Positions 1 to 64,000 of a stretch of DNA of 64,000 nt are shown here, in pieces (within the stretch, counting starts at the first letter, position 1; every line of letters begins with the position of its first letter). A program made the position numbers and the translations under genes. The notes below the pieces were generated by a model. The model searched no databases. It saw only the letters and a program-made list of their open reading frames with translations, and was not told where the DNA came from. The DNA comes from Rosistilla carotiformis (GTDB lineage: Bacteria; Planctomycetota; Planctomycetia; Pirellulales; Pirellulaceae): NCBI RefSeq assembly GCF_007753095.1, contig NZ_CP036348.1:5619411-5683410 (forward strand), in the 5' to 3' direction.

Positions 1-254
1 GGCTTGTCTTCCGGTTTCGCTTCCGGTTTTTCTTGAGGCTTCGCTTCGGCTGGCTTCGAATCCGCCGGTTTGGATTCCTTTTCCGCAGCTTCGGCCGGCG
101 GTTTGGACGCTTCTGTTTTTTCCTTCGCTTCGGTGGCCGCTGCCGCTGGCTTGTCGGCGGCATCTTGAGCTGTGGTGGTCGCAATCAGCGACAGGCTCAA
201 ACCGAGGGAAAGGAGCAGACGGGGAAGTGCGATTGAGAGGTTGATCGAAGGCAT
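1..254 (-). CDS. Secreted Lys/Pro/Ala/Glu-rich protein, N-terminal part only
   Basis: The ATG at 254 on the minus strand opens a frame that runs off the left edge, so only about 84 residues are visible. Residues 1-31 look like a signal peptide: a short start, a Leu-rich core, then an Ala-Gln end (TTTAQ). After it comes a low-complexity stretch of alternating KPA, KPE and AEA units (about residues 33-84), typical of an extended linker or a wall- or polymer-binding spacer. The functional domain must lie outside the window, so no function can be given. Composition matches neighbouring genes. Confidence 0.65.
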   Translation of the reverse strand, partial: MPSINLSIALPRLLLSLGLSLSLIATTTAQDAADKPAAAATEAKEKTEASKPPAEAAEKESKPADSKPAEAKPQEKPEAKPEDK

Positions 255-424
255 TGGGGGCGGTCTCAAGGAAGCAGAAATTCAGTTCCGGAAGGATCGC
301 GCGATTCGGCCGCGAATCAAGCGCGCATGGGAACGGATAATAAGCTAATCGCTCGATCGTTCGACTGCCACCACGAACGGAAAAATCCAGACCGCAGAGG
401 GCCGGTTGGTGCGGGAGGAACGGA

Positions 425-619
425 TCATTTCGTTAAGATCAGTTTTCCTTGGCGGGTCTTTCGCAGCCGATACAGTTGCCCATCACTGGTGATCCAAACC
501 TCATCGCCACAGCGGGGCAGATCGTTGAATTGAATCACTTTGGGAAGATTCAAAGCAGCCGCCGCCAGATCGGGATCTTTGGCGGCGGCATCCTCTTGCG
601 GGGCGGGATCGTTTGTCAT
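425..619 (-). CDS. hemP: HemP-family small hemin-uptake protein
   Basis: About 64 residues if translation begins at the ATG at 619; the frame stays open to a TTG at 676, so the start is uncertain. The C-terminus carries the HemP signature: a short hydrophobic strand, then GQLYRLRKTRQGKLILTK, which is close to the family ending YRLRxTRxGKLILTK. HemP proteins are small, basic, cytoplasmic and usually encoded with haem-uptake genes under Fur control. Here no haem receptor lies beside it, but a Fur-box-like site sits upstream at 713-727. The first 25 residues are acidic and probably disordered. The family call rests on the conserved ending; the exact role of HemP is poorly known. Confidence 0.78.
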   Translation of the reverse strand: MTNDPAPQEDAAAKDPDLAAAALNLPKVIQFNDLPRCGDEVWITSDGQLYRLRKTRQGKLILTK

Positions 620-712
620 CGTCGTAACCACCGTGCGGTGCTTGTGTTGCGCTAATTTCAAAATGTTCGCGAGCAATCCTTGATCGCAAATCAGACGCTC
701 AGTATATTCAAT

Positions 713-727
713 TGAAACTGATTCTCA
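713..727 (-). promoter_or_regulatory. Candidate Fur box upstream of hemP
   Basis: Read on the minus strand the site is TGAGAATCAGTTTCA. Against the 7-1-7 Fur consensus TGAnAATnATTnTCA it has one mismatch at the fixed positions. It lies 93 bp before the proposed hemP ATG and 246 bp before the divergent Kelch gene, so it could control one or both. Position and gene identity support iron regulation; binding is inferred. Confidence 0.6.
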
Positions 728-973
728 ATAGCGTTTGGCTATCCGACGACGCAGCAAGCGATAGATACGAGCCCCCTCGCCTGACGGGCTCTGCTCCCTA
801 GCCAGCCACGCTCGGTCCGATTCCGGTCTCCAATGGAGGAGCCGGCACAGATTCCCTCTGGTGTGCAAGTAAACCGCCGCGACAATCCCCGTCGCGACGC
901 CACTTTGGGCGACGCCGCGTCGACCCGCACGCATCAACCGATAACCTCTCTACCGTGGAAGAAAGAGAAGAGA

Positions 974-2626
974 ATGAACATCAACCTCTCGCGTTTGCTT
1001 CAATTGAGTTTCGCTTTGCTTGTGATGATGAGCAGCCAAGCGACGGCCCACTTTCCTTGGCTTGCGATCGACGACGATCGACATCCGATCCTCTACTTCG
1101 GTGAAGATGTCACCGACCGCCAGTACCACCTGCCCGAATCGCTCGCCGAATATCCGCTGGCGCATCTGGATGCCGACGGCAAGCGAACCGCGTTGTCGAT
1201 GCAGCCGATCGACAACGACGATCTGATCGGTCTGCGAGCCGAAGCGGCGGTTCCCGCCAGCGGCAGCATCGTCGGTTCTCAAACCTACGGCCTGATGCGT
1301 GGCAGCAAGCTGGTCTACTACACACAACAATTGCTCGACACCGATCCTGCCAAGTGGGCGAAAACTGCTCCCGCCGGAATCGATCTCGCCGCCAGCCTGA
1401 TTCCCCAGGAAGACGGGATCCGCGTCGCGGTCACTTTTAAAGGCAAGCCGTTGCCCGAGGTCGACGTAAAACTTTATTGCGACGACGGAGATGAAGAGGG
1501 TTCGGCGACGACCGACGATCAAGGAGCGGTTGTCTTTACCGCAAAGCAACTGGAGTCGGGATACAACGCTTTGCGCGTTGGCTTCACCGACAAACAGGAG
1601 ACGGGCAAATGGAAAGACGAAGCCTTCGAAGGGGCCGCCCACTATCTGACGGTTGCCTTTCCATGGCAGCTGGAAAAACAAGCGGCTCCGGCGGCGAAGG
1701 ATCAGGTTTCGGTAAGTCCAACCAAGATGGCCGACCTGCCTGAGGAGCTGACGAGTTTTGGCGGAGCGATCGCCGGCGGCAAGCTGTACGTCTACGGTGG
1801 CCACACCGGATCGGCCCACTCGTATTCGACGGCCGAGCAATCGAACCGGTTGTGGGCGTTGGATCTAGAACAACCAAGCGAGTGGAAAAAATTGCCCGCC
1901 GGACCGCGAATGCAAGGTTTGGGACTGGTCGCTCACGGTGACAAACTGATCCGCGTCGGTGGCTTCACTGCGATGAATGCCGAAGGGGAGGATCACGATC
2001 TGCAATCGCAATCGACGGTCAGCCAGTTCGATACGGCGACCAACCAGTGGACCGATTTGGCGCCGTTGCCCGAGCCGCGATCGTCGCTCGGCGCAGCGAT
2101 CTTGGGTGACGTCGTTTACGTCGCTAGCGGATGGGCGATGGGAGATGCCGAAGAGAACGTCTGGCATCAGACCGCCTGGAAAATGGATCTCAGCAAGTCT
2201 CCGGCGACTTGGCAACCGATTGCCACTCCACCGTTTCAACGCCGAGCTGTCAGCGTCAGTGCACACGACGGAAAGATCTACGTGATCGGCGGCATGGGGC
2301 ACGAGGGAAAACCGAGCACGCGAACCGACATCTACGATCCCAAAACCGACACCTGGACCGAGGGGCCACAACTGATCGGCAAACCGATGACCGGATTTGG
2401 CAACGCGGCCTATTCGCAGGCGGGCCAGCTGTATGTGACCGCGATCGACGGCACGATCCAACGGCTCCGCAGCGACGGCACGCAGTGGGAGATCGTCGGC
2501 AAGTGTGATCCAGGGCGCTTCTTTCACGTCATGCTTCCGCTGGGGGATCGTTCGCTAATACTGGTTGGTGGAGCGAACATGTCGATCGGAAAATTCACCG
2601 ACATCGAGCGGATTGATATCAAATAG
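974..2626 (+). CDS. Secreted Kelch-repeat protein with DUF4198-like N-terminal domain
   Basis: The ATG at 974 was chosen because it follows a purine-rich GAAAGAGAAGAG ribosome site and begins a clear signal peptide (residues 1-26, ending ATA-HFPW). The open frame reaches back to 833 but that part is not signal-like. Mature residues about 27-235 start with HFPWLAIDD and resemble the DUF4198 / Ni-uptake-associated periplasmic domain, with a beta-rich section (VKLYCDDGDEEG) like a transthyretin fold. Residues about 240-550 hold Kelch-type beta-propeller blades (GGKLYVYGG, DKLIRVGG, GDVVYVASG, GKIYVIGG, RSLILVGG). Likely periplasmic or surface-bound. It diverges from hemP across a Fur-box candidate, so a metal-linked role is possible, but that is inference. 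A hairpin terminator follows. Confidence 0.8.
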   Translation: MNINLSRLLQLSFALLVMMSSQATAHFPWLAIDDDRHPILYFGEDVTDRQYHLPESLAEYPLAHLDADGKRTALSMQPIDNDDLIGLRAEAAVPASGSIVGSQTYGLMRGSKLVYYTQQLLDTDPAKWAKTAPAGIDLAASLIPQEDGIRVAVTFKGKPLPEVDVKLYCDDGDEEGSATTDDQGAVVFTAKQLESGYNALRVGFTDKQETGKWKDEAFEGAAHYLTVAFPWQLEKQAAPAAKDQVSVSPTKMADLPEELTSFGGAIAGGKLYVYGGHTGSAHSYSTAEQSNRLWALDLEQPSEWKKLPAGPRMQGLGLVAHGDKLIRVGGFTAMNAEGEDHDLQSQSTVSQFDTATNQWTDLAPLPEPRSSLGAAILGDVVYVASGWAMGDAEENVWHQTAWKMDLSKSPATWQPIATPPFQRRAVSVSAHDGKIYVIGGMGHEGKPSTRTDIYDPKTDTWTEGPQLIGKPMTGFGNAAYSQAGQLYVTAIDGTIQRLRSDGTQWEIVGKCDPGRFFHVMLPLGDRSLILVGGANMSIGKFTDIERIDIK

Positions 2627-2686
2627 CGGCGGGGACGGAACCCTTCGTTCAATTCGCTGGAAAGCACTCCGAAACCATTAATTGCT

Positions 2687-2725
2687 GCCCGCACGGTCGA
2701 TCTGACTAGTGCGGGCTTTTTCTTT
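2687..2725 (+). terminator. Rho-independent terminator
   Basis: Perfect 8-bp arms GCCCGCAC and GTGCGGGC separated by 14 bases, followed by TTTTTCTTT. It lies 61 bp after the stop of the Kelch gene, whose transcription it should end. The rest of the gap to the next gene (2726-2957) shows no other clear feature. Confidence 0.85.
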
Positions 2726-2957
2726 GCCATTAGGATTCATTTGCAACGGTTTGAGGAGTTGTACGGTGCGTCGTCTGAGCCGCTTTGGTTCGACTTTTTG
2801 CGTCCCTTCGCGAGCGAAATTGCTTCGCATCGCTGCCGAATATTCGCTAGACTTCAAATGGACAGCGACCGAGCGTAGGGTCGCGATATTCAGTGGACAC
2901 AGGATCTTCGAAGTGTAGCCCGACACCATTCTTTTCTCGATCGCAGGAGCTTCTAGT

Positions 2958-3440
2958 ATGAGCGTTTCTAACAAAGCAAAGACTGTCACCATCAATCCGG
3001 CATTTTTGGCCGACGTGAAGGATTTGCATCAAGAACTTTGGGACGGGCTGCATGCGTTGCAGGAGATGTGTTCCCTGCCGATCTCGCTGGAAGGAAAGTG
3101 TTTCGAGTTTATTGGCCGATTGTCCGATCTTCGCGACAAGCTGGCGTTTCAGTTCTCGGTTGAAGAAGCTTACGGTTACTTCGATGACCCCGCGTTCTGT
3201 TGCCCGACGTTTGCCCGTCGGTCCAATGAATTGCTGCAACAGCATCGCGACCTGTACATGGAGATCGCGTCGATCGCCGAAAGAGCGGAACAATTGTTGA
3301 GTGTTCGCGATTTGGCCGCCTTGACCACCATTATTCCTATCGCGTTCGATCGGTTTGCCGATAAGTTACAGAAGCACGAATCGGCCGAAACGCAGTTGAT
3401 GCACGACGGTCTGATGCAAGACATCGGCGGCGGCGACTAG
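2958..3440 (+). CDS. Hemerythrin-like (HHE) domain protein
   Basis: 160 residues, no signal peptide, mainly helical. The order of candidate di-iron ligands follows the bacterial hemerythrin-like family: His23 in KDLHQEL, Glu69/Glu70 in VEEAYGY, His96 in QQHRDLY, and His140/Glu141 in QKHESAE, with the frequent ending DIGGGD. The His normally found a few residues before the EEayGY motif is Gln65 (FQFSVEE), so one iron ligand appears lost or replaced. Members bind O2, NO or iron; which applies here cannot be told. The ymdB-like gene starts 53 bp later on the same strand, so the two may be co-transcribed. Confidence 0.72.
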   Translation: MSVSNKAKTVTINPAFLADVKDLHQELWDGLHALQEMCSLPISLEGKCFEFIGRLSDLRDKLAFQFSVEEAYGYFDDPAFCCPTFARRSNELLQQHRDLYMEIASIAERAEQLLSVRDLAALTTIIPIAFDRFADKLQKHESAETQLMHDGLMQDIGGGD

Positions 3441-3493
3441 ATCGCCGCGCCGCAGACCACGACCGGCATTATTGATTTAAGAAGGATCTTTCC

Positions 3494-4285
3494 TTGCGTT
3501 TATTGTTTTTAGGAGACATCGTCGGCAAGCCTGGCGTGCAGGCTTGTGTTGCGATGGTGCCAGGTCTACGCGACGAATTGCAGACCGATTTGGTGATCGT
3601 TAACGCGGAAAATTCCGCTGACGGATCGGGGCTAACCGTTAAGCAATTCCAAAAGTTGGCGGCAAACGGAATCGATGCGTTTACGATGGGAGACCACATC
3701 TATCGCAAACGCGAAATCATTCCGGTGCTTGAGAAAGATTCGCGGATCGTCAAACCGGCCAACTACCCCGCCACAGCCCCCGGCAAAACCTTCGCTCTCG
3801 TGGAGACGGCGTCGGGAATTCAAGTCGCCATCGTCTCGCTGATGGGCCGCGTCTACATGCGTCCCGTCGACTGCCCCTTCGCCGCTGTGGATCGCGTGTT
3901 GGCGGAGATTCCCGAGAACGTGAAAGTCCGATTTGTCGACCTGCACGCCGAAGCGACCAGCGACAAACAACTGCTCGGTCGCTATCTCGATGGCCGCGTC
4001 AGCGCAGCTCTTGGCACGCACACGCATGTCCCCACCGCGGACGCTCGCATCCTGCCCGGCGGCACCGCGTTCATGTGCGACGTGGGGATGAGTGGTGCGT
4101 ACGAGAGTATCATCGGCCGTGAGATCGACCCGGTGATGCAGACGACCCTCACCTTCACCCCCACCTTCTTCCATGTCGCCAGCAAAGACGTCCGCTTATG
4201 CGGCGCGGTGATCGACATCGATCCAGAGACCGGCAAAGCGACATCGATCGAAAGATTCGAACGATCGTGGAGCGAAAACGCGTAA
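3494..4285 (+). CDS. ymdB: YmdB-family metallophosphoesterase (TIGR00282 type)
   Basis: 263 residues, the usual family size. It starts at TTG 3494 behind AAGAAGGA. Metal-binding motifs of the calcineurin-like fold can be read in order: GDIVGKPG at the N-terminus, NAENSADGSG, TMGDHIYRKREI, DLHAEATSDK and GTHTHVPTAD. In YmdB the family acts on 2',3'-cyclic nucleotides and affects RNA turnover, motility and biofilm in Bacillus. An oddity is GDH where characterised members have GNH, a metal-ligand position (Asn to Asp). Cytoplasmic, no signal peptide. The gene follows the hemerythrin-like gene and is followed by a hairpin repeat. Confidence 0.88.
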   Translation: MRLLFLGDIVGKPGVQACVAMVPGLRDELQTDLVIVNAENSADGSGLTVKQFQKLAANGIDAFTMGDHIYRKREIIPVLEKDSRIVKPANYPATAPGKTFALVETASGIQVAIVSLMGRVYMRPVDCPFAAVDRVLAEIPENVKVRFVDLHAEATSDKQLLGRYLDGRVSAALGTHTHVPTADARILPGGTAFMCDVGMSGAYESIIGREIDPVMQTTLTFTPTFFHVASKDVRLCGAVIDIDPETGKATSIERFERSWSENA

Positions 4286-4292
4286 GCGCATA

Positions 4293-4324
4293 CCGGAGGT
4301 ACGCCGCTGCGCGGCGACCTCCGG
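4293..4324 (+). repeat. GC-rich hairpin downstream of ymdB
   Basis: Arms CCGGAGGTACGCCGC and GCGGCGACCTCCGG pair almost perfectly; one extra A is bulged. No T-run follows, so it resembles an extragenic palindrome more than an intrinsic terminator. It starts 7 bp after the ymdB stop. Confidence 0.6.
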
Positions 4325-4376
4325 CTACTGTCTCACATCCCTGCGGGATGCGTCGAATCCGCTGCAACTGCAAATC

Positions 4377-4448
4377 GTTTAACCGCGTGCCCACCGGGCC
4401 GCGCGGCGAACCTCATGACCGCGTGGGGCGTTGCCGCCGCGGTTAAAC
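4377..4448. repeat. 72-bp element bounded by 11-bp perfect inverted repeats
   Basis: GTTTAACCGCG at 4377-4387 is exactly inverted at 4438-4448 (CGCGGTTAAAC). Inner parts also pair partly (GCCCAC with GTGGGGC). This has the form of a short palindromic extragenic element or a miniature mobile element. The whole gap 4286-4619 holds only this, the preceding hairpin, a small CATCCC/GGGATG stem near 4336-4351, and the ribosome site of the next gene. Confidence 0.55.
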
Positions 4449-4619
4449 GAGGCCGTAGCGGAGATCGTCGGGAACGCTCCTTCTGTGGGGGAGACGAATC
4501 GATTTCGAAATTCGTCGACTTTCTTGGGTGCGCATTGGTCCGATTTGTCGTCCATGCCTATGATTTCACGTTCCGTGCGCTGCACCGAAGCTATTCAACA
4601 CGTAGGAAGGATCAGACTC

Positions 4620-7600
4620 TTGACTCATTTACGGCTAATCGCCCCCTGCCTTTCCATGCTGATCGCATTTGCGGTCGCATCGGCGGTGGGACCTCGAGAC
4701 ACTCAATGGAAGGCTGTCGAAGACGCGATGAACAAAGGTTTGCCCAAGACGGCAATCGAGGCGTTGCAGCCGATTATCGATGGCGCGTTGAAAGACAAGG
4801 CGTACGCCGAAGCTGTGAAAGCGATCAGCCAACGGATTGCTTTGGAAGGGGCAATCCAAGGGGATAAGCCCGAGGAAAAAGTCACTCGGATGACCGCCGA
4901 GATCGAGAAGGCTCCCGAGCCGATGCGGCCTGTGATGCAGGCGATCCTGGCGAATTGGTACTGGCAATATTTCCAGCAGAATCGCTGGCGTTTCATGCAG
5001 CGGACCGAGACCGCCACCTCCCCCAGCGACGACTTTACCACCTGGGCGTTGCCGCAGATCCTGGCTGAAATCGACAAGCATTTCCAGCTGGCCCTCGCCA
5101 ATCCCGAAGCGCTGCAAAAGACGCCGATCGATCAATACGATGCGTTATTGAACAAGGGGAACGCACCGGACGCCTACCGCCCGACGCTTTACGATTTCCT
5201 GGTATTCGACGCGATTGATTTTTATGCCGCGGGCGAACAAGCAGGTGCTCGTTCGCAGGACGCTTTTGATCTGCAAGCCGACAGCCCGATCTTCGCATCC
5301 GCCGCCGACTTTATCGCTTGGGAACCGCCGACCGACGACGCACAATCGCCCACGTTGCGGGCGATCACGCTGTACCAAGATCTGTTGGTCTTCCATCAAG
5401 ACGATGATGACAAGTCGGCGTTTTACGATGCCGATCTGTCCCGTTTGGTGTTTGGCAATAACAAGGCGTTTGGCGAAGAGAAGAGTTCGCGATTTAAGGC
5501 GTCGCTGAAACGATTCATCGAAGCGACCGCCGGGCACGAGATCTCTGCTCGAGGCAACGCGCAACTGGCGCAAACGCTTCGCGACGAGGGTGAGTTGGTC
5601 GAGGCCCACAAGATCGCCAGCGAAGGGCTGGAGAATTTTCCCAAGAGCGTTGGCGGAGCGCTCTGTTTCAACTTGATCCAGCAGATCGAAGCCCGTTCGG
5701 CGCAGGTTTCGACCGAACGCGTCTGGAACGAACCACTGCCGACGATCGACGTTCAATACCGCAACGTCACCAAGATTTACTTCCGATTGGTTCCGTTTGA
5801 TTTCGATGCCTTTGTCCAATCCGACCGCTGGAATCCCGAACAACTGGATCAACGCCAGCAACAGGAACTGCTGGCACGCGCGCCGGTTACCGCTTGGGAT
5901 GCCGATCTGCCAGCGACAACCGATTACCAAGAACGCGTCGAAGAATTACCGACGCCCGACGATTTGAAACCGGGAGCTTATTATCTGATCGCCAGCCACC
6001 ATCCCGAATTTGTCCGCACCGACAACCAAGTGTCGTTCACGGAGATTTGGGTTAGCGATCTGGCTCTCGTATTGCGAAATCACAACGGCGATGGATTCGT
6101 CGACGGCTTTGTCTTGGACGCCCGCAGCGGCGATCCGCTGGCCAATGCCAACGTGCGAGCGTGGCAGCGAACGAACAATGGCAACCGCCGCCAACCGCTT
6201 CCGTCGACGAAGACCGATGAAAACGGGCGGTTTGAATTCCGTGGCCAACGACTGCGAGGAATGGTCTTTCACGTCGTCGATGGCGACAACGCACTCTCTT
6301 CGATACACAACGTCGACAGCTACCAGAACAACCGACAACCTCGACCCGATGAACAGACACGGTTCTTCACCGACCGATCGATCTACCGCCCCGGCCAGAC
6401 GATCCAATACAAGGGGATCTGTTTGCGAGTCGACCAACAGCAGGACGATTATGCAACGATTGCCGGTCGCGAATTGACCGTGGTCTTCAACGACGTCAAT
6501 GGAAAAGAGATCCAGCGGCAGAATCATCGCACCAACGATTACGGAAGTTTCAGCGGCAGCTTCAACGCGCCACGCGATCGTTTGATGGGGAGGATGTCGA
6601 TCCAAGTGGCAGGCGAACCGAATGGGGCAACGCAAGTCACGGTCGAAGAGTACAAGCGGCCAAAGTTCCTGGTTTCGCTGGAAGCTCCCAAGAAAGCCGC
6701 TCGGCTTGGCGGTGAAGTCAATCTGCAGGGATCGGCTAAGGCGTATACCGGTGCAGCGATCGATGCTGCCGAGGTTCGCTGGCGCGTCGTCCGCGAAGTC
6801 CGCTATCCGATCTGGTGGTCGTGGCGTTGTTGGTGGATCCCGCAAGTTCCCGATGCCGGGCAGGAGATCGCTCATGGCACGACGACAACCGCCGCCGACG
6901 GCAGCTTTGACATCCGCTTCGACGCCCGTCCCGATCCGTCGGTCTCGCCCGAAAGCGAAGCCTCATTCCAGTTCACGATCTACGCCGATGTCGTCGACAC
7001 GACGGGCGAAACGCGTTCGGGCAGCCGCCAAGTGAACGTCGGCTTTGTCGCCTTGCGAGCGACGGTTTCGAGCGACGATTGGCAGACGACCAACACACCG
7101 ACAAAAATCCAACTCAGCACCACAACGCTCGACGGCGAAGCGATCGCTGCCGAAGGGGTGTTGAAGGTTTACGCGTTGCAGCAGCCCGACGAACCAGCCC
7201 GCGGCAGATTGTCGAACCAACCGCGACCGATGCACCACCGCGCGGGAAGGCCAATCGATTTGGCAGACGCTCCGAAACCCGATCCCGTCAATCCCAACTC
7301 ATGGGCACTTGGGGAGGTCGCGTTGGAACAAGCGATTCAGATCGAAGCCAGCGGGCAAGCGGAAGCTTCGGTCCAGTTGAAAGCTGGAATCTATCGAGCG
7401 ATCTTCGAAACGAAAGATCGATTCGGCAAGGCGGTGACCGCGTTGCTGCCGATCCAGGTGGTCGATCCCGATGCAAAGCAATTGTCGATCAAGATCCCCA
7501 ACCTGTTGGCTTCCGCTGCATGGTCGGTCCAACCCGGCAGCGATTTCGAGGGCGTCTGGGGAAGCGGATACGACACCGCTCGCGCGTTCGTCGAGATCGA

Positions 7601-10600
7601 ACATCGAGGCGAATTGTTGCAGAGTTTCTGGACCGCCCCCGGGGTGACTCAGGTTCAGATCAAACAACCGATCGAAGAAGCGATGCGCGGCGGGCTGTCG
7701 CTGCGAACGACGATGGTTCGCGAAAACCGAGCCTATCTCGAATCGCGGCAGATCGAGGTCCCTTGGACCAACAAACAACTGGCGGTTCGTTGGGAGCACT
7801 TTGTCTCCAAACTGGAACCGGCGCAAAAGCAAACTTGGACCGCGGTGATCGACGCTCCCGATGCAAAGCGAGCCGCCGCCGAGATGGTCGCGGGGATGTA
7901 CGACGCGTCGTTGGATGCTTATCTGCCGCACCATTGGGCCGATGGATTCCATGTCTTCCGGCACAACCGCAGCAACGTTTATTCGCAATTTGAAAACCAA
8001 CAAAAGCAGCTGCAAGGTCTGCTCTTCAATTGGAACGTCGATGCCCGCGACGCGTCGCTCATCTACCGCTCGTTCCCCGGCGAGATCATCAACGCGATCT
8101 ACGGCATGCGAGGCAATGTTCAGTTCCGTAGTCGAAGAGGCGGAGGCATTGCTGGTGGCCTCGGGATGATGGAAGCCGATTCGTTTGCCGCTGCCGCTCC
8201 AGCGCCGATGGCGATGGCCAAGGGAATGGCAAAGGATTCCAACGCGCAGGTCGCGAGTGCTCCCGTTGCCGAAGGGGCACCCGCCGACGAGCAGCCGCCA
8301 GCGGCCGATCTCGATCTGGAAAACGTTTCGGCGCGGAAGAACCTCAACGAAACCGCCTTCTTCTTTCCGCATCTGATCGCTGGCGACGACGGCACGGTGC
8401 GGATGGAGTTCACGATGCCCGAGGCATTAACGAAGTGGCGGTTCATGGGATTCGCTCACGACAACGAACTGCGATCGGGGCTGTTAACCGATACCGTGGT
8501 GACGGCAAAGGACTTGATGGTTCAACCCAATCCGCCGCGATTTGTTCGCGAAGGGGACGTGTTGGAATTCACTGTCAAAGTCAGCAACCAATCGCCAACG
8601 CGTCAGACCGGTACGGTGCGCTTGAGCTTTGCCGAAGCGCGAACCGGCGACAGCGTCGACGCGGCGATCGGCAACGATCAACGCGACCAAGCGTTTGAGA
8701 TCGCCGCGGGGCAATCGAAGTCGTTGGCTTGGCGAATCCAGATTCCCGACGGAATCGGGTTCTTGACCTACAAAGCGGTTGGTTCGACGGGACGATTGTC
8801 CGACGGAGAAGAAGGGTATCTGCCCGTCTTGTCGCAACGTGTGCTGGTGACCGAATCGCAAACGCTGCCGATTCGCGGTCCACAAACAGTGGAGTTCGAT
8901 TTTGAAAAGCTGCTGAAATCGGGCGACTCCGATTCGCTGCGGCATCAATCGTTGGACGTTCAAATGGTTTCCAACCCGTCGTGGTACGCTGTGATGGCGC
9001 TGCCGTATCTGATGGAATACCCGCACCAGTGCAGCGAGCAGACGTTCAGTCGACTGTATGCCAACGCACTGGCGCGGCACATCGCCGGCAGCGATCCGAA
9101 GATCCATCGCGTCTTCGAACAATGGCGGGGAACTCCGGCGCTGGAGAGTCCGTTGATGAAGAACGAAGATCTTAAGGCCGTGATGATCGAAGAGACCCCT
9201 TGGCTGCGACAAGCGGAATCCGAATCGGAAGCTCGCCGCAACGTGGGGATCTTGTTCGACGACAACCGCTTGAACGACGAGACCGCTCGCCTGCTGAAGA
9301 AGCTGGCCGATCAACAACTCGCCGACGGCGCGTGGCCTTGGTTCCCCGGCGGTCCGGCCAACGATTACATCACGCTTTACATCACCACCGGATTCGGCCG
9401 AATGCGTCACCTGGGCGTCGACGTTGATACCGCGGCGGCGGTGAAGTCGCTGACGCGATTGGATGCGTGGGTTACCAAGCAGTACACCGATATCGCGGAA
9501 AGCAACCGTGACGAAAATCATCTGACCGCGACGATCGCGCTGTATCTGTATGGCCGCAGCTTCTTCTTGGAAGACCAACCTGTCGCCCCAGAACATCGAA
9601 CCGCTGTTCTGTATTGGTTGCAACAAGCCAAGCAGTATTGGTTGAAATTGAACAACCGCCAATCGCAAGCGCATCTGGCCGTGGCGCTAAAACGGTTTGG
9701 CGATTTGAAGACGCCCGTCGGCATCATGGCGTCGATCAAAGAGCGATCGGTGAGCGATCCCGAGCTAGGAATGTTCTGGCGCGACACCGAAGAATCGTGG
9801 TGGTGGTACCGAGCTCCGATCGAAACGCAGGCGATGATGATCGAAGCGTTTGACGAAGTGATGGACGATGCGGCGGCCGTCGAAGACTGCAAAGTTTGGC
9901 TGCTGAAGCAAAAGCAGACGCAGGACTGGAAGACGACCAAAGCGACAACTGACGCCGTCTATGCGTTGCTGTTGCGAGGCACCGACCTGTTGGCGTCCAG
10001 CGAATTGGTCCGCGTGGAGCTGGGGGGCGAGGCGGTCGAGCCGAAAGATGTCGAAGCGGGAACCGGCTTTTACGAGCAGCGGTTTTCGGGAGCGGAAGTG
10101 ACGCCGCAGCAAGGAAAGATCACGGTCACCAAGGTCGACCAAGGGGTCGCTTGGGGAAGCGTGACGTGGCAATACATGGAGGAGATCGCCAAGGTCACGC
10201 CTCACGATGGAACGCCGCTGACGCTAACCAAGCAGCTGTTCGTGAAAGAGACGACCAAAGATGGACCGGTTCTGAAACCTGTCGACGGGCCGATTGCGGT
10301 CGGCGATGAATTGGTCGTCCGGATCGTTTTGAAGACCGATCGCGACATGGAGTATCTGCATCTGAAGGATCAGCGTGGCAGCGGCACCGAACCGGTCAAT
10401 GTGCTATCGCGGTACAAGTACCAAGATGGACTGGCCTACTACGAATCGACTCGCGACACGGCCAGTCACTTCTTCATCGATTACCTGCCCAAGGGAACGT
10501 ACGTCTTCGAATATTCGACGCGCGTTCAATTGCGAGGCAGGTATCAATCGGGATTCGCCAACATCCAGTGCATGTACGCACCGGAGTTCAACAGTCATTC

Positions 10601-10628
10601 GGAGAGTCTGCTGTTGGAGGTTCAATAA
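4620..10628 (+). CDS. Bacterial alpha-2-macroglobulin with intact thioester motif
   Basis: A 2002-residue secreted protein. TTG at 4620 is preferred over upstream ATGs because TAGGAAGGAT lies 8 bases before it and a signal peptide follows directly (LIAPCLSMLIAFAVASA). Residues about 30-480 are helical and lack clear macroglobulin folds; about 500-1000 contain MG-type beta domains, including a carboxypeptidase-like insert near DGFVDGFVLDARSG. A Gly/Ala/Met-rich linker around residues 1175-1230 precedes the A2M core (NLNETAFFFPHL, about 1238). The thioester motif PHQCSEQ places the reactive Cys at residue 1471, followed by an alpha-alpha toroid-like helical region and a receptor-like C-terminal domain. 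Such proteins trap proteases. There is no lipobox and no neighbouring pbpC, unlike the enterobacterial type. Confidence 0.9.
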   Translation: MTHLRLIAPCLSMLIAFAVASAVGPRDTQWKAVEDAMNKGLPKTAIEALQPIIDGALKDKAYAEAVKAISQRIALEGAIQGDKPEEKVTRMTAEIEKAPEPMRPVMQAILANWYWQYFQQNRWRFMQRTETATSPSDDFTTWALPQILAEIDKHFQLALANPEALQKTPIDQYDALLNKGNAPDAYRPTLYDFLVFDAIDFYAAGEQAGARSQDAFDLQADSPIFASAADFIAWEPPTDDAQSPTLRAITLYQDLLVFHQDDDDKSAFYDADLSRLVFGNNKAFGEEKSSRFKASLKRFIEATAGHEISARGNAQLAQTLRDEGELVEAHKIASEGLENFPKSVGGALCFNLIQQIEARSAQVSTERVWNEPLPTIDVQYRNVTKIYFRLVPFDFDAFVQSDRWNPEQLDQRQQQELLARAPVTAWDADLPATTDYQERVEELPTPDDLKPGAYYLIASHHPEFVRTDNQVSFTEIWVSDLALVLRNHNGDGFVDGFVLDARSGDPLANANVRAWQRTNNGNRRQPLPSTKTDENGRFEFRGQRLRGMVFHVVDGDNALSSIHNVDSYQNNRQPRPDEQTRFFTDRSIYRPGQTIQYKGICLRVDQQQDDYATIAGRELTVVFNDVNGKEIQRQNHRTNDYGSFSGSFNAPRDRLMGRMSIQVAGEPNGATQVTVEEYKRPKFLVSLEAPKKAARLGGEVNLQGSAKAYTGAAIDAAEVRWRVVREVRYPIWWSWRCWWIPQVPDAGQEIAHGTTTTAADGSFDIRFDARPDPSVSPESEASFQFTIYADVVDTTGETRSGSRQVNVGFVALRATVSSDDWQTTNTPTKIQLSTTTLDGEAIAAEGVLKVYALQQPDEPARGRLSNQPRPMHHRAGRPIDLADAPKPDPVNPNSWALGEVALEQAIQIEASGQAEASVQLKAGIYRAIFETKDRFGKAVTALLPIQVVDPDAKQLSIKIPNLLASAAWSVQPGSDFEGVWGSGYDTARAFVEIEHRGELLQSFWTAPGVTQVQIKQPIEEAMRGGLSLRTTMVRENRAYLESRQIEVPWTNKQLAVRWEHFVSKLEPAQKQTWTAVIDAPDAKRAAAEMVAGMYDASLDAYLPHHWADGFHVFRHNRSNVYSQFENQQKQLQGLLFNWNVDARDASLIYRSFPGEIINAIYGMRGNVQFRSRRGGGIAGGLGMMEADSFAAAAPAPMAMAKGMAKDSNAQVASAPVAEGAPADEQPPAADLDLENVSARKNLNETAFFFPHLIAGDDGTVRMEFTMPEALTKWRFMGFAHDNELRSGLLTDTVVTAKDLMVQPNPPRFVREGDVLEFTVKVSNQSPTRQTGTVRLSFAEARTGDSVDAAIGNDQRDQAFEIAAGQSKSLAWRIQIPDGIGFLTYKAVGSTGRLSDGEEGYLPVLSQRVLVTESQTLPIRGPQTVEFDFEKLLKSGDSDSLRHQSLDVQMVSNPSWYAVMALPYLMEYPHQCSEQTFSRLYANALARHIAGSDPKIHRVFEQWRGTPALESPLMKNEDLKAVMIEETPWLRQAESESEARRNVGILFDDNRLNDETARLLKKLADQQLADGAWPWFPGGPANDYITLYITTGFGRMRHLGVDVDTAAAVKSLTRLDAWVTKQYTDIAESNRDENHLTATIALYLYGRSFFLEDQPVAPEHRTAVLYWLQQAKQYWLKLNNRQSQAHLAVALKRFGDLKTPVGIMASIKERSVSDPELGMFWRDTEESWWWYRAPIETQAMMIEAFDEVMDDAAAVEDCKVWLLKQKQTQDWKTTKATTDAVYALLLRGTDLLASSELVRVELGGEAVEPKDVEAGTGFYEQRFSGAEVTPQQGKITVTKVDQGVAWGSVTWQYMEEIAKVTPHDGTPLTLTKQLFVKETTKDGPVLKPVDGPIAVGDELVVRIVLKTDRDMEYLHLKDQRGSGTEPVNVLSRYKYQDGLAYYESTRDTASHFFIDYLPKGTYVFEYSTRVQLRGRYQSGFANIQCMYAPEFNSHSESLLLEVQ

Positions 10629-10646
10629 CCACCGCGGCAACGCGAT

Positions 10647-10717
10647 GATTATTAGCGTTGGTTCTTGATGCAGCTGGCATCCGGCGGCGTGGCTTCACCA
10701 ACCACGTCGACCGGATG
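10647..10717. repeat. Direct repeat copy A (duplicated 3' end of the downstream hydrolase gene)
   Basis: About 70 bp nearly identical to 11577-11648, including an exact 26-bp run at 10677-10702. On the minus strand it still encodes the last residues of the neighbouring gene (HPVDVVGEATPPDASCIK) and its stop codon, but joined to unrelated upstream sequence. It marks one border of the toxin-remnant segment. Confidence 0.85.
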
Positions 10718-10769
10718 GTGGCCGATTGTTACGGAAACGAATCGATACACGTGTCGGTGAACCAGTCGT

Positions 10770-10970
10770 CTATTCCGTTCCTGCTGCTGGTGGCTCTTTC
10801 GACGGCGGGTCAAATTCCTCTGAAAACGGATCGACTTCAACGACCTTGCCATCACGCCAAAGGACGATCGGGGTGTTGTGTTGGCGGGCGCGAACAAGAA
10901 CGTCATTGGCTGCTTGCTGCATTGCGGCGTTCGCCTTACGTACTAGCTCGGGTGTGTTGTCTCGAATCAT
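10770..10970 (-). CDS. Small partner protein of a zeta-toxin-like kinase remnant
   Basis: 66 residues, ATG at 10970, overlapping the upstream kinase fragment by the ATGA arrangement (stop TGA inside start), so the two were translationally coupled. The body reads ANAAMQQAANDVLVRARQHNTPIVLWRDGKVVEVDP: an amphipathic helix, then a short beta hairpin with W-R-D-G-K-V-V. Small proteins of this form accompany zeta-like AAA kinases in many bacteria and may act as antitoxins; this is from memory of the family, not shown here. It may be decaying along with the truncated kinase. Confidence 0.6.
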   Translation of the reverse strand: MIRDNTPELVRKANAAMQQAANDVLVRARQHNTPIVLWRDGKVVEVDPFSEEFDPPSKEPPAAGTE

Positions 10971-11365
10971 CGCATTAGCTCCGGGGACAATTGTTTGAGT
11001 TCAGCAAACCGCGCATCGTCATAGACTCGGCGAACGTTGTCCTGCTCTCCGACAATGATCTCACCGGGTCGGCTCGATCCGTCGTAGATAACCCATTCAT
11101 CGAGAACGGGCTTATATAGCGACGCAAAGTTGTTGATGCCAAGTTGGTAACGACGGCGGATATGCGGTTCTGGAATATTGTGCCCACCTTCTCTGACCCG
11201 CGTTGCAACTCGAGCTACGGCTAGCTCAACAGTTGTGGGCCCGAGGTAAAGTGCAACTGCTTGGTCGAAAGATAGAGCGTTCTGGCGAGAACCATCTCGA
11301 GCGCCGTGCCAAGTGAACTGTCCAAGGGCAGTTGCGTCCCACGATGCCGCTACTGTTCCCTTCAA
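10967..11365 (-). pseudogene. 5'-truncated zeta-toxin-like (UDP-GlcNAc kinase type) gene
   Basis: The C-terminal half is recognisable: VELAVARVATRVREGGHNIP, then IRRRYQLGINNFASLYKPVLDEWVIYD, the pattern of zeta-family / ArgK-like P-loop kinases (RVaxRVxxGGHnvPexxIrrRf...LY). The N-terminal P-loop (GxxGxGKS/T) is missing. Upstream in the same frame (to 11458) there is no usable ATG/GTG and the sequence (KRWFKRGRFFAPAGT) is not kinase-like; a TTG at 11365 is the only formal start. The gene is therefore most likely dead. It lies between two copies of the hydrolase gene end. Confidence 0.65.
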
Positions 11366-11576
11366 TGTTCCCGCGGGTGCGAAAAACCTTCCACGCTTGA
11401 ACCATCGCTTATTCGGATCGGGAGCCCAATATTTGACATCTCGAAACGGGGACTCACTTCAGCATGAGCCCCACTTTGTTTCCACCTCCGAATACCAGCG
11501 ATCTCGATCGACTCCAATTCACGCTGAACCAAAATGCGATCTGGTGCGCAAAGTCACCAGATCTGTCGGCGGCTCC

Positions 11577-11648
11577 GATTATTTAGCGTTGATCTTTAAT
11601 ACAGCTTGCATCCGGCGGCGTGGCTTCACCAACTACGTCGACCGGATG
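11577..11648. repeat. Direct repeat copy B (true 3' end of the hydrolase gene)
   Basis: Same orientation as copy A about 930 bp away. It differs at only a handful of positions, mostly silent or near the stop. Here it is the natural end of the gene at 11583-12650. Two direct copies flanking foreign-looking DNA resemble attachment-site duplication by a recombinase, or duplication by unequal crossing-over. Confidence 0.8.
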
Positions 11649-12650
11649 GGTGTACAAATATTTCCAGACCGCTTCGTGGATATATTTGCCATCGGCGTCT
11701 TTGCCCGCGCTGCCGCCGGGTTGAACGCTGCTGTGAGCTCGTCGCGCATTGCCGTCGACGTCGAAGTCGGTGATCAATCGGCGGGTGTTTTGGTAGGGCG
11801 GTCCGATCTTGTCGACGTTTACGATCGGACCAAATTTATTCATCCCCAGCATCTCCCAGCTGCGGCAATAGTGATCTGCCGTCCAACCGCCGTCGAGCAC
11901 GTGAGAGAAGCCAAAGTATCGGTTCTCGGGAGTGGCTGAAGGAAGCGATTGCCAGGTTTGGTAGTTGTCGCGAGGTCCGCACAACGCGACGACTCGACTG
12001 ACCTTCTGATGCTTGGCAAACCGCGCCGCCGTCGTCGAACCGTGCGAGCTTCCCGACATGATCACATCCTCCCAGCGGAGGCCGTTGCCATCTTCGGTTA
12101 AGAAGTAATCCCAGCCGCCTTGAGGATTCTCTTTCGCCAGCCACTGCACAAATTTGAGTGCCCGCTCCATCATGCCGTCCGGTTTGGGAATGTCGACATC
12201 GCTGCTGAAGTCTTCGCCGGTGGCCGCTTCCAAGCGGATGTTGCCGCGACATTCTTCACCGACCGGATTTTCGCGACAGCAGATCGAAAACCACTTGTTG
12301 GCGTAGTGGACACGGATCGCGTGCAAGCCATAGCTGTTCCAGCGATCGAACAGACCTTGGTTGTGCCCCATCAACCAGATCACCAACTTCCCCTTCGGCG
12401 CGACGCGGGTGTCGACGGCCGCCTGTTGGAAATCAGCCGGTTTGCCCTCTTTGGTATCGATCAAAAAATCGATCTCCGGATGTGCTTGGACTCGCGGATC
12501 CAGCTCGCTGGCTCGTGCCTTCAATTGGTACCGCTGCGGATTGGGATCATTAAAAGTCAACGCGTTTGGCGACGACTGGCCCAGCGCTGCGGTGGTAGAG
12601 GCGGCCAGCAGGGCCAGCGAAAGAAGGGACGTATAGAACGACTTTGTCAT
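11583..12650 (-). CDS. Secreted alpha/beta-hydrolase-fold protein (BPSS1187-like)
   Basis: 355 residues from the ATG at 12650. Residues 1-25 form a signal peptide (LLSLALLAASTTAALGQ). The mature protein has strands and loops of an alpha/beta hydrolase: KGKLVIWLMGHNQGLFDRW early (oxyanion strand), then DVIMSGSSHGSTTAARFA with a GxSxG-type nucleophile elbow (GSSHG), and a late His-containing region. Residue composition and the pattern LHAIRVHYANKW agree with the BPSS1187 family, which has no known substrate. Four Cys near CCRENPVGEECRG could form disulphides. The final codons are duplicated at 10647-10717. Catalytic acid and His cannot be fixed by eye. Confidence 0.7.
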   Translation of the reverse strand: MTKSFYTSLLSLALLAASTTAALGQSSPNALTFNDPNPQRYQLKARASELDPRVQAHPEIDFLIDTKEGKPADFQQAAVDTRVAPKGKLVIWLMGHNQGLFDRWNSYGLHAIRVHYANKWFSICCRENPVGEECRGNIRLEAATGEDFSSDVDIPKPDGMMERALKFVQWLAKENPQGGWDYFLTEDGNGLRWEDVIMSGSSHGSTTAARFAKHQKVSRVVALCGPRDNYQTWQSLPSATPENRYFGFSHVLDGGWTADHYCRSWEMLGMNKFGPIVNVDKIGPPYQNTRRLITDFDVDGNARRAHSSVQPGGSAGKDADGKYIHEAVWKYLYTHPVDVVGEATPPDASCIKDQR

Positions 12651-12938
12651 TGGGTGGGTTTCCATGCGATTCGAACAGGCGATGAAATCAGTTGCGGTCG
12701 CATTTGCTGGGGCAGCGACAAAACTGCGGTAGCCAACGCGACGCTGTGCCATCTTAATCGAGAACGCAGGACAAGCTGAGCCGCTGCGGTTGGCTGGTCC
12801 CATTTTGTGGCTGAGTCGCGGGGAAACGAAGGCGAATTGTGGCAGAATCCGCATGATCGGACCCTCCAAATCGCTTCCGATCGCCGCAGAAATGTCCTTG
12901 GCGATCGAACGGAATGCACGCGCGTCGGCGACGCTTAT

Positions 12939-14510
<1,572 letters not shown>

Positions 14511-14627
14511 GAGAGGCGATCGGTTGGAGGCGAATCGAAGTGGAAGTTTGTGTGGCGAGTAAAGACAACGTGTCGGATCGGACGCCGCGGGATCGAGAGT
14601 CAATCGGCTCGGTGCCAGCCGATCGAT

Positions 14628-15152
14628 CTAACGACCGGCATGGCCGACATCGGCGTGGCAATGGACGCACGATAACATGTCGTGCCCGGCGATCGCGGGC
14701 AGCAGAGGATGAACAAAATCCTTGTGACACGATATGCAGGTGCTCTGCGTAACGCGTTGGTTTCGCGGCTTGATCTGGATCGGATCTTTGTAGCCTCCCA
14801 TCGTGAAGGCGAGCGAATGGAAGAAGCCATTGTCCGCTTTGGTGACCCATTTGCCAACGAAGTCGTGGGGCAAGTGACAGTCGTTGCAAACGGCCACATG
14901 ATGATGGCTGCTCTGTTGCCAGGAATCCATGTGGTCCTGCATCACGTGACAATTGATGCAGGTTTCCGGATTATTGCTCAGATAGCTGGCCCCTTTGCCG
15001 TATCCAAACGTAAACGTCCCGACACCCGCCAGCAGACCCAGGCAGACAAAAAACGTCATCGCTACCTTGCCGAAACGCATCGGCCGCTTGGCCTCATCGG
15101 GCGGCTGGCCTTCGTCGAGCGGTGCGTCGGTTTGCGAACTATCCGCGGACAT
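14628..15152 (-). CDS. nrfH: NrfH-type tetrahaem quinol dehydrogenase
   Basis: 174 residues. A charged N-terminus is followed by one membrane helix (about 29-50) and four haem motifs: CINCH 65-69 (followed by VM, the Met typical of NrfH haem 1), CNDCH 89-93, CISCH 139-143 and CVHCH 162-166. This NapC/NirT-family protein takes electrons from menaquinol and passes them to NrfA on the outer face of the membrane. It is the first gene of an nrfHA pair; a palindrome about 160 bp upstream is a possible operator. Confidence 0.95.
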   Translation of the reverse strand: MSADSSQTDAPLDEGQPPDEAKRPMRFGKVAMTFFVCLGLLAGVGTFTFGYGKGASYLSNNPETCINCHVMQDHMDSWQQSSHHHVAVCNDCHLPHDFVGKWVTKADNGFFHSLAFTMGGYKDPIQIKPRNQRVTQSTCISCHKDFVHPLLPAIAGHDMLSCVHCHADVGHAGR

Positions 15153-15313
15153 CGCGACTTCCTTCCGTCTTGGGGCGCACTTTGCGTTGGAGCCATCGGT
15201 TGCATCGCATAGGAGGTGTCCGTCGAAGTGGGAATCGTTGGTACGCGATTGTAGATGAACTCGCCAGCCGACTGCAGCGGCTGATTCGATTCACCGCAGG
15301 AAATCTGAAGCAT

Positions 15314-15333
15314 TTCGAATCGAGCGATTCGAA
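15314..15333. promoter_or_regulatory. Perfect palindrome upstream of nrfH (operator candidate)
   Basis: Arms TTCGAATCG and CGATTCGAA with a 2-bp spacer AG: 9 of 9 pairs. It lies 162 bp upstream of the nrfH ATG and 174 bp before the divergent methyltransferase. It does not match the FNR consensus TTGAT-N4-ATCAA. Otherwise the gap 15153-15506 shows no gene. Confidence 0.4.
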
Positions 15334-15506
15334 TGGATTGTGGACGTTGGGATACGGTTTGGCATTCGGCTGTTCCGAGCGAAAGGGTAGGCAACGCTGT
15401 TCAAATCGGCGAAGATCCCGACACTTCAAAACCCAGTCGTGGCGTGACGGATTTCAGTCGGGTTTCCCGCACGACCAAACTTACCGACTCAATGCCGGAG
15501 TTCCTC

Positions 15507-16292
15507 ATGCACGAATCGGATGTTCGCAGACACAATCAGAAAGCGTGGGACAAACAGGTCGACCGATGCGATCGTTGGACCACGCCGGTCGATCGAGAGA
15601 CCATTCAAAGGGCGCGGTGCGGAGATTTCGCAATCGTCCTGACACCGATCAAGCCGGTTCCGGCCGATTGGTTTCCACCTCTTACTGGATTGAAGACCCT
15701 GTGCCTCGCTTCCAGCGGTGGGCAACAGGCTCCCGTTCTGGCGGCCGCTGGTGCCGAGGTGACGGTATTCGACAATTCACCCAGCCAGTTGGGACAAGAC
15801 CGATTGGTGGCCGATCGCGACGGATTGGATATCACGTGCGTCGAAGGCGATATGGTCGACCTGTCGATGTTTTCCGATCAGTCGTTCGACTTGATCTTCC
15901 ATCCCTGCTCCAACTCCTTCGTGCCGAAGGTGTTGCCGGTTTGGCGCGAGTGCCACCGTGTGCTGCGAAGCGGGGGCGTGTTGCTGGCTGGCTTCACGAA
16001 TCCGATGCGGTTCCTCTTCGACGATGAACGCAAGGAAAACGGCAATTTGGAAGTCCGGTACCCGCTGCCCTATTCCGACTTGGACCATCTGGATGAGGTT
16101 CACATTCAAGAGGCGATCGATGCGGAGAAGCCGCTTGAATTTGGGCACACCTTGGAGGATCAGATCGGCGGACAATTGAGAGCTGGACTGATGCTGACCG
16201 GATTCTATGAAGATCGTTTTCCAAAAACAGACAACGATCCCTTGTCCGACTTTCTCGACACGTTCATCGCGACGCGTGCGGTCAAGCGATGA
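15507..16292 (+). CDS. Class I SAM-dependent methyltransferase
   Basis: 261 residues from the ATG at 15507, chosen because GGAG lies 6 bases upstream; another ATG at 15492 is in frame. The start [18 protein letters not shown] is typical of a planctomycete/cyanobacterial methyltransferase group. SAM-binding features: motif I as [20 protein letters not shown] (Gly-rich, S-S-G-G-Q), acidic end of strand 2 in [11 protein letters not shown], motif [16 protein letters not shown], and post-motif [11 protein letters not shown]. Substrate unknown; soluble and cytoplasmic. It is divergent from nrfHA and has no obvious operon partner. Confidence 0.8.
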
Positions 16293-16522
16293 TTTTCATG
16301 GAACACTCTGTGTACTGCAAACGAACCAATGAAATGAGTGGCCTTTTGGCTTCCTCCAAAACTCTCAGCGAAGTTGTGCGTTTGAAGCACTAAGGATTTC
16401 TTCCTGCGAGTGGAAGCGTAATGGAGGGAGAGCGAGCGGATGAGGAGGCTCGTTTTAATTCACGATCGTCCGGAGCAGACCTTCGTGAGGCAGTTCCGCC
16501 AAACGGCAGTCGGCTTCAAAGC

Positions 16523-16696
16523 TTACGACGATTGGCCAGGGTGCCAAGTTGAAAAATCCCGTTGCGGCGTGATGTCGTAGTCCAGCGATTCGGGGATAAA
16601 AATGACGTAGGCCATCAAGATCAGCCCCGCGAGCGCCATGGCGACAAACAAGATCGCGATTGCTTTCAAGCGAAACCGTTCTTCCGCGTCGTGCAT
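16523..16696 (-). CDS. Small single-span membrane protein, unknown function
   Basis: 57 residues from the ATG at 16696 (MHDAEERFRLK). One strongly hydrophobic helix covers about residues 12-34 (IAILFVAMALAGLILMAYVIF), then a short Asp/Gln-rich tail. A GAGG-containing sequence lies upstream. The frame extends to 16861 but that part is Ser/Pro/Arg-rich and looks non-coding. No family recognised; it could be chance. Confidence 0.4.
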   Translation of the reverse strand: MHDAEERFRLKAIAILFVAMALAGLILMAYVIFIPESLDYDITPQRDFSTWHPGQSS

Positions 16697-17510
16697 GGAG
16701 ATGGCCTCGTTCTCCTCAAGCGATCGGTGAATCCGCTTACGCGCCGCTATCTCATCGGACCGTGATGCTTGCTTGCCAGCGGATGGGAAGACAGGACGTG
16801 GCACCGGAGTTCCATGCGTCTTTGTACCGGACGGCGTGTTTGCGACTAGTGAGGTAAGCATTGGTCTACACTCTCGTTGGATAGAATCCCAGCGAGGTAA
16901 AAATCGCTGGTTTCATCCGTTCATCGCGAGCGAGTTTACCGCGGTTCCGAAATGGTGCTGGATAAGGAATCGAGAGTGCAAATCGCGAGCCAGATACGAA
17001 AGCCCTGCATTGAAATGAGGAATCTCGCGGCGAGGCGTCGACTTGTGTTGACACACGCGACCCGAACTGTCAACGCCAGTTGACACTGTCGTTGACTCCG
17101 CGAACATCGCCAATCTCCGCAAACCGATCGGTGGGAAGTTGGAGAAGCAATAGAACGATGCCACAACGCTGTGGGCAAACGCTCTGTGAACATCGAAATA
17201 TTTGAAGCTCGTTTTATAGCGCAGCGCAACCGAGTTCGCAGAGTCGATCTGCGGCCCCGTTTGAAAGCCGGGTCCATCGTCTTTGTTGTTCATGCCGAAA
17301 TGCTTTACTCAACGGCCGAAAACGAGTTCCAGCGGAGAGAGGTATCGAATCGGAGATGCCGAGCGCATCGCCGAACTCGATGCAGCAACTGTCGCGACTT
17401 CGTTGCTGATGGCGGCGACTCTTGCCCTCGTTACATGTGGACTCACGAATGGAGCATCCTAGCAATCAACAAGGCCGCTGCCGCAGATTGAAGTACCTGC
17501 TTCGATTGAA
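16697..17510. other. Gene-poor stretch, no supported gene
   Basis: ORFs here (for example minus 16913-17293) have codon use and composition unlike the neighbours and no recognisable motif. One detail is a GTCAAC/GTTGAC hairpin near 17068-17083 followed by repeated GTTGAC words; possibly an operator. Nothing else is seen. Confidence 0.4.
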
Positions 17511-17945
17511 TCAGGCGGACGTAAGTTCAAAATCGAACTGATTGTCGCCTGGCTGGACGTCCGCGGAAAGCTCGGATTCAGCATTGTATTTGGCAGGAAG
17601 CACTTCAGGCTTGGCACTTCCTGGAATCGCATCGTCGCCCGGTTTGGCGGTCACAATCATGACTTGATTCGTACCGACCGGAGCTCCTTCAATGTCGTTC
17701 AGCAGGTAGATCGTGTAGTTTCCTGCCGCATCGGTTGCTCCCGAAGCAACGCGCCCCGCATCCTTCGACTGAAACGAAACCACCGCATCGGCCAATGGTT
17801 GTCCATCGAGCGTAACGGTTCCGGTCACCTGGCCAAGCTTCGGCAAATCACGGGCACTTGAGCCGCCACAACCGATCGCTGCAAGGGATAAAGCGACAAT
17901 CAATACTGCAGTTTGAATCTGAAAATTTCGACGAACAACGGGCAT
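17511..17945 (-). CDS. Lipoprotein with carboxypeptidase-regulatory-like domain
   Basis: 144 residues from the ATG at 17945 (MPVVRRNFQ). A lipoprotein signal ends in LAAIGCGG, so Cys25 would be lipidated. The mature part is a beta-sandwich of the carboxypeptidase regulatory / transthyretin-like type: VTGTVTLDGQPLADAVVSFQ, then TDAAGNYTI and NQVMIVTAK. Such small lipoproteins commonly sit next to DUF1559 genes in planctomycetes; here the DUF1559 gene ends 149 bp upstream on the same strand. Their role is unknown, perhaps at the cell surface with the pseudopilin-like partner. Confidence 0.8.
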   Translation of the reverse strand: MPVVRRNFQIQTAVLIVALSLAAIGCGGSSARDLPKLGQVTGTVTLDGQPLADAVVSFQSKDAGRVASGATDAAGNYTIYLLNDIEGAPVGTNQVMIVTAKPGDDAIPGSAKPEVLPAKYNAESELSADVQPGDNQFDFELTSA

Positions 17946-18094
17946 CGGAAAAAAGCCTTGGATCACAATTTGATAGTGGGAAAAAACATCGTGGTTAGGC
18001 CGGGGCTGCAAGGCGGAATAAACCAACCTCCCAGCCCAGCATCATTCACTTGAACAACAATTCGACGTTCAAAACGCCGCAGATTGAAAAGCGA

Positions 18095-19039
18095 CTAGAA
18101 ATCGCCGAGAGGATTTCCGTCGTTGATCCCAATCAAGAACTCATACAAGCTGTCGCAGGCACTCGTATTGTTGTTCGGGGCGGCACTGCGGGCGAACTGA
18201 ATGTTTTCCGACAGGAAACGGATGCTGCCATCAAACAACTGCACCATCGCGCCCCCAGGATGCAAGCTGCTAAGCGCTTCTCCCTTTTGGTCGATCGAAC
18301 CGGTTGAATCATTGATGGGCCAACGCCCCGATAGCCCCACTTCATCCAAGCAGTTGCCATCCTCACCGTAGAAGCAACCTGCCCATGATTTCAAACTCAT
18401 CGTTTGGCCGTTCAATCGCGAGCACGATTCTCCCACTGCCATCGAGTTGCTGAGGCCATCGGTCACGTCGCGAAACTTACGCGATTTGTTCTGATAGAAG
18501 CCACCGTCTGGCGTCGTGTTGTGATAGAAGACGCCCGAGCGGGAGTTATTGTAAACCGCGTAATTTGAACCAGCCCCTTTCAGAAACCGCTGGGCTGCAT
18601 CGCCGACGTCCGTGCCGACGTCGGAAGGACAGCGGTACGCCGACACAACCACTTTGGCAGCGTTGTTGACTTCAAGCTCCAACAAACGTCCCTCTCCAAT
18701 CCCTGCGGATTGGTGGAGAGCACCTTGTTCGATGAAGGGCAAAATGAAAGCGGCCCAGCCCCAGCTTTCAACGTTTCCGCCCCCAATTGGATTATTTGCG
18801 GTCGTATCACTTGGATCGGCTGCGGGAGTGATAACCGCAGGCGGCAGCGTGTTGTAGGTGTCATGGTAATTGTGCAACGCCAAGCCAATCTGCTTTAAAT
18901 TATTGCTGCACTGCATCCGCCGGGCCGCTTCCCGCGCCGCTTGGACCGCAGGCAACAGCAGACCAACCAAAATGCCAATGATCGCGATCACGACCAACAA
19001 TTCGACCAATGTAAAACCCTGTCGCTTGATTCGAGCCAT
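18095..19039 (-). CDS. DUF1559 pseudopilin-like protein (copy 1)
   Basis: 314 residues, ATG at 19039. The N-terminus [20 protein letters not shown] is a type IV prepilin cleavage/methylation motif with Glu at +5, followed by the DUF1559 hallmark [28 protein letters not shown]. The C-terminal part carries the H-x9-DG motif as HPGGAMVQLFDG. These proteins are greatly expanded in Planctomycetes, are presumably processed by prepilin peptidase and exported through a type II secretion/pilus-like apparatus; function unknown. A lipoprotein gene follows on the same strand. An upstream hairpin/TTGACA element is shared with copy 2. Confidence 0.92.
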   Translation of the reverse strand: MARIKRQGFTLVELLVVIAIIGILVGLLLPAVQAAREAARRMQCSNNLKQIGLALHNYHDTYNTLPPAVITPAADPSDTTANNPIGGGNVESWGWAAFILPFIEQGALHQSAGIGEGRLLELEVNNAAKVVVSAYRCPSDVGTDVGDAAQRFLKGAGSNYAVYNNSRSGVFYHNTTPDGGFYQNKSRKFRDVTDGLSNSMAVGESCSRLNGQTMSLKSWAGCFYGEDGNCLDEVGLSGRWPINDSTGSIDQKGEALSSLHPGGAMVQLFDGSIRFLSENIQFARSAAPNNNTSACDSLYEFLIGINDGNPLGDF

Positions 19040-19120
19040 TACTTAACACCCTCAAGAACGCTTTAACGGAAGATAGAGAGACAATTACCAGAGGGGGAGT
19101 GTGCCCCCCACTGAGATGTC

Positions 19121-19213
19121 TGTCAACTCTTTCCGGGAGCCCCACCGCGACTAGCCCCTACTCAACGGCACCCTCGCCCCCACTATTGCACAAATCCACC
19201 ACGCTCTGGTGGA
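19121..19213 (-). promoter_or_regulatory. Conserved upstream element of DUF1559 copy 1
   Basis: On the minus strand a hairpin TCCACCA-n5-TGGTGGA (19195-19213) is followed by TTTGTGCAATAGTGG and, 74 nt after the right arm begins, by GTTGACA (19121-19127), 81 nt before the ATG. The same order and spacing occur upstream of copy 2 at 21524-21617. Could be an activator site plus a -35 box, or a transcribed leader; no clear -10 box is visible. Confidence 0.5.
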
Positions 19214-19797
19214 CAACCCGTCATTCATTTTTTTCACGTTGGGCCGCGAAGGCGCTATAAAGAGCGATGTCATGTCACACACTGCACCGTAGCCGCGCAT
19301 GCGCAACCTTACCACGTTCGCAGTATTGGCCTATCGCGACGAGCGCAACCCATCGCACTAAGAACGCCCGCCGGCGGGTAAACTGGCCCGCGGCCGACGC
19401 TTTGCATCAGAGAGGCTTCGCCAACGTCGCCGCAACGTGACGCGAGCCTTGCATGTTCAAGAAATACAGCCTCGACAACCAAAGAAGAGACCAGGCTACG
19501 CAGACCGCTTGTCACCGCCAACGCCCCTCCACGTGGAGACGATCAGCAGAACCCGGCTGCCCACCATGGGCGGCCTGCAGGCCATTCAGTTTTTTCCGTC
19601 AGGAAACGCAATTGCAGCGCCGACAGCCAACTTCCGATCCTATCCACAGACCAGGCTGCGCCACATCGTCTATGCAATTTCAGCGAACGCATGCGTTAAA
19701 GCCGTAGCCAGTCCACCAGGAGCGCAGTGCCCCCGGGTTCATCCTAGAAAGACAATCCGCTCCAAGCGCAGCCTTGAGAGCGCAATGGGAAAACGAA
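19214..19797. other. No supported gene
   Basis: Several short ORFs exist on both strands but none has a ribosome site plus recognisable protein features. The DNA is less biased in codon third positions than the neighbouring genes. It may hold upstream control DNA for copy 1 or decayed sequence. Confidence 0.4.
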
Positions 19798-20169
19798 CTA
19801 CTCGCCCAGATTTTGAGGCTCAGGGATCACCGCGCTGACCGCGTCGGCAAATTTTTGCACGCTCTCGGCTGGTGGGGCGCCCGCCTGCAACGAAGCTTGG
19901 AGCGTCTTGCCCGCATCTCGTAAAACAATCAACTTCCCGCCAAACGCATCGGCCTGAGCGTCGAGTGATTCCATCAAGATGCTTAGTTTTTCCTCAATCA
20001 CATCGGCCTTGCGTGCTTTCTTGGCCTCATCAATGAAGCCCCACACAAAATGCGCCGAGTCTTGAAGCACTTGACCTTCCGCAGGAACAGGTGCTCCCCC
20101 CGTGCATCCGGTCAACAGCGCCGAAACAAGAAAAAGGGATGCCATAACACTAGAAGAACGGGACAACAT
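19798..20169 (-). CDS. Small helical lipoprotein, unknown function
   Basis: 123 residues, ATG at 20169. Signal peptide with lipobox LLTGC (Cys22), followed by TGGAPVPAEG. The mature part is almost wholly helical (FIDEAKKARKADVIEEKLSILMESLDAQAD...), unlike the beta-sandwich lipoprotein at 17511-17945. It lies 285 bp after DUF1559 copy 2 on the same strand, in the same relative place as the other lipoprotein. The intervening 20170-20454 shows no gene. No family recognised. Confidence 0.7.
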   Translation of the reverse strand: MLSRSSSVMASLFLVSALLTGCTGGAPVPAEGQVLQDSAHFVWGFIDEAKKARKADVIEEKLSILMESLDAQADAFGGKLIVLRDAGKTLQASLQAGAPPAESVQKFADAVSAVIPEPQNLGE

Positions 20170-20454
20170 CTGCAGTCGATCCTGAAAGGTACGGGGGAAC
20201 GAAGAAAGGGTCCGTGCGACGGGGCGTCAGACACGAAAGGCGGGCTCATGAAGGGGAGGACCGTTGATACAGGCCGGGCTCCCCTAAATCGCTTACAGCT
20301 CGAGCCGACGATTGGGTCGGTTGAAATGTCGTCCTGACCTACCCGTTCCATACCCGCCAGCTGGCTCGAGAAAGGTCAAGCGAAGGAGACGCGGAGCGCG
20401 TACTCCCCCGCTTCATTGAACGTGAATCTGCTCCCGCAGAATCGCTAACTCAGA

Positions 20455-21441
20455 TTAGTACGGCCCAATCGGTTGGCCGTCTTGAATCCGTAGCAGATTT
20501 TCATAGATGACCTCATCGATGGTTTCGGTGATAAAGTGAACACTTCCATCACAGAAGACCGTTTGTACGCCGCCGGGGTGGTAGCTACGCAACGCCATCC
20601 CCTGTGTCGTGGAGCAATCCGGGTTGTTGCGTTGGTTGAAGTTGACGTTGGAGTTGTCGTTGCTCGCGTAAGCGGTGCAGTCGGTTTGCCGCGAATCGTT
20701 TGGCGTCAAGAGACCGTTAGCGAAAGCTGAGGCACGCAAACCGAAAATCACTCCACTGGGCCACCCCCACGCACCGCGATCGTCTCCCGTGTTGCCAAGC
20801 GAGGCGACGATATCGCCTACGGCGATCACCTGCGACGTTCCGTCGGTGATATCACGAAACTTCGCTCCGTACTGGGCTGGAAGCGAAAACGGTCCTTTGT
20901 AAGTGCTACTGGTGAAGGTGCTCATGTCTTGCGTGTAGTGTGTTCCACCGTTTGCAGCATAATTGCCCTTCGCGAAACCGTTGTAATCCTGTGTCAATCG
21001 AGAGCCAACGCCAGGGTGCGACGGACAATTATAAGCTTCCATCGTCTCCCCTGTGATCGCGTTGTTGACCGTCGAGCGTGCGACTTGTCCAAAATCCATC
21101 TGATTGTGGGCCGCTTGCTGTTCGATAAACGGCAGAATCAAAACCATCCATGTCGCGCCCCAAAACTCATCGCGACCATTGCAGCGGTTGGAAGTCAATG
21201 GAGGGCTCTGCTTCGGTGCTTGTCCCGTGTAGATCGCCGCACTCGGGAAACTTTTGAACGTGTCATGGTAGTTGTGCAACGCCAAGCCAATCTGCTTCAG
21301 ATTGTTGCTGCACTGCATCCGACGCGCCGCTTCGCGTGCCGCCTGAACTGCGGGCAACAACAGCCCGACCAAAATACCGATGATCGCAATCACGACCAAC
21401 AACTCAACCAGTGTAAAACCACGTCTCTGGGTTCGGATCAT
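20455..21441 (-). CDS. DUF1559 pseudopilin-like protein (copy 2)
   Basis: 328 residues from the ATG at 21441; a TTG at 21450 is a possible earlier start. [20 protein letters not shown] is the prepilin motif; the following 50 residues are almost the same as in copy 1, including LKQIGLALHNYHDT, while the C-terminal domain diverges. H-x9-DG is present as HPGGVQTVFCDG. Features and expected export route are as for copy 1. The near-identity of the N-terminal coding DNA among the three copies suggests gene conversion or recent duplication, with freely evolving C-terminal domains. Confidence 0.92.
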   Translation of the reverse strand: MIRTQRRGFTLVELLVVIAIIGILVGLLLPAVQAAREAARRMQCSNNLKQIGLALHNYHDTFKSFPSAAIYTGQAPKQSPPLTSNRCNGRDEFWGATWMVLILPFIEQQAAHNQMDFGQVARSTVNNAITGETMEAYNCPSHPGVGSRLTQDYNGFAKGNYAANGGTHYTQDMSTFTSSTYKGPFSLPAQYGAKFRDITDGTSQVIAVGDIVASLGNTGDDRGAWGWPSGVIFGLRASAFANGLLTPNDSRQTDCTAYASNDNSNVNFNQRNNPDCSTTQGMALRSYHPGGVQTVFCDGSVHFITETIDEVIYENLLRIQDGQPIGPY

Positions 21442-21523
21442 CTTCTGCAAAGCCTCGATACTCTGGATACAAACTTAATGAAAAACTAGGAACTTCCCCA
21501 AGTCTGCGTCGACCTAAAAAAGT

Positions 21524-21617
21524 TGTCAACTTAGCAAAAGTGCAACAATCAAGCCTTAGGCAACCACAAAGGACCACCACCAACCACTAATCCACATATC
21601 CACCATTCATCGGTGGA
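21524..21617 (-). promoter_or_regulatory. Conserved upstream element of DUF1559 copy 2
   Basis: On the minus strand a hairpin TCCACC-n7-GGTGGA (21599-21617) is followed by TATGTGGATTAGTGG and, 75 nt after the right arm begins, by GTTGACA at 21524-21530, 83 nt before the ATG. It matches the element at 19121-19213 in order, motifs and spacing. A further CCACCA-T-TGGTGG palindrome lies at about 21737-21749. Confidence 0.5.
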
Positions 21618-21850
21618 TAACACAACGTTCTTTTTTCGGAATTTTTCCATACCTTTAGGGAACACGAAACACCACAAACGGAACGCAGATCCACACCACA
21701 GGAACCAGAAACCACACTGCAAGGGCACAAGAAAACCACCATTGGTGGCAAGCAACACCCTGCGATAGACCACAGATCCTCAGTACTCGCCGAACGGCCT
21801 CATGGTAGGCTAATGGCAGAGTCCACTCCGCAACTATCAGAGAATTCGAT

Positions 21851-22048
21851 ATGGAACCAAGAATCGTCGACCAAGTCGAACGACAGATCGAAGCCGCGTT
21901 AGCAAAGCTCTTCGAACAGCCGAGTCACGCCTCATTGCCGTTGCATCCATCCCGCAAAACACTGCACTTGATGGCGAAAGCCGCTGCGACGGTCTTCGAG
22001 ACCGCGGTCGAAAATCGACCGCGCGACAAAGGAATGCGAGCCGACTGA
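21851..22048 (+). CDS. Small soluble protein, unknown function
   Basis: 65 residues, ATG at 21851 behind AGAGAA. An N-terminal amphipathic helix (RIVDQVERQIEAALAKLFEQ), then LPLHPSRKTLHLMAKAAATVFETA and a basic tail RPRDKG. Codon use resembles real genes of the region. It lies 76 bp before the sulfatase gene on the same strand. No family was recognised. Confidence 0.5.
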   Translation: MEPRIVDQVERQIEAALAKLFEQPSHASLPLHPSRKTLHLMAKAAATVFETAVENRPRDKGMRAD

Positions 22049-22124
22049 ACACGACCCCCACATCGCAACGGGCGGGCAGCTAGAATGGCGACTCCCCATC
22101 CTCCAACACCTAGCGAGTTTGTCG

Positions 22125-23534
22125 ATGTATCGATCGATTCTATTTGCCGCGTTTGCCGGCTTCTGTCTGTTCCGCTGCGAGATCAGCCCTGCCGCGACTC
22201 CCAACTTCGTAATCATCTTCGCCGACGACCAAGGTTACGGCGACCTCGGATGTTTCGGATCCGAAAAGATCAAGACGCCCAACATCGACCGGATGGCGAA
22301 AGAGGGGCGACGGATGACAAACTTTATGGTCGCGTCACCCGTCTGCACTCCGTCGCGAGCCGCACTGTTGACCGGATGTTACCCCAAGCGCGTCGGTCTT
22401 CACGAACATGTGCTCTTTCCGCAATCAACGAAAGGGCTGAACCCAGCGGAGCATACGATCGCCGATCACCTGAAAGGGCTCGGATATGCGACGGCATGTT
22501 TCGGCAAGTGGCATCTTGGGCACCACCCCGAAACGTTGCCCCGCCAGCACGGGTTTGACACCTATCTTGGGATCCCGTATTCCAACGACATGAATCACCC
22601 GGACAACAAAGGGAAGCCGCGCGTGGCGTCGGATGAACTGTGGCGAAGTCCGGAGAGTGCGTTGACGCTCTGGAACACGCCCCTTGTCGAAAACGAAACA
22701 ATTGTCGAACTGCCCGTCGACCAACGGACCGTCACGCGACGTTACACCGATCGGGCGATCGAGTTCATCCGCGAGAACCAGAAGAAGCCCTTCTTCGTCT
22801 ATCTTCCGCACAGCATGCCCCACATTCCGCTGTACGTTCCCGAGGATGCGTACGACGCCGATCCACAAAACGCCTACACCTGCGTGATCGAGCACATCGA
22901 TGCGGAAGTCGGCCGGTTGATCGATACGATTCGCAAATTGGAGCTGGCCGAAAACACGTACGTGATCTACACGTCGGACAACGGCCCATGGCTGCAGTTC
23001 AAAAATCATGGCGGCTCGGCCGGTCCGCTTCGCGCGGGGAAAGGGACCACGTTCGAAGGAGGGCAACGCGTTCCCTGCGTCGTCTGGGGACCAGGCCGGA
23101 TCCCCGCCGGGACCCAGTGCGACGAACTGATGGGTACGATCGATCTGTTGCCATCGATCGCCGCGCTGACCGCTAGTAAACTGCCCAGCGATCGCAAGAT
23201 CGATGGAATGAATCTCGCCCACCTGCTGACTGGAGAATCGGGCGAGGCATCGCGCGACGAATTTGTCTATTACACTTCCCGCGGCGATCTGGAAGGCCTG
23301 CGGCAGGGGAAGTGGAAGCTGTTAGTCAAAGCGCCGCCGAAGAAGAAGCCGTCGGCGAAGCTGAAGACCGATACCAACCTGCCGCAGCGGATGCTGTTCG
23401 ATCTGCAAGCCGATGTGGGTGAGCAGACGAACCTGGCCGACGCCCATCCCGATCGAGTTGCGGCGATGGAAGCACGCATGAAAGCGCTTGACGCCGAGAT
23501 CACGGCAAACGCCCGCCCGACGTGGAACAAATAG
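22125..23534 (+). CDS. Secreted formylglycine-dependent sulfatase
   Basis: 469 residues from the ATG at 22125, with a signal peptide over about residues 1-24. It hydrolyses sulfate esters, probably of a polysaccharide. Seen: NFVIIFADDQGYGDLG (metal-binding Asp34/Asp35), the type I sulfatase signature CTPSRAALLTG with Cys74 to be converted to formylglycine, GKWHLG in the second signature, and YTSDNGP containing the DN metal ligands. Length fits the arylsulfatase A-type family expanded in Planctomycetes. No sulfatase-modifying FGE gene is in the window. Next to sugar-acid and sialidase-like genes, it suggests use of sulfated glycans. Confidence 0.93.
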   Translation: MYRSILFAAFAGFCLFRCEISPAATPNFVIIFADDQGYGDLGCFGSEKIKTPNIDRMAKEGRRMTNFMVASPVCTPSRAALLTGCYPKRVGLHEHVLFPQSTKGLNPAEHTIADHLKGLGYATACFGKWHLGHHPETLPRQHGFDTYLGIPYSNDMNHPDNKGKPRVASDELWRSPESALTLWNTPLVENETIVELPVDQRTVTRRYTDRAIEFIRENQKKPFFVYLPHSMPHIPLYVPEDAYDADPQNAYTCVIEHIDAEVGRLIDTIRKLELAENTYVIYTSDNGPWLQFKNHGGSAGPLRAGKGTTFEGGQRVPCVVWGPGRIPAGTQCDELMGTIDLLPSIAALTASKLPSDRKIDGMNLAHLLTGESGEASRDEFVYYTSRGDLEGLRQGKWKLLVKAPPKKKPSAKLKTDTNLPQRMLFDLQADVGEQTNLADAHPDRVAAMEARMKALDAEITANARPTWNK

Positions 23535-23733
23535 CGTTGCGGGCGCCACGAACGTAAAAGCTGCGGCAGTCCAAGCTAATCCAAAATGAGCGTCAACTAT
23601 CCGACGCACGCGACGACTGCCGCAGATCGAGTCGACAGAACAACAGAAGCTTTTCGCAGCCGCTGTCGATCAGAATTACGAAAAACGTTGAGCCGTGGCG
23701 ACGCGATTCACGGCCCACGCCGCATCGATTGGA

Positions 23734-24504
23734 TCAGTCGAGCATGCGTCCGTCGCGATAACGAAACGCCCCATCGACTGGCAAGACCGTTCCCGTGATG
23801 TAGTCGGCATCGGGCGACATCAGGAACGTGGCCGCACGGCCGATATCCCGAGCTGATCCCAGTCGGCCCCAAGGCAGCTTGGGCGCTTCCTCCTCGAAAA
23901 ACTTCGGCGTGAACGCCTCGCGTTCCCCAGGGGTATCGATCCAGCCAGGTTCGATCACGTTGACATTGATATGGCGACTGGCCAGTTCGACAGCGATTGT
24001 CATGGCCAATTGATTCAAGCCCGCCTTGGCTGCGCAGTACGCACTTTTCTGAGCCATCGGACGCTGAGCAAGCACGCTGGAGATAAAAACTAGCTTCCCC
24101 GCAATCCCCTCGTCGACCATCTGGCGTGCCACCAACTGGCTCATATGAAAACTGCTGCAAAGCGTTCCCTGGACCACCTTCTCAAAGTCTTCCGGCTGCA
24201 GATCGAGAAATGGAGAGACCTTCTGAAAAGCGGGACAGCTAACCAGACCATACACCGGCCCGGCATACTCCACCGCGTCGCGAAGCAAACCTTCGCAGCC
24301 TGCCCGCGTGAAGACATCGGCTTCGACACCTTTCACGCTGGCACCCTGGTCGCGCAGCTCCTGCACGGTTGCCTTCAGGTCTTGGCTTCCGGGGCGATCA
24401 TTGATGATCAGAACAGCACCTTCGCGCGCCAATTCGACAGCGCACCCCTTCCCGATCCCTCTGCCTGCTGCCGTAACAATGATCGCTTTATCTTTTAGTT
24501 TCAT
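23734..24504 (-). CDS. Short-chain dehydrogenase/reductase
   Basis: 256 residues, ATG at 24504. Rossmann motif TAAGRGIG (residues 11-18), catalytic Ser142/143 in FISSV, Tyr156 and Lys160 in YCAAK, and the C-terminal TGTVLPVDGA typical of classical SDRs. Asp after strand 2 (INDRPG) suggests NAD(H) preference. The usual NNAG motif is replaced by LVSCPAF, an oddity. It lies downstream of the mannonate dehydratase gene on the same strand (337 bp apart, with a repeat cluster between). In some Gram-positives an SDR serves as mannonate/fructuronate oxidoreductase; that role is only a guess here. Confidence 0.85.
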   Translation of the reverse strand: MKLKDKAIIVTAAGRGIGKGCAVELAREGAVLIINDRPGSQDLKATVQELRDQGASVKGVEADVFTRAGCEGLLRDAVEYAGPVYGLVSCPAFQKVSPFLDLQPEDFEKVVQGTLCSSFHMSQLVARQMVDEGIAGKLVFISSVLAQRPMAQKSAYCAAKAGLNQLAMTIAVELASRHINVNVIEPGWIDTPGEREAFTPKFFEEEAPKLPWGRLGSARDIGRAATFLMSPDADYITGTVLPVDGAFRYRDGRMLD

Positions 24505-24616
24505 GCGTTTTGTTTGGGTTCCGTGGAACGGTCGCTGGTCGTCGAAAACGCCTCGTCGAATTCGTTAGGCATTTTCTCCAGGCAGTGTTCGAAAATGATT
24601 TCGCAATTCCGGCTCC

Positions 24617-24840
24617 GTAGTGGACGAGGGCACGAGTCCCGCCGCGCCACGACGCCGCAAGGACTTGTAGCCGCAGAGACTCGAGGACTCGTAGCCTCGT
24701 CCACTACCATCACCCGTGTGAAATGTTCTCTCCGTAGTGGACGAGGCCACGAGTCCCGCCGCGCCGCAGAGACGTACGGACTCGTAACCTCGTCCACTAC
24801 CTTCGACGCAGGAGCAAGGACTCGTGGCCTCGTCCAATAC
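24617..24840. repeat. Cluster of five REP-like inverted units
   Basis: A 23-24 bp unit GTAGTGGACGAGGCCACGAG(TCC) occurs at 24617-24640 (+), 24685-24707 (inverted), 24734-24757 (+), 24778-24800 (inverted) and 24818-24840 (inverted). Plus and inverted units alternate, so pairs can form long hairpins. The last unit ends 1 bp before the stop codon of the mannonate dehydratase gene. The rest of the 24505-24841 gap holds no gene. Confidence 0.85.
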
Positions 24841-24841
24841 C

Positions 24842-25807
24842 TTAGCCGTCCGCAGGCAGCGCTGTCGCTTGAATGAGCGCTCGGATATATCCGAAAGCAA
24901 AGTACCGGGCCAACATGGTATATCCCGGTTGCCCCTGCTCCTCACCAACCAGTTGAGGCACGTGATCGGGACGGATCGGTCCGGTAAATCCAATCTCCTG
25001 GTAGGCCTTCATCGCCGCCACCATATCGGTTGGGCCATTGTCGTGGAACGTCTCAACGAAGTCGTCGGCGGTCCCTTGGACGTCTCGAAAATGAACGTAG
25101 CGGATCCGCTTTCCCCATCGCCGGATCGTGCCTGGAATATCGGCTCCCATTGCGGCGAAGTTCCCCTGGCAAAAGCAGATCCCGTTGCTTGGCGAAGCGG
25201 AAATTTCAAGCAACCGGTCAAAGTCCTCGACGCGATTCATGATCCGAGCATGTTTGCCAAACGATGCCAGCGGGGGATCATCGGGATGCATCGCCAAGGC
25301 GACGCCAGCCGCTTCGGCTGCAGGCAACAACTCCTCCAGAAACCGCTGAAGGTTGCGCCACATTTGGTCGGTGGAGATTGGCGCAATCGAATCGGCACTC
25401 GAGATGGAATGCAACGATGCCGCCGATTCCGCATCCGAACTGCGAAAGGCGGTTGTGAGCGCCCCACCTCGCGCCGGAACCTTTGTGTCGGTTCGAGCCC
25501 AATCGGTTGCCGGCATAAAGTTGTAGCAACAGATGGGCACCTGAGCCTCGCCCATGATGGCAAACAACCGCTTCATGCGGCTGAAATCATTCGCCTGATC
25601 CGTGGTGCCTAAGATGGCATTTTGAATCGGCAGTTCCCCCTCGATCGCAGCGATCTTGAGGCCATGGCGACTCAATCGCTCGCGGGTTTCCAAAAGATCC
25701 CGAAGCTCTAAGCCCGGATAACGGATGGCGACAGCGCTGACGCCCAACTGGGCCACGCGCGCCAAGTTCTCATCATCCAAAGGTGTCACCACAGATGACA
25801 ACTGCAT
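24842..25807 (-). CDS. uxuA: Mannonate dehydratase
   Basis: 321 residues, ATG at 25807. UxuA removes water from D-mannonate to give 2-keto-3-deoxygluconate, a step in hexuronate breakdown. The xylose-isomerase-like TIM barrel is supported by motifs: CCYNFMPATDWART (residues 93-106), His174 in LAMHPDDPP, Cys213 in CFCQGNF, His239 in YVHFRDV, and RPDHVP with Asp281, the last four being likely metal ligands. It is shorter than E. coli UxuA (394) and fits short versions of the family. Neighbours are an SDR downstream and a GntR/FCD regulator divergently upstream, both consistent with a uronate locus. Confidence 0.88.
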   Translation of the reverse strand: MQLSSVVTPLDDENLARVAQLGVSAVAIRYPGLELRDLLETRERLSRHGLKIAAIEGELPIQNAILGTTDQANDFSRMKRLFAIMGEAQVPICCYNFMPATDWARTDTKVPARGGALTTAFRSSDAESAASLHSISSADSIAPISTDQMWRNLQRFLEELLPAAEAAGVALAMHPDDPPLASFGKHARIMNRVEDFDRLLEISASPSNGICFCQGNFAAMGADIPGTIRRWGKRIRYVHFRDVQGTADDFVETFHDNGPTDMVAAMKAYQEIGFTGPIRPDHVPQLVGEEQGQPGYTMLARYFAFGYIRALIQATALPADG

Positions 25808-25924
25808 ATCAAACTTTTCTAGCGTGAGGGGATCGAAGACAGCTGCCGCTCAACCAATCAGTGCAAACGAACTTTGCACTGCACGCGGTACTTCCGGAGG
25901 GTCCGCGCGGCCGAAAAGGAACGC

Positions 25925-26347
25925 CTATTCCAGGTCAAAATCAATCGTCTGCGCACCGTCGCCCGACTGGATCTCCGCGGTCAATACAGACTTGTCGTTG
26001 TACTTTGCGGGAATCGCCATCGTTTTTGGTTTAGCGCCGCCACGGTCCAATTCGTCTTGTGAGACACCAGCCGCCGAAGGCACCGCGACAATCATCACCT
26101 TCGCCGGACCAATGACTACGCCCCCGCGCTGTGCGATTTCAAAAACGCCGTTCGAAATTTGTGCGGCCGACACCGGTCCGTCTCCTTCTGGAGCGATCCG
26201 TATTTCTCCCGAAGGCACGATTTCGCCTTGATAGGTAACGCGCCCCGTCACGACGCGTCGTTCCGGTCCACTTTCGCTAGAGCAGCCTCCAGAAACGAGA
26301 AGCCCCAACGCGATCAAACCCACGATGCGAAACTCGAACGGTCTCAT
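25925..26347 (-). CDS. Lipoprotein with carboxypeptidase-regulatory-like fold
   Basis: 140 residues from the ATG at 26347 (MRPFEFRIV). The lipobox reads LLVSGGC, lipidating Cys22. The mature region starts VVTGRVTYQGEIVPSGEIRIAP, the same beta-sandwich pattern as the lipoprotein at 17511-17945, and ends in DFDLE. Such genes usually accompany DUF1559 genes; here the third DUF1559 gene (27418) is separated and on the opposite strand, beyond the GntR gene. Divergent from gntR with about 300 bp between. Confidence 0.78.
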   Translation of the reverse strand: MRPFEFRIVGLIALGLLVSGGCSSESGPERRVVTGRVTYQGEIVPSGEIRIAPEGDGPVSAAQISNGVFEIAQRGGVVIGPAKVMIVAVPSAAGVSQDELDRGGAKPKTMAIPAKYNDKSVLTAEIQSGDGAQTIDFDLE

Positions 26348-26615
26348 AAATCTTGACCCATCTATTATGGAATATCGAAAGAAAGTTGGGGAGGCAAAAC
26401 CGAGAGTTCCCCCACGACAGCCCTCCAACCTTAGCAAAACAGTACACGAAATCAATCACTTTTTGTGCACCATCCACGAAGAACGGCGGGTTGAAGTAAC
26501 AGGAATCATCGACGAATAGGCATATTCACAACCGAAATCGCAGCAAAAGGGCTCCAACGAGCCCAATCTCGGCTCGTCGGACCATGTAAATATTGAGTTC
26601 ATTTTATTGTTGATA

Positions 26616-26624
26616 TTGTACACA
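26616..26624 (+). promoter_or_regulatory. Candidate GntR/FCD operator before gntR
   Basis: TTGTACACA lies 22 bp before the GntR ATG and fits the TTGTaTACAA-like sites of FCD-type GntR regulators. A related word AGTACACGA occurs at 26441-26449. Autoregulation is inferred. Confidence 0.35.
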
Positions 26625-26645
26625 GCAGGTGCTATTCTGAACGGG

Positions 26646-27317
26646 ATGATCACCGAGAAGAAACCACAGCGGCTTGTCCTGCTGAACGCGAGTGAGAAAT
26701 GCTATTCCGTGTTGCGGAAGATGCTTGTGTGCGGCCAGATCCCCGCCGGCAGTCGTTTGGCGGAAGTCGAATGGTCACAACGGCTAGGGGCTCAGCGAGC
26801 TGCGTTGCGCGAGGCGATGATACTTCTTACCCACGATGGGCTTCTGATACGGCGAGCGACCGGAGGCTTTTTTGTGCCGACCACCGAAGAGGTCCACTAC
26901 GACTCGCTTTGGGACGCCAGAGTCGTTCTCGAAATCGGCGCGCTCGAATTAACGTTTGGTCCCGATGCAGCCCCCCAAAACTTGTCCCCGCTTAAGAAGA
27001 TCTGCAGCACGATGGAAGACCTGCATCTGGCAGGGTTGACGATGGGGTTTTATGAATCCGATTTTCTGTTCCATCAGACCCTCTTAGAACTCTCGGGAAA
27101 CGAAATCCTTGCGAAGATGTTTTCCCATTCGGCCCAACATTTTTATCCGCTCGCTCCGGTCACCGAAGACATCCGCAAACAAAACCAAGCGGTCGTGATT
27201 CAAGAGCACCGCGAAATCATTGCGAAATTGGAAGCCAATCAAATCAAAGCAGCTTCCGAACTTCTAAGAGAACACATCACGCGAGCCAAAGTCGCTAAAG
27301 CCTGGACAGCGCGTTGA
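26646..27317 (+). CDS. GntR-family (FCD) transcriptional regulator
   Basis: 223 residues from the ATG at 26646. The N-terminal winged helix covers about residues 15-80, with QIPAGSRLAEVEWSQRLGAQRAALREAMILLTHDGLL matching the GntR pattern. Residues about 90-220 are the helical FCD ligand domain; candidate metal/ligand residues are in YESDFLFHQTLLELSGN (Asp/His) and EHREIIAKLE. FCD members (UxuR, ExuR type) answer sugar acids, fitting the neighbouring mannonate dehydratase. It stands between a divergent lipoprotein gene and DUF1559 copy 3. Confidence 0.9.
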   Translation: MITEKKPQRLVLLNASEKCYSVLRKMLVCGQIPAGSRLAEVEWSQRLGAQRAALREAMILLTHDGLLIRRATGGFFVPTTEEVHYDSLWDARVVLEIGALELTFGPDAAPQNLSPLKKICSTMEDLHLAGLTMGFYESDFLFHQTLLELSGNEILAKMFSHSAQHFYPLAPVTEDIRKQNQAVVIQEHREIIAKLEANQIKAASELLREHITRAKVAKAWTAR

Positions 27318-27417
27318 AAATAGCCTCGAACACCCCACCGAATCTTTAGCTCCTTCCCCCTTCCCGCCTCCACTTCTAGATCCACTCTTTTTTCCCTTTT
27401 GATTTTAGGAATAGACA

Positions 27418-28338
27418 ATGATTCCGCAGAACAAACGCATCTTGCTGCGCCGTGGTTTTACACTCGTCGAACTTTTAGTCGTGATTGCGATCATCGGCAT
27501 TTTGGTCGGGCTGTTGTTGCCTGCAGTCCAGGCCGCACGCGAAGCCGCACGCCGCATGTCCTGTTCGGCCAACTACAAACAAGTTGCATTGGCGATTCAC
27601 AACTATCACGACACCCACCGAACCTTTCCCTTGGGGGGAGGAATCACCGGTGGTTGCAGCGGCCTTACCGGCCCTCACATGTTCTCGTGGGGCGTTCATA
27701 CGTTGCCGTTCATCGAACAGAGCGCGCGTTATGATGCGATTGAATTCAACGTCAACAATTATGTTACGGGCTACGGCCCAAACCATGATCCGGACATCGC
27801 GTTGGGACCAATCCCCGTTTATCTTTGTCCTTCCAATCCGCAAAGCGATACGATGGTCAACACCGGTTTAGCCGGACTCGTTGATGCCTTTGCCCGCACC
27901 GACATGGCTGGCGTTGCGGATTCTCGTGACTGGCGTTGCAACAGTTCGGGAACCACGGGGGTTCGCCCGCGATCCGACGGCAACGGCATTTTTTATGGCG
28001 GGTCCTCTACCAAGTTCCGCGACATCATCGATGGCACCTCCAACACACTGCTGATCGGCGAAGTCACCGGCGACTTGAATCCAGCGAACACCCTGAACGC
28101 CAATACTTATTCCTTATATGACGTCTTCGATACCTCGACCGGTATCAACGGGCCATTCACCTTGCCCGGCGGAGGAACTTTCAATTACCGGCCGCAAGGT
28201 TTTTCGAGCTATCACCCCGGTGGCGCCCACTTCGCACTCGCCGACGGCAGCGTTCGATTGTTCACCGAAACGATGGACCAGACGCTTCTTTATGGCCTGA
28301 CGACACGAGGTGGAGGCGAAGTCCTGCAAGACTTCTAA
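27418..28338 (+). CDS. DUF1559 pseudopilin-like protein (copy 3)
   Basis: 306 residues, ATG at 27418 behind TAGGAATAG. Prepilin motif [20 protein letters not shown], then [38 protein letters not shown]-x9-DG motif [12 protein letters not shown]. More divergent after residue 50 than copies 1 and 2, with several Cys (CSGL, CPSNPQ, WRCNSS). Followed on the same strand by the glycosidase-like and sialidase-like genes with 63- and 77-bp gaps, so probably in one transcription unit with them. It lacks the hairpin/TTGACA element found before copies 1 and 2. Confidence 0.92.
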
Positions 28339-28401
28339 ACCACATCGTTAGGCTTCGAACGACACTTCTTAAACTCCCCACCTACTTTCGAGATTTGTTT
28401 G

Positions 28402-30003
28402 ATGATCCGATTGCCGCTTGTTGGTACTACGCTATTTGTTTTGTTGGTTGTCGCAATCGGTCCCGCTCAAGCTGACGAGCCTCTTTCCCTTGCTCAATTG
28501 AAAGCAGACAGGGAGCAGGCCACTCAGCGCGAGCGGCGGATCATTTTTAATAACGACGGAAACGAACCGGTCTATCTCTGTCGCGATACGACACCCGAGG
28601 AACTGCTTCGTCACCGCACCTCTCCGTTGGTGAACACCCACGTCGATACGATTTTCTATTGCACGTGGAGCAGCGGCTTCGGCATGTTCACCCACGACAC
28701 GAAAGTGGGGAATGTCTTTAAGACAAAAGAAGGTTTGTTCTCCAAGAACTCGATCGAAAAAATGCTTGACGCGGGAACCGACCCGCTGCAAGTCATGGCC
28801 GATTTCGGCAAGAAGAATGACATCGAAATCTTCTGGTCGTTTCGCATGAACGACACGCATGACGCGGGCCTATCGGGATACGGGCCGATCATGTTGCGAG
28901 CGAACCCGTTGAAGCTCGAGCATCCCGAATGGCTGATCGGGACCCCGAAAAATCGCCCCAAGTTCGGCGGTTGGAGCGCTGTCGATTTCACTCGCCCTGA
29001 GATTCGCGATCTTGCGGTCGCGTATGTCGAAGAGGTTTGCCAGAACTACGGCATCAACGGAATCGAACTCGACTTCTTTCGACACCCAGTCTTCTTCAAA
29101 CGGGCAGCCCAATCGGGAACGCCCTGCAACGAAGAAGAACGAAATCTGATGACGGACATGATTCGTCGAATCAGAAAAGTCACGGAAATCGAAGGACAAA
29201 AGCGAGGCACCCCGATCCTGCTTTCGGTCCGCGTCCCCGACTCGGTCTCCTACTGCCGTGACAGTGGTCTCGATATCGAGAAATGGATGCAAGACGATTT
29301 GATCGACCTGATGACGGTGTCGGGATATTACCGGCTGAGCCCATGGGAGGATTCGGTCAAACTAGGGAACAAGTACAACGTTCCGGTCTACCCGTCGTTG
29401 GATGAATCCCGCGTCCGAGATCCCGAGGCTAAAAAACTGCGAATGACGGTTGAGGCCTATCGCGGCCGCGCATTGGCCGCTCGAAGCGCCGGCATGGCGG
29501 GACTCAACCTATTCAATTCGTTTGATCCCCACGCGCCCATCTGGAAAGAGCTTGGTGAGCCGGCAACACTCGCCCGGCAAGACCATGATTATTTTGCCAG
29601 CATCCGAGGCGTCGGAGCGGCCGCAGGAGGCGCCTTGCCGCATCGCAGCTACCAAAAGATCGCCACGCTCAATCCGAAAGCAGCGGTTTCGGTAGCACCC
29701 GACAAAGCGGCGACGGTCAGTTTCTACAACGGCGTGGAATATCAAAAGCTGGATTCCGCCACTCCGCCCCAAATCACACTCCGTCTTCAGTTTGACAAGG
29801 AAGCTCCTCAGAACATCCAAGTCGCGCTCAATGGAGTCGCGCTGAAGCCATCGACCGCTGCGGATGGATGGCTGGAATGCACAGTGGATCCTGGAATGCT
29901 CAAGCTGAATGAAAACCAAGTCACGGTTTCACTCGGCGACAAAGACGCGGCGGCGAAGTGGACCGACCTGCGCTGCACGGTTCGCTGGAATCAAGACAAA
30001 TAG
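28402..30003 (+). CDS. Secreted TIM-barrel glycoside-hydrolase-like protein
   Basis: 533 residues from the ATG at 28402 (a TTG one codon earlier is possible). Signal peptide to about residue 25 (AIGPAQADEP). The main part looks like a family-10-type / GHL10 TIM barrel: VNTHVDTIFYCTWSSG near the start, WSAVDFTRPEIRDLAVAYVEEV, and YGINGIELDFFRHP with acidic residues at a strand end. A C-terminal beta domain (about 430-533, ITLRLQFDKEAPQNIQVALNG) may bind carbohydrate. Substrate unknown. It sits between DUF1559 copy 3 and a sialidase-like gene, supporting glycan use. Confidence 0.7.
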   Translation: MIRLPLVGTTLFVLLVVAIGPAQADEPLSLAQLKADREQATQRERRIIFNNDGNEPVYLCRDTTPEELLRHRTSPLVNTHVDTIFYCTWSSGFGMFTHDTKVGNVFKTKEGLFSKNSIEKMLDAGTDPLQVMADFGKKNDIEIFWSFRMNDTHDAGLSGYGPIMLRANPLKLEHPEWLIGTPKNRPKFGGWSAVDFTRPEIRDLAVAYVEEVCQNYGINGIELDFFRHPVFFKRAAQSGTPCNEEERNLMTDMIRRIRKVTEIEGQKRGTPILLSVRVPDSVSYCRDSGLDIEKWMQDDLIDLMTVSGYYRLSPWEDSVKLGNKYNVPVYPSLDESRVRDPEAKKLRMTVEAYRGRALAARSAGMAGLNLFNSFDPHAPIWKELGEPATLARQDHDYFASIRGVGAAAGGALPHRSYQKIATLNPKAAVSVAPDKAATVSFYNGVEYQKLDSATPPQITLRLQFDKEAPQNIQVALNGVALKPSTAADGWLECTVDPGMLKLNENQVTVSLGDKDAAAKWTDLRCTVRWNQDK

Positions 30004-30080
30004 TCTCAACGCCGCAAAGTTGCTTAGAAGCTTGTGAATTCGGCAATCCAACAAGAACATCACCTCAGGTAATCCATCGC

Positions 30081-31190
30081 GTGAATCAACGAACGAACAC
30101 CGCTTTTGCTACATTGCTGGTCATCGCCGCCTCGATTTCTTCAGTTGTTGCCGCCGAAGCAATCGAAGACATACACATTGTTCCCAAAGCAGAGAAGCTA
30201 CGCGGATATCGCGGCATCAATGGCGACTTGATCCAGCGAAAGGATGGCTCCCTTTTGTTCTGCTACACCGAACCCGGTGAAGGCGGAGGCATTGTTTCCA
30301 AGACTTCGACCGATCAAGGAAGTACATGGAGCGAGCCGAAGGTTATCGTCGCTCAGCCACCCTCGTCGGGACCGGGAAGATACAACCATCCAAGCTTGCT
30401 GCAGCTGGACAACGGGGACCTTCTCATCTCCTACAACTACACCACTCACCCCGCCAAGCCGTATTACGCGATGACCCTTTATCGTCGCAGCGCCGACCAA
30501 GGGGAAACGTGGAGTGAGCAACTGCCGATGACGCCGTACGCGGGATACACCCTCGTGCACAACGACAAGCTGCTGTCTCTCAAGGATGGCCGCATCATCG
30601 CGGTAGCGGCGACGAAGAAATACATGCCTAGTTCCCATGACCACAATGGTTATGTCGGCTTAACCTTCTACTCCGACGACCAAGGATACAGTTGGCATCC
30701 GAGCAAAAACGACGTCGACTTGTACGACTCGAGAAAAATCGAGGTCCAAGAACCCGATGCCGTGGAATTAAAAGACGGCCGACTGCTGATGTTCGCTCGC
30801 TCATATAGCGGTTACCCGTTGAAAGCCTATTCCGAAGACCGAGGCGAAACCTGGTCAAAGGGCGAACTCATTCGTGAGTTGAAAATGCCTTACGCTGGCC
30901 TGCCTACGGTCCGCCGAATTCCATCGACCGGAGACTTGCTGTTCATTTGGATCAGCGGCAAGTCCAAGAGCGAGAGCGGCCTTCCACTGCGAAGCGTGCT
31001 GTCGACAGCGATCTCGCAAGACGAGGGCGAAACCTTCGTGCACCAACGAAACCTGGTTGACGACCCTACCAACGATCTGGGATATCAGTGCATTGAATTC
31101 CTGGAAGATGGAACCGCGTTGATCGTCTATCACAGCAACGATGGCTTGCACATGTCTCGCCTGAACGTCGATTGGTTCTACGGCAAATAG
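30081..31190 (+). CDS. Sialidase-like exo-glycosidase with Asp-box repeats
   Basis: 369 residues from the GTG at 30081, chosen because a signal peptide (ATLLVIAASISSVVAAEA) follows at once. Five Asp-box (BNR) motifs SxDxGxTW mark a six-bladed propeller: STDQGSTW, SADQGETW, SDDQGYSW, SEDRGETW and SQDEGETF. Early Arg residues (KLRGYRG) could belong to the sialidase Arg triad. Such secreted proteins remove sialic acid or act on related acidic sugars; non-enzymatic relatives exist. Last gene of the plus-strand run starting with gntR. Confidence 0.82.
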   Translation: MNQRTNTAFATLLVIAASISSVVAAEAIEDIHIVPKAEKLRGYRGINGDLIQRKDGSLLFCYTEPGEGGGIVSKTSTDQGSTWSEPKVIVAQPPSSGPGRYNHPSLLQLDNGDLLISYNYTTHPAKPYYAMTLYRRSADQGETWSEQLPMTPYAGYTLVHNDKLLSLKDGRIIAVAATKKYMPSSHDHNGYVGLTFYSDDQGYSWHPSKNDVDLYDSRKIEVQEPDAVELKDGRLLMFARSYSGYPLKAYSEDRGETWSKGELIRELKMPYAGLPTVRRIPSTGDLLFIWISGKSKSESGLPLRSVLSTAISQDEGETFVHQRNLVDDPTNDLGYQCIEFLEDGTALIVYHSNDGLHMSRLNVDWFYGK

Positions 31191-31288
31191 CGAAATGGAG
31201 CGACTTCCTGGGACGTCTTGCTTGAGACCAGGATTTCCCGCGACATCGACTCGCCACAACTTTGCTTCAGCAATCTTCAAGCCTGAAG

Positions 31289-32767
31289 CTAAAGCTGTTG
31301 CAAGGCGACGCCTCCGGTCGCTTTAGCCAACTGGATTAGGTCGTCGTTGACCTCTTCGACGATAAACGCGTGCAGGATGATCCCGTTGAGCTCTTCTGGC
31401 TTGACGTTGATCCCATGATCGCCATCGGTCACGATGATCAGCTCGGGACGTTCGGCCTGAGTGTCGGCGACAACGGCTTCGATCCGCGTGATCCCCTCGC
31501 GAATCGCGAGGTTGATATCGGTATCATCGCCAAGGAAAAAGCTGGAGTGCAGGTTTTGCATCGCCTGGCGTGCCTGAGACACTTCGTCGACAAGCACCTG
31601 TTCGTGAACGACGGAATCGAAAAAGCTGAATCCCAAAATGGCTTCGCGCCGTAGCACAGCTCGCAAACGGTTCATCAGGATGGCGATCAGCTTGTAGATC
31701 CGTTCTCCCTGCTGCATCGATTTCGAGCGATCCAACATCGCGTAGAACAGCTGCTTTTTGTCGCTCTTCTTGATCTTCTCGCGGACCATGAAGCTTTTTG
31801 TCGCCACGCGGTAGCGAAAATATTTGGGCGACGCGACTTTCAGCGCCCACGCTGCCGGCACCATCCGCGACAGTTCGTCGAACGATTGCATCATCCGCAT
31901 CCGCGTCTGGTCACCGTCGGCCGCCGGCAACATTTTCTTTTCAAAGCGAGGCTGAAAGCCGACGTATTCGTTGGCGATCCGCGCGATCCGCACCAACGCT
32001 TCGAGCCCCGGTTCGCTGAGCATCCGCGACGCGATATCCAACCGCCGGACCGACAGCGGATGGATCTCCTTGTGCTCGGTCTCGCGACGGACGCCACCGA
32101 AACAGTCGCTCAGCAGCGACGCGATCTTATCGCGTGTCTCGAGGTTTTCGACCAATTGAATCTGGCTGATCCCACGATCCAAGGCCATCCGTTCCAGGTC
32201 GAGCTGGTCGGTCGATTGCAGCGAATCCTCGTCGGGCAGACACTCCAACAATTCGATCTCATCGGCTGTCAGCCCGCCCACTTCGCCAAGAGCCCAGTTG
32301 ACTTGCGCGGCGATCACGTCGGACGCCAGCCCGATCGCAAGGGCTTGTTTGACGGTCGAGATCAAGGCGACATTGGCGATCGCGCGATCGATGTCGGTGC
32401 GTCCCTCCAGCTGATCGAATTCGATCTCGCGCAAAGCGGATGCCAAGGCATGGTAGATCGCCGTATCACGCTGCGACCAATGAAAGATGTCGTCGAGGAA
32501 ACGCTTGATCCGCCCCATCCGCATCCGGTAGGTCAGCCCGATCCGCCGCTCGATCTCCAGCGATCCGGCCAAGCGTCCGTCGTCGACAAGATGCACGCCA
32601 TCCCAGATCGTTGGAATCGGAATGTGCTGCATTCCGATCGCGTCGAGCCGCCGAATCACCTCGGCGGTGTTGATTTGCTGACGCCGCTCGCTCTCGTCCG
32701 GATAGGTCACATGCGTGTGAAAGCGGATGAAGTTTCGATAGCGTCGCGGCAGATCAGCGGCATCCAT
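31289..32767 (-). CDS. VWA-domain protein
   Basis: 492 residues from the ATG at 32767, preceded by GAGAGG at 6 bases. No signal peptide. The N-terminal 330 residues are helical and Arg/Glu-rich (IERRIGLTYRMRMGRIKRFLDD...), unrecognised. Residues about 345-485 form a von Willebrand factor A domain: MIDAS loop MLDRSKSMQQGE (DxSxS), the Thr of DDTDIN, and VTDGDHG. Cytoplasmic VWA proteins often partner AAA ATPases, but none is adjacent. Its neighbour upstream is the redoxin/monooxygenase fusion, 36 bp away on the same strand, so they probably share a transcript. Confidence 0.78.
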   Translation of the reverse strand: MDAADLPRRYRNFIRFHTHVTYPDESERRQQINTAEVIRRLDAIGMQHIPIPTIWDGVHLVDDGRLAGSLEIERRIGLTYRMRMGRIKRFLDDIFHWSQRDTAIYHALASALREIEFDQLEGRTDIDRAIANVALISTVKQALAIGLASDVIAAQVNWALGEVGGLTADEIELLECLPDEDSLQSTDQLDLERMALDRGISQIQLVENLETRDKIASLLSDCFGGVRRETEHKEIHPLSVRRLDIASRMLSEPGLEALVRIARIANEYVGFQPRFEKKMLPAADGDQTRMRMMQSFDELSRMVPAAWALKVASPKYFRYRVATKSFMVREKIKKSDKKQLFYAMLDRSKSMQQGERIYKLIAILMNRLRAVLRREAILGFSFFDSVVHEQVLVDEVSQARQAMQNLHSSFFLGDDTDINLAIREGITRIEAVVADTQAERPELIIVTDGDHGINVKPEELNGIILHAFIVEEVNDDLIQLAKATGGVALQQL

Positions 32768-32803
32768 GATCGGCCTCTCGGGCAGCAAATGAGGACAAGC
32801 GAC

Positions 32804-34831
32804 TCACGAGCCAAACCGCTTCTTGGCGGCCTGTTCGATTTCCCGCCGCGTGAGGATCGAATCGCCGTCGCGATCGAACTTACGAAATCCGTAGCGGCTG
32901 AAGGCCATCGGCGTCTCTTCGCGGGCGACCTTGCCATCGCCGTCGGTATCCATCTGCTCAAAAAAGTCGCGGACGAAGTCGTTGACTCGCTGTGTCGCTT
33001 CGTCGGCGGCGACGCTCTTCTCATGCGACTGCTTTGCTTTCGCCTGCTTATTGGCTCGGCGATCCGGCTTGTCGTCCAATGGCTGGCAGACTTCGAAAAA
33101 CGCCAGCGCCATCTCTTCCCAAGTCTGATCGCCCCAGCTGACGTATTGCGATGGATCGGGATTGACCAGATTGTCCTTGGAGTTGTCGAACCAAACGGTC
33201 CCCGTTAGTTCCTTGACCGTCGACAGATCGATCGGGTTGGCGAAGGCATAGGAGTGCTGCCAATTGAAGTCGTACGCTGGCACATCCAACAACGTCTCCT
33301 GCTGGCCCGCGATCTGCCCCATTAAACGGAACGCTTTGCCGCGCAGATGCATGTGCGGCGCAACGGCTAACAATTGCCCGGCTTTCGGCAATCCGCCCGG
33401 CTTGATTTGAACAGGATGATTGGCCGCCCGCGGTGGGATCTCGAACTCTTGATCGATCGCCGCAACGGTGAAGACTTCATTGGTAACCGTTGCCGGATCG
33501 GCCAACTTGATGCCGACCTTCGTCAGATCGTCAACCTCCGAACCGTTGGGCGTGTAGTGCATCTGGAAGACAAACTTGGAACCGGCGGGAACGCGGCGGG
33601 CCAGCCCAGGCGGGTACTCCGCGACGCGTTGGCCGGGAACGTAGGCGGTCAACCAATTGACGCCGCGTTGGCGTTGGCCATCGGGTGGGCGCACAAAGAT
33701 GATCGCGTGATGGACGACGCTGCGGTCGCCAGGGATCACCTCAGCCGCCTGGATCCACTGATCCTCGGTAAACCCACTGTCGACGACAAAATACTGGTAC
33801 TCCACCGTCCCTTCGGCCGGCACGCGATACGGCTTGTCGTTCATCGCAAAGACGAGATCGGGAGTTCCCAGTCCCCAATCGCCGCGCGGCGGCAGCGGTT
33901 CGGGAAGGTCGTTGGCATTGCCATAGGGCATCCCTTGATCGACCCAATCTCGCAAGATCTGCTTGTCCCCCGCCGACATCTGCCGGGCCCCTAAGAAGTC
34001 GCCATATTCGGGATTCGCGTGCCATGGAGGCATCCGCCCTTGATCGATCACTTCCAGCGACATATCGGCCCAGCCGACGACTTCATCGTAATCGGTCAGG
34101 GCAAACGGACCGATCTCGCCGGCGCGGTGGCATTCGACGCAGTGCTGCTGCAGCACGCGTGAGACCTGTTTGCAGAAGGTGATCGAGCCCTCGTCTGCCA
34201 ACGGTCGTGATTGCCCGATGATGCAACCGACCGCCGTAGTCCGCGGCATCGCGACAGGTCGATCGGCCAGCAGGTCGTCGATCGCTTCGCGCAATTCGCT
34301 GCGCGTGGCGACGGGACGCGAAATGCCTGGTCGATACTGATCGTCGATCCGGCCTTGGTAACGGATCTTGCCGGTCGCATCGAGGACAAAGACCTCGGGC
34401 GTTCGCGTCGCTCCCAACAGCGTCGCCGCAGCGCCGTCGTAATCCTTCGCCATCGGGAACGAAATCGCATACCGGTCGACATACTCGCGGACCTCTTGCA
34501 GCGAATCCTGGCGGTTGCTGTTGACTCCCAAGACGCGCACGCCGCGATCGCGCAGTTCGGAATCCAACGCCGACAACCGCGGACCATACAATCGGGCTAA
34601 TGGACACTCAGTCCCCAAGAAGCAGATCACATGCAGCTTGCCCGCTTCGGGATCGAGCAGCCGAAGCGACTGGTTTTCCACCGCCGACGGCAACTGCAAC
34701 GACTGAACCGATTCAGCTGCCACGGCGGACAGCCCACTGCAACCCCAAGCCAGGAGACAGACAACAACTCGCCCGAAACTCGCCCCGCGATTGCGTTGAA
34801 AGCCCCAGTGCGTCAGATCTCGAAAGTTCAT
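32804..34831 (-). CDS. Redoxin - cytochrome c - PHM-like copper monooxygenase - EF-hand fusion protein
   Basis: 675 residues, secreted (signal about 1-39, ends AVAAES). Domains in order: thioredoxin-like redoxin 55-190 with FLGTECPLARLYG (one Cys only); a c-type haem domain about 210-305 with CVECH at 231-235 and MPPWHANPEYGDF; a copper type II ascorbate-dependent monooxygenase (PHM-like) region about 325-580, in which all six PHM copper-ligand positions can be proposed (His374, His375, His425; His493, His495, Met574); and two C-terminal EF-hands, DTDGDGKVAREE (628-639) and DRDGDSILTRRE (653-664). Probably a periplasmic oxidoreductase; substrate unknown. Encoded 36 bp before the VWA gene and near a thioredoxin lipoprotein. 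Confidence 0.85.
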   Translation of the reverse strand: MNFRDLTHWGFQRNRGASFGRVVVCLLAWGCSGLSAVAAESVQSLQLPSAVENQSLRLLDPEAGKLHVICFLGTECPLARLYGPRLSALDSELRDRGVRVLGVNSNRQDSLQEVREYVDRYAISFPMAKDYDGAAATLLGATRTPEVFVLDATGKIRYQGRIDDQYRPGISRPVATRSELREAIDDLLADRPVAMPRTTAVGCIIGQSRPLADEGSITFCKQVSRVLQQHCVECHRAGEIGPFALTDYDEVVGWADMSLEVIDQGRMPPWHANPEYGDFLGARQMSAGDKQILRDWVDQGMPYGNANDLPEPLPPRGDWGLGTPDLVFAMNDKPYRVPAEGTVEYQYFVVDSGFTEDQWIQAAEVIPGDRSVVHHAIIFVRPPDGQRQRGVNWLTAYVPGQRVAEYPPGLARRVPAGSKFVFQMHYTPNGSEVDDLTKVGIKLADPATVTNEVFTVAAIDQEFEIPPRAANHPVQIKPGGLPKAGQLLAVAPHMHLRGKAFRLMGQIAGQQETLLDVPAYDFNWQHSYAFANPIDLSTVKELTGTVWFDNSKDNLVNPDPSQYVSWGDQTWEEMALAFFEVCQPLDDKPDRRANKQAKAKQSHEKSVAADEATQRVNDFVRDFFEQMDTDGDGKVAREETPMAFSRYGFRKFDRDGDSILTRREIEQAAKKRFGS

Positions 34832-34966
34832 GGCTGCCCAAATGAATAGAAATGGAAAGTGAAGAGTTTGGACTAAGCGAGCCCGTTCAACGGGCCTTCA
34901 CCGGTACCTAGCGAGTTGGCGACCGACCGGCCCACAAGCGGCACGCAACCAATACACGGCGGACGA

Positions 34967-35395
34967 TCAGAGGGTCGCGTCGCCGGAATGAGAGAAACCA
35001 GAAGCCCACTGAGAGATCTCATCCGCCGAATAATAGCCGGTCCGTTCGTCGATCTTCTTTCCATCGCGAAACATGACCATGTGCGGGATTCCCGATATTC
35101 GGTAACGCGCACTGAGTTCGGGATTGTTGTCGACGTTGATCGAAACGATCTCGACGTCGCCGGTGACGTTTGGCAATTCCTCGTCGAGCATCCGGCACGG
35201 GCCGCACCACGGGGCACCAAACTTGATTAGGGTCAGAGGCGACTTTGCGACCAATTCGTCGAACTGCTGTTCGCTGTAGTGCGGGTCATCGCTGCCCGAA
35301 CCGTCTGCCATGCGAAAGCGATCGCAACCGACGACGATCAAAGCAGCCAACGCGATCCATCCGATAGCGATTCGGGTCGAAGCGAGCATATTCAT
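34967..35395 (-). CDS. Membrane-anchored thioredoxin lipoprotein
   Basis: 142 residues, ATG at 35395. The signal ends in ALIVVGC, a relaxed lipobox with Cys24. The thioredoxin fold carries the redox site WCGPC in IKFGAPWCGPCRML and the cis-Pro in SGIPHMVMF. It would reduce disulphides or supply electrons in the periplasm. It lies 135 bp upstream of the redoxin/cytochrome/monooxygenase fusion on the same strand, so it may serve that protein; this is inference. Confidence 0.88.
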   Translation of the reverse strand: MNMLASTRIAIGWIALAALIVVGCDRFRMADGSGSDDPHYSEQQFDELVAKSPLTLIKFGAPWCGPCRMLDEELPNVTGDVEIVSINVDNNPELSARYRISGIPHMVMFRDGKKIDERTGYYSADEISQWASGFSHSGDATL

Positions 35396-35697
35396 TTTCC
35401 AATCCGCGATTTTGATTTGTTGTCCAGTCGAACCCCATGGATCCTGTATACCAGATCCGACGAAAGCTCGCCGCTTAGCGACTCTCGCTTCTCAAAGCCA
35501 CAATGTCGATCGTCAGCGGTACCGATGGTGGTAATTACTCTACATTTGCCCCTGCGGAGCAAGTTAAGTGCCGACGCGTTAGTTAGCAGAGGGGGGCCTA
35601 TCTGGCACCCTCCTTCACTGCCAACGACGACAGCCAGCCATAAAGGCCCATTGCAGCCGACTCCATTTCCGCCATTCATTCTAAGACACTGCCGTTC

Positions 35698-36372
35698 ATG
35701 GGCAACAACCTTGAAAACTTTGAACAGACCGTCCAATGCATCTCCGACAGGGTTCTCACCTGCATTCGGCAGCAACAGTCCTTGCAAGCGTCGATTGCAG
35801 ATGAACCCGATAGCATTTTCATAAAGTCGGCCAACGGGCACACTCAAATAGTCAACAGTGCCTACCACCTTCGGTTTACCGCAGGGATCGATCCAGCGGG
35901 GAAACCGGGGGATTCTTATCTGCATTCGTCGATCATCGACGTGTCGCAACGCAGCGACAAGATGGTCCTGGGCGGTTGCTCGACGGTGCAATTCAACCAT
36001 GTGGGAGAAGATGCGCTGGGGCGAACGCTTCAATTCCGCACGTACAAGCGTTCCCTACAAGAAGCCGGCGACCCGCGTTATGCGATCCTTGGGATCACGC
36101 GCGTGCTGGGGATCGTCGCATCGAAGGCGCCCACCAGGTCGCACCTTTCCGACAAATGGCAGCGTTTTGAACAGTTGGACCCGACCGACCGCCAACTTGC
36201 GATCGAGATCGCCGGAGGGCGACGAACGATCGATCACGGTCGCGGCGAAGCCAACGCAATCGATTCCCGTTACAACGCGATCCTGCAAACGATGGAAGTT
36301 GAATCGCAGGTCGAACTGATCAAGCTGTTGGTGCGATTGCAGGACAACGGATTTGGCGATCTGGGGATTTGA
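35698..36372 (+). CDS. PAS-like sensor with divergent LuxR-type helix-turn-helix
   Basis: 224 residues, ATG at 35698. Residues about 30-140 look like a PAS fold (DEPDSIFIKSANGHTQIVNSAY...; GRTLQFRTYKRSL). Residues about 157-220 follow the outline of a LuxR/GerE HTH: LDPTDRQLAIEIAGGRRT for helix 1-2, DSRYNAILQTMEVESQVELIKLL for the recognition and dimer helices, but the central KEIA-type turn is altered (HGRGEANAI). No receiver domain. Convergent with pstB, separated by only 12 bp. Probably a one-component regulator; signal unknown. Confidence 0.6.
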   Translation: MGNNLENFEQTVQCISDRVLTCIRQQQSLQASIADEPDSIFIKSANGHTQIVNSAYHLRFTAGIDPAGKPGDSYLHSSIIDVSQRSDKMVLGGCSTVQFNHVGEDALGRTLQFRTYKRSLQEAGDPRYAILGITRVLGIVASKAPTRSHLSDKWQRFEQLDPTDRQLAIEIAGGRRTIDHGRGEANAIDSRYNAILQTMEVESQVELIKLLVRLQDNGFGDLGI

Positions 36373-36384
36373 TCGAATCCGACG

Positions 36385-37239
36385 CTAGCTGAACTCGCCC
36401 CGAATGTACTGCTTGGTGTACTCTTCTTGCGGATCGGCAAACATCGCTTCGGTCTTGTTGTATTCGACCAGATAGCCGGTTCGCGCACCTTCCGACGTGT
36501 CGACATACATGAACGCCGTCATGTCGGCGACGCGTTGAGCTTGTTGCAGATTGTGAGTGACCACCGCGATCGTGTACTGCTTCTTCAGTTCGGTCATCAG
36601 TTCTTCGATCCGTCGCGTCGCGATCGGATCCAAGGCCGAACAAGGTTCATCCATCAACAGCACCTCGGGTTCGGTTGCGATCGCTCGGGCGATACACAGA
36701 CGTTGCTGCTGCCCCCCGGACAACGACAATCCGCTGTTCTTCAGCTTGTCCTTCACCTCATCCCAAAGCGCCGCCCCGCGCAGCGCCTTCTCGACGCGTT
36801 CGGGCACGTCTCCTTTGACGCGGTTCAGGCGCAGGCCAAAGGCAACGTTATTGTAAATACTCATCGCAAACGGATTGGGCTGTTGAAAGACCATCCCGAT
36901 GTAGCGACGCACCGCCACGGGATCGACGCTGCGATGGTAGATGTCGCGACCGCGAAAATGGACATGCCCTTCGAAACGGAAGCCGCGCACCAAATCGTTC
37001 ATCCGATTCAGGCATCGCAGCGCGGTGCTCTTGCCGCAGCCCGATGGGCCAATAAAAGCCGTGATCTGTCCCTGCTGGACAGGAATATGACTATCGCGGA
37101 CCGCGCGAAACTTGCCGTAATAAAGATTATCGATCTTGCAATCGATAACCGTATTGGCGGGCACTCCGTTGCTCTTCCCGTTAAGCTTCTTGCCCTGCTT
37201 CGCTTGATGCGGCTTCTTATCTGGAGACGCTTGGACCAT
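36385..37239 (-). CDS. pstB: Phosphate ABC transporter ATPase
   Basis: 284 residues, ATG at 37239. PstB drives import of inorganic phosphate. Walker [11 protein letters not shown]-loop QQPNPF, ABC signature LSGGQQQR, Walker [13 protein letters not shown] and the H-loop THN are all intact. There is a 25-residue Lys-rich N-terminal extension before the ABC fold. Last gene of pstSCAB, 12 bp after pstA. No phoU follows; the next gene is convergent. Confidence 0.97.
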
Positions 37240-37251
37240 TGGAATACCTGC

Positions 37252-38163
37252 TCAGCTTGTGACTTTATTGCGTGATAGGATTTGCCCACCGATGTTGATC
37301 ACTAACACGATCATCACCAGCACGAGAGCGGCTGCCCAAGCGAGTTCAATTTGATTCTCGAAGGGAACGCCAGAGAAATTAAAGATCAGCACTGCCAAAG
37401 AAGCCGTCGGATCCATCAACGCCAATTTGCCATCTTGTACGATCCAGTAGTTGCTGTTCAGCGCGGTGAACAGCAACGGCGCGGTCTCGCCCGCGGCGCG
37501 GGCCACGGCCAACATCACGCCGGTCAGTAGCCCTGGCAACGCCGTGGGAAGGACCACTTTCCAAACAACTTGTGTCTGCGTTGCACCCATTCCGATCGCG
37601 GCTTCTTTCATCCGATGCGGAACCATCTTGATCGCTTCTTCGGCGGTCAGCATGACGATCGGCAGCATCAGGATCGAAAGCGCGATGCCGCCGGCGGGGG
37701 CCGAATAAGTGCCGGTGACCAAAACCACCGCCGCATACGCAAACACGCCCGCCAGGATTGACGGAAAACCGGTGAGCAATTTAGCGCAGAAGCGAACGGC
37801 CGAGGCGGTCTTGCTGTCCTTGCCAAATTCGGCCAGGAACAACGCGGCCAGAACACCGAAGGGAACGCTGATCACGACGGAGATGCTGACCATCAGCAAC
37901 GTCCCGACGATCGCGTTGCCAAAGCCGCCGCCACTCTCAAATGCCGATGGTGGCGTTTCGGTGAACAGGCTGAGACTGAGTCGCTTGCCACCGCGCCAGA
38001 TCAGCATGAACAACACCGAAAACAGCGGGATGCAGGCAACGACGGTGACCAGACCGGTTAGAATGCTCAACGTCGAACTGAATAGTGTTCGCGGGTGACG
38101 CAGCGAACGTTCCAGGGTTGGAAAATCGATGTCATCAAATGCATCGGTGATTTCTTGGCTCAC
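37252..38163 (-). CDS. pstA: Phosphate ABC transporter permease PstA
   Basis: 303 residues, GTG at 38163, overlapping the pstC stop (GTGA), which implies translational coupling. About six membrane helices follow a 35-residue cytoplasmic start. The EAA-type coupling motif reads EEAIKMVPHRMKEAAIGMGATQ. Forms the transmembrane channel with PstC. Confidence 0.95.
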   Translation of the reverse strand: MSQEITDAFDDIDFPTLERSLRHPRTLFSSTLSILTGLVTVVACIPLFSVLFMLIWRGGKRLSLSLFTETPPSAFESGGGFGNAIVGTLLMVSISVVISVPFGVLAALFLAEFGKDSKTASAVRFCAKLLTGFPSILAGVFAYAAVVLVTGTYSAPAGGIALSILMLPIVMLTAEEAIKMVPHRMKEAAIGMGATQTQVVWKVVLPTALPGLLTGVMLAVARAAGETAPLLFTALNSNYWIVQDGKLALMDPTASLAVLIFNFSGVPFENQIELAWAAALVLVMIVLVINIGGQILSRNKVTS

Positions 38164-39137
38164 TTGGTGGCTCCCTTCATGTGCGCCGAAGCGCGCCGCA
38201 TGATCGCCGCTCCGAAGATGTTGACCGCCAATGTGATCGCCATCAGCAGCAGCGCGGCGTACATCAGCACTTGTTCTTCCTGCTTGCCCGCTTCGGGGAA
38301 GTTATTCGCCAGCAAAGCGGCCAAGGTATTGGCCGGAGAGAACAGTGAAACCGTCAATTGATTTGAATTGCCCACCAGCATCGCGAGCGCCATGGTCTCC
38401 CCAAGGGCGCGACCAAACCCAAGCACCAACGAGCCGAAGATGCCTGTCGCCGAGGCGGGAATGATCACTCCGAAGATCGCCTCCCATCGCGTCGCTCCAA
38501 GTCCAAACGCCGCCTCTTTGAGCTTTCTAGGAACCGAACTGATCGCATCACGGGAGATCGCCGAAACGGTCGGCAGGATCATGATCGCCAGCACAAGCGA
38601 AGCGGGCAACATCCCCGGTCCGCTGAGCGATGTTTTGAAAAACGGGATCCACTCGAAATGCTCATGGATCCAGTTGGCTGCCGGACGAATCGCGGGGATC
38701 ACGACATAGATCCCCCACAGGCCATAAACCACACTGGGGATCGCGGCGAGCAGTTCGACGATGTTCTTGAAAACAACTTCCAGGTAGGTCGGCAAGAAAT
38801 CTTGCGTCAGGAAGATGGCTATCGAAACACCGAAGAAGCCCGCGATCATCAACGCCAGAAGCGAACTGTAAAGCGTGCCCCAGATTTCTGGGAGCACGCC
38901 GAATTCACCTCGATTGGCGTCCCAAGTGGTTCCCGTAATAAACGAGAAACCATATTCCTGAATTGCGGGAAAAGCTTTGCCACCTATCTCGTACAGGATG
39001 AAAACCACCAACAAGATGGTCAACCAAGAGAACATGTGCGTCATTCCGCGGAAAGCTCGATCCCACGAAATGTCCCATTTCGTGGGGGGCGAAGCGACCG
39101 ATTGAATCGACGTGTTTGGCTCGATAGACGTTGCCAT
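38160..39137 (-). CDS. pstC: Phosphate ABC transporter permease PstC
   Basis: 325 residues, ATG at 39137. Six membrane helices are apparent after a soluble N-terminal segment, with the permease motif AISRDAISSVPRKLKEAAFGLGATRW. It pairs with PstA; the two genes overlap by 4 bp. pstS lies 51 bp upstream. Confidence 0.95.
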   Translation of the reverse strand: MATSIEPNTSIQSVASPPTKWDISWDRAFRGMTHMFSWLTILLVVFILYEIGGKAFPAIQEYGFSFITGTTWDANRGEFGVLPEIWGTLYSSLLALMIAGFFGVSIAIFLTQDFLPTYLEVVFKNIVELLAAIPSVVYGLWGIYVVIPAIRPAANWIHEHFEWIPFFKTSLSGPGMLPASLVLAIMILPTVSAISRDAISSVPRKLKEAAFGLGATRWEAIFGVIIPASATGIFGSLVLGFGRALGETMALAMLVGNSNQLTVSLFSPANTLAALLANNFPEAGKQEEQVLMYAALLLMAITLAVNIFGAAIMRRASAHMKGATK

Positions 39138-39188
39138 AAATCCTCTGGTGGCGTGATAAAGCGGTGGTGGAATCCTACCGACCCGCGA

Positions 39189-40262
39189 CTACTGAATGGA
39201 ATCCAAAGCGGCGGTTACCTTTTCGACAACGTCGGCTGGCAACGGAACGTAGCCCATTTCATCGCTCACTTTTTGGCCTTCGGTCAAGCAGTACTTGACC
39301 ATCGATTTCAGCACTTCCGCCTTTTGCGGATCGTCGTACTTCTTGTAGCACAACAACCATGTGTAGCTGACGATGGGGAACGCTTGTTCGCCGGGAGGAT
39401 CGGGAAGCCAAGCACGCAAGTCGGCTGGCATTTCAACGTTCGACAATGCAGCTTGGCCACTCTCCAACGAGGGCAGCACAAAGTTGCCTGCCTTGTTTTG
39501 CAGGCTCGCCATCGCCAACTTCGTCAGCTTGGCGTAGCCGTACTCGATGTATCCGATCGCACCGGGCGTTTGCGTGATCGTGGCGGTGACGCCGTCGTTC
39601 TTGGGCGAGGCGACAAATTTGTCGCTGCTTGGCCAAACAACCGTTTTACCGGTACCAGGTCCATTGGCCCAGTCTTCGCTGATCGCGCTCAAGTGCTGGG
39701 TAAACACATAGGTGGTTCCGCTGCTGTCGGCGCGACGGACGACGGTGATGTCTTGATCGGGCAGCTTGACTCCGGGGTTCGCTTCGACGATCGCCGGGTC
39801 GGTCCAATTGGTCACCTTCCCCAAGAAGATCCCGATGTAGGCGTCACGCGATAGTTTCAGTTCGGAAACTCCGGGCAGGTTGTAAGCCAGCACGACTTCG
39901 CCAGCCGTCATCGGCAGCAGCTGTACTCCTTGGCTGACCGCAGCAATCTCTTCGTCGGACATGGCCGCATCGCTGGCGCCAAAATCAACGGTGCCATTGG
40001 TGAAATCTTTGATCCCCGCCCCGCTACCCTTCGCTTGGTAGTCGACTTTCACCCCGTCGTTGGCACGGCTGAATTCCTTGAACCAACGATCGTAAAGCGG
40101 GAAGGGAAAACTTGCCCCCGATCCGGTCAGCTTGACGCTTCCCGTTGTGGTGCTGCCGTCGCCCGATCCTGAGTCGGAATTGGTGCTGCTTGAAGAGCAT
40201 CCGGTAACCAGAAGACAAACAGCAAGGCCTGCCACAAAAACGCTAGTGTTTCGCCAACGCAC
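39189..40262 (-). CDS. pstS: Phosphate-binding lipoprotein PstS
   Basis: 357 residues, GTG at 40262 behind GGGAAAT. Lipobox LLVTGC (Cys22), then a Ser/Gly-rich linker. Substrate-binding motifs: LTGSGASFPFPLYDRWF, GSGAGIKDFTNGTVDFGASDA and RADSSGTTYVFTQHL, all typical of PstS. It delivers phosphate to PstCA at the membrane. First gene of pstSCAB; Pho-box-like sequences lie upstream, in the region shared with a divergent porin gene. Confidence 0.96.
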   Translation of the reverse strand: MRWRNTSVFVAGLAVCLLVTGCSSSSTNSDSGSGDGSTTTGSVKLTGSGASFPFPLYDRWFKEFSRANDGVKVDYQAKGSGAGIKDFTNGTVDFGASDAAMSDEEIAAVSQGVQLLPMTAGEVVLAYNLPGVSELKLSRDAYIGIFLGKVTNWTDPAIVEANPGVKLPDQDITVVRRADSSGTTYVFTQHLSAISEDWANGPGTGKTVVWPSSDKFVASPKNDGVTATITQTPGAIGYIEYGYAKLTKLAMASLQNKAGNFVLPSLESGQAALSNVEMPADLRAWLPDPPGEQAFPIVSYTWLLCYKKYDDPQKAEVLKSMVKYCLTEGQKVSDEMGYVPLPADVVEKVTAALDSIQ

Positions 40263-40377
40263 GATGATTTCCCATAAAGACGGAGGTGTAAATGCGATCT
40301 AACGCAGTCTTACGGTATGGGGCGAAACGGGGACGCTCAAGTCGCAAAACAAGGTATCCATTCATTTTCACCGGCTC

Positions 40378-40450
40378 TTCACAGTTCCTTAACAAACCCG
40401 ATCCAGCTGGGCCCGCTATCCCTTTCGATACTGTCGTAACCTTTGTAACG
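40378..40450. promoter_or_regulatory. Candidate Pho-box region between pstS and the porin gene
   Basis: Two weak matches to the PhoB pattern CTGTCAT-n4-CTGTCAT: minus-strand TTGTTAA-GGAA-CTGTGAA at 40378-40395 (toward pstS; 9 of 14) and plus-strand CTGTCGT-AACCT-TTGTAAC at 40431-40449 (toward the porin; 9 of 14 but 5-bp spacer). The 416-bp gap 40263-40678 contains no gene. Shared phosphate control fits both gene products; the sites themselves are tentative. Confidence 0.35.
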
Positions 40451-40678
40451 ATTGCAGGGAGACCGATTGTGAAGATTATTCATCTTTTGCGCACACGATC
40501 GGACAACTACCGAAGGTGGCGACGATTCAACCCATACGAACGGCATGTAGGGAATCGATGTCAGAAGATCAGATCGCCTTTGAGCACAGCCAGGATGGCT
40601 AGTTTAAAGGGGCTTCATTCTCCTTAGCCGTTCTATTTGTTGCAATTGTGTATGGAAGTGAACTGGAAAGGACTCCAG

Positions 40679-42319
40679 ATGTTCAAATCTCGAAAACGAT
40701 ATTGGCTGCTCAAGCTTTTGGGCTTGGCGTTTGTTTGCCAAAGCGGGGCGGCAATCAGCTACGCTCAATTCCCAGCGAATGAAGCCGCCTTGGACGCCTC
40801 CGCGTTTCGTCCCATCCTGTTGGGACAATCCGATAGCGGGGCCGTCGCTCCCGTCGGCTTCAATGCCCCCGCCGCGAATGCGAATTGGGCGGTTGCCGAC
40901 GACGCAATGCCAGCCGAAGGGCTGGGCGATTCGGTCAAAGTGACCGAGGGTGCGGAAGAGACGAAGGACGAACGGGACGAATTGATCGAAGACCTGACGA
41001 AGCGTCTGGACGGCATGGAAAAGTCGTGGGACGAATACCAAGGCAAGATCACCAAAGAAGCCGAAGCCAAGAAGAAGAAATCGTCCTACAAGATGGGCGG
41101 TCGTCTTCACATGGACTATTGGAACTTCATGGATAACTCTCCAGGGATCGGATACTTCGAGCACGACGACGCAGCCGAGGCGAACTACGGAACCGACCCC
41201 GAAGACCGCTTCCTGTTCCGTCGCTTGCGACTGGAAATCGAGGGGACGGTTCCCGAGAACATGGTCTTCCGGATCCAAATGGATTTCAACAATCCTTCGA
41301 CCCCGGAATACAAGGACGCCTACATCGGATGGACCAACCTTCCCTACAACCAAACGCTGTTGTTAGGCAACCAAAAGCGTCCGATGGGCTTGGACCATCT
41401 AAACAGTAGTCGCCACAACGTCTTCATGGAACGACCGTTTGCCGTCGAAGCGTTTAACGAAGACGCTCGGCGGATCGGTTTGGCAATGTACGGCCACAAC
41501 GATTCCGAATCGACCTTCTGGGCGTACGGCATCTATAACCTTGAGAACACCAGCACCACCGGCCGGTTCATCGGTGACAGCATGCAAATGGGCGGTTACG
41601 GTCGCGTCGGCGGAAGCCCTTGGTACGACGAGGTCAGTGGCGGTCGCGGCTACTGGCACGTGGCGATGTCCGGTGCGGTCGCAAAACCCGATGGCGACGC
41701 CAGCGCTGCCGATTCCAACAGCAACGAAGCGCGCTTCCGCACACGCCCCGAAGCGCGCAGCGATTCGCGCTGGCTCAACACCGGTCGAATCGTCGGTGCC
41801 GACTGGTTTGAAACGATCGGATTGGAATCGATGTTGAACATCGGATCGCTGCAGATCACCAGCGAATATCTGTTCAACTGGGTTCAACGCGACGACCAGA
41901 TCGCGGGATCGGGACCCGATACGCACTTCCACGGCGGTTACATCTTCGCATCCTACTTCCTGACTGGGGAACACATTCCTTACAAACGTAGCCACGGAAC
42001 GATCGATCGTGTCAAGCCATTCGAGAACTTCTTCTTGGTCGATCGCTTTTGTGGCAATCGCGGCGGCAAGATGGGAATGGGAGCCCTCGCGTTGGCTCTG
42101 CGATACGACTACATCGACCTCACCGACGGCGATATCCAAGGTGGTGTTGGGCATTCGGTCACCGGTGGCCTGAACTGGTACTGGACCGCATATTCGAAAC
42201 TGCAGACCAACTTGATCTACGGCGAGATCGACGACCACAGCCCCGTTGGTCCCACGGGAACCGAATACACCTCGGGTGACTACGCGATTCTTGGCATGCG
42301 ATTTATGCTCGATTTCTAA
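40679..42319 (+). CDS. Phosphate-selective porin (OprP/OprO-like)
   Basis: 546 residues from the ATG at 40679, behind GGAAAGGAC. Signal peptide to about residue 30 (GAAISYAQF). A coiled coil over about 90-125 (DERDELIEDLTKRLDGMEK) probably trimerises or spans the periplasm. The rest is a beta barrel of the OprO/OprP family: YKMGGRLHMDYW, FRRLRLEIEGT, FRIQMDF, and a C-terminal aromatic end (GMRFMLDF), consistent with outer-membrane assembly. Divergent from pstSCAB, which supports phosphate or polyphosphate uptake and suggests that the pst system and this porin are expressed together. Confidence 0.88.
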   Translation: MFKSRKRYWLLKLLGLAFVCQSGAAISYAQFPANEAALDASAFRPILLGQSDSGAVAPVGFNAPAANANWAVADDAMPAEGLGDSVKVTEGAEETKDERDELIEDLTKRLDGMEKSWDEYQGKITKEAEAKKKKSSYKMGGRLHMDYWNFMDNSPGIGYFEHDDAAEANYGTDPEDRFLFRRLRLEIEGTVPENMVFRIQMDFNNPSTPEYKDAYIGWTNLPYNQTLLLGNQKRPMGLDHLNSSRHNVFMERPFAVEAFNEDARRIGLAMYGHNDSESTFWAYGIYNLENTSTTGRFIGDSMQMGGYGRVGGSPWYDEVSGGRGYWHVAMSGAVAKPDGDASAADSNSNEARFRTRPEARSDSRWLNTGRIVGADWFETIGLESMLNIGSLQITSEYLFNWVQRDDQIAGSGPDTHFHGGYIFASYFLTGEHIPYKRSHGTIDRVKPFENFFLVDRFCGNRGGKMGMGALALALRYDYIDLTDGDIQGGVGHSVTGGLNWYWTAYSKLQTNLIYGEIDDHSPVGPTGTEYTSGDYAILGMRFMLDF

Positions 42320-42419
42320 TCGTGCCAACGACAACAAGAATTGCGACACGAAGGTTTCATTCTCAAATTAAGTTCTTCAAATCGATTGCCACAAGGATGT
42401 GGCATTCCGGAGTGATACG

Positions 42420-43007
42420 ATGAAAAACATCCACAAACTAGTGATCGGTGCGATGCTGTTCGGTGGCCTGGTGACAATCCAGTTCACCGGTACCGTACGG
42501 GCCGCCAACTGCCAATGCGGACTGTGTGCTGACAACTGTGGTTGCTGCACCCTGAAGGTCGACAAAGTCGATGAAAAGAAGACCGCATGGGAAGTCGAAT
42601 GCAAACAAGTTTGTATCCCCAAAGTTGTCTTCCCTTGGCAAAAACGCTGCAACCCTTGTGCGAACAACGGTGCCTGCGTGCGAACCGTTCGCGTGCTGAA
42701 GAAGAAGGAATACAAGTGCCCCAAGCTTGAATTCACATGGACACCGAAGATGATCGGTGGTTGCGGATGCTGCGGCGGCGCCGGAAACAACTGCTGCGAC
42801 GACGGCAGTTGTGGCAGCTGTGATGATGGCGGATGCCTGTTGGGTGCCAACGAATTACAACCAGCCCCCTCGCCCTCCATTCCGACACCAGCGATCGGCA
42901 ACGGCGTCATGCAAACGGCAGCCACCGATGCGATGATCGAAAGCGAAGTGCCAACAGTTCACGTCGCGCGCCCCGTCGGCCTGAAGACGCTGCAACTGAA
43001 CCGATAA
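42420..43007 (+). CDS. Cysteine-rich secreted protein, unknown
   Basis: 195 residues, ATG at 42420 with CGGAG upstream. Signal peptide to residue 29 (TVRAANC). The mature protein has 20 Cys, in clusters such as CQCGLC, CGCC, CGCC, NNCC and CGSC, and a middle segment rich in basic and aromatic residues (KKEYKCPKLEFTWTP). It could bind metal or be heavily disulphide-linked in the envelope. It follows the phosphate porin gene by 100 bp on the same strand, so co-expression is likely. Not assigned to a known family. Confidence 0.72.
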   Translation: MKNIHKLVIGAMLFGGLVTIQFTGTVRAANCQCGLCADNCGCCTLKVDKVDEKKTAWEVECKQVCIPKVVFPWQKRCNPCANNGACVRTVRVLKKKEYKCPKLEFTWTPKMIGGCGCCGGAGNNCCDDGSCGSCDDGGCLLGANELQPAPSPSIPTPAIGNGVMQTAATDAMIESEVPTVHVARPVGLKTLQLNR

Positions 43008-43069
43008 CACCGGCAGGGTGAATTCGACAATCGGCTTCGACGTCATCCCGAGCTCGCAACGACCAGAGT

Positions 43070-43981
43070 TTAAGGCCGGCCTGGCAACAGGTCGGCCTTC
43101 GGTGTTTCTGCAGTCAGCGTCTTGTCGGACAGCAGCTTCGACAACCAATCGCTCATCGAAAACCGCAGCGTTTCCTCTTTCCGAGCAATCTGGCGATTCA
43201 TCCGCTCCACCAGTTTGACCTGCTGTTTGGAAATGATCTCGTCGCGCAAGATCCCTTCCAACGCATCGCCGATCCCTTCGGCGAAATCGCCGCCGACATC
43301 GCTGATCCGGTTCACCTCGAACCGAGGCACCGCAATCTGTGCCGATTCGATCACCGGCTTCACGACAACATCTGGCGGGATGTTGACGTAATCCAATCCA
43401 ACGCCGATGCTGCCGACAATGGTGATCGCGATGTCGGCGTCCGCGTCGACGTTGAAGCTCCACAATTGGACGCCGTAGTTCCAGCGACTGCGACGGGCGA
43501 AACAGTTCAATCGCCCGGATAGAGTCAACTGAAACGTTGCCGTTCCATCGGGCAACCAACGCAGATCGTGCAGGTCGGCTTTCATCTGTTGGTCTGGATC
43601 GATCAAGCGGATCTCGTACCGCGTCCACGCGCCGTGGTTCACCTCGCGCCATCGACGCTTCGTATCGATCTTCCATCCGTCGCGGCGAACCTTCACTCCC
43701 GCATAGATTCGTTTCTGATGCCCCCAGTCCTTTTCGTTCTGGTACGTTTCGGGAATGCTACTGCGGATCAGGTCGGCCACGATCTGACGCAGCCGCCCCG
43801 CCTCTGCATCGGGCATTCCGGCCAACGGATCGGCGTCGATTCCCGCGACAACCGCCGTCGGTTCGATCGGCTCGACCGCTCGCGCCGGAACAACCACCAA
43901 CAAGAGCATGCAGATCAGCAAGGCTTGAAACGCTTGACGAGTTCTATCGACGCGTCCGCTATTCGGTTCGTTCATCCGCAT
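43070..43981 (-). CDS. Secreted protein, unknown function
   Basis: 303 residues, ATG at 43981 (another two codons in). Signal peptide to about residue 36 (LLVVVPARAVEP). The mature part is mostly beta: KIDTKRRWREVNHGAWTRYEIRLID, GTATFQLTLSGRLNCFARRSRW, and WSFNVDADADIAITIVGSIGVGLDY, like a bactericidal-permeability or lipid-binding-type repeat, though no family is certain. A helical end (KQQVKLVERMNRQIARKEETLRF) follows. It is convergent with the Cys-rich gene; a 9-of-10 bp hairpin overlaps its last codons at 43072-43099. Confidence 0.7.
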   Translation of the reverse strand: MRMNEPNSGRVDRTRQAFQALLICMLLLVVVPARAVEPIEPTAVVAGIDADPLAGMPDAEAGRLRQIVADLIRSSIPETYQNEKDWGHQKRIYAGVKVRRDGWKIDTKRRWREVNHGAWTRYEIRLIDPDQQMKADLHDLRWLPDGTATFQLTLSGRLNCFARRSRWNYGVQLWSFNVDADADIAITIVGSIGVGLDYVNIPPDVVVKPVIESAQIAVPRFEVNRISDVGGDFAEGIGDALEGILRDEIISKQQVKLVERMNRQIARKEETLRFSMSDWLSKLLSDKTLTAETPKADLLPGRP

Positions 43982-44180
43982 CGGCTCGGTTGCGTGTCAT
44001 AGAAATGCAACGACGCCTGCCGCCATGCAACGTCGATCCATAGGCCGATATACCGCGCCACGAGTTTTCGAGTCCATGGCGAATCGCATGCAGCCCGACC
44101 GCGGTTCAGTTATGCTGGCAATACTTCGAGCGCAGTCTTTTCGCCGATCTCGATTCCCGCCTTTACGAGCGAACCCACCG

Positions 44181-45758
44181 ATGCCAACGATCCCACCTGT
44201 TGCTCGCCCCGAGCGACACAAGCTCTCCTCCACGAGTCCGCTTCGCAGTCTCTGCCAACCGATGTCGGGCGGGCTGATTCCAGTCCTTCTGTTGGTATTC
44301 ACCGCGATCGCGCCGGGCCAATCGATTGCCGAAACCAACCGGATCGTCGCCGAAAACCAGCGGACCGGAACGACCGATTGGCAGCTAACCCGCGTCCGTC
44401 CCAACGCCGGCAGATATCGAACCTCGCTTGTCGAAGGCTACTGTTCGGAGCAATCGCTTGCGGTCGGCGAGGAACTGAAAGTCTTCATCAGTTCCGATCC
44501 GGCGCTTCCCGTAAACCTGGACATCTACCGGATGGGTTACTACGGCGGCACCGGCGGCCGGCTGGTCAAAACGTTATCCAACATCGACACGATCACGCAA
44601 CCGGTTCCCGACGCGGGGAAGGACCGCGTGCGGCAGTGCAAGTGGGAACCGAGTGTCAGCTTCACGATTCCCGAGGATTGGGTCAGTGGAGTCTATCTGG
44701 GAAAACTGACGACGGTCCCCGAAGCCGACCAACCTTATTGGCAGAGCTACGTGATCTTCATTGTGAAAGACGATCGCCCCGCCGATTTTGTCTTCCAATG
44801 TTCGGACAACACATGGCAAGCGTATAACCGCTGGCCGGTGAACGACTCGCTGTACACCCATCCCGACGGACCGCAGAAACCGGGCGTCGCGGTCAGCTTC
44901 GACCGCCCCTACGGCATGTATTGCCAGATCTTCGAACATCCGCTGTCGCTCGGTTCGGGTGAATTCCTGCTGTGGGAATTCCCGCTGTGCTTCTGGATGG
45001 AGCAACAGGGATACGACGTCACCTATGTCAGCAACAGCGATCTACTAAACCCCGGCGAGATCGACCGCTGCAAAACATTCCTCAGCGTCGGGCACGACGA
45101 ATACTGGGACACGCGGCAATATGACACCGTCGCGGCGGCGATCGATCGCGGGACCAACGTGCTGTGGCTGAGTGCCAACAGCGTCTATATGGTCAGCCCG
45201 TTCAGCCCCAGCGAAAGTGGCCAGCCGAACCGAATCATCACCCGAACCGGCAGCTTCGGTCCGATGCGCGAAGAGGAGACGAAGACCTACGGCAAGATCA
45301 TGGGCCCGTTCGAAACGCATGGCCCCGACGAACGAAAGATCATCGGGGCGCGGTCGGTCGTGCCCTTCAACGGCGGCGGCGACTGGGTTTGCACTCAGCC
45401 CAAGCACTGGATTTACGAAGGAACCCAAATGCGCCAGGGCGACCGCATCGAAGGCCTGATCGGCTGGGAGCATCACGGCGATCCCGATCTGCAGCGACCG
45501 GGACTGCAGGTCGTCGCCGAGGGGACGACCTGGGCCGGCGGCACCAATCCGGGACACTGGACCGCGACGATCTTCCCCGGCCCGAAAGGCAACTTTGTCT
45601 TCAACGCCGCGACGATCTACTGGGCTCAAGGCCTTGCGACTCCGCCGGGACACATCATCCCCTGGTCGCATAACAGCCGTCCGCACGGTCCCGATCGCCG
45701 CGTTCAACAGATCACCAAAAATCTGTTTGAACGCTCGCTGCAGAAGACTCAGGACTGA
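44181..45758 (+). CDS. Secreted N,N-dimethylformamidase-beta-like protein
   Basis: About 525 residues if the ATG at 44181 is used; ATGs at 44079, 44112 and 44262 are alternatives and a signal-like stretch (GLIPVLLLVFTAIAPGQSIA) precedes ETNRIVAENQ. The family pattern is clear: ENQRTGTTDWQLTR, VEGYCSEQSLAVGEELKVFISSD, DIYRMGYYGGTGGR, CSDNTWQAYNRWP, SVGHDEYWD and TGSFGP. These match the large subunit of N,N-dimethylformamidase and many uncharacterised secreted proteins. No small-subunit gene is nearby, so true amidase activity is doubtful. Stop lies 8 bp before the convergent fabI end. Confidence 0.75.
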   Translation: MPTIPPVARPERHKLSSTSPLRSLCQPMSGGLIPVLLLVFTAIAPGQSIAETNRIVAENQRTGTTDWQLTRVRPNAGRYRTSLVEGYCSEQSLAVGEELKVFISSDPALPVNLDIYRMGYYGGTGGRLVKTLSNIDTITQPVPDAGKDRVRQCKWEPSVSFTIPEDWVSGVYLGKLTTVPEADQPYWQSYVIFIVKDDRPADFVFQCSDNTWQAYNRWPVNDSLYTHPDGPQKPGVAVSFDRPYGMYCQIFEHPLSLGSGEFLLWEFPLCFWMEQQGYDVTYVSNSDLLNPGEIDRCKTFLSVGHDEYWDTRQYDTVAAAIDRGTNVLWLSANSVYMVSPFSPSESGQPNRIITRTGSFGPMREEETKTYGKIMGPFETHGPDERKIIGARSVVPFNGGGDWVCTQPKHWIYEGTQMRQGDRIEGLIGWEHHGDPDLQRPGLQVVAEGTTWAGGTNPGHWTATIFPGPKGNFVFNAATIYWAQGLATPPGHIIPWSHNSRPHGPDRRVQQITKNLFERSLQKTQD

Positions 45759-45766
45759 TCCGCGGT

Positions 45767-46570
45767 TCAGTGATCGGTCGCGCGGCGAACGACATCTTGA
45801 TCGAAGTAATTGATCTCCATGCCGGCATCGACGATCAATTGCTGAGCGCAGATTCCCGATGACCGTGGGCTCAACAGAAACGCCGCGGTGTCGGCGACTT
45901 CGCTAGTCGATACCGCTTTGCCACGCGGGATCACCGATTCCGCGAATAGGTACGAATCGACATAGCCGGGGATCCCCGCCGACGCGCTGGTCTTCAGTAG
46001 ACCGGCGGCGACCGAATTGAAGCGAACCTGCGAGAACTTACTGAACGACTTCGTCAGAAACGCCAACGATGAAGCCAACGCAGCTTTGATCGGAGCCATG
46101 TAACCGTAGCTCTCGCTCGCCATCCGCGTCGTGCTGATTCCAATCGTGACGACGCTGGCGTCGTCGGAAAAACAGCCGCGGAGCGCGTTGCAGATCGCCA
46201 CCAACGAGAAGCACGAAATGTCGACAGCTTGCAGGAACTGAGCTCGCGTCGTTTCGTGAAACGGTTTGATCCCATCGCTGTAATCGGCGAAGGCGATCGA
46301 GTGCAGAAGGCCATCGATCGTCCAGCCGTTGTCGCTGATATAGGCGGCCAAGGCATCGATCTCCACCTGCTGCGCGACGTCGCAAATCAGGATCTCGCGG
46401 CCCGGCAACAACTTCGCCAACGACTCGCGTCGCTGCTCGCTACGCACCGAATAGATCACGTTGGCCCCGACCTCTTCCAGCGTCTTGGCGACGTGATAGG
46501 CGACGCTCTTCTTGTTGGCAACGCCCATCACCAAGATGTTGCGGCCACTGAGTTTCAGAAAATCGGTCAT
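45767..46570 (-). CDS. fabI: Enoyl-ACP reductase, FabI type
   Basis: 267 residues, ATG at 46570. It reduces enoyl-ACP in fatty-acid elongation with NAD(P)H. Seen: [17 protein letters not shown] nucleotide-binding start, LLHSIAFAD, and Tyr155-x6-Lys162 ([12 protein letters not shown]), matching the catalytic Tyr156/Lys163 of E. coli. The position of E. coli Tyr146 is Ile here (TIGIST), an unusual change, so activity or inhibitor response may differ. fabZ lies 2 bp upstream in the same operon, making consecutive pathway steps. Confidence 0.88.
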
Positions 46571-46572
46571 TC

Positions 46573-47007
46573 CTAGCCCTCCTCAGGCGTCGCAACACTG
46601 CATGCAAAGTCCAACCGAGCGGCCAGCTTGCCGTCCAACATCACCTTGCCCGTCATATAGAAGGCGTTGGAGAATTGTTCGTTCAGCGTGACGTGGATCT
46701 CAACGGTATCCCCCGGACGAACCATCTTCTTGAATTTGACGTTGTCCATCCGCGTCGCCACCGGAACGACCGAACCGTCCTGCGGCGTCTGCTTGCTCAA
46801 CAGGATCGCCCCGGCCTGCAAACAGCATTCGCATTGAATCACCCCCGGTACAATCGGGTAGCCGGGAAAATGCCCCTGCACGAAAAATTCGTCGCTGTGA
46901 AAACTCTTCTTGCAAACGATCGTCTTCTCGGTCTGTTCGACGATTTCGTCCAACAGACGCATCGGCAAGCGGTGAGGGATGGCGGCTTCAATCTTTTCAG
47001 CAGTCAT
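46573..47007 (-). CDS. fabZ: 3-hydroxyacyl-ACP dehydratase, FabZ type
   Basis: 144 residues, ATG at 47007. Hot-dog fold; active-site segment [22 protein letters not shown] with catalytic His in HFPG and Glu in CEC. The start [13 protein letters not shown] matches FabZ. It removes water from 3-hydroxyacyl-ACP, giving the substrate of the adjacent FabI. Two Cys next to the catalytic Glu are not usual. First gene of the fabZ-fabI pair. Confidence 0.9.
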
Positions 47008-47190
47008 TGGTGGGGACTAGGGTTCGAAGGTTGGGCTCATTGGCGAATCGATCGCAAACGGTTGAAAACGCTATGCTACCGGACTGCCCAAAGCTTGTCA
47101 TGCCGCTTATCTTAAACACTACCGGCCCCGCCTGACGCGGTCGCCCGACAGCCCTTTCGACTTCTCCGACTCCTACCCGACCATCCGCCC

Positions 47191-48462
47191 ATGACCACCT
47201 ACTTTGCCCGTGGCTCTGAAACCGCCGAACTCTCGACCGCCGATCTGCGAGAGGGCTTAGAAAAGCTGTTCACCGACCGCGGCCGCCCCAGCAAAGCCCT
47301 GGCGATTCCCCCGGACTACAGCCGCCTGCCCAGCCGCGCCGGCGAAATCACCTGCCTCTGCCACGAACTGCTCGGCGATGCGATGGTCGATGTGATGCCC
47401 GCCTTGGGAACGCACAAACCGATGTCGCCGGAACAGTTGGCGCACATGTTCCCCAGCCTGCCAACCGATCTGATCCGCGAGCACAATTGGCGAAACGATG
47501 TCGTCACCCTGGGCGATGTCGATGCCGATTTCGTCAGCCAAGCGACCGAGGGAATTTATTCGGAGCCGTGGCCGGCGCAGGTCAACCGCCTGCTGCTCGA
47601 AGGAGGCCACGACATGATCCTCTCGATCGGCCAAGTCGTTCCGCACGAAGTGATCGGAATGGCCAACTACAACAAGAACATCTTTGTTGGCACCGGCGGC
47701 GTGAAGGGGATCAACGAGAGCCACTTCCTGAGTGCGGCTTACGGCATGGAACGGACGATGGGACGCGCCGACACGCCGCTGCGAAAGATCCTCAATCGCG
47801 CTCAAGACCTGTTCTGCAAAGAGATGCCGCTGGTCTACATCCTGACCGTCATCGGCCAACAGCCCGATGGATCGCTGGTCACCCGCGGCCTCTATATCGG
47901 CGACGATCACGACACCTTCTTCGAGGCGGCAGAGCTGGCCCTGAAAGTCAACTTCACCGTTTTGGAACGCGCCCCGAAAAAGATGGTCTGTTATCTCGAC
48001 CCGTCCGAATTCCACAGCACTTGGATCGGCAACAAGTCGATCTACCGAACGCGATTGGCGATCGAAGACGAAGGGGAACTGATCGTCTTGGGTCCCGCCG
48101 TGCGGATGTTTGGCGAAGACGAAGCGATCGACGGGCTGATCCGCAAATACGGTTACCAACCAAGCGCCCGCGTGATGGAGTTGGTCCAACAGAACGAAGA
48201 CCTTCGCAACAACCTCTCCGCCGCGGCTCACCTGATCCACGGCAGCAGCGAGAACCGCTTCAGCGTCACCTACGCTCCCGGCGAACTATCGCAGCAAGAG
48301 ATCGAAAGCGTCGGCTACAACTACGGCAATGTGAAAAGCTTGATGGAAAAGTACCCACCGGAAAAACTGAACGACGGCTGGCACACCGACAGCGACGGCG
48401 AAGAGTTTTATTTCATCAAGAACCCAGCCCTCGGCCTCTGGGCCTCCCCCGGCCGCGTCTGA
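47191..48462 (+). CDS. LarA-domain (lactate racemase family) protein
   Basis: 423 residues, ATG at 47191. LarA enzymes use a nickel-pincer nucleotide bound to a Lys. The key positions can be read: PPDYSRLPS (start loop, Asp42), GTHKPMS (His75), VVPHEVIGMANYNKNIFVGTGG with His152 and Lys162 matching the His174/Lys184 pair of Lactobacillus LarA, and NESHF. The glycine-rich GGGxK segment is altered to NYNK, so it is a divergent branch. No larB/C/E cofactor genes are nearby. Cytoplasmic. Substrate is probably a 2-hydroxy acid but cannot be told. Confidence 0.8.
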   Translation: MTTYFARGSETAELSTADLREGLEKLFTDRGRPSKALAIPPDYSRLPSRAGEITCLCHELLGDAMVDVMPALGTHKPMSPEQLAHMFPSLPTDLIREHNWRNDVVTLGDVDADFVSQATEGIYSEPWPAQVNRLLLEGGHDMILSIGQVVPHEVIGMANYNKNIFVGTGGVKGINESHFLSAAYGMERTMGRADTPLRKILNRAQDLFCKEMPLVYILTVIGQQPDGSLVTRGLYIGDDHDTFFEAAELALKVNFTVLERAPKKMVCYLDPSEFHSTWIGNKSIYRTRLAIEDEGELIVLGPAVRMFGEDEAIDGLIRKYGYQPSARVMELVQQNEDLRNNLSAAAHLIHGSSENRFSVTYAPGELSQQEIESVGYNYGNVKSLMEKYPPEKLNDGWHTDSDGEEFYFIKNPALGLWASPGRV

Positions 48463-48485
48463 GACGTTGGAGTCAAAGGCTTCAG

Positions 48486-48508
48486 CCGATTGTTTTCCTT
48501 CCAATCGG
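48486..48508 (+). terminator. Hairpin after the LarA-family gene (weak terminator)
   Basis: Arms CCGATTG and CAATCGG, 9-base T/C-rich loop, 23 bp after the stop codon. No T-run follows, so termination is uncertain. Confidence 0.35.
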
Positions 48509-48561
48509 TTGGCATAAAGACGTGTCGACCTATTGCCTTGTTGAATGGAGCGTCCACAGGC

Positions 48562-49040
48562 CCAGTGGCTTATACCACCGGCAATTCTTGTGTCGGCCTC
48601 CGGCCTAAAATCCTTGTGGGGATCTCAAGTTCCGGCGGCTTACACCGCCGGCAGGTCGTGTGCCGGCCTCCGGCCTTGGGACGGGAGTGGCCTCAGTTCC
48701 GGTGGCTTACACCACCGGCAATTCTTGTGTCGGCCTTCGGCCTCGGGCGGTTTGAGCATACAGGTATTAGGCCGAAGGCCGGCATATTCTGTGCCGGTGG
48801 TGTAAGCCACCGGAACCCAAGCCACGCCAAAAACATAAGGCCGGAGGCCGACACAAGCCCCATCGCCGCGACCAGCCAGAGCATGCTGGCATTAGGCCGG
48901 AGGCCGACACAAGCCCCATCGCCGCGACCAGCCAGAGCATCCAGGTACTAGGCCGGAGGCCGGCATATCCTCTGCCGGTGGTGTAAGCCACCGAAACCGA
49001 GACCGAGACGGAAACTAAAAGGCCGGAGGCCGACACAAGC
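48562..49040. repeat. Eight-unit inverted repeat array between convergent genes
   Basis: A unit of about 45 bp joins a palindrome CCGGTGGCTTACACCACCGG to a GTGTCGGCCTCCGGCCT box. Units 1-3 run on plus (starting near 48562, 48631 and 48697). Units 4-8 are inverted (starting near 48769, 48838, 48894, 48950 and 49019). Units 5 and 6 lack the palindrome and are a tandem 56-bp duplication sharing an exact CAAGCCCCATCGCCGCGACC core. The array fills the space between the convergent LarA and YfhO genes; 48463-48561 shows only a hairpin. Confidence 0.9.
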
Positions 49041-49052
49041 CGAACTGCGATG

Positions 49053-51740
49053 TCAGGCCCCCAACCGAGCCCATCTCCAACGCCCAGAACCAGAGGCGAG
49101 CAGCCACACCCCAAATCCCCAACCAAACAGCGAGATCGCCGACGCGGGGACTAGCCAGGTTGGGCGATAGCGGAATTCGACTTGCCAATTGCCTGCGGGG
49201 AGCTCAAATCCTTGGCTGATAAAGTCGACGGGACGACTGATTGCTTGATGCCATACGGATTCGCCGGTCGCGCGGTAGCGGGCTTTCCAGTTTCCGTCTT
49301 GCATCTGAAAAAACTTCACTAGCGTCGGGCGAGAAGCCTCGACATGGGCGAACGTTCGTTCGGGTTGGTGCGCTTCGATTTGACACTCGGAAACCGCAGA
49401 AATCTGCTGCGAATCCGTGCGCAGCGAATCCCCATCCGATTCCAGAATGCTCGCTTCCGTTGCGCCCGCCAGATAGTCGCGAACGTGCTCCGGAAGAACC
49501 GCGACGATCTCCGACGGAGCGACGACGCGCCAGTCGTCGACCAATTGGATCGGCGCCGCACCGGGGTTGCGGATCCGCGCGTCCAAGCTGACCTGCAGCG
49601 GAGCCTCGGTGCTCGCCGTCGGGCCATGGTCGGCCTGCGCGACGCGCGGCTGGAGCGTCGCATCGGCTCCTAGCAATTGGCACAGCCGACTCAGACGTTC
49701 CGATGCTTGTTCGGGTGGGCTGTCGACTAAAACTGGGCGAACCGCGTCCCAGAAGATCGGCCCGCGCCAGTGACTGATCGACGTCGCTGAATTGAACTTG
49801 GCGATCCCCGTATCCAAATGCCAACGCATGAACAACGATAACTGTTGCCCATGTTCGACTTGTTCGATCCTTCGATTCCGCGGATCGGTCGTCGCCGACG
49901 GACTCGACGTCCCCCAACGCTCGGGCCAACGTGGTGCGGTCGCCAGCGAAACGACGCGGCGCAGCGGTGCTGTCGTCTGCTGCATCTCGGCGAGCTTTAC
50001 ATCGGACGGGGCTGATGCGGTTGCGATCAAGCTGCGGCCATGAAGCGTCAGGTCGACCAAGGTCAACGCGAGCAGGGCGATCGGCAGCAGGGAAGAGCCG
50101 GGTGTGCAGCGTCGACAAAGAACCAGGATGATCATCGCAAAGAGCCCAGCGTGCACTGCGGCTCCAAACGCTTGAAGCTGCCACAACGAAAGGTTTAGTG
50201 GACCGAAGAAGCGATCAGCTGCGGGGCGGAGATCGATGCCCAAGCTGCCGATCGGTAGAAGGCTTAACACCAGCGTTAGCACAGAGATTCCGATCAGCAC
50301 GGCCGATGCACGGATCGATCCGTCGCGTGATGTACGCGACCAGCGGTCGATCGTGTGCGCTGTCAGCAGCGCCAGTCCGAGACTAAAAAAGACGAGCCAC
50401 TTCGCGGGAAAGCGGAAGTTGCTGTAGCCGGGCACAAAACTCACAAGGAACCAATACGGACCGCCCAACGCAGCGTTCCAATCGTCCAAGACCATCGCCC
50501 CGCCGAACAGATAGGCTATTTCGCGAACCGCCCAAACGAGCCCAAAGCCTCCTAAACTGAAGACCAGTCCAGCGAGGATCATTCCGTCCCAAATCCGCAG
50601 CGGATTTCCACACCCTCGCGGCGATTGCCGGTTAACCAGCCATCGCAGACAAATCGGCAGCCGGAGCAATAGACAGATCGCCGGCAGCACGCCCAGGAAC
50701 AGCGACGGGGTCCAGGTCTTTCCCTCGCTGGGCAGCAGACGCGTGATTCGCGTGTTCTCGGGAAACATCTCTCCACATACGCCCGGCAACAGAGCCCCGA
50801 TCCACTGCCACGGCCCCACGCTGAAATCGTAGACGTTGGATTGATGGGTTCCGGCCGCCGGGGCCTGCCACCAAGCAGACGGCGCGGCGACATAGGGCTC
50901 TGCAGCGGTCAACTGCGCCACGCCCGGCGAAGGACTGTGCCGCCGCACACTCTGCTGCGACCACTGCCACGAGGGGATGATCTGCAGCGAAGCCGCTGCG
51001 CTGGCCAAACCGATCGCCAAACCGATCGTCATCAGACGTCGCGCCGTCCCGGTCATCAACATCGAATAGCCAAGACGCACGCTTCCGCTGCGCCGCGTTC
51101 GACGCCGGGCGATCCGAAGGCGGCGGACCGCGCGAAACAAGACGTAGCCGACAAGGAAGACGATCACTTGAGCAGCCGACTGAACGTCACCTCCAAGGAT
51201 CATCATCGCCAGCGACAACGATCCGATCGCAAAGCTGGAACGGCTCCAACGATGAACGGCTTCGATTAAGAAGCCGACCGCCATCGGCAACCATGCCGCA
51301 CCGACCAGGAACGGCGGATTGGTGTACAAAAACAAGACGGGACCGCTGGCGGCGTAGACGATTCCGGCAAGTGCGTTGGCGGCAACCGAGCCATGATACC
51401 GACGCGCGATCCAAAACGTGCTCAGTCCCGCCAGGATCAGATGCAGGTAGACGTAGATCGCCAGCGATTGCGGCGTATCCAACCCGAGATGGAAGACCGC
51501 GCGGCCGGGATAGAACAACGCCGTCGTCGTCTCTCCGGCGACCGGCAGACCAAACTGGTCCAAGGGATTCCAGAGCGGCAGATCACCGGCGGAGATCCGC
51601 GCATCGATCGCTCGATAGAGCGGTTGGTAGAAATGGGAGACGTCGCGAAACGCGAGCCGTCGATCACCCGAGAGAGCTGGGTAGAGAATCGTCCCCAACG
51701 ATATGGTCAACAAGCCAAGCGGAATCAAAAACGCTTTCAC
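49053..51740 (-). CDS. Large YfhO-like multispan membrane protein
   Basis: 895 residues, GTG at 51740. The N-terminal half has about 10-12 membrane helices; the loop FRDVSHFYQPLYRAIDARISAGDLPLWNP, with an acidic motif between helices 1 and 2, is typical of YfhO/GT-C-like proteins. The last 300 residues are mainly soluble and beta-rich (ASRPTLVKFFQMQDGNWKA; GNWQVEFRYRP), with a final membrane helix near the end. YfhO relatives take part in lipid-linked sugar addition to teichoic acids or glycolipids; the role here is unknown. It is 3' to the repeat array and upstream of nothing else on its strand but atpC across a 118-bp gap. Confidence 0.8.
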   Translation of the reverse strand: MKAFLIPLGLLTISLGTILYPALSGDRRLAFRDVSHFYQPLYRAIDARISAGDLPLWNPLDQFGLPVAGETTTALFYPGRAVFHLGLDTPQSLAIYVYLHLILAGLSTFWIARRYHGSVAANALAGIVYAASGPVLFLYTNPPFLVGAAWLPMAVGFLIEAVHRWSRSSFAIGSLSLAMMILGGDVQSAAQVIVFLVGYVLFRAVRRLRIARRRTRRSGSVRLGYSMLMTGTARRLMTIGLAIGLASAAASLQIIPSWQWSQQSVRRHSPSPGVAQLTAAEPYVAAPSAWWQAPAAGTHQSNVYDFSVGPWQWIGALLPGVCGEMFPENTRITRLLPSEGKTWTPSLFLGVLPAICLLLRLPICLRWLVNRQSPRGCGNPLRIWDGMILAGLVFSLGGFGLVWAVREIAYLFGGAMVLDDWNAALGGPYWFLVSFVPGYSNFRFPAKWLVFFSLGLALLTAHTIDRWSRTSRDGSIRASAVLIGISVLTLVLSLLPIGSLGIDLRPAADRFFGPLNLSLWQLQAFGAAVHAGLFAMIILVLCRRCTPGSSLLPIALLALTLVDLTLHGRSLIATASAPSDVKLAEMQQTTAPLRRVVSLATAPRWPERWGTSSPSATTDPRNRRIEQVEHGQQLSLFMRWHLDTGIAKFNSATSISHWRGPIFWDAVRPVLVDSPPEQASERLSRLCQLLGADATLQPRVAQADHGPTASTEAPLQVSLDARIRNPGAAPIQLVDDWRVVAPSEIVAVLPEHVRDYLAGATEASILESDGDSLRTDSQQISAVSECQIEAHQPERTFAHVEASRPTLVKFFQMQDGNWKARYRATGESVWHQAISRPVDFISQGFELPAGNWQVEFRYRPTWLVPASAISLFGWGFGVWLLASGSGRWRWARLGA

Positions 51741-51820
51741 ATCGACCCTGTTGCCGGATGCGGCGTCGGCGGTTCAGCCACAGCCGCCCACTTCCGCCTC
51801 GATTGCATACCAGCCACGTG

Positions 51821-51844
51821 GCCCGCCGCAAAGAAGCGACGGGC
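51821..51844 (-). terminator. Hairpin after atpC (possible end of the atp operon)
   Basis: Arms GCCCGTCGC and GCGGCGGGC on the minus strand (8 of 9 pairs), 15 bp past the atpC stop. It lacks a U-tract on that strand, so read-through into the YfhO gene is possible. Confidence 0.35.
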
Positions 51845-51858
51845 TTTAACCAAGCGAT

Positions 51859-52251
51859 TTACTTGCGCGAGATACGCATCTGACCGCGTGCTCGCAGCGC
51901 CGACGCATCGCGGACCTGACGCTGCTCTTCGGTGTTCGCAGGCAACTGCAACGCGGCTGCCAAATCCTTCTCCGCATCGGCGTAGACGATGTCGCTGACC
52001 GGCATCGCTCGACCGGTGAGGATCGAGACGACGTTGTTTTCGACTTGAGCAAACCCGCCGTCGACGAAGTAAGTCTCGGTCGACGAACCATCGGTCAGTT
52101 CAAGTTGTCCAAACCCGAGGCGTCCGATCAACGGAGCGCGTCCGGAAAGTACACCCATCGCACCGTCGTACAATGGCAGCACCAGACTGTCGACTTCGCG
52201 ATCGATCTCGGTTTTCTCTGGCGTCACTACAACGCACTTTAACTTTGCCAC
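51859..52251 (-). CDS. atpC: ATP synthase epsilon subunit
   Basis: 130 residues, GTG at 52251. The beta-sandwich start KCVVVTPEKTEIDREVDSLVLPLYDGAMGVLSGRAPLIGRL is diagnostic for epsilon. The C-terminal helical hairpin is present (DAEKDLAAALQLPANTEEQRQ). It belongs to the central stalk and regulates rotation. Last gene of the operon, 27 bp after atpD. Confidence 0.95.
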   Translation of the reverse strand: MAKLKCVVVTPEKTEIDREVDSLVLPLYDGAMGVLSGRAPLIGRLGFGQLELTDGSSTETYFVDGGFAQVENNVVSILTGRAMPVSDIVYADAEKDLAAALQLPANTEEQRQVRDASALRARGQMRISRK

Positions 52252-52278
52252 GATCTATGCCTTTTTCCGGGTGCCGTT

Positions 52279-54665
<2,387 letters not shown>

Positions 54666-54792
54666 GGATGATTCAGGTTGTTTTAGTTCAGAACGTTAAG
54701 CGGAACGCTGAATCCGAACGGATCGGATTCAGTAAACATCGGGATGTCTGATCGGTGCCGCTTGCGATCCGCCGCCGCGATCAGAAATCCGC

Positions 54793-56307
<1,515 letters not shown>

Positions 56308-56413
56308 CCGTATATTTCCTTGTTGTACCGTGCGGCGTTTATGAACCGCTTGCGTCTAACTTTGTATTTGTAATCACAGCGACGGAGCGTCGCTTGGACG
56401 TTATCGTGCGGCG

Positions 56414-57040
56414 TTACGATCCGCTGGCGAACGAATCGGCATTGGCAATCAACTTACTGGCCAAACCATCGCGAGCTCGCTGCGACAGCGATTCCAATTG
56501 CCCTGCGACACTCGAATCGATCACGGTGTCGCCAACCCGAACGACCAAGCCGCCGATCAGCTGCGGGTCGACCGTTTCCTTCAAAACAACATCCTTGCCG
56601 AGCTTGTCTGCCAAGCGTTGTTGAACGCTCTGGCGCAGTTCGTCGGTCAACGGCAGCGCAGTTCGCACCTCCGCAACCACGCGTCCCATCATCTCGTTTT
56701 TCAGCTCATCCGCCGAGTAGCGAATTTCGTTCAGGTAGCCCAACCGACCGCGGCCGGCGACCACCTTCAAAAAGCGAAGCAGCACCGGATGCACCTTGTC
56801 ACCAAGCAGGCTGTCCAAGATCCGCGACTTCTCTTCCTGGCTGACCCTTGGCGAGGCGAAAACCGAGGCCAGCGTCGGATGCTGCGACAGAACATCGTCG
56901 ACCAACTGGCCCAACTGCTCGATCGCGTCATCCGTCACGCCTTCTTTCATGGCCGCGCCGATTAACGCTTGAGCATAGACACGCCCAAGTTGCAAAGCTC
57001 CGGTGTCCAGCACCGTCTCATGCTTGGCAGATTCGTTCAT
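56414..57040 (-). CDS. atpH: ATP synthase delta subunit
   Basis: 208 residues, ATG at 57040. Helical N-terminal domain (GRVYAQALIGAAMKEG..., LDSLLGDKVHPVLLRFLKVVAGRGRL) and C-terminal PQLIGGLVVRVGDTVIDSSVAGQLESL, both typical of OSCP/delta. Connects the peripheral stalk (AtpF) to F1. A 140-bp gap separates it from atpF. Confidence 0.93.
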   Translation of the reverse strand: MNESAKHETVLDTGALQLGRVYAQALIGAAMKEGVTDDAIEQLGQLVDDVLSQHPTLASVFASPRVSQEEKSRILDSLLGDKVHPVLLRFLKVVAGRGRLGYLNEIRYSADELKNEMMGRVVAEVRTALPLTDELRQSVQQRLADKLGKDVVLKETVDPQLIGGLVVRVGDTVIDSSVAGQLESLSQRARDGLASKLIANADSFASGS

Positions 57041-57180
57041 CGTTTCGCATCAATCCCGAAAGTTATGGTGACTTGTATCAGTGACGCCGCCGGATCGACG
57101 AAATCCGGAGACGTTGGGGTGAGACCCAAAACGGATTGTTTTGAGTCTGCAATTTAACGTAATGGTCGATCGACGAGCGA

Positions 57181-57852
57181 TCAGTTGTTGCTGGGCAGAT
57201 TGTCCAGCGACTTGCGAATCAAATCGGCGTGATCGCTTTCGTTCAACTCCCGCCCAACCACTTGCCGGGCCAACTGCAACGCAATCGACGACGAGTGGCT
57301 TGCCAGTTCGCCGATTGCGACGGTCTTGGCGGATTGAATTTCAGCAACCGCACGATCGCGTTGGCGATTGGCTTCGGCTTTGGCTTCGTCGATGATGCTT
57401 TGCTTGGATTGCTCCGCATCGCGACGTGCTTCGGCCAACATCGATTGCACCTGAGTCTGCGCGTCGTCCAATTTCGTTTGATATTCGGACAACATCGCGT
57501 TGGCGGTCGATCGGGCGCGTTCGGCGTCGGTCAGGTCGTCGTGGATCTTGGCTTCACGAGCTTGCAAACCTTCGAGGATCGGAGGCCAGATAAACTTCGT
57601 CAACACCAAGAACACAACAGCAAAGATCGCCAAGTTCCAAAGCGCGGCACCCGGATCGGCCTTCAACAAAAACGGCGTTTCCGCGTGTCCTTGTTCGTGA
57701 TCCGAGTCGTCGTGACCGTGCGATTCGTGATCCGACGCGGCTTCAGCCTTTGCCGCTGGTTCGTCCGCCGCCATGCAGGCAGCGGGCGCGACGATTGCCA
57801 TCGCCAACGTAAGCCATAGTGCCGTCAGGCAACTCGAGCGAATTAACTTCAT
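57181..57852 (-). CDS. atpF: ATP synthase b subunit with His/Asp-rich periplasmic extension
   Basis: 223 residues from the ATG at 57852, preferred to the ATG at 57858 because AAGGTGA is then correctly spaced. It has a cleavable-looking signal (ALWLTLAMAIVAPAACMA), then an extra segment rich in His and Asp (DHESHGHDDSDHEQGHAE), before the real membrane anchor ALWNLAIFAVVFLVLTKFIWPPI. The long helix of the stator follows. The His/Asp-rich segment is unlike E. coli AtpF and may bind metal ions outside the membrane. Signal-peptide b subunits are known in some planctomycetes and related bacteria. Confidence 0.93.
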   Translation of the reverse strand: MKLIRSSCLTALWLTLAMAIVAPAACMAADEPAAKAEAASDHESHGHDDSDHEQGHAETPFLLKADPGAALWNLAIFAVVFLVLTKFIWPPILEGLQAREAKIHDDLTDAERARSTANAMLSEYQTKLDDAQTQVQSMLAEARRDAEQSKQSIIDEAKAEANRQRDRAVAEIQSAKTVAIGELASHSSSIALQLARQVVGRELNESDHADLIRKSLDNLPSNN

Positions 57853-57934
57853 GAACATTCACCTTGGTAGGGAACCCTAGTTCAAGCGCGCGCCGCGAGG
57901 AATCACGATCGCACGCACAAAAAAGTTCACCGAA

Positions 57935-58180
57935 CTAATTGAGAATGTACTCGAGAATCAACGCGATCACGGTCACACCTTCGATCAGAGCGGCAGCGAT
58001 CAGCATGTTTGTACCGATACGTCCACCCGCTTCGGGTTGGCGTGCGATCGCGTCGACAGCGGTGCCGCCGATGCGTCCGATGCCAAGGCTAGCGCCCAGG
58101 ATCACAAGGCCCATGCCCAATCCAGCGCCCATCTTGCCCAATTCTGACGATTGTGCCAGCAACATCATGAAGTCCAACAT
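57935..58180 (-). CDS. atpE: ATP synthase c subunit
   Basis: 81 residues, ATG at 58180. Two membrane helices with the conserved loop ARQPEAGG and the ion-binding Glu in ALIEGVTVIALI. The Gln and Ser/Thr that mark sodium-binding rings (as in Ilyobacter) are not present at the matching places, so proton coupling is likely. Forms the rotor ring. Confidence 0.97.
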   Translation of the reverse strand: MLDFMMLLAQSSELGKMGAGLGMGLVILGASLGIGRIGGTAVDAIARQPEAGGRIGTNMLIAAALIEGVTVIALILEYILN

Positions 58181-58246
58181 CTTTGGATTACTCCTAACAA
58201 TTCGTTAAGTGGAAACAGTTTCGTAATGCGAAATGCAATGGATGCC

Positions 58247-59269
58247 CTAAGCCGTCACTGGCCGAAGGTCTTGAGGTCGAATCATCTTATCTACATCCAT
58301 CTGCGATTCGTCGCTCAGCGGATTCTCTTCATGATCGTGATCGTGTTCGCCCACCGCACCAGCGGAGATGAACAAGACGGTCAAGAACGTGAAGATAAAC
58401 GCTTGCAACGCACAGATGAACAATTCCAGCAACGTCAGCACCACACCGCCAAACAAGACAGCCAGGCCGACGCCATATCCCATCACCGCTCCGTTTGCAG
58501 CGGCGTCAAAGATCAAAGCAATAAACGCGGCGATCACCAAGTGACCTGCCATCATCGTCCCAAATAGACGCATGGCAAGGACGGTGCACTTGATCATCAG
58601 CCCCATCCATTCGAGCACGAACATCATCAACCCCATGCCGATCATCGGACTTTTCCAGTCCCAACCGACGGGGTTGAAGTGAGCCAGAAAGTGGACGACG
58701 CCCTGCTCACGAATACCGATCACAATGATCGCGACAAACGAAGCCATCGCAAGCACCAGGTTCAACCCCAGGTTACTGGTCGCCGTGCCGCCCCAATGCT
58801 CCCAACCGGAATCATTGGTCAACAATCGCAGGATCGGCCCAAACGGGATCAGCCCCAAGATGTTGGCAAACAGAATGAAGAAGAAGATCGTCCAGACATA
58901 GTAGATGTATTTATCGGTCAGTCCCTTCAGGTTGGGACGAGCGACCTCATCGCGGATGAAGGTGCACAGCAGTTCAAACAACTGAGCACCGCGACCGCGG
59001 GTTTGATATTTTGTCAATCCGGGACCGACGGGGCGCACGCGGCGCGAGACCCATGCGAAGACCAAGACAACCAACACCGCCGCGACGAGCGTCATCACCA
59101 TGTGGTTGGTGATGTAAAAGTCGTAGACGCCGTTTTGGATATTCAACCAGCGATTGTTGTAATCGGGTCCACCAACCTGCCACGAAAACAGCGGCTCGGA
59201 GTGCAGTGTGTGCGGGACGACATGATCAACAGGGCCGTGCCCCGCTGCGAGCAATGAAATATTTAGCAT
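58247..59269 (-). CDS. atpB: ATP synthase a subunit
   Basis: 340 residues from the ATG at 59269, with AGGAGG correctly spaced upstream. Membrane protein forming the ion channel; the essential Arg lies in KCTVLAMRLFGTMMAGH, and further helices end in LELFICALQAFIFTFLTVLFI. A long N-terminal periplasmic part (about 75 residues, AAGHGPVDHVVPH...) and a soluble C-terminal tail with HDHDHEE are extra. The start overlaps the end of the upstream membrane-protein gene by 7 bp. Confidence 0.96.
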   Translation of the reverse strand: MLNISLLAAGHGPVDHVVPHTLHSEPLFSWQVGGPDYNNRWLNIQNGVYDFYITNHMVMTLVAAVLVVLVFAWVSRRVRPVGPGLTKYQTRGRGAQLFELLCTFIRDEVARPNLKGLTDKYIYYVWTIFFFILFANILGLIPFGPILRLLTNDSGWEHWGGTATSNLGLNLVLAMASFVAIIVIGIREQGVVHFLAHFNPVGWDWKSPMIGMGLMMFVLEWMGLMIKCTVLAMRLFGTMMAGHLVIAAFIALIFDAAANGAVMGYGVGLAVLFGGVVLTLLELFICALQAFIFTFLTVLFISAGAVGEHDHDHEENPLSDESQMDVDKMIRPQDLRPVTA

Positions 59270-59685
59270 GATTGTGCCTCCTGTGTCGACGAGGTCGGAG
59301 ACATTTGACGTACCAGCCAAACAACCTCAACGACCAAGAAGGTCAAGTACCAGTAAAGGATCCATCCGCCGACAACTTGCCGTTGGCCAAGCCCCGCGGA
59401 AACAAAAACAATCGCTCCGGCCATCGCCATCGCGGCGCGAACCAACATTCCGGCGATAGCCCCGCCGACAATCCCGTCGTTGCTCGCCCGCGACATCGTC
59501 AGCGTGACAAACAGCGAGGCGATCGCGCCGGTAAAGCAGAGCAAGCCGCACGCGACAACCAACCCCAGCGGCTGGTCGGTCAAGCGAGCGAAGATCACCG
59601 ACCCAGCAAACGCAAACACGCCAGCACCAACCATGACTGGAATCCCAGTCCTCGCGACGATCGGTTGGCGTGATGAGTACGTCAT
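59263..59685 (-). CDS. AtpI-like integral membrane protein of the atp operon
   Basis: 140 residues, ATG at 59685, with four hydrophobic helices (GIPVMVGAGVFAFAGSVIFA; LGLVVACGLLCFTGAIASLFV; GIVGGAIAGMLVRAAMAMAGAIVFV; WILYWYLTFLVVEVVWLV). It occupies the place of atpI (between atpZ and atpB), a helper for c-ring assembly or magnesium supply in other bacteria. Sequence identity to AtpI cannot be claimed by eye. Overlaps atpB by 7 bp. Confidence 0.7.
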   Translation of the reverse strand: MTYSSRQPIVARTGIPVMVGAGVFAFAGSVIFARLTDQPLGLVVACGLLCFTGAIASLFVTLTMSRASNDGIVGGAIAGMLVRAAMAMAGAIVFVSAGLGQRQVVGGWILYWYLTFLVVEVVWLVRQMSPTSSTQEAQSC

Positions 59686-59738
59686 GTACGGGTCGTTATT
59701 CTTACGTTAGCCGATACGGCTGATTTCCAAACGCAGTC

Positions 59739-59954
59739 TTATTGATTCAGCTTGTTCGCCAATCGGATGAAGTTGTACATCCCCGCGGAAAAACCGAGAA
59801 TGCCCCCGATCAAAAAACCCCAGGGAGTTTCCCAACGGAAGTGGCTATCAATCATGTAACCGATGGCCGCCGGGACGATCATCGAGCCTGCTAGCTCCAG
59901 GCCCGCTCCGGCAAATCGCAAGTAGTTAGGTTTGTCATCATCAGACTTCACCAA
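59739..59954 (-). CDS. atpZ: AtpZ/AtpI-family small membrane protein
   Basis: 71 residues, TTG at 59954 behind GAGGTAA. Two membrane helices (AGLELAGSMIVPAAIGYMID and TPWGFLIGGILGFSAGMYNFIRL), the typical AtpZ / putative F0F1 subunit pattern including G-x-x-x-D between helices. First gene of the operon; a possible promoter lies upstream. Confidence 0.82.
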   Translation of the reverse strand: MVKSDDDKPNYLRFAGAGLELAGSMIVPAAIGYMIDSHFRWETPWGFLIGGILGFSAGMYNFIRLANKLNQ

Positions 59955-60015
59955 CCCGGTTACCTCAGTCGTTCGATCAGCGGCACGATGACAACCATTA
60001 AATCCTTAAAGGCCG

Positions 60016-60043
60016 AGTGTATCCTGAAATTGATATCGCTCAA
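60016..60043 (-). promoter_or_regulatory. Possible promoter of the atp operon
   Basis: Minus-strand TTGAGC, 16 bp, TACACT: four of six matches in each box. It lies about 60 bp before the atpZ start. The rest of the gap 59955-60438 shows no gene; the short ORFs there lack ribosome sites. Confidence 0.3.
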
Positions 60044-60438
60044 CAGCAAGCGACCAAACGCCGCACCAGGTCAATCCAGGGGACAGTTTGCCGGATTGAT
60101 CTGAACGTGCGAATTACAGCGAAAAAACGGACTGACTTTTTTTGGCATACAATCCTCCCTTTCTTCACGCTCACGCCCACCTAATGGTATTCACGCATCC
60201 ATTGCGAATGTATTGGGCGCAATGAAAAAGCTAGCCCCTAGAACAGGCTCAATTCCCTTGCAATAATGGTAGCGGGTCTCAGCCACCCCTTCACCTCGAT
60301 AGGTCCAATGACGCTTGCAGGCACGTAGCTCGTCTTGTAACGCGGTGCCTTGGCTCGTTGGAGTGTTGCCTGCCAATGTCCAAGCCCTTTTGATGCAATG
60401 CGATGAACCGTTGCAGCAACCAACACGGAGCTCTTAAA

Positions 60439-61671
60439 TTGATCACCACTGCCGATTTGAAATCCCAGACGCGTCAAGACCTGGCAAATATGGCTCGTGA
60501 GTTGGGAGTCCAGGGTTGGCATGGAATGCGGAAGGACCAATTGATCGAAGAGCTGCGAAAGGTGCGACGACGAACGCAACAAAAGGCCGCCCGAGAGAAG
60601 GCTTCCAAAGGGAAGACGAGCACCAAGACTGCTAGCAAACAGACACAAGCCAAGAAAGACGCCACGTCGATCACATCGAAGGCTCCCGCAGCGGGCAGCC
60701 GGCGACAAAAGAAGAATGCTCCCGCGCCGACCCCCCATCGCGTCACGCGCGTTGGACGAATGATCCAAAAGCATCGCGCGGAACTGGAAAAACGCAAAGA
60801 CCTCTCAGCGACCATGCTGGTGAAAGGCTCGAACGCGAAAAACAACGCAACGCAAACAACCCCAGACACGAAAGACCGCGTGGCATTGCTTGTCCGCGAT
60901 TCCTTCTGGCTGCAAGCGACCTGGGATGTCCAACGCTCCAGCGTCGAACGGGCCCGCGCCGCGCTGGCTGAGCAATGGCACGCAGCGATCCCCGTCTTGC
61001 GACTGATTCGCGTCGCCGACACCTCCAAAACCAACGCGTCCGAACAAACCGATCGCGACATCCCCGTCCACGGCGGCGTCAACAACTGGTACATCGATAT
61101 CATGGATCCGCCGGGCCGATTCCAGGTCCTGTTAGGATACCTCGTTGAATCGACCGACCGTTTCTTTGCGCTTTGCAAGAGCAACATCGTTGAACCACCG
61201 GAACCGGGCGTCAGCGATTCGATCGATGCCCACTGGCAAGATATCGCCGAGGATTACGAACGGATCTATTCGCTTAGCGGCGGCAATGGCGATTCGGAAG
61301 ACTCGGAACTGAAAGAACTGTTCGAAGACCGACTGCGACGCCGAATCCGCGTCTCCAACGGCGGACCTTTGACCAACGGTGCCGACCTGTCGCTTCGCCG
61401 CGAACGACGCTTCCCCTTCAAGGTCGATGCAGAACTGATCGTCTTCGGTTCGACTTCCCCTGGGTCATCGGTGACTCTTGCTGGTGAACCCGTCCGACTG
61501 CAACCCGACGGAACCTTCACCGTGAGGATGGAACTGCCCGACCGACGCCAGGTGCTTCCGATTGTTGCCAGCTCTCCCGACGGAATGCAGCAACGGACCA
61601 CCGTTGTCGCTGTGGAACGCAACACCAAGGTGATGGAACCCATCTCCCGCGACTCCGAATGCGAAGACTGA
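60439..61671 (+). CDS. DUF4912 protein with Rho-N/SAP-like domain
   Basis: 410 residues from the TTG at 60439 (CGGAG 8 bases upstream); an in-frame ATG lies at 60403. Residues 1-45 match the Rho termination factor N-terminal / SAP-like helical motif (SQTRQDLANMARELGVQGWHGMRKDQLIEELR). A Lys/Thr/Ala-rich linker (about 45-125) suggests nucleic-acid contact. Residues about 140-255 fit DUF4912 (RVALLVRDSFWLQATWDVQ..., NWYIDIMDPPGRFQVLLGYL). The C-terminal part adds a beta segment (FGSTSPGSSVTLAGEPVRL). Known mainly from Planctomycetes and Firmicutes; function unknown. Terminator follows. Confidence 0.8.
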   Translation: MITTADLKSQTRQDLANMARELGVQGWHGMRKDQLIEELRKVRRRTQQKAAREKASKGKTSTKTASKQTQAKKDATSITSKAPAAGSRRQKKNAPAPTPHRVTRVGRMIQKHRAELEKRKDLSATMLVKGSNAKNNATQTTPDTKDRVALLVRDSFWLQATWDVQRSSVERARAALAEQWHAAIPVLRLIRVADTSKTNASEQTDRDIPVHGGVNNWYIDIMDPPGRFQVLLGYLVESTDRFFALCKSNIVEPPEPGVSDSIDAHWQDIAEDYERIYSLSGGNGDSEDSELKELFEDRLRRRIRVSNGGPLTNGADLSLRRERRFPFKVDAELIVFGSTSPGSSVTLAGEPVRLQPDGTFTVRMELPDRRQVLPIVASSPDGMQQRTTVVAVERNTKVMEPISRDSECED

Positions 61672-61797
61672 TTCGCGTCAGAGAGCGACCTTGAGCGAGT
61701 CGACGGATTCGCCCGCCCCCCCTCTCGCACCTGCAGAGGAAAGAGAAGGTCCCCCGCGACGCAGTCCCTTCGACTCCACTGCAATCTCCAACAAGGC

Positions 61798-61831
61798 TCC
61801 GCACGGCCATCGCTGTGCGGAGTTTTTTTTG
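61798..61831 (+). terminator. Rho-independent terminator
   Basis: Perfect arms CTCCGCAC and GTGCGGAG, loop of 10, then eight T. It lies about 125 bp after the DUF4912 gene. Nothing else is seen in 61672-61963. Confidence 0.88.
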
Positions 61832-61963
61832 TATGCACCCATGCCCAAGGGACGCCCATCGATGGATTCCCGCACGGCGGCAGATGCCCGCAGGCCGACC
61901 GACCGTCAACTGCTGCGGTTCAAGAGATCGATTCAAACGCGAAATCAATCGACACTGCGTCGG

Positions 61964-62662
61964 CTAACGCGTGTCTTCCCGCTCGATCATCCCGTCGCGG
62001 ATATGCACGACACGGTCGGCACGCTCGGCCACTTCGCCGCTATGGGTGATAATGACTAATGTTTTCTGCCGATCTTGGTGCAGGCGATCAAACAGATCCA
62101 AGACGTCATTGCCAGTTTTGGAATCGAGATTCCCGGTCGGCTCGTCGCCGAGCAATGCCACGGGATCGTTTGCCAGAGCACGGGCCAGGGCCACGCGCTG
62201 CCGCTCCCCAACGGAGAGCTTATTGGGAAAGTGGTTCAGCCGATGCGACATCCCCACCGATTCCAGCAACTCCGTCGCCAAGGAAGCGCGTTGACTGGGC
62301 GACCAACCCTTGACGAACATCGGGATCTGCACGTTTTCCACCGATGTTAGCGTCGGGATCAGATGGAACGACTGAAAGACAAACCCAATTTTATCGGATC
62401 GCAATTTATGCAGCGGATGGATCGATGTGATGGGCCGCTCTTCGAAATACACCTCGCCAGTCGTCGGCGTGTCCAGCGCGCCCAAGAGATTCAATAGCGT
62501 GCTCTTCCCACTGCCGCTGGGCCCCATAATGACGACATACTCGCCCTGGCGAATGTCCAACGAGACACCGCGTAGCGCTGGCACATCTCCATCGGGATAG
62601 GTCTTGGTCACGTCTTCGGCGCGGATCAGGATCTCGCCGCGGGATGTTTCACTTGGGTTCAT
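61964..62662 (-). CDS. ABC transporter ATPase, LolD/MacB type
   Basis: 232 residues from the ATG at 62662. Walker A GPSGSGKST, Q-loop VFQSFHLIPTLT, signature LSVGERQR (Gly-Gly changed to Val-Gly, as often in LolD/MacB/FtsE relatives), Walker B VALLGDEPTGNLD and switch His in ITHS. It energises the permease encoded 37 bp upstream on the same strand. Probable role: lipoprotein release or export of a small molecule. Confidence 0.93.
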   Translation of the reverse strand: MNPSETSRGEILIRAEDVTKTYPDGDVPALRGVSLDIRQGEYVVIMGPSGSGKSTLLNLLGALDTPTTGEVYFEERPITSIHPLHKLRSDKIGFVFQSFHLIPTLTSVENVQIPMFVKGWSPSQRASLATELLESVGMSHRLNHFPNKLSVGERQRVALARALANDPVALLGDEPTGNLDSKTGNDVLDLFDRLHQDRQKTLVIITHSGEVAERADRVVHIRDGMIEREDTR

Positions 62663-62699
62663 ACTATAACGCCATGCCTGGTCGTGTTCGATGGATTCG

Positions 62700-63827
62700 T
62701 TACTGCCGCAGTGCAACGGTGGGAGCGAGTCGCGAAGCAGTGATCGCCGGCAAGAGGCCTCCCAATAAGCCAACCACCGCAGCCACGGCAAACGCCTGCA
62801 TCAGGATCGCAGGGCTAATCTTCCCTTGGATCAAACCATTCACCGCAGGCATCTGGGTCAGCAGTTTGACTAACAGCATCGCCGAGACAGTCCCGACCAC
62901 ACCTCCCATCAAGCTCAACAGGATCGATTCCCCCAGGATCATCGAAATGATTCGATGACGCTCCCAGCCGATCGCTTTCAGAATTCCAATCTCAGGAGTG
63001 CGTTCCTGGATCGACATGAACATCGTGTTCAACGTCCCCAGCGAACCGATCAAGATGGCGACGGTCGAAGTCAGCCACGCCATGGCAATGGCCACCTGGA
63101 TCTCCGACAAACTTTCCACGTGATCGCGGGTCGTGCGAACGCTGAGCCCGGAATCCATCTCGTGAACCGCTGCAGTAATCTCTTCTTTCCGTTGGTCGGA
63201 GACGCCATCGTCCAGGACGATACTGACCCCCGATATCTGATGCTCGCGCCCCATGATCCGCTGCAATTGAGGCAACGAGACGATCATCGAACCGTTTTCC
63301 AGAACATTGTCCGATTCAAAGATCGCGACAACCTCAAACGGTTCCTCTTCAACAACATCCACCGTCTCGCCAACTTTTTTCTCCAACGTGTCGGCCAGCG
63401 TGGTCCCTAGCATCACTTGAGCTTTGTCCCCCGCTTCAATCCGCTTGCCGCTGAGGACATGAAAATGGTCGAACACCGTGGTATCGGTCGGCAGCCCCGA
63501 AACAGGAACCACGTAGAGATTCGCTTCCGGAAACGAGACCACATCGGCGAGCCCGCCGACGGCCTCTCGAACGCCCCGCAACGCCGCGATTCGCTTTGTC
63601 AGCGATTCGTCCAACGTGCTGGTCAAACGGCGTTGGCTGCCGCTGCGAACGACGACCATATCGATATCGACGCCCTGATAAAACTCCATGAACGTCTCTT
63701 TGAATCCGTTGGCGATCCCGACCAACGCGACCACCGAACCGACGGCAATTGCCACTGCGAAGACCGTCAGACTGCTGCGCAGTTTTCGCCGCAGCACATT
63801 CCTGAAGATCAAAGAACCAAATCGCAT
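62700..63827 (-). CDS. ABC transporter permease, MacB/FtsX type
   Basis: 375 residues, ATG at 63827. One N-terminal membrane helix (SSLTVFAVAIAVGSVVALVGIA), a large periplasmic domain (about 45-245), and three C-terminal helices with SIQERTPEIGILKAIGWERHRI between them. This is the MacB_PCD plus FtsX arrangement. With the downstream ATPase it forms a mechanotransmission-type transporter. No periplasmic adaptor gene is visible before the window ends; 63828-64000 holds no recognised gene. Confidence 0.92.
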   Translation of the reverse strand: MRFGSLIFRNVLRRKLRSSLTVFAVAIAVGSVVALVGIANGFKETFMEFYQGVDIDMVVVRSGSQRRLTSTLDESLTKRIAALRGVREAVGGLADVVSFPEANLYVVPVSGLPTDTTVFDHFHVLSGKRIEAGDKAQVMLGTTLADTLEKKVGETVDVVEEEPFEVVAIFESDNVLENGSMIVSLPQLQRIMGREHQISGVSIVLDDGVSDQRKEEITAAVHEMDSGLSVRTTRDHVESLSEIQVAIAMAWLTSTVAILIGSLGTLNTMFMSIQERTPEIGILKAIGWERHRIISMILGESILLSLMGGVVGTVSAMLLVKLLTQMPAVNGLIQGKISPAILMQAFAVAAVVGLLGGLLPAITASRLAPTVALRQ

Positions 63828-64000
63828 CCCAATCTCCAGAGCGTCTTAATTACCATCATGAACTCCTGTCGCAACGCGCCGCCCCCGTGAACCGCGAGTC
63901 GTCGATCACCAACTCCCTGTTCTATGACATGCCCTGCTCATTCACAACAACCGAACGAATGGATACCCAAGTCGCACCGCGGGACCGCTACAGCCACCCT

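Follow-up and report, generated by a model that had tools for sequence, protein, structure and literature searches.

PHM, which makes amidated hormones, and DBH, which makes noradrenaline, are textbook animal enzymes. Both take electrons singly from ascorbate; these enter one at a time at CuH, and both this entry and the long-range transfer between the coppers are still debated. DBH uses ascorbate together with a DOMON domain, whereas the protein described here carries, before its PHM/DBH-like copper domain, a redoxin and a c-type haem whose covalent attachment is predicted. Similarly, the PRX-like AhpC/TSA proteins (SMc02350 of Sinorhizobium, 3u5r; Thermus, 2cvb; Geobacillus, 2ywi) stand alone, whereas here a redoxin that has their fold (Z 22-23) and both their cysteines (TECP..., ...GCII) is the first domain of a haem–copper chain.

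The DNA analysed, called the window below, is a stretch of 64,000 nucleotides from the planctomycete Rosistilla carotiformis, the genome of which comprises 7.44 Mb in a single contig. The span 32804-35395 of the window holds two genes of the minus strand: the fusion gene and a gene for a thioredoxin with a lipobox, which lies 135 nt upstream of the fusion. The first-pass annotation had read the former as a redox fusion of redoxin, haem, copper and EF-hand parts, and all four were found in one chain of 675 residues:

32804..34831, minus strand: fusion protein of 675 residues (redoxin, cytochrome c, PHM-like copper monooxygenase and EF-hands), ATG start, predicted to be secreted
34712..34831, minus strand: signal peptide region, residues 1-40, a hydrophobic stretch followed by a cleavage-like site (AVAA-ES)
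34214..34714, minus strand: PRX-like redoxin, residues 40-206, with Cys76 (TECPLA) and Cys203 (GCII); Pfam AhpC-TSA, 1.3e-14
33917..34189, minus strand: predicted c-type haem domain, residues 215-305, with C231-V-E-C234-H235 and GRM267PPW
33071..33880, minus strand: PHM/DBH-like dicopper domain, residues 318-587, with six ligand positions identified by profile and structure
32837..32974, minus strand: EF-hand pair, residues 620-665, loops 628-639 and 653-664; Pfam EF-hand_6, 1e-7

The signal-peptide-like start, in which residues 18-32 were modelled by AlphaFold2 as a low-confidence helix, suggests that the fusion is a secreted, periplasmic protein. The AlphaFold2 model of the whole fusion had a mean pLDDT of 85 and a pTM of 0.71, with the relative placement of the domains uncertain. 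In model comparisons, the closest structures to the redoxin domain were 2cvb and 3u5r (Z 22.7-22.8, 166-169 residues aligned, rmsd 2.0-2.1), and the thioredoxin fold and the conserved cysteine of the peroxidatic type are both present. The haem domain fell below the Pfam threshold (Cytochrome_CBB3, 0.0029); its CxxCH motif and Met267, a candidate distal ligand, mark it as a putative c-type cytochrome with predicted haem attachment, and cytochrome c assembly proteins are encoded in the window's genome. Both EF-hands proposed by the first-pass annotation have canonical loops, DTDGDGKVAREE and DRDGDSILTRRE, with Asp, Asp, Asp and Glu at positions 1, 3, 5 and 12. Two such loops occur in 102 of the 142 family proteins, most close relatives included; the window's subclade and many of its neighbours have EF-hands, which the most distant group lacks.

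The copper domain of the window protein scored 12.7 bits against PF03712, below the Pfam cut-off of 23, and the copper assignment therefore required testing. A paralogue in the same genome scored 27-31 bits, above this cut-off, and 25 of 34 family members matched PF03712 at E<=1 (best 1.4e-6). When a profile of the 34 family copper domains was compared with all PDB sequences, DBH was the top match (E 0.0037), and H374/H375, H425 and H493/H495 fell on DBH H262/H263, H333 and H412/H414 in what we take to be the DBH residue numbering (offset by 39 from the PDB chain). The search of the PDB with the sequence of the copper region found DBH, though not PHM, and when distant members were added to broaden the profile, neither was recovered from the PDB sequences. 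Structure prediction, which had been suggested as a check, recovered the PHM/DBH fold for the copper domain, modelled alone with AlphaFold2 at a mean pLDDT of 92. Foldseek matched the model to PHM with an E of 1e-13; the whole model aligned with PHM over 245 residues (VIA Z 20.8, rmsd 2.9), and the copper domain alone gave a Z of 21.1 to PHM (5wja) and 20.8 to DBH, the next fold being PNGase F at 8.5. Overall, the PHM/DBH matches lay at Z ~20-21 over 239-249 residues, with an rmsd of 2.5-3.5. As the structural alignments ended with model residue 586 on PHM 326 and model residue 585 on DBH 498, we equate M574 with PHM M314 and DBH M487. The candidate CuH ligands of the window protein are H374, H375 and H425, and the candidate CuM ligands are H493, H495 and M574; the HH/H and HxH/Met set claimed at first pass is complete, with six positions in register with DBH/PHM. 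A viral structure library yielded only weak double-jelly-roll capsid matches to the copper-domain model, as expected, because the fold is shared; the relation between PHM and capsid folds has been discussed (PMC8812541).

Judging from the models, the copper domain very probably has the PHM/DBH double jelly-roll fold, a statement that concerns this part of the protein alone, and by modelled fold and ligands the fusion belongs to the copper type II monooxygenase superfamily. The likeness to rat PHM (1phm/1opm/3mib) extends over the whole domain (Z 20-21) and to all six ligand positions, whereas identity is ~17% and the Arg and Asn that bind the peptide carboxylate are missing. Contrary to PHM, the copper domain is bacterial, is joined to haem and redoxin, and has no conserved disulfides, containing 0-3 Cys. 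DBH (4zel; PF03712, PF01082) shares HH, H and HxH in register at a Z of 20.8, and many family members match PF03712. The fusion thus appears to differ from PHM/DBH in the module through which electrons enter and, as its binding-site residues suggest, in its substrate.

The redox residues are conserved throughout the family. C76, C203, C231, C234, H235 and M267, as well as H374, H375, H425, H493, H495 and M574, were retained by all 139 relatives wherever the position was present, gaps being confined to truncated or redoxin-less members. The same residues were found in 20 of 20 distant paralogues, loci fetched by coordinates and picked by score, not by motif, which were mostly the weakest same-family matches (33-39% identity for nearly all). 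The conservation of H493/H495 is partly built in for the 80 loci that the contig pattern scan supplied as its best, because PHMH-RG served as its pattern; the loci from the same-family search, the phylum-wide search and the 20 extra loci are free of this bias. Since the residues are kept in the 139 relatives and the 20 distant paralogues, a chance origin of the motifs is excluded. Ligand loss among orthologues, named beforehand as grounds for refutation, was found in none of these sequences. Gln423 and Gln525, close to the copper ligands, are also strictly conserved.

The fusion was present in 67 of 80 same-family genomes, many of which hold several paralogues (up to eight matches), and a phylum-wide sample of 294 genomes included 122 with the copper domain. 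PF03712 had zero matches in 14 control genomes, and a plasmid search gave no match to the fusion. The survey of domain order in Planctomycetes, likewise proposed at first pass, showed that redoxin–haem–copper is the rule across relatives. Two phylum members have a shorter form, which possibly is ancestral or reduced:

L135:1453-2715: haem and copper domains, without redoxin (none nearby) or EF-hands
L138:1489-2697: haem and copper domains, without redoxin (none nearby) or EF-hands

As both proteins keep haem and copper without redoxin, haem–copper is the minimal unit, and this makes haem-to-copper the better supported half of an electron path through the chain.

Clustering of the genes that neighbour 80 named fusion loci revealed one recurrent neighbour, a ~780-residue RND exporter encoded directly downstream of the fusion and in the same orientation, with a median gap of 21 nt, and no recurring biosynthetic genes. 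The exporter matches Pfam MMPL (1e-29 to 1e-38), and its best NCBIfam subfamily is HAE3, with scores that stay under the curated cut-offs of all the subfamilies named there. Of 44 exporters, 41 have GxxxDD, the acidic motif of RND proteins. In a tree of 139 fusions, one subclade of 97 has full support; it includes the window protein, whose sister is exporter-linked. The exporter is directly downstream in 80 of the 91 decidable loci of this subclade (11 lack it there, and 6 loci are undecidable), as opposed to 0 of 34 decidable loci outside it. Exporter orthologues of the kind that pairs with the fusion throughout the phylum are listed below; the one kept by the window's genome lies 2.9 Mb from the fusion, the pair being unlinked in the genus:

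L036:5568-7889: exporter orthologue
L068:8264-10615: exporter orthologue
L155:7080-9392 (= G000:C1:2743079-2745388): exporter orthologue of the window's genome

Since the window protein nests in the subclade next to an exporter-linked protein, its genus must have lost the adjacency, and this move of the exporter made the pairing invisible to the first-pass annotation. Of the 80 same-family genomes searched, 31 bear the exporter, and the fusion is present in every one of these; six (G000, G006, G072, G028, G055 and G038) keep both though unlinked. Three genomes with a subclade fusion fall below the exporter cut-off, two of them having next to the fusion an exporter gene that a contig end cuts, and the remaining 46 genomes have no exporter (Fisher p 4e-19, relatedness ignored). 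By linkage and co-occurrence, the exporter is a conserved partner of the window's subclade; it says nothing of the paralogues outside, as most of those are not linked to it. The partner gene matches the class of the HAE3/HpnN/MMPL exporters (TIGR00921, TIGR03480; AmeD of Castellaniella, PMC6394551), though it is paired with a gene for a putative copper enzyme and not with hopanoid or monoterpene genes. Because HAE3 pumps carry hydrophobic substrates into the periplasm (PMC6394551), the pairing points to a lipid or terpenoid-like molecule as the substrate.

A second fusion in the window's genome (L156 / L002, G000:C1:5809231-5811030), 46-49% identical to the first, belongs to a different subclade and is without exporter linkage; the next ORF downstream of it resembles an LptF/LptG permease. 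In a distant relative from genome G059 (L163:3726-6500), the fusion itself has two N-terminal EF-hand stretches and is followed by two more genes with one EF-hand stretch each.

On balance, we favour the reading that the fusion is a periplasmic copper monooxygenase of PHM/DBH fold with a built-in haem donor, acting on a hydrophobic substrate that the exporter handles; such an enzyme would probably be ascorbate-independent. By analogy with the biochemistry of PHM and DBH, CuM would bind O2, abstract H and hydroxylate a C–H bond, with CuH providing the second electron. A haem c tethered to the copper domain would be a natural one-electron donor and could take over from ascorbate the supply of single electrons to CuH. 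Possible roles of the redoxin are to feed the haem, to keep the copper reduced or to clear peroxide from uncoupled turnover, and the EF-hands may stabilise or anchor the protein by binding calcium. The substrate would be a hydrophobic small molecule or lipid, passed to or taken from the periplasm by the RND exporter.

A different source of electrons is conceivable, in which a periplasmic thioredoxin drives the monooxygenase through redoxin, haem and copper in turn and a VWA protein aids maturation. This idea was put forward at first pass and concerns the genes on either side of the fusion, an arrangement seen in three species of the window's genus:

34967..35395, minus strand: lipoprotein thioredoxin (WCGPC), 142 aa, adjacent to the fusion in the window's genus alone
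31289..32767, minus strand: VWA-domain protein, 492 aa, adjacent to the fusion in that genus alone; with the ATG at 32767 as start codon, its gene begins 36 nt downstream

Besides this arrangement, the two conserved redoxin cysteines of nearly all members are in favour of a thiol route. However, the adjacency is genus-specific, haem–copper proteins without redoxin occur, and transfer from redoxin to haem has no direct support; thiol potentials are usually low, but thiols give two electrons whereas haem accepts one, which we count against such a route. We thus regard it as unlikely. Of the 80 same-family genomes, just 7 had a VWA orthologue, compared with 67 for the fusion, and in the four outside the genus this orthologue was distant from the fusion or on another contig; the VWA protein was accordingly rejected as a maturation partner. 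Of the first-pass claim about the thioredoxin, the upstream lipobox gene stands, whereas the role of a dedicated donor was not upheld, since the gene is beside the fusion only in this genus. Gene order thus gives no ground for counting either protein as part of the fusion module.

Between the thioredoxin gene and PstB lies a PAS-type sensor-like ORF with a LuxR-like C-terminus (35698-36372, plus strand), and 36385-42319 holds phosphate uptake genes on the minus strand (PstB, PstA, PstC and PstS-like, named from sequence appearance) and a Porin_O_P gene (40637-42319, plus strand), the one member of that group run against Pfam. On the other side, 28399-31190 (plus strand) encodes a glycoside-hydrolase-like protein and then a BNR/sialidase-like protein (Pfam BNR_2, 2e-26).

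An equally improbable alternative to the monooxygenase that we favour is that the copper domain is no oxygenase but serves as a redox sensor, in copper storage or in peroxide handling, electrons passing from copper to haem and the redoxin removing peroxide. The peroxiredoxin-like character of the redoxin domain would fit this, as would the lack of recurring biosynthetic neighbours and the absence of the PHM substrate-binding residues. Counted by offset from the ligands in 139 sequences, the equivalents of PHM R240, N316 and Y318, which we take to be the peptide-carboxylate site in this numbering, are S/A/T/M at 491, I/V/L at 576 and F/Y at 578. Nevertheless, both complete copper sites, the CuM Met included, and Gln423 and Gln525 are strictly kept, and such conservation is difficult to account for unless the domain carries out dioxygen chemistry. 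That the fusion is a bacterial peptidylglycine hydroxylase amidating exported peptides is highly improbable and was rejected as regards substrate binding, for although PHM is its closest solved fold, the peptide-binding residues are not conserved (the Arg, which in PHM precedes the first CuM His by two residues, is replaced in all relatives, the Asn is absent, and the Tyr is only partly kept), and the partner exports hydrophobes, not peptides.

A literature search on bacterial PHM/Cu2_monoox fusions, bacterial PF03712 and planctomycete PHM returned nothing on this family; the component families are known, and the combination of redoxin, haem and copper and the pairing with an exporter were not found described in the literature searched. 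Tentatively, the enzyme and its HAE3-type exporter may form a two-gene system, in which a self-contained, ascorbate-independent oxygenase oxidises an envelope lipid or hydrophobe that crosses the planctomycete periplasm. A phylum-wide bacterial family with the PHM/DBH ligand set and a haem in the same chain offers a genetically simple system, in which the fused haem would let electron delivery to CuH be tracked by haem spectroscopy. The exporter pairing is a first handle on the class of substrate, and makes the question of what is oxidised testable in a genetically tractable planctomycete.
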